Virus record (IMG/VR): IMGVR_UViG_3300049893_000717
Span: 1 to 33,463 of that record
Source: a virus
Reading direction: 5' to 3' (one strand)
DNA length: 33,463 nt
Position numbers and translations under genes: made by a program. Numbering within the stretch: position 1 is the stretch's first letter; every line of letters starts with the position of its first letter. Shown piece after piece: positions 1 through 33,463 of this stretch. A model generated the notes under the pieces. That model was given only the letters and a program-made list of their open reading frames with translations, was not told where the DNA came from and did no database searches.

Positions 1-103
1 GCGGGGCGAGGCTAGGCGCGGCATGGCAGGCGAGGCGGGGCGCGGCTGGGCAGGGCAGGCGCGGCAAGGCGAGGCTAGGCACGGCATGGCAGGGCATGGC
101 ATG
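1..103. repeat. Degenerate GCNNG pentanucleotide array
   Basis: The first 103 bases divide into 21 consecutive units of the form GCNNG; two units are shortened to GCAG (26-29 and 55-58). A higher-order copy is visible: the run GCGAG-GCTAG-GCGCG-GCATG at 6-25 recurs at 69-88 with one base changed. The array starts at or before the window edge and stops about 30 bases before the first credible gene. It can be read through as Gly/Ala/Arg-rich peptide, but that is a consequence of the composition. Its function is unknown; expansion by slippage is likely for such a repeat. Confidence 0.8.
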
Positions 104-133
104 GGTCACTCATTTTCAAAAGGGGGTTTCTCA

Positions 134-319
134 ATGGCTGAAATTCGAGAGCGAGAACCAGGACCAGCAGTCACTCGATATCGAAATACGAGGCGCGATC
201 GAGCGATCGCGAGCATCGTTCTGTGGAGCATGGTCGTACTGTTCGCATTCATCGCCGGGATTCAGATCGGCAAGAGCGAGCCGCGCAGGGACCTCGCGCC
301 AATCGAGCGAGGCTGGTGA
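134..319 (+). CDS. Small single-span membrane protein, unknown function
   Basis: This encodes 61 residues. A charged N-terminus rich in Arg and Glu is followed by one hydrophobic span at about residues 28-47 (SIVLWSMVVLFAFIAGIQIG) and a short charged tail. The start at 134 is preferred over an in-frame ATG inside the pentamer array because a strong purine run (AGGGGG, 7 bases upstream) precedes it and the upstream extension is only repeat translation. Positive residues before the span suggest an N-in orientation. It opens the + strand cluster and its stop overlaps the next start (TGATG). A role in lysis or membrane association is possible, but nothing in the sequence proves it. Confidence 0.6.
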   Translation: MAEIREREPGPAVTRYRNTRRDRAIASIVLWSMVVLFAFIAGIQIGKSEPRRDLAPIERGW

Positions 320-432
320 TGCCTGAAATGAGAGTCGAGGTCACTGAAGAGATCCTGCGTCGCGCGCTCGCGCGCTGGATCGCCCAGCAGCTCGTCGCGA
401 TGGACATGATCGACTGGGAGGATGGGAAGTGA
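319..432 (+). CDS. Very small hypothetical protein (37 aa)
   Basis: The ORF encodes 37 residues and begins in a TGATG overlap with the preceding gene; GAGG lies shortly upstream. The sequence is mostly predicted helix (EEILRRALARWIAQQLVAMD) ending in a short acidic tail. No domain is recognised. The reading frame is supported by tight coupling on both sides: its own stop overlaps a GTG start (GTGA) of the next gene. Confidence 0.5.
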   Translation: MPEMRVEVTEEILRRALARWIAQQLVAMDMIDWEDGK

Positions 433-647
433 GCACCCACACTGACGACAGTGAAAAATCGTACGAAGAGTGGGTTGGCATTCCAGCGCATTGGTACAAG
501 ACTATTTATGAGGAGTGCCCTACCTGTGGGCGTGGAAATATCTACAGGGTACGTGAGTACACTCCACGACCAGACGATCCAAGCGAACGTACCCGCTTTG
601 AGTATGTAGGTTGTGTTGGGGCTGCTGGATGCTGGACGTTGCTATGA
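429..647 (+). CDS. Small cysteine-containing hypothetical protein
   Basis: This encodes 72 residues from a GTG start at 429 that overlaps the upstream TGA. It contains a CPTCG knuckle near residue 30 and two more cysteines near residues 62 and 68 (YVGC and AGCW), a spacing that could bind one zinc ion. An aromatic stretch (EEWVGIPAHWYKTIY) precedes the knuckle. Codon use is less GC-rich than in its neighbours, suggesting separate acquisition. No family is recognised, and a small treble-clef or zinc-ribbon protein is the best structural guess. Confidence 0.5.
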   Translation: MSTHTDDSEKSYEEWVGIPAHWYKTIYEECPTCGRGNIYRVREYTPRPDDPSERTRFEYVGCVGAAGCWTLL

Positions 648-688
648 ATCACATCCCATTCGAGCGCGAACGCCAAGGAGATGCAGCC

Positions 689-1168
689 ATGACCACCCTC
701 AACGACGACCCCTACACCACACTCGCGAGGGCGGCGGAGTTTGCTGATAGAGACCCACTGCGAGCCTGGACCTCTGTCTTGAGTGTCGAGCTTGTTGCGT
801 GGAAGGCGTTCGTGGACAAGCAACAGGCCGATCTCAGTTGGCTGAGCTGCCAGAAGGAGTCGCTGGAGCTGGAACGCGACGCTCTCCGCGCCCGAGTCGC
901 CGAGTTGGAGTCAGGGTTGGCCGCACTGAATCACGCCTGCAACATGGAAGAAGCCGACGCAGAGCGGTGGCGGGCAGTGGTGAGGCTCGCCGTGAAGGAA
1001 GACCACGTCTGCATCGAACGACCTGAGCCAGCTGCTTCTGGCGAGACCGGTGAGTGGCGCGTCGTGTGCGGCGATCCGATCTCGCTCAACAACCTCACCG
1101 AGTTTTTTGGAGACACCGCCGGAGCCGCCCTTGACGCCGCCTTGGAGGAGGAGAAACGCCGTGGCTGA
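689..1168 (+). CDS. Coiled-coil hypothetical protein
   Basis: This encodes 159 residues from the ATG at 689, chosen because AAGGAG sits 8 bases upstream. Alternative in-frame starts are ATG 644, which overlaps the previous stop as ATGA, and ATG 611; neither has so good a ribosome binding site. Residues about 45-85 form a heptad-like coiled coil (KESLELERDALRARVAELES). The C-terminal half has a WRVVCGDPISLNN segment and ends in EEEKRRG, which is encoded by a recurring junction sequence. Function is unknown. Confidence 0.6.
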   Translation: MTTLNDDPYTTLARAAEFADRDPLRAWTSVLSVELVAWKAFVDKQQADLSWLSCQKESLELERDALRARVAELESGLAALNHACNMEEADAERWRAVVRLAVKEDHVCIERPEPAASGETGEWRVVCGDPISLNNLTEFFGDTAGAALDAALEEEKRRG

Positions 1169-1595
1169 CGATACCCCGCAACGAGAGATGAACCAGGAGG
1201 AGCTGATCGTGGAGAACTACACACTCCGCCAGCGTCTCGGTGAATGCAACCGGCGCTACGCCGACCTCCAGGGGCAGTACACACGCCGAGTCGCAGAGCT
1301 AGAGGCTCTGGTCCACAACATCGCAAGTGCGCCAACAGCTCCAGCCAGCATTTCCGTGGACCGTGAAGCCTACGCAAGGCTGGACTGGTACGAGCATCAG
1401 CTCCGCGCGATTCGATCCTGGGCGCTCACTGGTGCCGAGAGCTGGGCTCGCCGCGAGCAGAAGATGGCTGAGAAGGACCCAGACGGCATCACGAGCGGCT
1501 GGCACGCGAAGATCAGCACACGCTACGCAACCTTCGCCGGCAAGCTGGATGAGGTCCTCGACGGGCCTCCTCCGGAGCCGGACAACCTGAGGTGA
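1161..1595 (+). CDS. Coiled-coil hypothetical protein
   Basis: This encodes 144 residues from a GTG at 1161 inside the junction sequence GAGGAGAAACGCCGTGGCTGA, overlapping the upstream stop by 8 bases. A coiled coil covers roughly residues 10-50 (ELIVENYTLRQRLGECNRRY, then a QGQYTRRVAELEALV heptad run). The second half is Trp-rich (YARLDWYEHQLRAIRSWALT, then SWARREQKM and TSGWHAKIS) and is probably helical. No known domain is recognised. It may be a small DNA-metabolism accessory protein, but that is only a guess from its place in a cluster of small early-type genes. Confidence 0.55.
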   Translation: MADDTPQREMNQEELIVENYTLRQRLGECNRRYADLQGQYTRRVAELEALVHNIASAPTAPASISVDREAYARLDWYEHQLRAIRSWALTGAESWARREQKMAEKDPDGITSGWHAKISTRYATFAGKLDEVLDGPPPEPDNLR

Positions 1596-1598
1596 CGG

Positions 1599-1853
1599 AT
1601 GTCTGACACCGAACACAAGTCCACGATCCAAACCCGCAACGAGCAGGCCGACGCTGCCCGCTACGAGATGATCGAGCGTATGGTCAACGGCACCGAGGAC
1701 GGCATCTCGATCGCGACGGGGTACTACGTCACGAACCCCACCGAGGTCGTCTACTGGGTGCGCGCCGAGGATGCCTCGTGGGAGGCTGAGGCGCCGACGC
1801 TGTCCGAGGCCGTGTTGCGCGCCTACGACGCATGGGAGGAGAGCCGTGGCTAG
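1599..1853 (+). CDS. Small acidic hypothetical protein
   Basis: This encodes 84 residues. ATG at 1599 is preceded by GAGGTGACGG, and the preceding stop lies 3 bases upstream. The composition is acidic with several aromatics (GYYVTNPTEVVYWVRAEDAS), suggesting a small alpha/beta fold. It ends in EESRG, encoded by a shortened version of the shared junction sequence in which the next gene's GTG start is embedded. No family recognised. Confidence 0.55.
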   Translation: MSDTEHKSTIQTRNEQADAARYEMIERMVNGTEDGISIATGYYVTNPTEVVYWVRAEDASWEAEAPTLSEAVLRAYDAWEESRG

Positions 1854-2049
1854 AGTGCGAACACAGAAGGTCAAGTGGTGTTGGGTCGCAACGGAAACCC
1901 GCAAGGGATGGCGACTCAAACTGTCCTGCGGATCTCGCGACTATAACCTCTCCGGTCTGCTGATCGCAGATGCAAACAATATCGGGGAGATCACACGCGA
2001 TGGTCCAACGGTCTACGTGCATTTGAAGGATGGGAAACGCCGTGGCTGA
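1846..2049 (+). CDS. Small hypothetical protein
   Basis: This encodes 67 residues from GTG 1846, overlapping the upstream stop by 8 bases. The start follows the same GTG-GCT pattern as three neighbours, giving a product that begins Met-Ala. Predicted beta strands are visible (VKWCWVATET, GWRLKLSCGS, GPTVYVHLKD). It ends KDGKRRG within another copy of the junction sequence. Function is unknown. Confidence 0.5.
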   Translation: MARVRTQKVKWCWVATETRKGWRLKLSCGSRDYNLSGLLIADANNIGEITRDGPTVYVHLKDGKRRG

Positions 2050-2212
2050 GGTTGAACAGTGTTGGATGAACAAATTCCATCCAACTGAGCCGCAGTGTAC
2101 GAGACCGGGTACTTGGCTTGACCCAGAAGCGAAGAGCACCGTAGTCGCAGCTATGCGATGGTGCGACCAACACAAGCACGACTACGACGTAGAGGAGAAA
2201 CGCTGTGGCTGA
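2042..2212 (+). CDS. Small Cys/His-containing hypothetical protein
   Basis: This encodes 56 residues from GTG 2042, chosen by analogy with the other GTG-GCT junctions; an in-frame ATG at 2030 is the alternative. Cys and His are spaced along the chain (EQCWMNKFHP, PQCTRP, RWCDQHKHDYD), which could form a small zinc-binding fold. The C-terminus EEKRCG is encoded by the junction sequence that also starts the next gene. No family recognised. Confidence 0.45.
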   Translation: MAEVEQCWMNKFHPTEPQCTRPGTWLDPEAKSTVVAAMRWCDQHKHDYDVEEKRCG

Positions 2213-2414
2213 CACCACCACGATCGAATACCGGCTCAAAGAGCTGAACGATGCCGTGGAGAGCCACGCGCGTGCAAAGTCAGCAGCGTCACAGGCCAGG
2301 TCCGAGGAGATCGCAGCACTCAACCGTTTGAACGCCGCACAGAAGGCGGTCGATGCCTGGTACGCCGACCTCAAGAAGGCCGCTGACCGAGAGACGGATT
2401 GGAAGAAACCATGA
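2205..2414 (+). CDS. Small helical coiled-coil protein
   Basis: This encodes 69 residues from GTG 2205 with GAGGAG upstream, overlapping the previous stop by 8 bases. Almost the whole chain is predicted helical with a heptad-like pattern (YRLKELNDAVESHARAKSAA and ARSEEIAALNRLNAAQKAVD), resembling small phage coiled-coil accessory proteins. It ends in KKP, and its stop overlaps the next ATG as ATGA, the first of a second type of junction. Function is unknown. Confidence 0.5.
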   Translation: MADTTTIEYRLKELNDAVESHARAKSAASQARSEEIAALNRLNAAQKAVDAWYADLKKAADRETDWKKP

Positions 2415-2758
2415 CTACCTCCACCCAACCCGCAACCGAAGAAGAGCGCCGCGCCTGGGACGACTACTTCAAGTCGGAGATGTTCCGCAGCTACGGCTTC
2501 GAGGTGATGGCCGCGGGGGCTGCTGGCAGAATGCTGGCCGAGCGCCGCGTGCGGTTCTCGCTGGAGGTTGCGCGGCGTGGGCCTCTTGAAGAAGAAGCAT
2601 TTGCTAGAGCCTACGCCCGCGGAAAGGCCGACGGCGCCCGAGAGGAGCGGGAGCTGATCGCTGCGGAACTCGACGTGGCCTTGGACGATCCGTTGGCGAG
2701 GATGCGCGTGATCGACATCATCGCCCGCCTACGCGCCACCCCGGAGCCCAAGCCATGA
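2411..2758 (+). CDS. Hypothetical protein, helical
   Basis: This encodes 115 residues from ATG 2411 (ATGA overlap). An in-frame ATG 12 bases upstream is possible but would increase the overlap. The chain looks helical and charged: an aromatic N-terminal part (WDDYFKSEMFRSYGFEVMA) is followed by an Arg/Glu-rich segment with alternating charges, and it ends PEPKP. No known family. Confidence 0.5.
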   Translation: MTTSTQPATEEERRAWDDYFKSEMFRSYGFEVMAAGAAGRMLAERRVRFSLEVARRGPLEEEAFARAYARGKADGAREERELIAAELDVALDDPLARMRVIDIIARLRATPEPKP

Positions 2759-2940
2759 CCCTCACCGCATGGCTGTTCTGGGTGGACTCCAACGGCCGGT
2801 GCCGCGACCTGCTGCCGGGGTTCATGCGGACGTGGCCGTGGTTCCGCCGCTTCTACTGGTCGGAGGCGGAGATCAAGGCGATCCGCGAGAGCAGCGAGTT
2901 CGCGGAGTTCTTCGCTCGCGACGAGGAGACCAAGCCATGA
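2755..2940 (+). CDS. Small Trp-rich hypothetical protein
   Basis: This encodes 61 residues beginning MTLTAWLFWVDSNGRCRDLL, with a second aromatic cluster (FMRTWPWFRRFYWSE) and an acidic C-terminal tail ending in ETKP. The density of Trp/Phe suggests a compact core or peripheral membrane contact. Start and stop both lie in copies of the AAGCCATGACC junction. Function is unknown. Confidence 0.5.
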   Translation: MTLTAWLFWVDSNGRCRDLLPGFMRTWPWFRRFYWSEAEIKAIRESSEFAEFFARDEETKP

Positions 2941-3161
2941 CCTACGCTCCGTCGCCAGACACCGACCTCACCTGTGCTGAGTGCGGCAAGGTATTCGTTC
3001 CACATGATCGCTGGGTGAGCGCCATTCGACGCATGCCCTCCGGCAAGCAGTACGAGATGAGCGCAACGGTGTCTGTGTACGATCTAGACAGCGAACCCGT
3101 TGAGTTCTGTCGAGCTTGCCTGTACGCGCTATTTCGCTGGTCGAAAACGAGGAAGCCATGA
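2937..3161 (+). CDS. Small zinc-ribbon-like protein
   Basis: This encodes 74 residues from ATG 2937. A CAECGK knuckle lies near residues 13-18 and a second pair, CRACL, near residues 59-63, giving a four-cysteine CxxC...CxxC arrangement typical of a zinc ribbon. The intervening region contains beta-strand-like segments (EMSATVSVYDLDSEPVEF). Phage zinc-ribbon proteins may bind nucleic acid or other proteins; no specific role can be named. The C-terminus TRKP and the next ATG share the junction sequence. Confidence 0.55.
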   Translation: MTYAPSPDTDLTCAECGKVFVPHDRWVSAIRRMPSGKQYEMSATVSVYDLDSEPVEFCRACLYALFRWSKTRKP

Positions 3162-3493
3162 CCGACCTGGAACTCAGGGCCGAGAAGGTGGCATCCGAGT
3201 ACTTGGAATGGCTAGATCGGATGGACCCGTCGCTCGACGCCGACATCGACAAGCTGCGCGACGCCTTCTTCGCCTTCACCCGCGCTGAGATCGACCGGGA
3301 GCTGGGGGAGCTGGAGCACTTCACCCGCTGTATCGAAGAGTTGGATGGCGACTGCCCACCGCACATCCTCAAGGTGATGGTGGAGGCTGGCCCGGTGAAG
3401 AACGCTCGCGCAGCAGTCGTGACCACGAAGCGCGAGATGCTGGAAGAGATCGCCCGACGGCGAGCGGCGTTGAAGGAGCCAGGGCATGGGTGA
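3158..3493 (+). CDS. Coiled-coil hypothetical protein
   Basis: This encodes 111 residues starting in an ATGA overlap. It is strongly helical and acidic, with long amphipathic stretches (LEYLEWLDRM-like near residue 20, KREMLEEIARRRAALKE at the C-terminus) and a short loop around GDCPPHIL. It lies directly upstream of the M15 peptidase and overlaps it by 8 bases, so the two are probably co-translated. Nothing shows a lysis role directly. Confidence 0.5.
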   Translation: MTDLELRAEKVASEYLEWLDRMDPSLDADIDKLRDAFFAFTRAEIDRELGELEHFTRCIEELDGDCPPHILKVMVEAGPVKNARAAVVTTKREMLEEIARRRAALKEPGHG

Positions 3494-3896
3494 CCTGTCC
3501 CCGCACTTCAGTCGCATCGAACTCGAATGTCACCACTGCGGCGCGATGCCGTGGACGCATGACACGCTCTTGAATCTGGAGGGTCTGCGGGTCGCCTACG
3601 GCCGACCGATGAAGATCAGCTCAGGCTATCGATGCCCGGATCATCCACGGGAAGCTGCGAAGTGGTCGACGTCTGGCGCGCACACGACGACGGTACCCGG
3701 AGAGTACGCGATCGACGTCGTCGTCAGCGGACGCGACGCGGCTGACCTCGTGCGCATCGCGATGGCGATGCTCTGGCCGATCGACCGAGGCGGAATCGGG
3801 ATCGCTCAGATGGGTGAGGTTGGACGGTTCATCCACATCGACAACGTAGCGCCGCTACTCCCGGGTCGGCCGCGCCCTTGGATCTGGAGTTACTGA
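3486..3896 (+). CDS. M15-family peptidase, probable endolysin
   Basis: This encodes 136 residues of a zinc D-Ala-D-Ala carboxypeptidase-like protein (Peptidase_M15_3 type), which would cleave peptide cross-links of the host cell wall. Visible signatures are the SSGYRCPDHP segment (residues 45-54), a zinc-ligand stretch with His66 and Asp77 (GAHTTTVPGEYAIDV), the HID motif with His117, and a C-terminal WSY typical of phage members. The His-to-Asp spacing is about four residues longer than the usual HxxGxAxD form, a small insertion in the metal site. There is no signal peptide, so a holin or equivalent would be needed for release. It is encoded on the opposite strand from the candidate membrane lysis proteins at 9417-10427. 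Start ATG 3486 overlaps the upstream gene. Confidence 0.85.
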   Translation: MGDLSPHFSRIELECHHCGAMPWTHDTLLNLEGLRVAYGRPMKISSGYRCPDHPREAAKWSTSGAHTTTVPGEYAIDVVVSGRDAADLVRIAMAMLWPIDRGGIGIAQMGEVGRFIHIDNVAPLLPGRPRPWIWSY

Positions 3897-4123
3897 TGAC
3901 AGAGCTGGTCGTCAAGGTCGGGAAAGGAATGCGCGTGACGCACGTCGTCCGCGGGCCGTCGACGCTGCACCCGGGGAAGCACGTCTCGATCTGCGGGAGA
4001 ATCATCGAGAAGATCGACGCCACTGAAACCGTGAACGTATGGATCAATCGGTTCGATCGATGCCACTACTGCCTGGGGAAGGTCAGGTCTAGACGACCTC
4101 GACCTCAAGCAGGTGCCAGATGA
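3896..4123 (+). CDS. Small Cys-containing hypothetical protein
   Basis: This encodes 75 residues from ATG 3896 in a TGATG overlap with the endolysin. The first part is beta-like (ELVVKVGKGMRVTHVVRG). It has a single Cys in HVSICGR and a CHYCLGK pair in the C-terminal third, so a minimal zinc site is possible. The tail is Arg/Pro-rich (RSRRPRPQAGAR), suggesting nucleic-acid contact. Function is not recognised. Confidence 0.5.
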   Translation: MTELVVKVGKGMRVTHVVRGPSTLHPGKHVSICGRIIEKIDATETVNVWINRFDRCHYCLGKVRSRRPRPQAGAR

Positions 4124-4362
4124 CCGTAAGAGTATTCAAGTTCCCGGACGATTCCCATAAATACGTTACCGATCAGGCGCTCCTCGCGGCGGCGCTCGAC
4201 TGCGCGAACAGGATCGCGGCAGAGCACGGATATCCGCATGACGTTTCGAAGGGATTCGTCATGGGGAGAATGCTTGCGCTCGGGATCGAGTCTTACCTGC
4301 GAGCCGGTGTTCCAAAGGAAAAGCTCCAAGACACCGTTCGCGACCTGATCGCGCACCTCTAG
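4120..4362 (+). CDS. Small helical hypothetical protein, last gene of + block
   Basis: This encodes 80 residues, start overlapping the previous stop (ATGA). It is predicted to be mainly alpha-helical (QALLAAALDCANRIAAEHGY and SKGFVMGRMLALGIESYLRA). No domain is recognised. Its TAG stop interlocks with the TAG stop of the convergent gene on the other strand in the four bases CTAG at 4359-4362, so this is the exact meeting point of the two transcription blocks. I see no clear terminator hairpin there. Confidence 0.55.
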   Translation: MTVRVFKFPDDSHKYVTDQALLAAALDCANRIAAEHGYPHDVSKGFVMGRMLALGIESYLRAGVPKEKLQDTVRDLIAHL

Positions 4363-4661
4363 GCGCACTCGACTTCGAGGAGGTGTCCGATCGTCTCGCC
4401 AGAGTTGAGCGCGGCGAATACATAAACACGCCACGCCCTCCCGCTATCAGTTCCAACCAGCCGAAGAACAACCTTCGTTCCTGATTTCACTGGCGCGTCT
4501 GGGCAGCAGGCCGTATCAGACAAGCCTGTCTCCGGGTTGAATGCCGTTCGACTAACACTTGAGATCGTCCGGATTCCGAGCACATCGGCGAACTCTACAG
4601 CGTGCGAGAAGTCCTCGCCTTCAAGAATCGTGATCGCGGTCCTCTTCCTGGCGTCGTACAT
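4359..4661 (-). CDS. Small virion-type beta protein, end of late operon
   Basis: This encodes 100 residues from ATG 4661, overlapping the fibre gene's stop as TGATG with GAGG 5 bases upstream; a GTG at 4667 is an alternative. The pattern is beta-rich: a YDARKRTAITILEGEDFS start, an ISSVSRTAFNP strand, a TKVVLRLVGTDSGRAWRVYV core and an SGETIGHLLEVE end. It resembles a common family of small phage proteins with an immunoglobulin-like fold placed at the end of tail-fibre regions. Its probable role is a small fibre accessory or decoration protein. It is the last gene of the - strand operon. Confidence 0.6.
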   Translation of the reverse strand: MYDARKRTAITILEGEDFSHAVEFADVLGIRTISSVSRTAFNPETGLSDTACCPDAPVKSGTKVVLRLVGTDSGRAWRVYVFAALNSGETIGHLLEVECA

Positions 4662-7600
4662 CACCACCTCACAATGGATTCAGGCTCGTTGTCGGCGATA
4701 CTCGATGAAGAGATCGTCGCATCTGAAGATTCAACTACATCGCCAGCGGTGCCAGACTGTCGAGCTTCTGCCGCATCTGCCAGCTCAATGTCCCCGATGA
4801 ACTCGCGCAGGAAGATCCCTGGGGTCATCGATGGGATCCAGTATGGCCTATGGAAATCGGCAATGGCGACGACGAGGATCGAAGCCGTTCGCTGGAAAAA
4901 TGTTCCCTGAGAGACCTCGACCGAGGCTGCGACCGCGATGTCGGCGATTCGCTCCGCGGACCGGATAGACTCGACCGCCGATGAGGCCGAGATCGAAGCC
5001 GTGCGGCCACTCGTGGCATATGAGGCAACGACTGCCGCTGCGTCGACGGCGACTGTTCTGGAAACGCTCCTGGCCGCGTCGATGACCGCAGTCGCACTGA
5101 TCTGCGCCTGAGGCCCAGCACCTGTAGCAATGGCTGTGATCGACGCGGACGAGCTGATCGATGCGACGCGACCTGCTTCCCTGAGCGCGGAGATTGCGGC
5201 GGTCGACGAAGACGATGCAACTCGCCCTATAGTCTGGAGTGCAGCAACAGAGGCTGAAGCGCTGATGGCGCTTACTCTGGAGGCACCTCGATTGGCTTCG
5301 ATCGTGGCCGTCGCAGAGATGCTCGCGCTGGCAGTCCCGGAGACCGTTGCGGAGATTCCCGCCAGCGCAGTGATGTCCGCCTTCCGGTCGGCTCGACGAA
5401 TCGTCGTTACGGATGCGGATGACGTCGACGTCGCAACCCGCCCGGCGCTCTTGTTCGCAGTAATGGAAGCTGTGGACGATGATGCCGCGACGAGAACTGA
5501 TGTCTTTACCGCAGCGACGATCGCCGTAGAGCTGATGGCCGCTACCCTGCTCGCTCCGATCACGCCATTGACGGAACATGCAGCGGATATGGATGCGACT
5601 CTATCGGCTCTCCGATTTGCGAGTACGACTGCGGTCGCCGAGATCGTCGCGGTTACGGTCCAGTTCTGAGCGACGGAAACGGAGACTGAAGCTCCAATCG
5701 CAGCGACACGGCCAGCACTGCGATTCGCGAGCACGACTGCCGTAGAAGAGATGACCGAAGTTACGTTCCACGTCTTCGCGGCGGAAACATCAACCGTCGC
5801 GGCAATCGAGGCGATCCGGTCCGCTCGGCGATTCGCGAGCACGACTGCCGCCGCCGAAACCGTCGCCGTTACATTCCAAGTCTTCGCTGCGGAGACCGAG
5901 ATCGTCGCCGTAATCGCCGCGACTCTTCCGGTCGACCTGATCGCGGAAATCGAAGCAGTGGACGAGGAAGCCGCGGACTCACCCTTTGTCCGGATCGCCG
6001 ATGCAGTTGCGGTGGATGAGACGCTCGCGACACGACCCGACACCCGGTATGCGGTGACCGTTGCAGTCGCGCTGATCGCCGCAGCGGAGAATGCCGTTCG
6101 ACCAGCGACTACTGATGCGGTAGAACTGGAAGCGGCAACACGGCTAGCCGATCGATTCGCGGCTATCGTCGCAGTCGCGCTAATCGTCGCTGAGCACTGG
6201 TAAACGACGGGGCCTGTAAATGGCCGGTAGAAGAACTGAGCAGGACGAATCAGTAGGAACGGATCGCCCGCGAGGAGCTGACGCTCGCTATCCGTTAGAA
6301 CGTCGCGGAAGACATAGGCGACGTTGAGTTGCCATCCGGAATATACGCTGCCCGGGTTTCCAGGATAAACGCCATACCCCAGGACACCACCCGACGAAGA
6401 CCACCCAGGCTGACCTGTCGGTGACCCCGCGGTCCCGTATGCCGCGTTATCGAGAAGCAGCCGGCCGCCGTTCGTCGCGACGACGCGCTCCGCGTAGAGC
6501 GTATGCTCCGCGTTCGATACCGTTGACCCGGCGGCGGCGAGCTGAAGCTCGGACCCCGCGTCATTCGTCGAGCAGGACATCGTCCCGTCTGTGGCGTTCT
6601 GGAAAGCCGCGAGGACGGTGTACGGGGCGGTGTCATTCCCGTAGTCGTAGCTGAAGCCGAAGATCAGACCGGAGTTCGCACCGTTACTGTTCTTCCGGCC
6701 GTGAATCCACCACGAGAACGGAGACGAGACGCGAAGTGGATGACCAGCAGTAATCGCACTGGAATGCTGTCCGTACCCTCCAGATGAACTCTGCGGTGCG
6801 AGACCGCGAGCGGTCGCTACTCTCGTCGGAGTCGTGTATTCAGACTCCGTTGCGGCGAGCGTTCCTCCCGCATTGAGAATGAATGATGGACCCTCACTCT
6901 CCCAGAATGGGATCGCGGCGACGAGCTTTTTGAGTAGGTTCTGCGCTTCGACCGGAAGTCGCGCCGGAGACCACGCCCATCGAGGAGGCTTTAGATACTG
7001 GTACTCGAACGCTCTCGGCGATCGAATCCGCATCGTCGATGCGTAAACAGAAGCCGTTGACGTCGATGCAGCAACTCGCTCAGCGGTCCTATACGATGCA
7101 ACAGATACCGTTGCACCAATGCTCGCCGTTCGTGAGTAGACCGTCGGCGCGACATTGATCGCAAATGATCTTGCGATGTACGCAGCGGAAGGACCATAGG
7201 TAAACGATCCTCCGCTAACCGTCGTCGAGACCCTGTCCGCTGAATCAATCTGAAGGCTGTGACAGGCGTCAAGACCCGTCGAGGTCGCGTATTCCGCGGC
7301 TGCTTCAGTTAGGTCTCCGTTGCTTTCTCCAGTAAAGCTGGAGACCGCAGTACCGCCTACTTGATCGTCTCCGATGTAGACGAAAACGACGGCACGACCT
7401 CCGGGGGACGCGGGGGTCGTGATCGACGGCTGAGTGCATGACGTTGCAGCCGCGCTGCTCTGAGTATTGCCGGCCGTAAACGGCGTTGTTTGATGCGCCC
7501 CGCTGAACGCATACATTCGGCCGGAGGCGACTGAGCTTGTTCCTGGCGTCGTTACGGTGACGCTTAGGCTTCCGCTTTCTCCGGACCGGATCTTCCAGAA

Positions 7601-7816
7601 GATCGCGTGCTCATTCTGTTGATTCGGACCTTCGCGAGCGGTGACCTGAGTCCATCCGCTAGGAAGCGTATAGTCGCCGCGATTCCCGGATGCAGAATGC
7701 CATCCGATATGGACGATCAGCAGATCGCCGTCGGCGATGCTCGCCGGATAGCCAAGTGATAGGGATGTTCCCGTCGTGGCGTCGCCTGCGCCTGCATTGA
7801 CGAAGACAATCGCCAT
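4661..7816 (-). CDS. Repeat-rich tail fibre protein with LamG-like domain
   Basis: This encodes 1051 residues. Residues about 1-220 form a beta-sandwich domain common in phage appendage proteins (a GDLLIVHIGW strand, then PSGWTQV). Residues 225-260 hold two copies of an 18-residue repeat. Residues about 330-530 look like a LamG/concanavalin-type domain (FSWWIHGRKN, then TLYAERVV and LTDSERQLLAGDPF), a likely carbohydrate-binding module. Residues about 540-970 are a long array of 18-residue repeats of the form VAxISSTAxVxAxRxxGR, followed by an acidic C-terminal tail. The array could build a fibrous beta stalk. The start is ATG 7816 with GAGGTAGAG upstream. It is probably a host-recognition fibre, and no catalytic motif is seen. 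Confidence 0.75.
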   Translation of the reverse strand: MAIVFVNAGAGDATTGTSLSLGYPASIADGDLLIVHIGWHSASGNRGDYTLPSGWTQVTAREGPNQQNEHAIFWKIRSGESGSLSVTVTTPGTSSVASGRMYAFSGAHQTTPFTAGNTQSSAAATSCTQPSITTPASPGGRAVVFVYIGDDQVGGTAVSSFTGESNGDLTEAAAEYATSTGLDACHSLQIDSADRVSTTVSGGSFTYGPSAAYIARSFAINVAPTVYSRTASIGATVSVASYRTAERVAASTSTASVYASTMRIRSPRAFEYQYLKPPRWAWSPARLPVEAQNLLKKLVAAIPFWESEGPSFILNAGGTLAATESEYTTPTRVATARGLAPQSSSGGYGQHSSAITAGHPLRVSSPFSWWIHGRKNSNGANSGLIFGFSYDYGNDTAPYTVLAAFQNATDGTMSCSTNDAGSELQLAAAGSTVSNAEHTLYAERVVATNGGRLLLDNAAYGTAGSPTGQPGWSSSGGVLGYGVYPGNPGSVYSGWQLNVAYVFRDVLTDSERQLLAGDPFLLIRPAQFFYRPFTGPVVYQCSATISATATIAANRSASRVAASSSTASVVAGRTAFSAAAISATATVTAYRVSGRVASVSSTATASAIRTKGESAASSSTASISAIRSTGRVAAITATISVSAAKTWNVTATVSAAAVVLANRRADRIASIAATVDVSAAKTWNVTSVISSTAVVLANRSAGRVAAIGASVSVSVAQNWTVTATISATAVVLANRRADRVASISAACSVNGVIGASRVAAISSTAIVAAVKTSVLVAASSSTASITANKSAGRVATSTSSASVTTIRRADRKADITALAGISATVSGTASASISATATIEANRGASRVSAISASASVAALQTIGRVASSSSTAAISALREAGRVASISSSASITAIATGAGPQAQISATAVIDAARSVSRTVAVDAAAVVASYATSGRTASISASSAVESIRSAERIADIAVAASVEVSQGTFFQRTASILVVAIADFHRPYWIPSMTPGIFLREFIGDIELADAAEARQSGTAGDVVESSDATISSSSIADNEPESIVRW
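4850..6196 (-). repeat. 54-bp (18-aa) tandem repeat array in fibre gene
   Basis: On the - strand this segment encodes about two dozen degenerate repeats of 18 residues with alternating small/hydrophobic residues and a GR or DR at the boundary. Three consecutive copies of a 36-residue super-repeat are visible between about 5640 and 5960; each has an AAKTWNVT-type element followed by a VVLANR element. Some units are 17 or 19 residues long. Confidence 0.8.
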
Positions 7817-7838
7817 GAGTCTCTACCTCGGAACAGCC

Positions 7839-8204
7839 CTAGAGGTTTACGCCGTCTTTCTTGTATTTGAGCTGCGCGTTATAGGTGTTTGTCGCTCCGC
7901 TCGACTTGTAGCTCATCTTGAAATTCGGCCAACCAGTGATCGTAACCGGAGGACCAGGCTCATTGTTCACGTTCGGAGGCGTGTACCGGAACTCCATGAT
8001 CGGTGCTTGGCTCCAGTTCGATCCGTCATGCGAGACGAGGACGCGAATGTCCAGCGAGTCCGTAACGGTTCCGCTCTGGTTGTCGACCCAGATGACCCCC
8101 GCGGCAGTTTCGCCTGGATTCAGCGTCTGCGTTTGGCCTCCAGTGGTCCACGACGTTCCGATGCTCGTCTGCTGCGTTTCTGTCACTTCAGCGGACCAGG
8201 CCAT
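7839..8204 (-). CDS. Small beta-rich virion protein
   Basis: This encodes 121 residues. GGAG lies 6 bases before ATG 8204. It is Thr/Ser/Asn-rich with alternating strands (WSAEVTETQQTSIGTSW, ETAAGVIWVDNQSG, DSLDIRVLVSHDGSNW) and ends in a Lys/Tyr-rich strand (YNAQLKYKKDGVNL). This pattern fits a beta-sandwich structural protein, probably a fibre accessory or virion-surface protein. It sits between the two fibre-region groups in the late operon. No exact family is recognised. Confidence 0.65.
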   Translation of the reverse strand: MAWSAEVTETQQTSIGTSWTTGGQTQTLNPGETAAGVIWVDNQSGTVTDSLDIRVLVSHDGSNWSQAPIMEFRYTPPNVNNEPGPPVTITGWPNFKMSYKSSGATNTYNAQLKYKKDGVNL

Positions 8205-8213
8205 CTCTTACTC

Positions 8214-8429
8214 CTACGTGATCGAGCAGGAAGAAATCACCGAGGAGACCGCCAGGATCCGGACGTCTGGTTTCCCAATCTTCCGGAGCACGGGAGATCG
8301 CTTGTATCGCCCTCGCGAGCTTGGATTCCTGGCGGTCCCCTGTGGCTCCCGGCCGCTGATCTCGTAGTGAAAGCCTGGGGATGACGTTACCGCCACGAGA
8401 ATTGAGACCGAAGCCGTTGCGTTTGCCAT
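8214..8429 (-). CDS. Small hypothetical protein in fibre region
   Basis: This encodes 71 residues beginning MANATASVSILVAVTSSPGF. The rest is basic in the middle and ends in a hydrophobic segment (VRILAVSSVISSCSIT). The ribosome binding site (AGGCG) is weak. Its terminal codons and stop (ATC-ACG-TAG-G) match those of the gene upstream, and the matching sequence also supplies part of the next ribosome binding site. Function is unknown; fibre-region location suggests a small structural protein. Confidence 0.5.
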   Translation of the reverse strand: MANATASVSILVAVTSSPGFHYEISGREPQGTARNPSSRGRYKRSPVLRKIGKPDVRILAVSSVISSCSIT

Positions 8430-8435
8430 GTTCGC

Positions 8436-8855
8436 CTACGTGATCGTGATCGTGATCGAGCTGGTCGCGAACGTGAGGGATTCCAGGTTGTTGACCTGCG
8501 TCGACGTGATGTCGTCGTAGTAGGTCATATTCCCGGCTGCCCTCGTTCCGGAATCAGCGAGCGCCATGTAGGTGCATGCTCCAGACCAGTTCCCGCTTGC
8601 CGGACCGAACGTGATTGCTCCTGCACTGTTCGTGATCGACGATCCGGATGCGGACCCGAACTTCTGAGCTGTCGTCATGTCCTGCCTGCCATATCCGTTC
8701 GTCGCGTCGCCAGCAGTCATCTCGTCCGTCCAAGCACCCGATGCCGTCGGATCCGCTTTGAGGAGCGCGGCGTAGGTAGTGGTCGGCATCGTGAATGATG
8801 CCTTCGAGACGCTGTGATCGAGGAGCTTCTGCTTGAGATACGTGGTCATCGGCAT
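8436..8855 (-). CDS. Small tail-fibre-associated virion protein
   Basis: This encodes 139 residues with AAGGAGG upstream of ATG 8855. It follows the pattern of a widespread phage structural protein: a K-L-L-D-H N-terminal helix, the TYAALLKADPT strand-turn with an S-G-A-W-T-D insert, NGYGRQDMT, ITFGPASGNWSGACTYMALA, and a C-terminal strand ending in ITITIT. Members of this family lie next to tail fibre genes and are annotated as tail or fibre proteins. It is a probable component of the distal tail or of fibre attachment. Confidence 0.7.
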   Translation of the reverse strand: MPMTTYLKQKLLDHSVSKASFTMPTTTYAALLKADPTASGAWTDEMTAGDATNGYGRQDMTTAQKFGSASGSSITNSAGAITFGPASGNWSGACTYMALADSGTRAAGNMTYYDDITSTQVNNLESLTFATSSITITIT

Positions 8856-8870
8856 GGTTGCCTCCTTCGT

Positions 8871-9000
8871 TTATGGACAGGGTTCCATCCGGAATACGCC
8901 GCCAGTGCGGCACCGGAACTTCTTTGGATCCGACGGGTACGGCTCACAGTTCAGATACGCGCTCTCAGGGAGCGTCAAGCAGTACCGGCCCAGCGGGGGG
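8871..9000 (-). other. Alternative-frame extension of the FN3-like gene
   Basis: After the homopolymer at 8995-9000 the shifted - strand frame reads GRYCLTLPESAYLNCEPYP, then RCRTGGVFRMEPCP, and stops at 8871, 4 bases before the ribosome binding site of the next gene. It has plausible composition, paired cysteines and no convincing start of its own. It is best explained as the continuation of the gene at 8965-9429 by a one-base indel (sequencing or real) or by a +1 frameshift. Confidence 0.5.
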
Positions 9001-9429
9001 AGTTGCGTTGACGCGAAAGGTGCGGGCCTTCGAGATGACCACCGACTCCTTTCCTGCGGCGCTCCGGCTCTTCGCCTGGACCTGACCTGTCGCTCCGCTG
9101 CAATGGAGCGCCAGCAGGTTGATCTCCGTTCCCCCTTGAGACACAGGCCGGATCGCATTCCCGGGGTATGAGGCGATGTTGATCGAGCTCCCCGCCTGAG
9201 GCGTCCACCAGACATCGACGGTGGTCGGACTCGGGGCTCCGACGTTGTCCGTCGCTCCCCAGCTCACAGGATCGACGTTGTCCGGGCGCGCGACGAACAT
9301 CGGAGTATCGCCGCAGACAGACTGCGCCTCAGCGACGAAGGACATCCCGAAGAAGAGGATCGCGATCCCGATGGCGAAGATGAAGAACCAGAAGATCTCT
9401 TTCGCGACGTGATGGATCATCCGAGCCAT
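8965..9429 (-). CDS. Exported FN3-like protein, possibly frameshifted at its end
   Basis: This encodes 154 residues. An N-terminal hydrophobic segment (FWFFIFAIGIAILFFGMSFV) followed by AEAQS looks like a signal peptide or anchor. The rest resembles a fibronectin type III domain (VDVWWTPQAG, INLLALHCSG, VQAKSRSAAGKES). The frame ends at 8965 with a second FN3-like linker, TPPAGP. Just upstream of that stop is a run of six G on the + strand (8995-9000). Reading one base differently there opens a frame that continues with normal-looking, Cys-containing sequence to 8871. The true product may therefore be about 185 residues. The start is ATG 9429 (GGGG upstream) or ATG 9420. Confidence 0.6.
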   Translation of the reverse strand: MARMIHHVAKEIFWFFIFAIGIAILFFGMSFVAEAQSVCGDTPMFVARPDNVDPVSWGATDNVGAPSPTTVDVWWTPQAGSSINIASYPGNAIRPVSQGGTEINLLALHCSGATGQVQAKSRSAAGKESVVISKARTFRVNATPPAGPVLLDAP

Positions 9430-9722
9430 GAGAACCCCAGTGCGAGAATGTCGACGATCGATCCGATGAGCCCGCGGGACTTCCGCTGATCGGCCTGGAT
9501 CGCCTCCTGCGCTGCGAGATGATCGCGAGCCTTCTTGCCTACGCCGCTCAGAATCCCCGTTCCGATCGCGACGGCGCTAGCGGCGAGAACCGGGTTCGCG
9601 ATCGAGAGCCCCCCGACGAGGACCGTCGCGATCCCGGCGGCCCCGAGGGTCGTCCGGAACGCTCCCGTGAGCGGAGGGCTCGCGGGGCGATCTACCCTCT
9701 CAATCGTGGTCGGCTGAGACAT
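9417..9722 (-). CDS. Small membrane protein, candidate holin
   Basis: This encodes 101 residues from ATG 9722, chosen because AGGAGG precedes it; an upstream in-frame start would add only shadow sequence. Residues about 25-58 are strongly hydrophobic (LGAAGIATVLVGGLSIANPV and following), enough for two closely spaced membrane spans. A basic helical stretch (KKARDHLAAQEAIQADQRKS) and a third short hydrophobic segment (SIVDILALGFSWLG) follow. Size, topology and its position in a group of three small membrane proteins fit a holin. No holin family is recognised with certainty. Confidence 0.5.
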   Translation of the reverse strand: MSQPTTIERVDRPASPPLTGAFRTTLGAAGIATVLVGGLSIANPVLAASAVAIGTGILSGVGKKARDHLAAQEAIQADQRKSRGLIGSIVDILALGFSWLG

Positions 9723-10068
9723 CGGTGACCTCCTGATTCTTACAGTATGCCTTAGGCATGCCGGAATTCGGCATGGCACACAGGATCTTGATCCGCTCTG
9801 ACTCCAGCATGCGCTGCTTCATGATCTGACCGAGCTGCTGCTCCTGCTTCGCGTCGATCCTGGCATTCGTCTCGATCGCCCCCGCGACGTCGTCGGCGAT
9901 CTGCTGGATCGAGGTCAGGTCCTTTGCGATCGACTCGACGCGCGGCTCCTCCGTGGCGACGTGGTCGTTGACCCTGTCATACCACCGCACGAGGAGAAGG
10001 ACCCCAGCGGCGACCGCGAGGCCGATCGGCCAGATCCGTCCGACGATCTCCCACTTCTTCGCGTCCAT
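9700..10068 (-). CDS. Membrane-anchored coiled-coil protein (spanin- or holin-like)
   Basis: This encodes 122 residues from ATG 10068 (TGATG overlap, AGGAGG 8 bases upstream); a GTG at 10077 is badly placed for that site. One N-terminal membrane span (WPIGLAVAAGVLLLVRWY, about residues 13-30) is followed by a long charged helix (ESIAKDLTSIQQIADDVAGA and DAKQEQQLGQIMKQR), with two cysteines near the C-terminus. A single span plus periplasmic coiled coil is the architecture of an inner-membrane spanin. Other anchored accessory proteins share it. Confidence 0.5.
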   Translation of the reverse strand: MDAKKWEIVGRIWPIGLAVAAGVLLLVRWYDRVNDHVATEEPRVESIAKDLTSIQQIADDVAGAIETNARIDAKQEQQLGQIMKQRMLESERIKILCAMPNSGMPKAYCKNQEVTDVSADHD

Positions 10069-10427
10069 CACGGGCACCTCCTGAGCAGCAGCTCCGTCCG
10101 TTCATCCAGCGCAGCGACGTGATGTCCCTGCTCTTCGAGCTTCCGCGCGATCTTCTCGTGGATCGCGTTGTTCTCGGCGAAGCCTGAGTCGATGTTCCGT
10201 TGAATCCCTTCGAGCATGGCCTCCGATGCGACTCGCTCGACCCTTACCTCTTCGAATAGAGTATTGGCCTGCTGGATATGATTATCCAGAGATGCCTTGA
10301 TCCCGTCGATGGGCTGCCGGATCTTGTAGAGGCACCGCGCGATGACCGCCGTGGTCGCGCCGAAGATGATCGCGGCGATCTCGATCGCAGATCGAAGCTC
10401 AGCCCAGCCCTCCGGAGGTTCGACCAT
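10068..10427 (-). CDS. Membrane-anchored coiled-coil protein
   Basis: This encodes 119 residues. A hydrophobic span at about residues 14-34 (IEIAAIIFGATTAVIARCLY) is followed by a continuous amphipathic helix to the end (KASLDNHIQQANTLFEEVRV and HEKIARKLEEQGHHVAALDE). It has the same layout as its downstream neighbour, suggesting paralogy or a partner relationship. It starts just after the stop of the large exported protein. It could act with its neighbours in lysis or anchor a virion or envelope complex; no family is identified. Confidence 0.5.
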   Translation of the reverse strand: MVEPPEGWAELRSAIEIAAIIFGATTAVIARCLYKIRQPIDGIKASLDNHIQQANTLFEEVRVERVASEAMLEGIQRNIDSGFAENNAIHEKIARKLEEQGHHVAALDERTELLLRRCP

Positions 10428-10428
10428 C

Positions 10429-13041
10429 TCATTGCCCTTTCGACCCGCCGATCACGCCAACCGGACTGATCGACATCGATGTGTCCGGAGTACCGCCACC
10501 TCCGCCACCACCACCCGCCGCTGCGGCTGATCCGTATCCGACCTCCCAGCACGGAACCGGGGCGTCTCCGAGCCGAACGACCATGTTATCCATCGCCCGA
10601 TATGTGTCTGCAGTGGTTCCGCCTGTTCCGCCGGCTGGCGAGTTCTTGTTCGCATAGGCGTTCCAGATGAACTGGTTGAGCTGCACGAGGGTCAGGTCGT
10701 TCGAGGGGACGACCATGTCAACGAGGTTCGGGCTCGCCGCGTCGCTGTTGAGCCACCGCTTGAACGTGAGCGTCTGATTGCCGGAGTTGTAGTTCCAGTC
10801 GATCTTCATGCAGTGCCAGTCCCCGAGCGGGGCGTCAGTCGCCTGGACGAACGACAGGTCCGGGATGATGGTCATGTTCCCGGAGTTGTCGCAGGAGCAC
10901 TGGCCCTTCGTGATCGTCCCAGCGGCGCACGCGGACTTGCAGTCTGCGTAGCCGGTCCCGGAAACGCATCCTGGGTACGTCGTCCGGCTGCCGGAGTGCG
11001 TGAACAGGTTGACCTTGAACGGCAGGCCGTGCGACAACGAGCAGGTCGTGTACTCGTCGCCCCCGCAGACGTTCTCGACGTCCGGGTTGCACCTCTGGCC
11101 GATGTTCGCGCCGCTCACGCAGATCCCGCCGCCCACGCCACCGGCTCCGTGGAGACTGGTCCAGGCGAGGCTGCACCGGCTGTCAACGTTCGAGCCGGTC
11201 GCGAACTCCTCATGCTTGTTCTGATTCGTTCCGGCCCCTGACGTCCAGTAGTTGTCCGCGTAGGCCATCATGACCGTGATCCCAAGACGCTGATATTCCG
11301 CTCCGAACCGGATGAGTCCTTTTTTCCCGCTCGTCGCTTCCTCATTTCGGACCGGAGACGCAGGGATGCGCCACCCGATGGACTGCGTCCCGTCCCATAC
11401 CCCGCGGTTGTCGTTCGTCCCCGGCGTGTCCGGTATCCCAGCCCCGTCCGCGTCGACGTCGAACTCGGATCCAGTCCTAGCAACGAGAACATGAGCGGAG
11501 TCATCCTGCACGTTGTAGAGGTTGTCACTCCTGCGTAGCCCAAGGGCTGGACAGTGCGCACCTACTCCGACGTCGCACGAGCACGGAACAAGAGTCGAAG
11601 TAATTCCTGGCTCACCCGACTTGTATCCGGCACTGGTGTAATCGGCGCCGTTTCCCTCGTCATCGTGAGTGCGCCTGAAATAGGAGTTGTACCCGAGGTT
11701 GCACGTACCAGCTCCGCCCGTCTTATCACTCCAAGGACCATAGTACGGCGCTCCGGCTCCGATCCTTGCCGAGAGGTTGCACGTTCCGCCAACCGGTGAG
11801 CAGTCCGAATCAACATTGCACCACCTATTCGGATCCGACGTACACCGACCGGCGTAGTAAAGAGGCGGAGCATCGAAGTCGAAGCTGCGGACATCCCCTC
11901 GGATCGGAACACCGTCTCCGTCCCATTTGTCACGGCAGGCTGCATTCGCGCACGTCCTTCCCGTGCTACCTCCAGTGCATGGGACGTCATTCAAAGCGCC
12001 ATCCGTATTCGCGTAACAGTCCGTCAGGCAATCGACCTGATCCGTGCAGGTATGCGTCACGCCCTCGACCTCGGTCGCCGGACCGATCCAGAATTTCGGA
12101 TCAACGGGGACCTGCGACTGCATGACGTAGGCGAAGTACGCTTGATCATTCGTCCCGCCGCTTGCCGTGTTCTGGTCGTACCAGTCGAGGAGCCCACCAC
12201 CCGCCGTCGTTCCGGACCACTTCTGCTGACCGTGAGTGTCCGAACCGCTATTCATACAGCCCTCGGTCTTGTCGCCGCTCACGATGTCGGTCATGCGGAA
12301 CCGAACGCACAGCTTGTTCGCGGTGAGCGCAGTCCCGCAGCAGTCCATCCCGGTCGTGCTGTGATCGGTGCAGACCTCGACCCGATGCGCGTGGACCTTT
12401 AGATCGCTCCACGAGACCTGATTCGCGATGTTCGGCGGGTCCTGCGCGGTCTCGCCCCATACGGTCCCGTTCCCGAAGTCGAGAGCCATCGTCGGGTTCG
12501 TTCCGTAGTCCTGCCACTCGATCTGTACGTTCACGTCTCCATCGGTGTCCGATCCGCCCTGACCAGGGCGCACCCACTTGTGCCTGTAGAGATCGTGGTT
12601 GTTCGGAGCTGCGTAGTCAGAGGCGAAGCTCGCGTAGTACCGTCCGCAAACGGTGCAGTTCGAGCAGGTGACCGAATCCGCCCAAAGCGAGATCCCAGCG
12701 TTCGCTCCATTTCCACTCTGATCGATCTTTGCCACATAGTTCGTCGACGGAAGAACGCCGAACGCCGGTGCGGTCCCCATCGCGCTCGCTTGGACCATCG
12801 CCGCGGCACCGGAGTCTGCGACGTCGAATCCTGAGCACTCCTTCGCATCTGAGGAATTGTTGAGGTCAAAGTTTCCGGACGTGATCGACTGGTTCGAGTT
12901 CATCGACTCCGCGCAGACGCATCCAGATCCGAGGCCGTCACAGCGGTTCTCGCCGTTCGCGTCGTCGTTGTCGCCTGCGACCCCGAGGAATGGGATCGCA
13001 AGGCTAATTGCGAGTGCCGTGAACCTGAATTTCCAGCTCAT
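10429..13041 (-). CDS. Large exported cysteine-rich appendage protein
   Basis: This encodes 870 residues from ATG 13041; an upstream in-frame extension to 13317 is shadow coding inside the previous gene. The N-terminus (KFRFTALAISLAIPFLGVAG) is a good Sec signal peptide. About 38 cysteines are present, several in eukaryote-like disulfide patterns (CTSDPNRWCNVDSDCSPVGG and CNPDVENVCGGDEYTTCS). The C-terminal part (LGDWHCMKIDWNYNSGNQTL, then YRAMDNMVVRLGD) has the layout of a concanavalin/LamG or polysaccharide-lyase-like beta sandwich, followed by a Gly-rich linker (G8). It sits between the other exported protein and the small membrane proteins in the late operon. It is probably a carbohydrate-binding or degrading surface protein or fibre. 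The signal peptide is unusual for a virion component. Confidence 0.6.
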   Translation of the reverse strand: MSWKFRFTALAISLAIPFLGVAGDNDDANGENRCDGLGSGCVCAESMNSNQSITSGNFDLNNSSDAKECSGFDVADSGAAAMVQASAMGTAPAFGVLPSTNYVAKIDQSGNGANAGISLWADSVTCSNCTVCGRYYASFASDYAAPNNHDLYRHKWVRPGQGGSDTDGDVNVQIEWQDYGTNPTMALDFGNGTVWGETAQDPPNIANQVSWSDLKVHAHRVEVCTDHSTTGMDCCGTALTANKLCVRFRMTDIVSGDKTEGCMNSGSDTHGQQKWSGTTAGGGLLDWYDQNTASGGTNDQAYFAYVMQSQVPVDPKFWIGPATEVEGVTHTCTDQVDCLTDCYANTDGALNDVPCTGGSTGRTCANAACRDKWDGDGVPIRGDVRSFDFDAPPLYYAGRCTSDPNRWCNVDSDCSPVGGTCNLSARIGAGAPYYGPWSDKTGGAGTCNLGYNSYFRRTHDDEGNGADYTSAGYKSGEPGITSTLVPCSCDVGVGAHCPALGLRRSDNLYNVQDDSAHVLVARTGSEFDVDADGAGIPDTPGTNDNRGVWDGTQSIGWRIPASPVRNEEATSGKKGLIRFGAEYQRLGITVMMAYADNYWTSGAGTNQNKHEEFATGSNVDSRCSLAWTSLHGAGGVGGGICVSGANIGQRCNPDVENVCGGDEYTTCSLSHGLPFKVNLFTHSGSRTTYPGCVSGTGYADCKSACAAGTITKGQCSCDNSGNMTIIPDLSFVQATDAPLGDWHCMKIDWNYNSGNQTLTFKRWLNSDAASPNLVDMVVPSNDLTLVQLNQFIWNAYANKNSPAGGTGGTTADTYRAMDNMVVRLGDAPVPCWEVGYGSAAAAGGGGGGGGTPDTSMSISPVGVIGGSKGQ

Positions 13042-16000
13042 TGCAGTCCCCTGGACTCCCCTCGGAGGTCGCCGTGACGATGTAGCTGATCTTGTCCCCT
13101 GCGCTAAACGTCTGCGAGATCGAACTCGACACCCCGGTCGTATCGCATACGAGAGATGCGAGTTGCGTGGTGCAATTGTCATCGTCGATGTCTTCTCCGA
13201 GGCAGACCTTCGCTGTTGCGCTCGTGCAACCGGCGACGCCGTAGGCTTCGCAGTCGACTCGGAGCATCTTCCCCGCCCAGCGCGGGAGACGAAGCACTCC
13301 CTCCGCGGACATCTCATCCCCGGAACTCGTCGGGTTCGCGATGGTGAGGTGGGTGATCTCGATCAGCTCGCCTTCGTTCCGGATCGAAATTTCCTGGTCA
13401 TTCGATCCGTCGTCGCAGACGATCCTGGGGACCGCGCAGTTCGCTCCCGCTCCTGCGCCCGTACAGCAAGCACGCGGGACACCGGCCGCGATGCAATCGC
13501 TCGCGTCATCGACAGCGCCGATCAGGCACTCATCCGGCTGAAGCGAGGTTGCATCCATCGGGTTTGTGTTCCGTCGAACCGGAACGCCACGGTCTGAAGT
13601 CGTCCCCCAGTATGAAGCCGTGTACGTCTTACCGGTCACGCCACCGATACAGGAGGCGAACGTCCCGTCCGCAGCGAGGTCGTTGCAGGCGCACTGGAAC
13701 TCTCCGGTCGGACAGAGCGTGACCCCTCCTGGCATATGAGCCGTCGCTCCCTCGGCTACCGTGAAGTCGAACTCGACTCCGGCTACCGACGTGTTCGTGT
13801 CCACGCCCTTCGCAACCCTGGGTGAGATGGTCTCGTTCGCGTTACTGCACTGGATCTCATTCGATGCGTTGATCGTGAGCGGCATGCGCAGCGAATCGAC
13901 CGTACCCGTCGAGCAGGCTTGAGAGCGCCAGAGCAGGTCTACGTTCCCGGTATAGTTGGAATACCCCTTGAGGCCCGTGTACTGCGTATTGTCTGAGTCG
14001 TAGAACCGAACAGCTCGCTGATTCAAGAAGCCCAGCTCCGTCCCGTTCGTCATCTGCATGACGCCGTCTGACGGGAAAGAGAACCTGACATCAGTCGCTC
14101 CAGTGTCGAACCGAAGCGCGGAGAACGGCGCGTCTCCGTTGAAGTCTCCGAGTGTAAGAGAGGTGATGCTCGAAGGAGCGAACGCGAACGTGAACGTTGT
14201 GTAGGACCCCGGAATCGGAACAGACGTCACCGATAGACCGCTTCCAGCAACGAGGTTTACACCCTGCTCACCTGGCTGGTAGGTGTTCTGAATGTAGACG
14301 CGATCAGTCGTTGGGTACTTCCAGGCCCCCGTGTATCCAGTGGGAGGCGTTAGCGTCGCGCCGTTCATCGGGACGAGACCGGATACATCGACGTTCGGCT
14401 GGACGCATGACCCTGTCCCTGCGCCAGTGCAGCACGGCCACGGGACTCCGTTCGCGGTGCACTTCGAGATCCCCCAGGCTCCGGCGAAGTTAGTGTTTGC
14501 ATCAGCGATCGTCCCCCTCAGGGAGATCTGTGAGACCGCCTTCACGTCGAGGAGCTTGTGCGCAGATGGACCGAAGCAAACATCCCCGTAATAGGTGAAC
14601 AGTCCGGTGTAGTTGAACATCCCGAACCACTCGTCCGACGAATCAGCGGATACGACGGACGGCGAGTCGCACGTCAGGGCTCCTCCTCCATCTGGGTCCT
14701 CGCAGCAGATTTGCCGATTATCCGATCGAGTCCCTCCGCCAAGAATGAGCGGCATGTCGTCGGCCGTGTTCCCGTGGATATACCCGGCATCGACGGTCCA
14801 TCCGCCAACCCAAGTCACCACGTTCGCGATGGTATTCCCCTCCGAAATGAGCCTCCCGAAATGGAGCGCATTCTCCGCCGCGTACGCGGAAACGTATTCG
14901 TTCGCCCGAGTTCCGGAGCACGTTCCGCTCTCGCAATCGCTGGCAACGGCAAGCCCTCCGCCGTACTCGGTCATATCCGAAATCCCGACGAGGTTCGTTC
15001 CGGCGTATACTGGATTCTCGAAGCTCACTCCGCCGCCACCAGGGACGAGCATCCCCACTCCGCAGGAAGAAACGCGGATCTTCGGCATCGAAGATGAGAA
15101 GTACCACTGCGCATAGAATCCGATGTCATCGTGGTCGTTCGACGTACCACCGCAATTCAGCTCCATCGAGAAGTCGTTCGTGTTCATTTGCGTCGCCCCA
15201 GAGAACGCGACCGGGTTGAACGTCTTCGTCGAGTATCCAGTGATCGTGACCGGGAACGGAATTCGACCAGACTGCCAGGAGTCCGTGAGGTCGGTCCCGA
15301 ACGAGCGGAAGTTCCCGACGACCTCGACGCTCCCCGAAATCTCTCCGTCGGCATCAGTATCCGGCGCGGCGTTCTTCCACCCGCAGATGTCGCGCGCGCC
15401 AAAGGAGATGAGACGCGATAGGGAATCCTGAGCGGTCTCCACGGCGTCGATCTCCAGATCGACCATGATGATCCTCAGTCTTCCAGCGGCAAGGTCTCGC
15501 GTGCAGTCGATCTCGGGGAGTCCGTTCCCATCCAGCGTGTTCGTCGTCGGCGCGATCAAGACACCGACGCGGGTCTTGTCTGACGTCCCGTATCCCTTCA
15601 TGTTGTTGAGCGTCCAGCTCGACTGACCCGTCCAGATCACCGTACGCCACGAATCCGTCGGCGTGGCCTTTGTATACGGATGGATGCTCTTCGCTAGAGC
15701 CGCCATTCCCTGGGCCTGGTTCATAGTGCTGATATCGACGACGGCATCGACGTTGACCATATCGATCACCCAATCGCCGAGGTCGGGATCGACCGTGTCG
15801 TCGTTGCAGTTCTGATTGATGTAGAACGCGGTTTGACCAGGAACCTTCTCGATGCACCCGCCTGTGCCGAGCTGAAGCCGATCCGTCTTGAGCTGCGTGG
15901 ACGTCCCGAGATCGAGCACGTCGCCGCCGTAAGACGACCCAGCAAGCCCGCCGGCCTCGCTCGCTCCGGCCCTGTAGAGGAGCTGAGTCCCAGTTGCACT

Positions 16001-16324
16001 GATCGACGCGCCGCCTCCGCCGCCGGAGAACGCGGTCCAGTCCTTCGTCGCGACGTCCTCGCAGTAGTAAGCGACGTCCGTGAGCGTATCGATCCGGCAG
16101 AGCCCGGAGATCCCGTTGCATGTAGTCGATCCGTCCACGGGAGGACCCGACTGGAGCAGGCAGAATCCGCCCACGGGGATCGTGAGCTGTCCGATCTCCC
16201 TCGGCTGCACCGAGATCAACTGTTCCCCGTCGATCGAGTTCGGCTCGAAGGTCGCGGGGGACGCGACTCGCGCGATCAGAGCGAGCAGGAAGACCGGGAC
16301 GAGAAGATAAATGAAGGCTCGCAT
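13004..16324 (-). CDS. Large exported cysteine-rich tailspike/fibre-like protein
   Basis: This encodes 1106 residues from ATG 16324 with GAGG 9 bases upstream; the longer frame to 16630 has no support. The first residues (AFIYLLVPVFLLALIARVAS, cut near PA) look like a signal peptide. The middle region (about residues 250-600) has short strands and turns with many Gly/Asn, compatible with a pectin-lyase-like beta helix as in tailspikes. Near residue 770 the ELGFLNQRAVRFYDSDN element is of the type found in phage fibre shafts. There are about 38 cysteines and two copies of a GVPxxCCTGAGxG module. No catalytic site can be assigned. It is a likely host-surface recognition protein, either virion-borne or exported. 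Confidence 0.6.
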   Translation of the reverse strand: MRAFIYLLVPVFLLALIARVASPATFEPNSIDGEQLISVQPREIGQLTIPVGGFCLLQSGPPVDGSTTCNGISGLCRIDTLTDVAYYCEDVATKDWTAFSGGGGGASISATGTQLLYRAGASEAGGLAGSSYGGDVLDLGTSTQLKTDRLQLGTGGCIEKVPGQTAFYINQNCNDDTVDPDLGDWVIDMVNVDAVVDISTMNQAQGMAALAKSIHPYTKATPTDSWRTVIWTGQSSWTLNNMKGYGTSDKTRVGVLIAPTTNTLDGNGLPEIDCTRDLAAGRLRIIMVDLEIDAVETAQDSLSRLISFGARDICGWKNAAPDTDADGEISGSVEVVGNFRSFGTDLTDSWQSGRIPFPVTITGYSTKTFNPVAFSGATQMNTNDFSMELNCGGTSNDHDDIGFYAQWYFSSSMPKIRVSSCGVGMLVPGGGGVSFENPVYAGTNLVGISDMTEYGGGLAVASDCESGTCSGTRANEYVSAYAAENALHFGRLISEGNTIANVVTWVGGWTVDAGYIHGNTADDMPLILGGGTRSDNRQICCEDPDGGGALTCDSPSVVSADSSDEWFGMFNYTGLFTYYGDVCFGPSAHKLLDVKAVSQISLRGTIADANTNFAGAWGISKCTANGVPWPCCTGAGTGSCVQPNVDVSGLVPMNGATLTPPTGYTGAWKYPTTDRVYIQNTYQPGEQGVNLVAGSGLSVTSVPIPGSYTTFTFAFAPSSITSLTLGDFNGDAPFSALRFDTGATDVRFSFPSDGVMQMTNGTELGFLNQRAVRFYDSDNTQYTGLKGYSNYTGNVDLLWRSQACSTGTVDSLRMPLTINASNEIQCSNANETISPRVAKGVDTNTSVAGVEFDFTVAEGATAHMPGGVTLCPTGEFQCACNDLAADGTFASCIGGVTGKTYTASYWGTTSDRGVPVRRNTNPMDATSLQPDECLIGAVDDASDCIAAGVPRACCTGAGAGANCAVPRIVCDDGSNDQEISIRNEGELIEITHLTIANPTSSGDEMSAEGVLRLPRWAGKMLRVDCEAYGVAGCTSATAKVCLGEDIDDDNCTTQLASLVCDTTGVSSSISQTFSAGDKISYIVTATSEGSPGDCNELEIQVHGTRN

Positions 16325-16326
16325 TT

Positions 16327-16671
16327 CTAATACCTCTGAGCGGCCGGGATGGAGACCGCAGCAACGGCAAGATTTGTCACCCCGTCCAGGTAGGTCACCT
16401 GAACGCGACCCGTACCGTCGTTGAACCACTTCGGCGGGACCGCCTTGCAGATGGCGATGGTTCCTGCGGTGATCGTCACGTCGAGATCCGGCGCGGAGAT
16501 GAACGGGTCCGTCGGCTGCGTTTGCGCCTCGAACCGCACCCTGAGATCGCCGCCGGACGTATTCCAGCACATCAGGTGCTCTTCCCCGGTGTTCGAGAAC
16601 GAGTCCCCGGTGATCGTTGCGTTCGACCATGTAATCGGGGTCTGGAGCTGCTGGATCGTCAGGACCGCCAT
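16327..16671 (-). CDS. Small beta-sandwich virion protein
   Basis: This encodes 114 residues starting in a TAATG overlap. The pattern LQTPITWSNATITGDSFSNT, then GEEHLMCWNTSGGDLRVRF, a VTITAGTIAICKAV strand pair and a GRVQVTYLDGVTNLAVAAVS end matches a frequent family of about 110-residue phage structural proteins (a GD-x-F-x-N-x-G motif followed by a beta sandwich). Members lie near capsid or fibre genes and are thought to be decoration or fibre-linked proteins. The exact role here is not determinable. Confidence 0.65.
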   Translation of the reverse strand: MAVLTIQQLQTPITWSNATITGDSFSNTGEEHLMCWNTSGGDLRVRFEAQTQPTDPFISAPDLDVTITAGTIAICKAVPPKWFNDGTGRVQVTYLDGVTNLAVAAVSIPAAQRY

Positions 16672-17303
16672 TACGGACTCACTTTCACGAAGCCGGAGTC
16701 GTTGAAGAGTGTCCCCGACGCTCCGGCGCTCGTCGGCAGATCGAAATGCGTTCCCTGCGTCATCTCGTACAGGGTCGTGTCGATTTTCTGAAGCGCCAGT
16801 GAGAGCACCGTCGCGGAGTCGATATCCCCGAGCGCGACGAGTGGGATCCCGAACGAGACCGTGTAGTCCTGCGTGATCGAGTATGGAACTTCGTCATAGT
16901 CCGCGTCGGTCCAAGGAGCGGTGAGCACGAGCTTGTCCGTTGCCGAAAGCGTCTGGACGATGTACGGGACGCCGATCCCGCTGACGTGGAAGTACGTCGG
17001 ATTGGGTCCGACCGATCCGGAGGTCCAGTTGCCAGGAGTTCCTGGTCCGAGCTGCGAGACCGTGATCGATGCAACGGCCCCGCTGATGACCGTCCCGACC
17101 GCTGGCAGAACTCCGCTCGTCCGGTAGATCCTGGCGTGCCGAAGCACCGGCTCATAGGACAGGAAGAACCCGGTCCCGTCCGCGCCCCAAGTGATCGCCT
17201 CTCCGACGACGAGCGCGCAGGACGGAACGACGAGCGTCCAGACGTGGAAGACCGTCGCGCTTCCATTCCTGACGACTGCGGTCCCGTTCTGTAGTGCGCT
17301 CAT
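16671..17303 (-). CDS. Tail protein downstream of TipJ
   Basis: This encodes 210 residues, starting 4 bases after the tip protein's stop with AGAGGTAGG as ribosome binding site. It is beta-rich throughout (TVFHVWTLVVPSCALVVGEA, ARIYRTSGVLPAVGTVISGA). One segment (YFHVSGIGVPYIVQTLSATD, then KLVLTAPWTDADYDEVPYSI) is of a type recurrent in phage tip and appendage proteins. A helix-like part (ALGDIDSATVLSLALQKIDT) near the C-terminus could mediate trimerisation or attachment. It probably joins the tip to the fibres or is a short fibre base. Confidence 0.65.
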   Translation of the reverse strand: MSALQNGTAVVRNGSATVFHVWTLVVPSCALVVGEAITWGADGTGFFLSYEPVLRHARIYRTSGVLPAVGTVISGAVASITVSQLGPGTPGNWTSGSVGPNPTYFHVSGIGVPYIVQTLSATDKLVLTAPWTDADYDEVPYSITQDYTVSFGIPLVALGDIDSATVLSLALQKIDTTLYEMTQGTHFDLPTSAGASGTLFNDSGFVKVSP

Positions 17304-17306
17304 CGC

Positions 17307-20300
17307 CTACCTCTTGGCCTGCTCGATCAGGAGGACTCCGTCAGGAGAAAGAGTGATCGTTCCGTTCGAGTTAGCGCGAGATGCCTCAACGATATACGTC
17401 GCGGATTGATTGACCGCCGGAGATTCATCAATCCAGATGAACGTGCTCGTGGTTTTGACAAGCGTAGAATTCGGTCCGGCGAACCATCTTGTTCCACCGA
17501 GCTGATCAGAAGATCCGCCAATCTCTCGCATAATGCGAAGCAACCCAGTCTGGATGATTTCTCTTTCGAGCGAGTTGTAATGGTTGATCTGCACGGTGAT
17601 CTTCAACTTTGTTTCTATATTAGCCACGGTGATCGTTGCGCGACCGACCTCGCGATATACAGGAGCAGCGTAGTTCCCAGTATTGTCCATTGTGAGCGTC
17701 GAAGCGGGGATCTCCAGCGTTGCGATTTCCGTGACTGCGCCAGGCTGAATGTCCGTCGTAGAAATGAGCTGCGATACCGGAACCAGCCCCGCAGTCGTCA
17801 CGTTCAGGACCGACGCATCGATCTCGCCCGTGATCGGGTTGAACGCGAACTCGTCGAACGCCGCGCACCGGATGTATGGGTTCAGATACGGAGTCCGCAC
17901 GGAGACCGGGAGCGTGCTCGCGCGGACGACTTCCGCGGCGGCAGTGAGCGGCACCGTCGGAGTCTGGGAGGACCAGACCACGATCCCGGCAAAGTCAGGA
18001 TCCGTCGGCGGTGCGACCTCCAGCAAAAACCCTCCGATGTTCGGAGTATAGACCGGGGAAAGCATCGCGGGGGCCTCATTGCGGACCGCCGTCTCCGCCC
18101 AAGGTCCCGTCCCCTTCGTCGTGTCGCGGAAGGCGACCCGGAAGCGGAACTCACGCCGCAGCGGCCCCGGGTCCTCCTGCTGCATCGAAAGCGTATATGC
18201 GAAGCCCGGGGTCTGAACCGACTGCTCTCGGACCACCTGACCCGTCTGCGCGTCGAGGACTTGGCAGACGTACTGGAGTGAGGCAGCCCCGACGAGCGAT
18301 GCCGCCTCGCCGAGGTTCTGGATCGTGTCTCGACCGTCGGCATGAGCCAGACGCCAGGTGAAATGCGCATCCCGACCTCGGAACACGGTGAGATCAGAGC
18401 CGTTGACCAGCCCGAGGCCCACGATCCTGTAGTCGAGGACGTCGATGTCGACGTCATCCGGCATATCGTGGAAGGTCGAGACCCATGAGGAGTAGGTCCC
18501 CAGTCCAGAAGCCGTGCGAACGCGGATCTCGTATCGCGCCCCGGTGGTCAGCCAGTCGACCGACAGGAGCGATGCGTCCGCCGGCCGCGTCGGCATCGAG
18601 ATCCACTGCCCTCCCTGCGCGCGCACCTGACCGTGAATCCAGATCGCCTCTACCTGCTCCGGCGACTGAGACTCGATCGATACCGGGATGAACAGCGTGT
18701 CGTTCTGGACGAACGGAGCACCGAGGATCGGCGCGGGGGGGCGCGCGTATCGCGACTGCTTGATGGAGGTCGAGAACGCGGGGATCGCCCCGCCCACGTT
18801 GAAGACGTCCTCCGAGTAGTCGGTGAAGGTCACGATCGCGGAGGCGTCTGCGCTAGGCTGAATCGAGAGGACGATCGCGTCGATGACCTCTTCCCCGAAG
18901 AGGCCGAACGCCAAGAGCTGCCCGACCTGAACGACCTGCTCATCCGCGAGGTTTGTCGGGATCGGGATCGTCGGCGTGATGGTCTTCGACTTCACCGGGG
19001 CCAGCGTCGCGGGGTTCGTCACCGAGTACGCGGGAGCAGAGATCGTCCCGCCCGTGTCGAGTGTGCGGATCGTGATCCCGTAGCTCTCTCCTGGGACGTA
19101 CATGACCTCGGTGTCGAGGTCGATGCTCGTGACGTGGTTCGATCCGTTGACCGCGATCGAATCGATCCGGCCCCACTCGACGTCGCCGAGGAGAACATCG
19201 TCCGAGAGCTTGACGCGATCCCCTCGCTCGAACCCCAGGTATTCCCAGTCCATCGTTCGCTGATAGCGGCCAGTGCGGAGCGCAGCGACACGGATGTGAT
19301 AGTCGGCGAGCTTCCAGACCTGATCCGACGTCGTAACGCCGAAGAACTGGAGATCCTCGAAGACGCGAGCGGTCGTCTCGTCATAGCCTTGCGCGTAGAC
19401 GACCCGCTCATCCTGCTCCCAGTCCTTGTCCGCGTTCAGGAAGCGGACGCGGAACGCATGAGGCTGATCGATGAACGAGAATGTTCCTTGCGTCCCCGAG
19501 CTGTTTCGCGGCGTGACCAGCCCGACTGCGAACTGCGGCTTATCGATCACGACGGAGTGCAAGCCATCTCGGACGATGTACGTGGAGCGCGCAGAAGCGA
19601 GGACGTCACGGATCGCGCCAGCCACCGTCGACTGGAAGTCGAACACTCCATCGAAGCGCCAGGAATACTGACCCGACAGAGGCTCGCAGAAGTCCGCGAA
19701 CTCAACGATGCGCTGAACATCGATCCGATTGTCGGAGATCGGCCTGCGCGTCGCGCTCCCGCGAAGGATGTCCGCATAGATCCACGCCGGATTGCTCGTC
19801 GGCTGCGGTGAGGTCCACGCGCCGCCCTGGTACTTCCTGAGCTTCGACGTCACGATCCCAGAGAGCTGATCGAGCGCGCCGTTGAGCTGATTCGATGCCT
19901 TGATCCGAACCGCGAGCAGCGAGATCCAAGACTTCGGCACTGGGTCAGTCGTGGGCTTGATCGACCGGATGCGCTGCCAGACTGCCGTCCCGAGCTTCGT
20001 CCCGCTCCCGGGGTACGTCCTGAATTTCCGGATCTGAACATCCCACTCACCGACCGCACCAGCGTCGATCTCGATTCCTGCGAGCTGATTCCCCTCACGC
20101 AGCGTGTACCATCGCCAGCGTGTGTAGTCGGCCGTCTGCTCCAAGACCTCGAACAGACCCCAGCGGCCATTCGGGAGATCGCCGTACAGACGGGTGTCGA
20201 TGCTCGGAGCGAACCAGTTCCCAGGCTGACCCACGCCGTTTCCCCAGTCGACACCGATCTGAGTCGCCCGACGGATGCGCACCTCGAAGTCGAGCCAGAG

Positions 20301-21350
20301 CGGATGCGTATGACCCGTTCCGGTCTTCAGCACGATCCCCGTCGGGAACGAGAAGTCGCATTCCATGAACTGAACGAGCGGAGCGCTCCTCGCAATCGGA
20401 GCGCCCGCCCAGTCCTGAGGCTCGACCCAGTTGTCATCGTTCTGGCCTGCAACGTAGAACTGCCGACCGACCTCGGTCTCGGTCACGTCCTGCGTGAAGA
20501 CATCCAGACCTCGTGTCGCAACCGATCGGCTGCCGGTCGCGACATCGACGTCCCAGATGATCCCGTCACCGTCGTCGACCTGAACCGTGACGTCGGAATA
20601 CTCAGAGAGCGCAATGTCCCCAATCCGCAGCGACGTGAGATCGAATTGAACGGGGCCGTAGCCGGCCGTGAACAGGCCGAAGAAGAACTGCTCTCCGTTG
20701 AACGTCCGCCGGTACGGGACTGCCGCGTACGGGAATCGAATCCGCTGAGTCCCGTATACCCTCCAGACCGGCTGATAGCGGAGGATCGAGTTCGGCGCAC
20801 CATTGATCGTCGGGGAGTCTGCGGGCGATGCGGTTCTCCGGCCGAGATCGTTCGACGGAGTCGGAACCAGCGCGCGCAGACCTGCGCCAATTCCGTAGGC
20901 GATTCCGCCACTCATCCCAGCTCCGACGATGAACGTCGCGAGCCCAGAGAAGAGCCCATACCCACCGACGAATCCAGCGACGGATGACCCAGCACCGATC
21001 GCCACGCCTTCAAGTCCAGCGGGGGCGAGAGCGACACCGACGTTCGCAAGGAACGTCCCAATCGCCGCGGCGGCTTCCGCCGCGTACGACGCGATCGCCG
21101 TCATGACCGCAATCACCGTCGCCGGGTCCTGCGGGATGCGACGAATGAGGACTGGAGCATCGGCTGGGATCGGATCGTCCCATCGATCGGGCGTGATCGC
21201 TCGGTCGCCAGCGACGACGCGCACCCCAGGCGGAGCGAGGCCGGTGAGGCCCGCTTGCGCGATGGCTTCGCGGAATGTGGATCCGTCGGGGAGATCGATG
21301 CTCTCCCTCGATCCGCCCACGAAGCGCCGGACTACGTGGACGGTGACCAC
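17307..21350 (-). CDS. TipJ/gpJ-like tail tip attachment protein
   Basis: This encodes 1347 residues from GTG 21350, preceded by GAGGGG; the open frame continues to 21782 but that part is shadow of the upstream genes. Residues 1-75 are a ubiquitin-like beta-grasp domain (TVHVVRRFVGGS, then a PDGSTFREAI segment) like lambda gpI. A Gly/Ala-rich hydrophobic region with several possible membrane-inserting stretches follows (about 75-165). The remainder is the long gpJ-type body with baseplate-hub-like and fibronectin-like strands. The TipJ family forms the conical tail tip, contacts the receptor and probably helps genome ejection. It lies directly after the NlpC/P60 gene, the conserved lambda K-I-J order. 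The fusion of gpI-like and gpJ-like parts is usual for TipJ members. Confidence 0.88.
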   Translation of the reverse strand: MVTVHVVRRFVGGSRESIDLPDGSTFREAIAQAGLTGLAPPGVRVVAGDRAITPDRWDDPIPADAPVLIRRIPQDPATVIAVMTAIASYAAEAAAAIGTFLANVGVALAPAGLEGVAIGAGSSVAGFVGGYGLFSGLATFIVGAGMSGGIAYGIGAGLRALVPTPSNDLGRRTASPADSPTINGAPNSILRYQPVWRVYGTQRIRFPYAAVPYRRTFNGEQFFFGLFTAGYGPVQFDLTSLRIGDIALSEYSDVTVQVDDGDGIIWDVDVATGSRSVATRGLDVFTQDVTETEVGRQFYVAGQNDDNWVEPQDWAGAPIARSAPLVQFMECDFSFPTGIVLKTGTGHTHPLWLDFEVRIRRATQIGVDWGNGVGQPGNWFAPSIDTRLYGDLPNGRWGLFEVLEQTADYTRWRWYTLREGNQLAGIEIDAGAVGEWDVQIRKFRTYPGSGTKLGTAVWQRIRSIKPTTDPVPKSWISLLAVRIKASNQLNGALDQLSGIVTSKLRKYQGGAWTSPQPTSNPAWIYADILRGSATRRPISDNRIDVQRIVEFADFCEPLSGQYSWRFDGVFDFQSTVAGAIRDVLASARSTYIVRDGLHSVVIDKPQFAVGLVTPRNSSGTQGTFSFIDQPHAFRVRFLNADKDWEQDERVVYAQGYDETTARVFEDLQFFGVTTSDQVWKLADYHIRVAALRTGRYQRTMDWEYLGFERGDRVKLSDDVLLGDVEWGRIDSIAVNGSNHVTSIDLDTEVMYVPGESYGITIRTLDTGGTISAPAYSVTNPATLAPVKSKTITPTIPIPTNLADEQVVQVGQLLAFGLFGEEVIDAIVLSIQPSADASAIVTFTDYSEDVFNVGGAIPAFSTSIKQSRYARPPAPILGAPFVQNDTLFIPVSIESQSPEQVEAIWIHGQVRAQGGQWISMPTRPADASLLSVDWLTTGARYEIRVRTASGLGTYSSWVSTFHDMPDDVDIDVLDYRIVGLGLVNGSDLTVFRGRDAHFTWRLAHADGRDTIQNLGEAASLVGAASLQYVCQVLDAQTGQVVREQSVQTPGFAYTLSMQQEDPGPLRREFRFRVAFRDTTKGTGPWAETAVRNEAPAMLSPVYTPNIGGFLLEVAPPTDPDFAGIVVWSSQTPTVPLTAAAEVVRASTLPVSVRTPYLNPYIRCAAFDEFAFNPITGEIDASVLNVTTAGLVPVSQLISTTDIQPGAVTEIATLEIPASTLTMDNTGNYAAPVYREVGRATITVANIETKLKITVQINHYNSLEREIIQTGLLRIMREIGGSSDQLGGTRWFAGPNSTLVKTTSTFIWIDESPAVNQSATYIVEASRANSNGTITLSPDGVLLIEQAKR

Positions 21351-21742
21351 CGGTAGAACCCCTCGATGCGTGGCCTCCACTTGCGAAGCGACTCCAGTCT
21401 GACCCCTGCTCCTCGCCTCGTGTGAAGCATGTAATCGGGATCGACGAAGACCCCGACGTGAACCGGATGCCCGAGGATCCGAAGCAGGACGATGTCCCCG
21501 CGGAACGGGTACTCGACATGAGTCCAGTGCGACGCCTCGCGAAAGATGAGCTTCTCCGTCTCCTTCTTTTCGCGGACGTCGTACTCGCCGACGTAGCTCG
21601 GGAGATCGATCGCGAACGACCGCGCGTAGATGATCCGAACAAGCCCCCAGCAGTCGAGACCGACGCTCGGATCCCGACCACCCTCGACGTAGGGCGCGCG
21701 AAGGATCTCGATCGGAAGGTCGAGTTCGACGGCTTGAGGCAT
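21332..21742 (-). CDS. NlpC/P60 tail tip peptidase (gpK-like)
   Basis: This encodes 136 residues, starting in a TGATG overlap with the DUF1833 gene. The catalytic Cys31 is in GLDCWGLVRIIY, His95 in GHPVHVGVFVD, and the third polar position is near His107 (YMLHTR). This is the standard NlpC/P60 papain-like triad that cleaves cell-wall peptides. In lambda-type tails the gpK homologue is needed for tip assembly and may open peptidoglycan locally during infection. It overlaps the tip gene by 19 bases, which implies translational coupling. Confidence 0.9.
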   Translation of the reverse strand: MPQAVELDLPIEILRAPYVEGGRDPSVGLDCWGLVRIIYARSFAIDLPSYVGEYDVREKKETEKLIFREASHWTHVEYPFRGDIVLLRILGHPVHVGVFVDPDYMLHTRRGAGVRLESLRKWRPRIEGFYRWSPST

Positions 21743-22218
21743 CAGAACAATCCCGGGAAATCCGCGGGCGAAAACATGTCACCCGGGAATCGTTGATTCA
21801 GCACGTCCTCGAAAGTCAGGTCCGCGGAAATGGTAACCGGCGTCCATTGCGTGGAGTACCAGCGGAAGTCGATCGGCCCGACCTCGATGATGTCCGTGGA
21901 CGATGCCAGGACCATCTCAATCGAGACCGTCGGCGGAGAGTTCAGTTCACCGATCGCCGAGAGGATTGTCCGGTCGACGTTGTCGAGGATGAGCTTCCCG
22001 ACCGGAGCCGTGTTCGGCTCTTCGACCGGGAGGACGATCTGAAACGGGTACGCGATGAACAGTCGGCCCTGAGACGTGACGTTCTCCGTGTTCGCGACGA
22101 CGCGGATCGGGTCTGGTAGCAGATCGTGATCGATGCTCATCAACGTCAGCAGGACATCCCCGCTCTCGCGAGAGAACAGAGCTTGCTTCGCTGCGGCTGT
22201 GAGGTTGATGCGAGGCAC
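21742..22218 (-). CDS. DUF1833-family minor tail protein (gpL-like position)
   Basis: This encodes 158 residues from GTG 22218 (TAGTG overlap with the upstream gene, GGAG 8 bases upstream). The central part has the family pattern: a RVVANTENVTSQGRLFIAYP strand, then KLILDNVDRTI and TVSIEMVLASSTDIIEVGP. The C-terminus FSPADFPGLF is characteristic of DUF1833 proteins. It occupies the place of lambda gpL between the gpM-like and NlpC genes, so it is likely to be part of the tail tip hub. No iron-sulfur cysteines like those of gpL are present. Confidence 0.82.
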   Translation of the reverse strand: MPRINLTAAAKQALFSRESGDVLLTLMSIDHDLLPDPIRVVANTENVTSQGRLFIAYPFQIVLPVEEPNTAPVGKLILDNVDRTILSAIGELNSPPTVSIEMVLASSTDIIEVGPIDFRWYSTQWTPVTISADLTFEDVLNQRFPGDMFSPADFPGLF

Positions 22219-22577
22219 TACAGAATCTCCACGAGAAGCTGAGCGGAGTAGACTCGATCCTGGGCTTCGCCTGGGACGACCATCGAGAACGCCGGAAAGC
22301 CGCCGACGATCCGGCAAGTGATCTGCGCGTCGGTCCTCGGATGCTCCCAGGTAAACGACCCGACGCCGCCGGCCAGATCCGTCTCCCAGAAATCGACGAA
22401 CTCACGAAGCTGCTTCGACGTGAAGTGCAGCGAGACCGAGAACGCTTCGATCGCCTTCGTGCTCCGCCTGCGAACCTTCTGCGGACCGACATCCATCGAC
22501 GTGCGAATGATCGTATCGTTTCGCGACATCTCGATGAGGTCAGACTGCTTCGGCAGTGAGGACCGCCACGCAGGCAT
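22218..22577 (-). CDS. gpM-like minor tail protein
   Basis: This encodes 119 residues, TGATG overlap with the tape measure gene. The arrangement RRRSTKAIEAFSVSLHFTSK, then LREFVDFWETDLAGGVGSFT, WEHP, and a final strand YSAQLLVEIL matches the distal-tail/minor tail protein family of lambda gpM: small beta proteins with an F-W-E-x-P-type turn. It lies directly after the tape measure gene as in lambda, and probably forms the distal tail ring. Confidence 0.75.
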   Translation of the reverse strand: MPAWRSSLPKQSDLIEMSRNDTIIRTSMDVGPQKVRRRSTKAIEAFSVSLHFTSKQLREFVDFWETDLAGGVGSFTWEHPRTDAQITCRIVGGFPAFSMVVPGEAQDRVYSAQLLVEIL

Positions 22578-24580
22578 CAGAACCCCCTCCTCGATGCGCC
22601 GTATTTCCGCTCCATCGCTTGCGCGATTGATCCGCCACGCTCCAGGTTCTCGACGACGAGGTCACCGACCATGATCCGCAGGGTATGAGGATCGGTTGCG
22701 CCTCCGCGCTTCCGATCGACGGAGACCTTCTCACCGGTAGAGTTGAAGACCTGCACCACCGTCCCTGACGAACTGCTGCGCGCGCCAGACAGCGGAATGA
22801 CCGCCTCCGGTCCTCGCTCCCCGAGCGCGAAGATCCCTGGGCGCGTCACGACCCCGCCGCTTGCGAGACCTGGGATCGTGATGCCTGCGGCTCCAGCGAC
22901 CTTTCCAATCCCTAGCTTCGCGAGTTCTAGCGCGACCCTCGTCATCTCCTCGATCACGACCTCGACGAATTCCTCGATGAACGCTTTACCGAGCGACTTG
23001 AATGCGTCCTCTCCGGTGCGTACCCATTCTCCGAAAGCATCGGCGACCTGCTGGTCGAAGTCCTCGAATGACTTCGACAAGCGATCGAAGAGCGTCGGAT
23101 TCTCCGCAGCCTGTTGCTTCTCGGCCTGCTTTACCGCCGTCTTCTCGACGACTCCAAGCAGCTCCTTCGCTCGCTTCAGCTCTTCCTCGGAGAGGCTTCC
23201 GGCCTCATGCATGGCTTCGAGCTGCTGCTCGCGAATGTCGAATTCCTTCTCGACCGCGAGGACGTATTCCTTCTGAGCAGCGAGCGCATCGATCTCCAGC
23301 TTTACGATGTCATCCAGAGCTTCTCGCCTATTATCGTCGGCTTGCTTCGCGGCATCGGCTTGTCGCTCGATGTCTCGAAGAATCGCCTGACCTCTCTGCT
23401 TCCTCTCCTTCTCCATCTCGTCGGCGAGCTTGGATTGACCTTCCTTGTCGATGATCCCGCCTGTCCCTCCGATCTTACCGGCGGGGGGCGGTGGAGATCC
23501 TGGCCCCTCAAGCTCCGCTCGCATCGCGGCGGCTTGCTGCATCTGCTCATTGAGCAGCGCATTCTCTCGAATGAAACGCTCACGAAGAGATTTCAGCCTC
23601 TCCTGCGCTCCGACGGATGCAATCCCGGTCGTTGTCTTCGCCGCCTTCTCTGCGCGCGCCAGCTCCTCTGATAGATCCCTGAGAATCTTTCCGTTCCGAG
23701 CGATGAGCTTCTCGAACTCTTCGAGCTTCTCCTGCTTCGATACTGTGAAGCCATCCACTAGACTCGCTAGTCCGTTGACGGCCTTGAGTGCTGCGTCGGC
23801 GAACTTCAGAAGAGAGTCCGCGTTATCGGTCAGAAACCGCTGGAACTTCGCCTTCAGCGCATCGTTGAACAGCTCCATCTTGTCGCCGAACTGTTCGAGC
23901 TTCTGGATGCCGTTGTCATCCAGCGCAATCCCGTATTCCTTGGCGAGCGCGATGTTCTTCTGCCACTCGCGCGCTTGGTCCTTGAACAGGTTGACCTGGC
24001 GCTCCGACCCCCTTCCGAAAACGATCTGCGACTTCGCCGCCTGATCCGACGAGTTCGCGAGGTTCGCGACCGCGACGCCGAGCTTCTCGAACAGCGCAGC
24101 GGGGTTTTGCAGGTCGATCCTATTCAGCGTTAGACCGATGATCCCGAAGGCGTCCTTGACCTGGTTCAGACCTCCGAGTTCCTTGGACGCCGCACGGAGC
24201 GCGAACCGGAGTGATGTGTCGAACTCCCCGACGCTGATCCCCGCGAGCTTCGCGGCCTCGCGCATCTCTTGAAGCGCGACTGTGCCGACCCCCAAAGCGT
24301 CGGCAGTGTCCTTGATATCCGATGCGGTCTGGACTGTAGTCCTTGCGAACTGAACCAGTTGGCGGGTGACCAGACCGACAGAGATCCCAGCAAACGCCTT
24401 TGCGAATACAGAACCGACCGCAGAGAACGACTTCTCGATTGATGTCGCTGTTCGCCTCGTCTGCGATTCGACTCCTTCGAGCGACTTCAAAACAGAGGCG
24501 TTCGCCTTGCGAAGGTCCGCATCGAGCGTGTCGAATTTGACGCGCAGCTCGACGAAGGCTTCCTCGATCGTCGTACTCAC
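22577..24580 (-). CDS. Tape measure protein
   Basis: This encodes 667 residues from GTG 24580, which overlaps the stop of the frameshift product (GTGA). The N-terminal 120 residues are helical (FVELRVKFDTLDADLRKANA, then a TSIEKSFSAVGSVFAKAF segment) with a short hydrophobic stretch. Coiled coils cover about residues 290-510. The C-terminus has the lambda tape-measure signature GLASGGVVTRPGIFALGERG followed by PEAVIPL. The protein sits in the tail lumen and sets tail length. At about 1.5 angstrom per residue, 667 residues imply a tail near 100 nm. Its position after the G/GT chaperones and before the tip genes is canonical. Confidence 0.92.
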   Translation of the reverse strand: MSTTIEEAFVELRVKFDTLDADLRKANASVLKSLEGVESQTRRTATSIEKSFSAVGSVFAKAFAGISVGLVTRQLVQFARTTVQTASDIKDTADALGVGTVALQEMREAAKLAGISVGEFDTSLRFALRAASKELGGLNQVKDAFGIIGLTLNRIDLQNPAALFEKLGVAVANLANSSDQAAKSQIVFGRGSERQVNLFKDQAREWQKNIALAKEYGIALDDNGIQKLEQFGDKMELFNDALKAKFQRFLTDNADSLLKFADAALKAVNGLASLVDGFTVSKQEKLEEFEKLIARNGKILRDLSEELARAEKAAKTTTGIASVGAQERLKSLRERFIRENALLNEQMQQAAAMRAELEGPGSPPPPAGKIGGTGGIIDKEGQSKLADEMEKERKQRGQAILRDIERQADAAKQADDNRREALDDIVKLEIDALAAQKEYVLAVEKEFDIREQQLEAMHEAGSLSEEELKRAKELLGVVEKTAVKQAEKQQAAENPTLFDRLSKSFEDFDQQVADAFGEWVRTGEDAFKSLGKAFIEEFVEVVIEEMTRVALELAKLGIGKVAGAAGITIPGLASGGVVTRPGIFALGERGPEAVIPLSGARSSSSGTVVQVFNSTGEKVSVDRKRGGATDPHTLRIMVGDLVVENLERGGSIAQAMERKYGASRRGF

Positions 24581-25220
24581 TGGAACTTTTCCTCGATCAC
24601 GCGGATTCGTTCCTCGGCTTCGAGGCGCTTCTTCTCGGCCTCTTCGGGCGTGAAGGTCACGACGTCAGGGCTGGATGCTCGATCTCCACTACCGGTTCCG
24701 ATGACGAACTCTGCGTACCCTCGGACGTAACAGAAGAACTCCGCCGGCGTGGTGCGCCACCAGAAGTCATGAGGTGCAATGCCGAGTACGGCAGCGGCGA
24801 AACGCTGCGCACTGGCCCAGGTCCAAGGTCGACCGGGCCTTTTCCCTCGGCCGCTTCTGGCGTCTCCTCAGTGGCTTTGTCTTCGGCTTCGTCGTCCGGT
24901 TCCCCGCGCAGAACCGCCATGAGCGCCTCATTCACAGGGCCGAACAAGGACGGGAACGGAATCGGAATCCATTCGAGGTGCTCCCGGAGAACACTGAGAG
25001 GAAGATCCCTGAATCGGAGGTCGTGCAGCATTCCACCCCAGACGAAGATCGCGACCGTCTCAGCCGACAGGCTCGAAACGATCTCGTGGATCTTCGTCAG
25101 TCCGTCGTCTCTTCCGAGTTCCTTCGAGATCCGACGGAGCGGAGCGAGCGGGTAGCGCAGAACGACGGTTCCGAAGTCTCCGCCGAGATTGAGTTTCGCC
25201 GTATCGCGATCAGCGACCAT
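24577..25220 (-). CDS. Tail assembly chaperone GT, -1 frameshift product
   Basis: The fused product would be about 214 residues: 127 residues of the upstream frame, a -1 slip at GGGAAAA (24840-24846), then 87 residues of the overlapping frame. The second part reads RPWTWASAQRFAAAVLGIAP, then HDFWWRTTPAEFF, the pattern of phage tail chaperones and gene-transfer-agent proteins of the same role. It ends in a charged helix (EEAEKKRLEAEERIRVIEEK). The zero frame of the second half has only low-complexity Ser/Arg text, which supports real use of the shifted frame. The fusion would recruit the major tail protein to the tape measure. Its stop overlaps the tape measure start. Confidence 0.85.
24657..25220 (-). 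CDS. Tail assembly chaperone G, unshifted product
   Basis: The unshifted product is 187 residues from ATG 25220, GAGGTGGAC upstream. Residues 1-125 carry the structured part (TAKLNLGGDFGTVVLRYPLA, then EIVSSLSAETVAIFVWGGML) followed by an acidic stretch (EPDDEAEDKATEETPEAAEG) immediately before the slip site. Beyond codon 127 the zero frame is probably a dispensable read-on. Like lambda gpG, it should bind the tape measure protein during tail assembly and be absent from the virion. Confidence 0.8.
   Translation of the reverse strand: MVADRDTAKLNLGGDFGTVVLRYPLAPLRRISKELGRDDGLTKIHEIVSSLSAETVAIFVWGGMLHDLRFRDLPLSVLREHLEWIPIPFPSLFGPVNEALMAVLRGEPDDEAEDKATEETPEAAEGKGPVDLGPGPVRSVSPLPYSALHLMTSGGAPRRRSSSVTSEGTQSSSSEPVVEIEHPALTS
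24840..24846 (-). other. Programmed -1 frameshift heptamer GGGAAAA
   Basis: On the - strand the sequence is G-GGA-AAA in the phase required for tandem slippage (X-XXY-YYZ), read as Glu-Gly-Lys in the zero frame. It differs from lambda's GGGAAAG in the last base only. It lies at codons 125-127 of the G gene, just after the acidic segment and at the start of the overlapping chaperone frame. Confidence 0.85.
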
Positions 25221-25232
25221 CAGTCCACCTCA

Positions 25233-25628
25233 TCAGTAGAGCTTGATCGGATCGCCGGTGACCTGGAACGTCCCCGACCACGTCGAACTTCCCTCCTCGG
25301 GGAAGTTCTTCGAGAGCGCAGTGCAGACGACCTTGTATTTCCAGCGATCGATTCCCTCACCGCGCTCCAGAGCGATCATGTCCGATCGATCTCGGAATGC
25401 GCTCTCCACCAGCTCCTGCCCTGTGTCGCCGTAGAGCGCGAGCGCATCGCAGGTAATCGTCGTAGAGATCGAACTCGCGAGGACGATCTTCGACGCGGAG
25501 AGCTTGTGACCGATCTCCGTCGTCGATGCGCTGTGAGCGATGGAGAGCCCGGTCTGCTCGCCGATCGCGCGTGGAGTGTTGTTCGCGTCGTAAACGTAGA
25601 AGATGACTTCTCGGCCTGGGGTCGGCAT
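25233..25628 (-). CDS. Major tail (tube) protein
   Basis: This encodes 131 residues with a strong AAGGAGG before ATG 25628. The beta-rich sequence (PGREVIFYVYDANNTPRAIG, SIAHSASTTEIGHK, ASSISTTITCDALALYGDTG, then STWSGTFQVTGDPIKLY) has the size and pattern of siphovirus tail tube proteins, which polymerise as stacked hexamers. It lies immediately before the G/GT chaperones and after the tail terminator group, where the major tail protein belongs. Confidence 0.82.
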   Translation of the reverse strand: MPTPGREVIFYVYDANNTPRAIGEQTGLSIAHSASTTEIGHKLSASKIVLASSISTTITCDALALYGDTGQELVESAFRDRSDMIALERGEGIDRWKYKVVCTALSKNFPEEGSSTWSGTFQVTGDPIKLY

Positions 25629-25664
25629 GGTGCCTCCTTGAATGAGTGTTGATGGACGGAGGAA

Positions 25665-26042
25665 CTACCGCTCTTCGAGGTTCCAGGCAGAGACCTTGAT
25701 GTCAGCGAAGTTCGCATCGAGGTCGTAGCTGATGACGCCGTTCGCTGCGTAGTCGATCCCTGGCGGGTAGACGAGCGCCTGACCACCCGCACCCGATGCA
25801 GGAATGGTGACGGTGATGTCGTTGAGCTGCACGATCCCGTGCGATCCTGCGCGGAACTGCGTCTTCGCCTTCTTGATTGTCGCGACGCTCCCAGCGACGT
25901 TGCTGCTCAGGAACAAGATCGCGGTCTTTCCTGCGCAGTTCGTGATTGTGTGACCGGTGGTCTGGCTGTGGGTCGTCGCCTGACCGGCGACCTCGGTCTG
26001 ACCTGCGTCCGTGGTTCCGATAACGGTGGTGCTTGCGGGCAT
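25665..26042 (-). CDS. Small structural protein between terminator and tail tube
   Basis: This encodes 125 residues from ATG 26042 (TAATG overlap, AGGAGG 10 bases upstream); an in-frame extension to 26333 is shadow sequence. It is Thr/Ala/Gly-rich and beta-like (STTVIGTTDAGQTEVAGQAT, KTAILFLSSNVAGSVATIKK, VQLNDITVTIPASGAGGQAL) and ends with an ISYDLDANFADIKVSAWNLE strand pair. It could be a second tail tube or head-decoration-type protein. The position between tail terminator and tail tube favours a tail structural role. Confidence 0.6.
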   Translation of the reverse strand: MPASTTVIGTTDAGQTEVAGQATTHSQTTGHTITNCAGKTAILFLSSNVAGSVATIKKAKTQFRAGSHGIVQLNDITVTIPASGAGGQALVYPPGIDYAANGVISYDLDANFADIKVSAWNLEER

Positions 26043-26467
26043 TAGCTTCGAGCCTCCTGAAGCCAGACCCTGACCTGTAGGGTGCGGCCGTATGCGTCGC
26101 CTTCGTTCGCGTTCCGCGGACCATCCACGACTCGCGAGCTGACGACATCGTAACCATGAACATCGAGCGCCCCGTTGTGGAGCAGATCGCATACGCGCTC
26201 GGCGATCTTGTCGACCGCTGCCTCGTCCCCATTCCGCTCCGCAAGGACAATGACCTCGCGTGTGATCAACCGACCTCGCGTGAGCTTCGTGTCGCGAGGC
26301 TCTTCGCCCAGCGTCACGCCGACCTGAACGCAAGGAAGCTCGGCTCTCTCGGGCGGCTCTCCGTAGAACACAGCCGGAGATCCGTTGAACGTCGTGAGCA
26401 TTCCAGCCAGGCGCTCATCCCTCGCCAGTCGATCATGGATTGCCTTCGGCAGCTCTGCGCCCATCAC
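26042..26467 (-). CDS. Tail terminator-like protein
   Basis: This encodes 141 residues from GTG 26467 (GGAGG 9 bases upstream) or ATG 26464. The pattern of an N-terminal helix (IHDRLARDERLAGMLTTFNG), a PCVQVGVTLGEE strand, a charged RGRLITREVIVLAER strand and a helix with AAVDKIAERVCDLLHN matches tail-completion and terminator proteins (gpU/DUF3168-like). These cap the tail tube and join it to the head. It overlaps the preceding neck gene by 4 bases. Confidence 0.75.
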   Translation of the reverse strand: MMGAELPKAIHDRLARDERLAGMLTTFNGSPAVFYGEPPERAELPCVQVGVTLGEEPRDTKLTRGRLITREVIVLAERNGDEAAVDKIAERVCDLLHNGALDVHGYDVVSSRVVDGPRNANEGDAYGRTLQVRVWLQEARS

Positions 26468-26874
26468 CGGCCAGACCCTCCTCGCAGGATCGATGCGATC
26501 CGCTTGATCGAGTCACGGAACGAAGGCCGCAGGTACGGTCGAGGATCGAGGTTTCTCGGCGCATACCCGAACTCCAGCGCCCTCGCGTACTCGACGTTCG
26601 ACCCGACGCGGCCGACGATGAAGTCTCCCGCGCGCGTGACGTCGCCCTTGATGGACTGCCTCAGCCGACCTGTGAGGACGTGCGGCGGCTCGAACGGACG
26701 CGATGGATCGAGGCCGATCAGGCGACCGCTCTTCGTCCTCCGCACGGGCTGACCCGTCGAAATGAGGCGCTTCACGCGCCCCTCCAGCTCGACCATCGCG
26801 ATGAACATGCGCCGCTCCAGACGGTCCTTTAGACCCGCCTGGAACTCGCGACTGTGGCTGACGATGAACGCCAT
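26464..26874 (-). CDS. Neck / tail completion protein (HK97 gp10-like)
   Basis: This encodes 136 residues, TGATG overlap upstream. Signatures are FQAGLKDRLERRMFIAMVEL at the N-terminus, a long basic loop, a VGSNVEYARALEFGYAPR segment and the PRPYLRPSFRDS motif near the C-terminus. This is the usual pattern of HK97 gp10-family proteins, which complete the head-tail joint. Its order, stopper then gp10 then terminator, is canonical. Confidence 0.85.
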   Translation of the reverse strand: MAFIVSHSREFQAGLKDRLERRMFIAMVELEGRVKRLISTGQPVRRTKSGRLIGLDPSRPFEPPHVLTGRLRQSIKGDVTRAGDFIVGRVGSNVEYARALEFGYAPRNLDPRPYLRPSFRDSIKRIASILRGGSGR

Positions 26875-27218
26875 CAGACCCTCTGCACCTCGTAGGCGAG
26901 CGCAGTCATGTGGTGGTCTGGGATGCTCGGCCGCTCGATATCGACGACGGAGAGCAGCATCCGGACCGGAGTGAGGATTTCCAGCTCGTCCCCACGACGG
27001 ATGTCCGCGCCTGCTGCGGCGTAGACCTTGTGCGTGACGAGCGCCCCTCGGATCCCACCGATGGTCGCCTCGCGCGCGCCCGCGGGAGTGATCCGGATCG
27101 CAGCGGTCCCGACGATCGTCGGCTTCGTCCGACGTGCTCCACCCGCCGGCAGACGGACCTCGCCCATCGACCGATACACCGTCGCGGATCGATTCAGCAG
27201 TGCAGCAGGAAGAGGCAT
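26874..27218 (-). CDS. Head closure / stopper protein
   Basis: This encodes 114 residues with GAGGGA upstream of ATG 27218. Beta-strand signatures (ATVYRSMGEVRLPAGGARRT, AAIRITPAGAREATIGG, DIRRGDELEILTPVRMLLSV) and a C-terminal HHMTALAYEVQRV match phage head-tail joining/stopper proteins (SPP1 gp16-like) that plug the portal channel after packaging. It precedes the gp10-like gene. Confidence 0.75.
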   Translation of the reverse strand: MPLPAALLNRSATVYRSMGEVRLPAGGARRTKPTIVGTAAIRITPAGAREATIGGIRGALVTHKVYAAAGADIRRGDELEILTPVRMLLSVVDIERPSIPDHHMTALAYEVQRV

Positions 27219-27225
27219 CCGTCCC

Positions 27226-27600
27226 TCATACGTACATCACGGAAATGGGTCCGATCTTCACTCTCGGCCCGATCTGATCGAGCATCCGAGTGACGGCCTC
27301 CCGATCGGCGTCCTCTCTGGAGATCGCGACGCGAAGAGAAAGCTCGCCGTCCTTGTGAACGAGTGACGCGACGACGCCGGATCGATCCGGTCGATCCTCA
27401 TCTGCGCCGAAACCGAGCAGCCACCCGCATCGGTATTCACGGCACTCCCGAGGACGGTAAACATAGATCGAGCAGCCGATTCCCGAAGCCTGGTGCGGAC
27501 ACTTCTCGCCCCTGGGTTTCCCCAGTTCTTTGATGCTGAGCACTTCACAGCACACCTGACAGTGCCCGCACGTTCGTCCTGGCTTCGGGATCGGCTGCAT
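27226..27600 (-). CDS. YkgJ-family cysteine cluster protein
   Basis: This encodes 124 residues. The eight cysteines at 11, 14, 17, 18, 34, 43, 53 and 58 (CGHCQVCCEV, KCPHQ, GCSIYVYRPRECREYRCGWL) match the YkgJ/UPF0153 pattern, thought to hold a metal ion or iron-sulfur cluster. The C-terminal half (ELSLRVAISREDADREAVTR) is a plain alpha/beta extension. The family's biochemical role is not settled. It is an odd guest among head-tail connector genes, but the spacing (GGG before the ATG, 4 bases after the previous stop) shows it is co-expressed with them. Confidence 0.75.
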   Translation of the reverse strand: MQPIPKPGRTCGHCQVCCEVLSIKELGKPRGEKCPHQASGIGCSIYVYRPRECREYRCGWLLGFGADEDRPDRSGVVASLVHKDGELSLRVAISREDADREAVTRMLDQIGPRVKIGPISVMYV

Positions 27601-27604
27601 GACC

Positions 27605-27787
27605 CTATGCGCGGTTGATCGCGTCGATCAGCGCGCGGCGAGCGACGTCACGCTGCTGACTCGCGAGGTTGCTGGCATCGGTCGCGGCGTCCGCAGCGGC
27701 CTTCGCTGCGGCCATCTCCGCGGCCAGTCGGGTCGCGTCGTCGCGCTTGGCCAGGAAGTCGTCGAGCATCGTCTTCAGGTCATCCAT
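27605..27787 (-). CDS. Small coiled-coil protein
   Basis: This encodes 60 residues from ATG 27787, preceded by GGAG 9 bases upstream and starting 4 bases after the connector gene's stop. The longer frame to 27901 lies inside that gene and is shadow. The chain is one amphipathic helix (LKTMLDDFLAKRDDATRLAA, then AKAAADAATDASNLASQQRD). Function is unknown; small helical proteins between connector and stopper genes are common in phages. Confidence 0.6.
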   Translation of the reverse strand: MDDLKTMLDDFLAKRDDATRLAAEMAAAKAAADAATDASNLASQQRDVARRALIDAINRA

Positions 27788-27791
27788 TTTT

Positions 27792-28379
27792 TCAGGCTCC
27801 AAGGTAAGGGGTACGACGAACACTGCGAAGAAGCGGACGCACCAGAGGCGCAATGACCTCCGCGCCGCCCTGCACAGGCTGATAGCTTGCTGCCCAGTCA
27901 CCGATCCGCTCGCTGAGCTTGACCTGTCCGGTCGTGTAGAAGGAGAGGTTCGAGTAGATCCCCGCCGCCTGAGCGAGCACGGCGCTCTTCACTGCGGCCG
28001 GGAGGGGCGTACCGTCGTCGGGGTCGGCGACCCAGCCGACGTCGGCGACCATCTCGATTTTGCTTCCCGGCGTGAAGGTCGAGGTCACGCCGTCGTCCCA
28101 TCGGATGGACCAGTAGTCGCGGATGACGATATCCCCAGTTCGGTCGACGCCGTCGATCGTGACGGTCGTGAGCAGGACCAGCGGCCCGGTCGGAACTTCG
28201 ATCGCCTGCTCGGTTGGGTAGATTTCGCCCTTCCGAATGTAGAAACGGACTGAGAGGTCTTCTCGCAGGGCGAGGCCGAGACCGTCCTTCTCGACGATCC
28301 CGACCTCGCTTGCGATCTGGATCTCCGCCATGTCGAGCGCGGCTTGCGCCTGCTCGGCATTGAGTGCTGCACCTCCCAT
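27792..28379 (-). CDS. Head-tail connector / adaptor (gp6-like)
   Basis: This encodes 195 residues from ATG 28379. N-terminal helices (AEQAQAALDMAEIQIASEVG) are followed by strands (PLVLLTTVTIDGVD, RDYWSIRWDDGVTS) and a C-terminal helix (AVKSAVLAQAAGIYSNLSFY), the pattern of HK97 gp6 / SPP1 gp15 adaptor proteins that form the ring below the portal. No good ribosome binding site precedes ATG 28379. Upstream in the same frame the sequence ISIVTTAELTSF looks like a genuine gp6 N-terminus, so the real start may be a rare codon (for example CTG 28418) overlapping the previous stop. Confidence 0.72.
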   Translation of the reverse strand: MGGAALNAEQAQAALDMAEIQIASEVGIVEKDGLGLALREDLSVRFYIRKGEIYPTEQAIEVPTGPLVLLTTVTIDGVDRTGDIVIRDYWSIRWDDGVTSTFTPGSKIEMVADVGWVADPDDGTPLPAAVKSAVLAQAAGIYSNLSFYTTGQVKLSERIGDWAASYQPVQGGAEVIAPLVRPLLRSVRRTPYLGA

Positions 28380-28414
28380 GAAGGAGGTCAGCTCGGCGGT
28401 GGTGACGATCGAAA

Positions 28415-28702
28415 TCAGAGCACCCAGGCCACGAATGCGACCGCGGTCCCCAGCGACTTCACGCTGATGTTCGTCGCGTCGGAGGCCGCGCTGGTGTAGA
28501 CCGTATCAGTAGCGGCGACCGGCTCGATGAGCACCTGGATCGGAGTCCTTCCGAGACCGTGCGCGTGCGTCGTCTGAGTTCCGGCGACCGCGTGGCTCGT
28601 CCCGGTGATCCGCTTCCACGAGTAGCGGCTCTTCTTCCAGGGCTTCTGACGGCTGCCCGGTACCGGGCGGCCGCGGATCAAAAAGCTCGGGATCGCTGAC
28701 AT
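28415..28702 (-). CDS. Small head-region virion protein
   Basis: This encodes 95 residues with AGGAG 7 bases before ATG 28702. A basic N-terminal part (PGSRQKPWKKSRYSWKRITG) is followed by a beta-rich part (THAHGLGRTPIQVLIEPVAA, then NISVKSLGTAVAFVAWVL) resembling a motif of several small phage virion proteins. It is placed between capsid and adaptor genes, so a head decoration or auxiliary role is plausible. Its first 197 bases are also read in another frame by the gene starting at 28937. Confidence 0.6.
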   Translation of the reverse strand: MSAIPSFLIRGRPVPGSRQKPWKKSRYSWKRITGTSHAVAGTQTTHAHGLGRTPIQVLIEPVAATDTVYTSAASDATNISVKSLGTAVAFVAWVL

Positions 28703-28937
28703 GACTTAGCTCCTGTGGAAGCACCCGGTCTTCCCGCTTGACGTCCATCGTGATGACCCGCATCGCGCGCGCGCCGGGTCGCAGCGCAGACCGATGCAGG
28801 AATCTTTCCGGGTCCGTCTCGAATACGCCGACCCGATACGCTTCGATCACGCACACCGGCAAGTCTCTGACCTCGTATCGGCGCATGCGTCCTGCACCGA
28901 CGAGGATCGATTTCTTTCCGATGAGCTGAGCGAGCAT
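28506..28937 (-). CDS. Hypothetical protein with overprinted C-terminus
   Basis: This encodes 143 residues from ATG 28937, with GAGG 5 bases upstream. The first 78 residues have normal character (LIGKKSILVGAGRMRRYEVR, then CVIEAYRVGVFETDPERFLH). The remaining 65 overlap the next gene in a different frame and are disordered-looking and charged (SEALEEEPLLVEADHRDEPR). It fills the gap between capsid and the next head gene, and without it this 235-base stretch would be non-coding. The N-terminal part is credible; whether the long overlap is functional is uncertain. Confidence 0.5.
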   Translation of the reverse strand: MLAQLIGKKSILVGAGRMRRYEVRDLPVCVIEAYRVGVFETDPERFLHRSALRPGARAMRVITMDVKREDRVLPQELSHVSDPELFDPRPPGTGQPSEALEEEPLLVEADHRDEPRGRRNSDDARARSRKDSDPGAHRAGRRY

Positions 28938-28947
28938 CGAAACCTCG

Positions 28948-28987
28948 ATGGGCCGGGAAGGAAAGGGAGAAAACCTTCCCGGCCCAT
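28948..28987 (-). terminator. Perfect 14-bp hairpin after the capsid gene
   Basis: ATGGGCCGGGAAGG (28948-28961) is the exact reverse complement of 28974-28987, with a 12-base loop. It lies 11 bases after the capsid stop on the - strand and just before the ribosome binding site of the next gene. There is no T-run after the stem on the - strand. A partial terminator, attenuator or mRNA-stabilising structure that keeps capsid expression high is therefore more likely than a full stop. Confidence 0.7.
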
Positions 28988-28998
28988 CTTCCGCGCGC

Positions 28999-30345
28999 CT
29001 ACTGGAGAGCAGCCGGAATGGTGAGAGTCTGAACCACGTTCTGGATGGTCGCGATCTGGTAGTCGACGCGAGCGGTGACCGTGTACTCGATCACGCGCTT
29101 GCGGGGCTGCCACATCGAATCGACCGTGATCTGCCGCTGGATGCCGAACACCAGGTTCGGGAATGCGGTGAGCATCCCCTTCGCGTTGCTGGAGTTCGCC
29201 GAGGACAGATGAGGATCAGGGATGACCGGCCGACCGAAGAACCGGAGCGCCGGGAATCCATTGATCAGAACACTGTCCCCTTGCGCCGTCTCGCGGACGC
29301 TCATCTCGTTCGCGTAGTGCTGACAGAACGGGATCGGCATGAAGTAGCCGACGTCCGTGCGGCCGAGCAGGTTGACCGGCAGGACCTTGAGCATCCCGGC
29401 GAGCGTCGCCGTAGCGCTCTGGTCGTTTGTCGCGGTGTACGTGACCTCGCCGGTCCCGTCCGTCGCGAGCAGATGCCAGCCGTCATTCAGGTTGAGGAAC
29501 GCCTTCTCGCCGCCGCCGTCGTCGAGATCGCCGTTCCAGCCGAGATCGTTCAGGTCGTTGCCGAACTGAGTGGCGATCATCTGGGCGACGTGAGCCTCGG
29601 CGTTGCGCTTCTCGATGTTGTCTTCGAGGAAGCTCAGCGTGATGTCCTCCGTCCAGATGTACTCCAGCGTGTCGAGCGTCCTGCGCCGCGCAGAGAATGC
29701 CTGCGTGTTGCTGGGCGCCGTCGCCTCCTGAGCCGCTGCGAGCTTGCGCGCGGCGACCACCAGCTCGTCGAGGTGAGCCTGGGGGCTGTTCATGCGACGA
29801 ACCGTCACGCGCGACAGGGCGGCCTGCTGCGAGATCAGGTTGTCGATGAACGTATCGGCGACATCGGGAGGCAGAAGCCCCTGGTCGCTGCCGGCGGTGA
29901 GCATCGCGGAAGTGAGGTCGCTCACGCGGACCTGCGCTCCGTTGCCGTAGTAGCCGGACTGCGAGCGAACGAACTCTCGCATCTTCGCCACGTCGCGGAT
30001 GAAGCATCCCTTGTAGTCAGGCATGTATCCGCGCTCACCCGGGCGAGCGCCGACCGAGATGATCTCGGCCGTGTTCTTCGCGACGGCGATCTGACCTTCG
30101 AGCTGCCGGATCTCGTTCTTGTGAGCCGCGATCGTCGCGCCGAGGTTCTCCTCGTGCTTCTTCTCGGCCTCGGAGAGGCGCTTTTCGAGGTCCTGCACCC
30201 GCTTGTCATTCGCGGCGATGCCGGCCTTCTGCATCTCGTCGAGCGTCCCCTGGTACGAACTCATCGCACGGGTGAACTCGTCCTCGATCTTCGACTTCAG
30301 GACTGCCTGGATCTCGTCCAGTTCCTTCTGGCTGAGCTGAGCCAT
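28999..30345 (-). CDS. Major capsid protein, HK97 fold
   Basis: This encodes 448 residues from ATG 30345 with AGAGGAAA upstream. Residues 1-105 are a coiled coil (KELDEIQAVLKSKIEDEFTR and DKRVQDLEKRLSEAEKKHEE) acting as the scaffolding delta domain removed by the protease. The mature part begins around residue 105-120 and has HK97-type features: SDLTSAMLTAGSDQGLLPPD near the N-arm, an EYIWTEDITLSFLEDNIEKR spine-helix region, and a C-terminal VIEYTVTARVDYQIATIQNV strand. It forms the icosahedral shell. The preceding gene is the matching protease. Confidence 0.88.
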   Translation of the reverse strand: MAQLSQKELDEIQAVLKSKIEDEFTRAMSSYQGTLDEMQKAGIAANDKRVQDLEKRLSEAEKKHEENLGATIAAHKNEIRQLEGQIAVAKNTAEIISVGARPGERGYMPDYKGCFIRDVAKMREFVRSQSGYYGNGAQVRVSDLTSAMLTAGSDQGLLPPDVADTFIDNLISQQAALSRVTVRRMNSPQAHLDELVVAARKLAAAQEATAPSNTQAFSARRRTLDTLEYIWTEDITLSFLEDNIEKRNAEAHVAQMIATQFGNDLNDLGWNGDLDDGGGEKAFLNLNDGWHLLATDGTGEVTYTATNDQSATATLAGMLKVLPVNLLGRTDVGYFMPIPFCQHYANEMSVRETAQGDSVLINGFPALRFFGRPVIPDPHLSSANSSNAKGMLTAFPNLVFGIQRQITVDSMWQPRKRVIEYTVTARVDYQIATIQNVVQTLTIPAALQ

Positions 30346-30357
30346 GATTGATTTCCT

Positions 30358-31188
30358 CTAACGCCGCAGCGTATCGAGCGCCTTGCAGAGCAACTGAGAG
30401 CCCACCGTGGGTTCCCAGGATCGCAAGACGAGGTTGGACACGAGGTCAACCACTGGACTGCGTGATGGCTCATCCGTGTTCTCGTCGCGGCTGCGTGGTG
30501 GCTCACTGCGACTTGGGTGCGCGATCGTCTGGCTGCGTGGAGGCTCACCAGCGTTTGCGGACCTCACCCATCTCTCGACCCGCCCGGCGAGATCGTCATC
30601 TTCCAGGTCGGTGAGAATCGAATTCAGCTCCGGGCTCGGCATCTTCGCGAGTGCTCTCGCGAGTGCCTGAGCGTTCGGGTTGCTGGGAATTGGAACGAGA
30701 CTGACTTCGAGCAGGTCGACCTCGTCGAAGACGAGGATCGGAGGACCGCCGCGAGCGAGAGGCTGATCCTCGTGCCATCGCTTCGGCTCGAAGCCGATCG
30801 ACGTCGAATTCAGGAACCCCGTCTTGACCATGCGAAGCGCCATCTCGGCTTTCGGATTCACGTCGGCAGGAGCGAACTCGACCTCGTGATCGAAGCCGTT
30901 GCGGTTCGCCTCATGTCGCAGCGTCCGACCGATGATCGACTCGATGCTCGGACCGCCGCCCATCAGGCTTCCGTAGCCATCGTGACCCCAAATGAAGATC
31001 GGGTTCCGATCATAATTCTCTGTTCGGATACCCTCTGGCATGATCCTTGTCCCATGCCTGTCCAGGTCCGGCGTTGAGCTTCTGAAACTGATCACGCGAT
31101 CGCTTCTGATCGAATGAACATTTCCGCCCGCTCGTACTTCTTGGCGTGCTTCGATCTTCTCGATTTCGGGAATATGAAGCCTGGTCAT
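30358..31188 (-). CDS. Prohead protease (HK97 family)
   Basis: This encodes 276 residues; ATG 31188 overlaps the portal-MuF stop (ATGA) with GGAGG upstream. His69 in FIWGHDGYG and a serine in LNSTSIGF (Ser130, with Ser128 as alternative) are the expected catalytic residues of the HK97 prohead serine protease. The downstream strand EVDLLEVSLVPIPSNPNA completes the family pattern. It matures the capsid by removing the N-terminal delta domain. The C-terminal 90 residues are poorly ordered and contain repeated E-P-P-R-S / E-P-S-R-S elements (about residues 205-245), probably a flexible tail cleaved during maturation. Confidence 0.88.
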   Translation of the reverse strand: MTRLHIPEIEKIEARQEVRAGGNVHSIRSDRVISFRSSTPDLDRHGTRIMPEGIRTENYDRNPIFIWGHDGYGSLMGGGPSIESIIGRTLRHEANRNGFDHEVEFAPADVNPKAEMALRMVKTGFLNSTSIGFEPKRWHEDQPLARGGPPILVFDEVDLLEVSLVPIPSNPNAQALARALAKMPSPELNSILTDLEDDDLAGRVERWVRSANAGEPPRSQTIAHPSRSEPPRSRDENTDEPSRSPVVDLVSNLVLRSWEPTVGSQLLCKALDTLRR

Positions 31189-33463
31189 GCTTCCTCCACG
31201 TCGCTAGCGACGGTGCATCGGCAGTTAGAACAGAGGATGTTCTGTGCTACCATCCAGCCTGTTCTAGACTGGAGATCGAAAATATGACCGCGAAAATCGA
31301 GTTTGCGAACCTCGATGATCTGATCCAGCGATACCGCTCCGGCGTATCGATGAAACAACTCTCGGATGAAATCGGCGTCGCTCGACATGCTATTTCCCGC
31401 GCGTTCCGAGAGCGGGACGTTGAGATCCGCGGCAGATCCGATGCGGAACGTGTGAAGTGGTCTGCGATGACGATCGATGCGCGCGCTCGCCAGTGCTCTG
31501 CGGCGCACGCCGCCGCGCGAGGGCGTGTCGTAGGGAGATCCGAGGCCATCAGGCGAGCGAGGACGCATCAGAGAAACCTGACGCGCCGCGGGTTGTTCGA
31601 AGACGCCATCTCTGCCGAGCTTCGACGACGACGACACAGGGTCACACAGCAAACCGCCTGCGGCCGATACAACATCGATCTTACCCTGGACAAAGAGGCC
31701 GTCGCCGTCGAGGTCCACAGTTCGAGCATCTCGAACATTCAACACGCCAGGCACCAGAAGCGCGCGAAATACATCGTCGATTCTGGCTGGAGCCTGCTGA
31801 TTCTGATCTGCTGCGGATCCGACGGCCACGCGATCCCGTGCAATGTTCCCGGCCTCGCGGATCACATAGTCGCCTTTGCGAAGCTGCTTCGCAGCGACGA
31901 ATCCCTCCGCGGTGGCTATGGGGTGGTTCGGGGTCACGCGAAGGCGGCTTCCGCCGAGCGTGTGCAATTCAATCAACTCTCCTGCGTATTCCGCGGTTAG
32001 CCCGGCGACGAAAGGCCCAGAAACGAGTGTTTCTGCCGGGAAGCAGTTGATGACGTTGTCCGCGCTCGCTCCGTTGTCCCCGTCGCCGGGGTACAGCAGG
32101 TGCTCCTCGACGCCGTCGGCGTTGTCGACGCTGAAGTATTCCCCATGCCGGATGCGCTGACCGTTCGCTGCCGCATGGTGTTCTCGCGTCCGATCGTCAC
32201 TGACGACGAGCCAGGTATCGTAAATGCGCACTCCGAGGCGAGCTTCTGCGAGATCAGCGTGCTCGCTGCGCCCGCGATTGATCGCGTACGCGGTCTCAGT
32301 CCTTGCGATCGTCTCGGCGCGGACGGCCTTGAATCCTTCGTACAAGTCTGAGATCGCCTCTGCGGTCTCGGGGATCGACGCCCCTTCCGCGACGGAGTTC
32401 GCGATGACCTCGCGAACAGCCTTCCGCGTCGTCTTCGTGATGTTCGTGATCTTCTGAGAGCTGAGCGACCGTGCGATCGATTCCGCCTGAGGCTCGAAGA
32501 CCGAGAAGTCGATCAACGTGCGCGCAGCGTCAGAAGAGAGGAGGCTCCAGCCGTCCTCCAGCCCACGACGGATCGCCTCACGCATCGTGCGCTCCCACTG
32601 TGAGGTGATGCCCTTGAGGATGTCGTCGATGACGTCGCGTGTCTTCGCGTCCAGATCGATATCGAACATCGAATCGACGCCAGGCACGATGATTCGCTGC
32701 GCGCCCTTGAGGTATCCGGCTTCGAGCGCAGAGAGAATGGCCGACTCCTCCTTGATGAAGAGCTTCCTGACTTTTCGGCGAAGGAAGCTCTCGGACGGTC
32801 CTTGTCGGCCCAGGTATCGTCCTTCGGCCAGCTCCAGATCCTTCGTCGTGAGCTTCGTGAGCAGCCCAGAAGGGAGGAATCCTCGGCCGGTTGGGGTCGC
32901 CCCCCTGACTGACCCGTCGGCCGAGGAATCTCCGTCGTCGGGATCCGGACCGTCGGGCGGGGTACCGGGGTCCGTGTCCTCTTCGAGCGGAGCCTGTGGG
33001 ATCGTTCGAGTCGTGAGTCCGTCCTCCAGCTTCGCGACCAGAGTGACGCCGCTCGGCAGCATAAACAGATCGCCCTCTGGGCCAGGCAGCGGATCACGGC
33101 CGGTCTCTTCGAGGTACTGATTGATCCGGATCACGCCCTTCGCTAGGCCCTGATCGGCCTTCTGTAGCTCGAACTGCTCATCCTTGCGGACGGGGTTCTC
33201 GAACTCGAACTCGACGCGGCCGATGTCGACAGGCTTCAAGATCCGCGGCAGCAGGTATTCATTGATCGCCTCCTCGATCTTCTCCAGTCGAGGGACGATG
33301 CAGTTCTTCGCGTAGGAGTTGTCACGCGCCGCGTGTTCGGCTGCGGTGCCGCCTTCCTGAGCGAGACCGAGCTTGCCGGCGGGGACGCGATAGATCGCGA
33401 GGATCTGATCGCGCGTCATCTGCGCGAGATCAAGGAACGCGAGATCCTTGATCGAGATCGAGA
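31185..33463 (-). CDS. Portal-MuF fusion containing an intein (5' end outside window)
   Basis: The gene runs in from the right edge; upstream of the first in-window Met (33419) the frame stays open with portal-type sequence (IKDLAFLDLAQMTRDQILAI). Residues below count from that Met. Residues 1-130 are the C-terminal part of an HK97-type portal (YRVPAGKLGLAQEGGTAAEH, then RINQYLEETGRDPLPGPEGD). A Pro/Asp/Gly-rich linker (145-175) follows, then a MuF head-morphogenesis domain (about 190-458: AVRAETIARTETAYAINRGR, VVSDDRTREHHAAANGQRI). The MuF domain is interrupted after N458 by the intein and resumes at C733 as CRCTVASDVEEA. Portal-MuF fusions are known in some phages. The portal is the packaging channel; MuF proteins are ejected or assist assembly. 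Confidence 0.85.
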   Translation of the reverse strand, partial: SISIKDLAFLDLAQMTRDQILAIYRVPAGKLGLAQEGGTAAEHAARDNSYAKNCIVPRLEKIEEAINEYLLPRILKPVDIGRVEFEFENPVRKDEQFELQKADQGLAKGVIRINQYLEETGRDPLPGPEGDLFMLPSGVTLVAKLEDGLTTRTIPQAPLEEDTDPGTPPDGPDPDDGDSSADGSVRGATPTGRGFLPSGLLTKLTTKDLELAEGRYLGRQGPSESFLRRKVRKLFIKEESAILSALEAGYLKGAQRIIVPGVDSMFDIDLDAKTRDVIDDILKGITSQWERTMREAIRRGLEDGWSLLSSDAARTLIDFSVFEPQAESIARSLSSQKITNITKTTRKAVREVIANSVAEGASIPETAEAISDLYEGFKAVRAETIARTETAYAINRGRSEHADLAEARLGVRIYDTWLVVSDDRTREHHAAANGQRIRHGEYFSVDNADGVEEHLLYPGDGDNGASADNVINCFPAETLVSGPFVAGLTAEYAGELIELHTLGGSRLRVTPNHPIATAEGFVAAKQLRKGDYVIREAGNIARDRVAVGSAADQNQQAPARIDDVFRALLVPGVLNVRDARTVDLDGDGLFVQGKIDVVSAAGGLLCDPVSSSSKLGRDGVFEQPAARQVSLMRPRSPDGLGSPYDTPSRGGVRRRALASARIDRHRRPLHTFRIGSAADLNVPLSERAGNSMSSDADFIRELFHRYAGAVSLDQIIEVRKLDFRGHIFDLQSRTGWMVAQNILCSNCRCTVASDVEEA
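31227..31243 (+). promoter_or_regulatory. Inverted repeat upstream of the antisense endonuclease
   Basis: AGAACA-GAGGA-TGTTCT is a perfect 6-bp inverted repeat 40 bases before the endonuclease ATG. On the + strand it lies between a weak -35-like TTAGAA (31225-31230) and a -10-like TACCAT (31248-31253). An operator bound by the endonuclease's own helix-turn-helix is possible. The same bases encode the last six intein residues, so the symmetry may be chance. Confidence 0.3.
31284..32000 (+). CDS. Vsr-like putative homing endonuclease encoded antisense to the intein
   Basis: This encodes 238 residues from ATG 31284, with GGAG 9 bases upstream; the open frame to 31146 is unsupported. Residues about 10-45 form a helix-turn-helix (LIQRYRSGVSMKQLSDEIGV). 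A basic linker follows. Residues 104-175 have the layout of EDxHD/Vsr-like PD-(D/E)XK nucleases: LFEDAISAELRRR (Glu106), VTQQTACGRYNIDLTL (Asp132), VAVEVHSSS (Glu143, His145), HQKRAKYIVDSGWSLLIL. The family includes homing endonucleases linked to inteins and introns. The gene lies wholly inside the intein DNA, on the opposite strand, codon over codon with the intein frame. It faces against the late operon, so it needs its own promoter. In-register antisense frames are often open in this GC-rich DNA; motif content and ribosome binding site, not length, support it. Confidence 0.75.
   Translation: MTAKIEFANLDDLIQRYRSGVSMKQLSDEIGVARHAISRAFRERDVEIRGRSDAERVKWSAMTIDARARQCSAAHAAARGRVVGRSEAIRRARTHQRNLTRRGLFEDAISAELRRRRHRVTQQTACGRYNIDLTLDKEAVAVEVHSSSISNIQHARHQKRAKYIVDSGWSLLILICCGSDGHAIPCNVPGLADHIVAFAKLLRSDESLRGGYGVVRGHAKAASAERVQFNQLSCVFRG

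Follow-up and report, generated by a model that had tools for sequence, protein, structure and literature searches.

The analysed window, a stretch of 33,463 nucleotides, is a single uncultured virus contig from IMG/VR (record IMGVR_UViG_3300049893_000717) without a close relative. Its last minus-strand gene (31185..33461), whose 5' end lies beyond the contig, is a portal-MuF open reading frame interrupted by an intein. The host gene matches PF04860 Phage_portal (E = 4.8e-13), PF04233 Phage_Mu_F (E = 1.3e-12) and the portal family phrog_2662 (E = 3.6e-52). The intein (31224..32045, minus strand) comprises 822 bp and 274 aa, CFPAETLV...AQNILCSN, and is inserted before the Cys of the MuF sequence NCRC; its borders were set by intein motifs together with NCRC. 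The C-extein, CRCTVASDVEEA, occupies 31188-31223 on the same strand, and the N-extein extends from 32046 upward. On the plus strand, wholly within the intein, lies a second gene of 717 bp including its stop codon (31284..32000), which runs from an ATG at 31284 to a TAG at 31998-32000 and encodes 238 aa. The two frames are in a codon-on-codon register, such that reverse-complementing any antisense codon gives an intein codon, and the same register was found in the other loci checked. Coordinates, translation and motifs agree with a preliminary description of the locus, which had proposed an intein of this size enclosing the entire antisense gene.

The intein contains Cys1, block B (TPNHP), block F (GHIFDL), the terminal Asn and the +1 Cys, while its penultimate residue is Ser rather than His. 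Excised from its host protein, it matches PF14890 Intein_splicing with E = 5.1e-7 and 30 bits, which is below the Pfam cut-off of 35.8; all 41 of 41 family inteins match PF14890 at E ≤ 0.01. A profile of the family in the intein frame finds hits among solved inteins, and the top Foldseek matches of the predicted structure are the RecA and RadA intein domains. Cys1, T38 and H41 are invariant across the family inteins, N274 is nearly so, and the +1 Cys is present in all 54 lineages parsed. Structure prediction gives a fold for the splicing halves and for the DFHGD region, and residues 134-219 mostly have pLDDT < 50. A Pfam search of the intein frame returned no nuclease hit, and thus no nuclease nested in frame with the splicing blocks. 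Judged by its motifs, profile match and predicted fold, the segment 31224-32045 is an intein with a Hint splicing domain.

The antisense product resembles Vsr/EDxHD nucleases

The preliminary description had read the antisense product as a helix-turn-helix (HTH) protein with a Vsr-like (EDxHD-type) nuclease, and profile searches bear this out. Residues 10-43 (31311..31412, plus strand) match PF19575 HTH_58 (E = 4e-4), with predicted helices at residues 10-18, 23-30 and 34-43. Residues 104-216 (31593..31931, plus strand) match PF18741 MTES_1575 with E = 2.7e-6, below the curated cut-off; 41 of 47 family members match MTES_1575 at E ≤ 0.01, and many also match HTH families. Searched against solved structures, the family profile identifies 3hrl (1.5e-8), the homing endonuclease I-Bth0305I (3r3p, 1.7e-4) and Vsr (1cw0, 0.0074). 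AlphaFold2 predicts the antisense protein with a mean pLDDT of 91.7, and VIA-align places Vsr 1cw0 at the top (Z 10.9 over 115 residues, rmsd 2.8), followed by 3hrl (9.6) and 3r3p (9.4). Foldseek against single PDB chains was weak for the nuclease (best E = 0.037), and the fold call therefore rests on the VIA-align Z scores and the profile hits. On profile and predicted fold, the product belongs to the Vsr/EDxHD (MTES_1575, DUF559) superfamily.

The candidate catalytic residues are E106, D132 and E143 (31599-31601, 31677-31679 and 31710-31712, plus strand). Together with R160, these residues are invariant in 47 sequences, which speaks against an early concern that catalytic residues might not be conserved among relatives. 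The GGxWH motif found in most relatives, including its His, is missing from the window nuclease. Across the family the inteins range from 266 to 348 aa, and additional HTH units appear to explain much of this range.

Start signals lie within the C-terminal codons of the intein

The antisense start codon (31284..31286, plus strand) lies opposite the His codon CAT of block F. Nine nucleotides upstream is a Shine-Dalgarno sequence, CTGGAG (31269..31274, plus strand), located within the Leu-Gln codons of block F (FDLQ). Among 51 lineages, 46 have the antisense ATG opposite the block-F His codon, where 23.3 would be expected from host codon use (maximum 32 in 200 resamplings), and 43 have a GGAG, GAGG or AGGA site before it (13.0 expected, maximum 22 in 200 resamplings). 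Both signals occur together in 38 of the 51, compared with an expected 5.5 and a maximum of 12.

Upstream of the antisense ATG, the last 45 nt of the intein contain TATAAT in 15 of 51 lineages (2.2 expected, maximum 5); in C-extein controls and inside the antisense gene no such excess was seen, the controls being at background level. A sigma-70-like promoter, TTGACA-18-TATAAT, is found at the same place in two relatives (loci L034 and L028), and nine lineages have a promoter score of at least 10/12, where 1.9 would be expected. The window itself combines a good Shine-Dalgarno sequence and ATG with a weak promoter match, the candidate GTTAGA - 18 nt - TACCAT (31224..31253, plus strand; score 7/12), whereas promoters of relatives at the same place are much better. 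One deposited genome, vB_StyS-sam, has part of the antisense gene annotated as a hypothetical protein (ORF43).

The arrangement is conserved in at least 55 lineages

A tblastn search with the window's antisense protein returned 107 phage records at E ≤ 1, nearly all of them under head or minor-capsid genes. Relatives occur in phages or hosts that include Gordonia, Pseudomonas, Vibrio, Idiomarinaceae, Salmonella Jerseyvirus, Pantoea and Rhodococcus, and one lies on plasmid III of Ca. Promineifilum. Querying IMG/VR with the single antisense protein gave no match; a family alignment was required, and 80 of the 188 relatives that it found were taken into the set. Because the search pattern lies antisense to block B (TPNHP), counts obtained from it are not frequencies. 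A scan with a sub-alignment of the family found nine further loci with the same arrangement in bacterial genomes (Chloroflexi, Actinobacteria and Proteobacteria).

Ninety-four loci were examined, the window among them. In each, the intein frame reads open through the antisense gene, which keeps the same register, and one continuous open frame connects block B to block F; no split intein was found among them. Only two of the 94 (L017 and L043) have a broken antisense frame, as does one of the nine bacterial-genome loci (L183). Clustering at 60% identity yields 55 lineages, and the same arrangement and register are thus present in at least 55 lineages of phages and prophages of Actinobacteria, Proteobacteria and Chloroflexi, as the preliminary description had suggested searching for. 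When loci were instead selected by an intein profile, the antisense nuclease was present in 80 of 80, these being the best 80 of 509 and the profile containing overlap columns, so that this figure does not measure how many inteins lack the antisense gene.

Whether the antisense protein has homologues outside this register, a question raised at the outset, is answered differently for its parts. The nuclease domain has relatives elsewhere (MTES_1575, 3hrl, I-Bth0305I and Vsr), whereas full-length relatives occurred only in this register among the loci examined; the search for free-standing relatives of the whole HTH-nuclease found, outside inteins, only HTH-length matches (Jalebi and Goe25).

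Relatives of the intein are mobile

Two comparisons identify precise empty alleles. The joined flanks of the intein in Salmonella phage demigod match the intein-less 5sent1 ungapped at 98.2% identity, and those of Gordonia phage Kewpiedoll match ChadMasterC ungapped at 97.0%. Between Vivi2 and Kewpiedoll the flanks are 93% identical and the inteins 52%, which shows an allele swap. The inteins of a Salmonella locus (L007) and a Pantoea locus (L011) are 88% identical between flanks of 64-65% identity, which shows transfer across genera. The loci with a broken antisense frame beside an open intein frame (L017, L043 and L183) fit the decay expected of a homing gene. Because the empty sites and swaps are in relatives, the window's own mobility is suggested through its family. 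On family, location and mobility, the enzyme is very likely the homing endonuclease of the intein.

A real antisense nuclease could have a main role other than homing, such as interference with intein-less phages, DNA repair or regulation. Homing and interference would need the same cut, the target is a head gene, and an HTH joined to a Vsr-like nuclease would presumably suit other roles too. Homing, however, predicts what is seen here: a gene strictly confined to the intein, exact empty alleles, a swap of alleles and transfer between genera. We consider another main role unlikely, and the roles are not exclusive of one another.

Both frames are under selection, in a regional pattern

To separate the two frames, we scored the antisense product of each lineage against a profile of the other lineages; the null was obtained by synonymous codon permutation with the intein protein held fixed (50 shuffles). 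Real antisense products scored 261 bits on average and shuffled ones 94, an average excess of about 167 bits over the shadow of the intein, and in all 55 lineages none of the 50 shuffles reached the real score. In the converse test, in which the antisense protein was fixed and the intein frame was read, the means were 208 and 117 bits, again with 0/50 in all 55 lineages. For the window, the antisense product scored 241.5 bits versus 92.9 ± 17.0 when shuffled (maximum 128.4 of 50), and the intein frame 177.5 versus 96.0 ± 12.7 with antisense codons shuffled (maximum 121.4). The N-extein of the same genes served as a control: its antisense frame is open in only 8 of 48, and it scored 23.1 versus 22.4 (mean z 0.09), indicating that residual common ancestry or codon bias is not the source of the effect.

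Substitution patterns were examined through single-base codon differences over nine close pairs of relatives, some of which share a member. In the overlap, the antisense frame had an omega of 0.11 and the sense frame one of 0.31, compared with 1.22 and 0.11, respectively, in the N-extein control. By region, antisense and intein omega were 0.24 and 0.16 in the intein blocks and 0.10 and 0.28 in the nuclease core; opposite the HTH they were 0.11 and 0.50. Within the overlap, almost every close pair differs more often at position 1 of the intein codons, which is antisense position 3, than at position 3, and in the extein this order is reversed. The codon-level tests proposed in the preliminary description thus place the strongest constraint in the antisense frame instead of confining it to the intein frame.

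Column by column, the intein frame exceeds the nuclease shadow at block F (z 22), block B (z 47-48), IEDVF (z 20) and DFHGD (z 27). The antisense frame exceeds the intein shadow nearly everywhere (z 7-44); the one exception is its extreme C-terminus, which is at shadow level. Three segments illustrate the double coding. Intein-frame DLDGDG (family consensus DFHGDG; 31692..31715, minus strand) lies opposite nuclease VAVEV, with z 26.9 for the intein and 18.2 for the antisense frame. The adjoining GKIDVV (31668..31691, minus strand) lies opposite nuclease YNIDL (antisense z 29.9); here EIDVV is modestly constrained in the intein frame (z 6.5), beyond what the nuclease core forces. Block B, VTPNHPIA (31914..31937, minus strand), lies opposite the C-terminal GYGVVRGH motif of the nuclease (intein z 47.1, antisense z 35.6). 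The claim that the DLDGDG/GKIDVV element and the YNIDL/VAVEV core share the same bases is therefore correct, and overlap with dual selection of both frames is established. The broader claim of protein-level constraint on both strands holds for blocks B and F, IEDVF and DFHGD. It does not extend to the intein frame opposite the HTH and linker, where z is about -1 to 3 and hardly any constraint goes beyond the nuclease shadow: dual constraint is regional, and this predicted disordered part of the intein frame mostly mirrors the nuclease.

These results also bear on whether the intein frame as a whole is the shadow, that is, whether an antisense nuclease insert happens to be in frame, as in a ShiLan-like unspliced insertion, with splicing lost. 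The mostly shadow-like, predicted disordered middle of the intein frame and the stronger constraint on the nuclease frame would suit such a reading, which we accept for most of the linker. It is rejected for the splicing blocks and DFHGD/IEDVF, which are constrained beyond shadow (z 20-48). The conservation of Cys1, the terminal Asn and the +1 Cys and the uniform PF14890 matches also speak against it, and the splicing frame remains open in L017, L043 and L183, where the nuclease frame is broken; we regard a loss of splicing throughout as very improbable. The reverse reading, in which the antisense frame is a shadow kept open by a GC-rich genome and similar through conservation of the intein in this register, can draw on the coincidence of middle codon positions, so that shadow alone yields about 94 bits, and on part of the nuclease's C-terminal GxYxVIRG motif being forced by TPNHP of block B, but it was rejected by the shuffle, N-extein and substitution tests and, given also the Shine-Dalgarno and ATG enrichment and the nuclease profile and fold, retains a negligible probability.

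Discussion

The evidence strongly favors a mobile intein that carries the gene for its homing endonuclease antisense to its own coding sequence. From the sequences we infer splicing, expression, DNA cleavage, the target site and homing as follows. Late transcription of the head gene would yield a MuF precursor, in which the N-terminal (A and B) and C-terminal (F and G) blocks would fold into a splicing domain, excise the intein and restore NCRC. The opposite strand would be transcribed separately, in many lineages from a sigma-70-like promoter within the last 60 bp of the intein, with block-F codons carrying the Shine-Dalgarno sequence and ATG of the antisense gene. Its product, an enzyme of about 230-310 aa that combines a Vsr/EDxHD-type nuclease with at least one HTH unit, would cut the MuF allele lacking the intein, at the NCRC codons or close to them, and the whole unit would be copied in during repair. 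Between blocks B and F the intein would be mostly a linker that needs only an open frame, with IEDVF and DFHGD as exceptions that matter to the intein frame as well.

Canonical large inteins, with a LAGLIDADG or HNH nuclease nested between blocks B and F, share with this family the Hint domain, insertion at a conserved motif, presence/absence polymorphism and the placement of nuclease information between the splicing blocks. Unlike in canonical inteins, the nuclease here is a separate opposite-strand protein of Vsr/EDxHD type, whose gene shares bases with block B and the beginning of block F and has its own start signals. Dassa et al. reportedly described in 2009 'fractured genes', in which split inteins are accompanied by a free-standing Vsr-like/EDxHD homing endonuclease. 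Fractured-gene split inteins and I-Bth0305I share the nuclease superfamily with our family, as the profile and fold matches to 3r3p suggest; the intein here is contiguous, and where split inteins have the gene between two halves, it here runs antisense through the intein itself.

Antisense homing genes are known from nuclear group I introns, namely myxomycete L2066, where they lie in the peripheral ribozyme segment P9.2 (PMC9548176). As in L2066, the homing gene here is opposite a splicing element and apparently transcribed separately; unlike the antisense intein nuclease, the L2066 genes overlap no second protein-coding frame (PMC9548176). Out-of-frame, same-strand HNH genes occur in unspliced methylase insertions (PMC11855218), which likewise hide a homing nuclease in another frame of an insertion that is open in the host frame. 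Those insertions differ in strand and nuclease type, and no splicing domain and no detectable ribosome-binding site were found in them (PMC11855218). Relatives of the Vsr/EDxHD homing domain are present in phage group II introns (PMC12350094, which credits Dassa 2009 for this family and its split inteins), and a Jerseyvirus capsid morphogenesis gene has been noted to contain an intein, with the antisense gene unmentioned (PMC8425127). In the literature searched, which stopped short of Dassa 2009, Taylor 2011 and the Gosselin 2025 preprint, we found no description of an antisense homing gene within an intein. For overlapping frames in actinobacteriophage inteins, PMC11855218 cites the Gosselin 2025 preprint (bioRxiv 10.1101/2025.01.02.630785, 'Non-Canonical Architecture'), which, going by that citation, may describe overlapping reading frames in these inteins.

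The family probably represents a widespread class of bidirectionally coded inteins, in which the nuclease occupies the reverse complement codon on codon, catalytic residues and DFHGD share the same bases, and many lineages have promoter, ribosome-binding site and start codon in the C-terminal codons of the intein. One ancestral overlap would have been kept in at least 55 lineages, and splicing element and mobility enzyme would be hard to part, whether by recombination or through point mutations. The antisense gene is present, overlooked or partly called, in about 100 deposited phage genomes, and such self-contained units could serve as tools that link splicing to gene insertion. The arrangement is a new intein architecture and a clear case, sampled in depth, in which opposite strands encode two genuine proteins codon on codon. 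It helps to account for the conserved DFHGDG...EIDVV element of phage head-protein inteins, and it makes testable the persistence of dual coding, the expression of a homing enzyme apart from the late genes, and whether the decay usual for homing endonucleases is slowed by the overlap.

Intein C-terminal codons and the putative antisense promoter

The penultimate residue of inteins is usually a His that assists catalysis. Among the 54 inteins parsed, this residue is His in 27, Ser in 17, and Lys in 8, the latter ending in KN. Where the final intein codons (L034, L028, L019, L074, and L050) spell TTGACA, a −35 box, when read from the opposite strand, the lineages are found among those with penultimate Lys. 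In these inteins, the usual His may have been given up in favour of promoter sequence.

Variation in the antisense gene

In the Idiomarinaceae phage 1N2-2 (L006:2351–2362), the C-terminal splicing block F reads TPVYTV; its His codon is missing, and the start codon of the antisense gene, ATG, is displaced three codons further in. At four other loci (L183, L013, L017, and L043), the antisense gene is truncated or interrupted while the intein frame is still open; L183 retains the intein-frame DFHGDG element despite its interrupted nuclease frame.

Host genes and annotation

In the window, MuF and the C-terminal part of the portal protein are fused in a single ORF at the contig edge (31185–33461), where the gene lacks its start. 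Between 4661 and 16630, next to tail genes, the minus strand carries three very large ORFs of 1051, 962, and 1208 aa, none of which has a PHROG match at 1e-5. The PHROGs profile phrog_15127 ("head protein") appears to have been built from intein-bearing head proteins, because in five different host genes its match falls on the portion that encodes the intein, and it may mislabel intein carriers.

At L016, the same intein-nuclease unit lies within a large ORF (L016:2443–6114) that has no MuF match. The insertion point precedes a Cys, in ...DHYS|CGAAAT..., which resembles a cysteine-protease motif. This sequence context suggests a possible transfer of the unit to another host gene.
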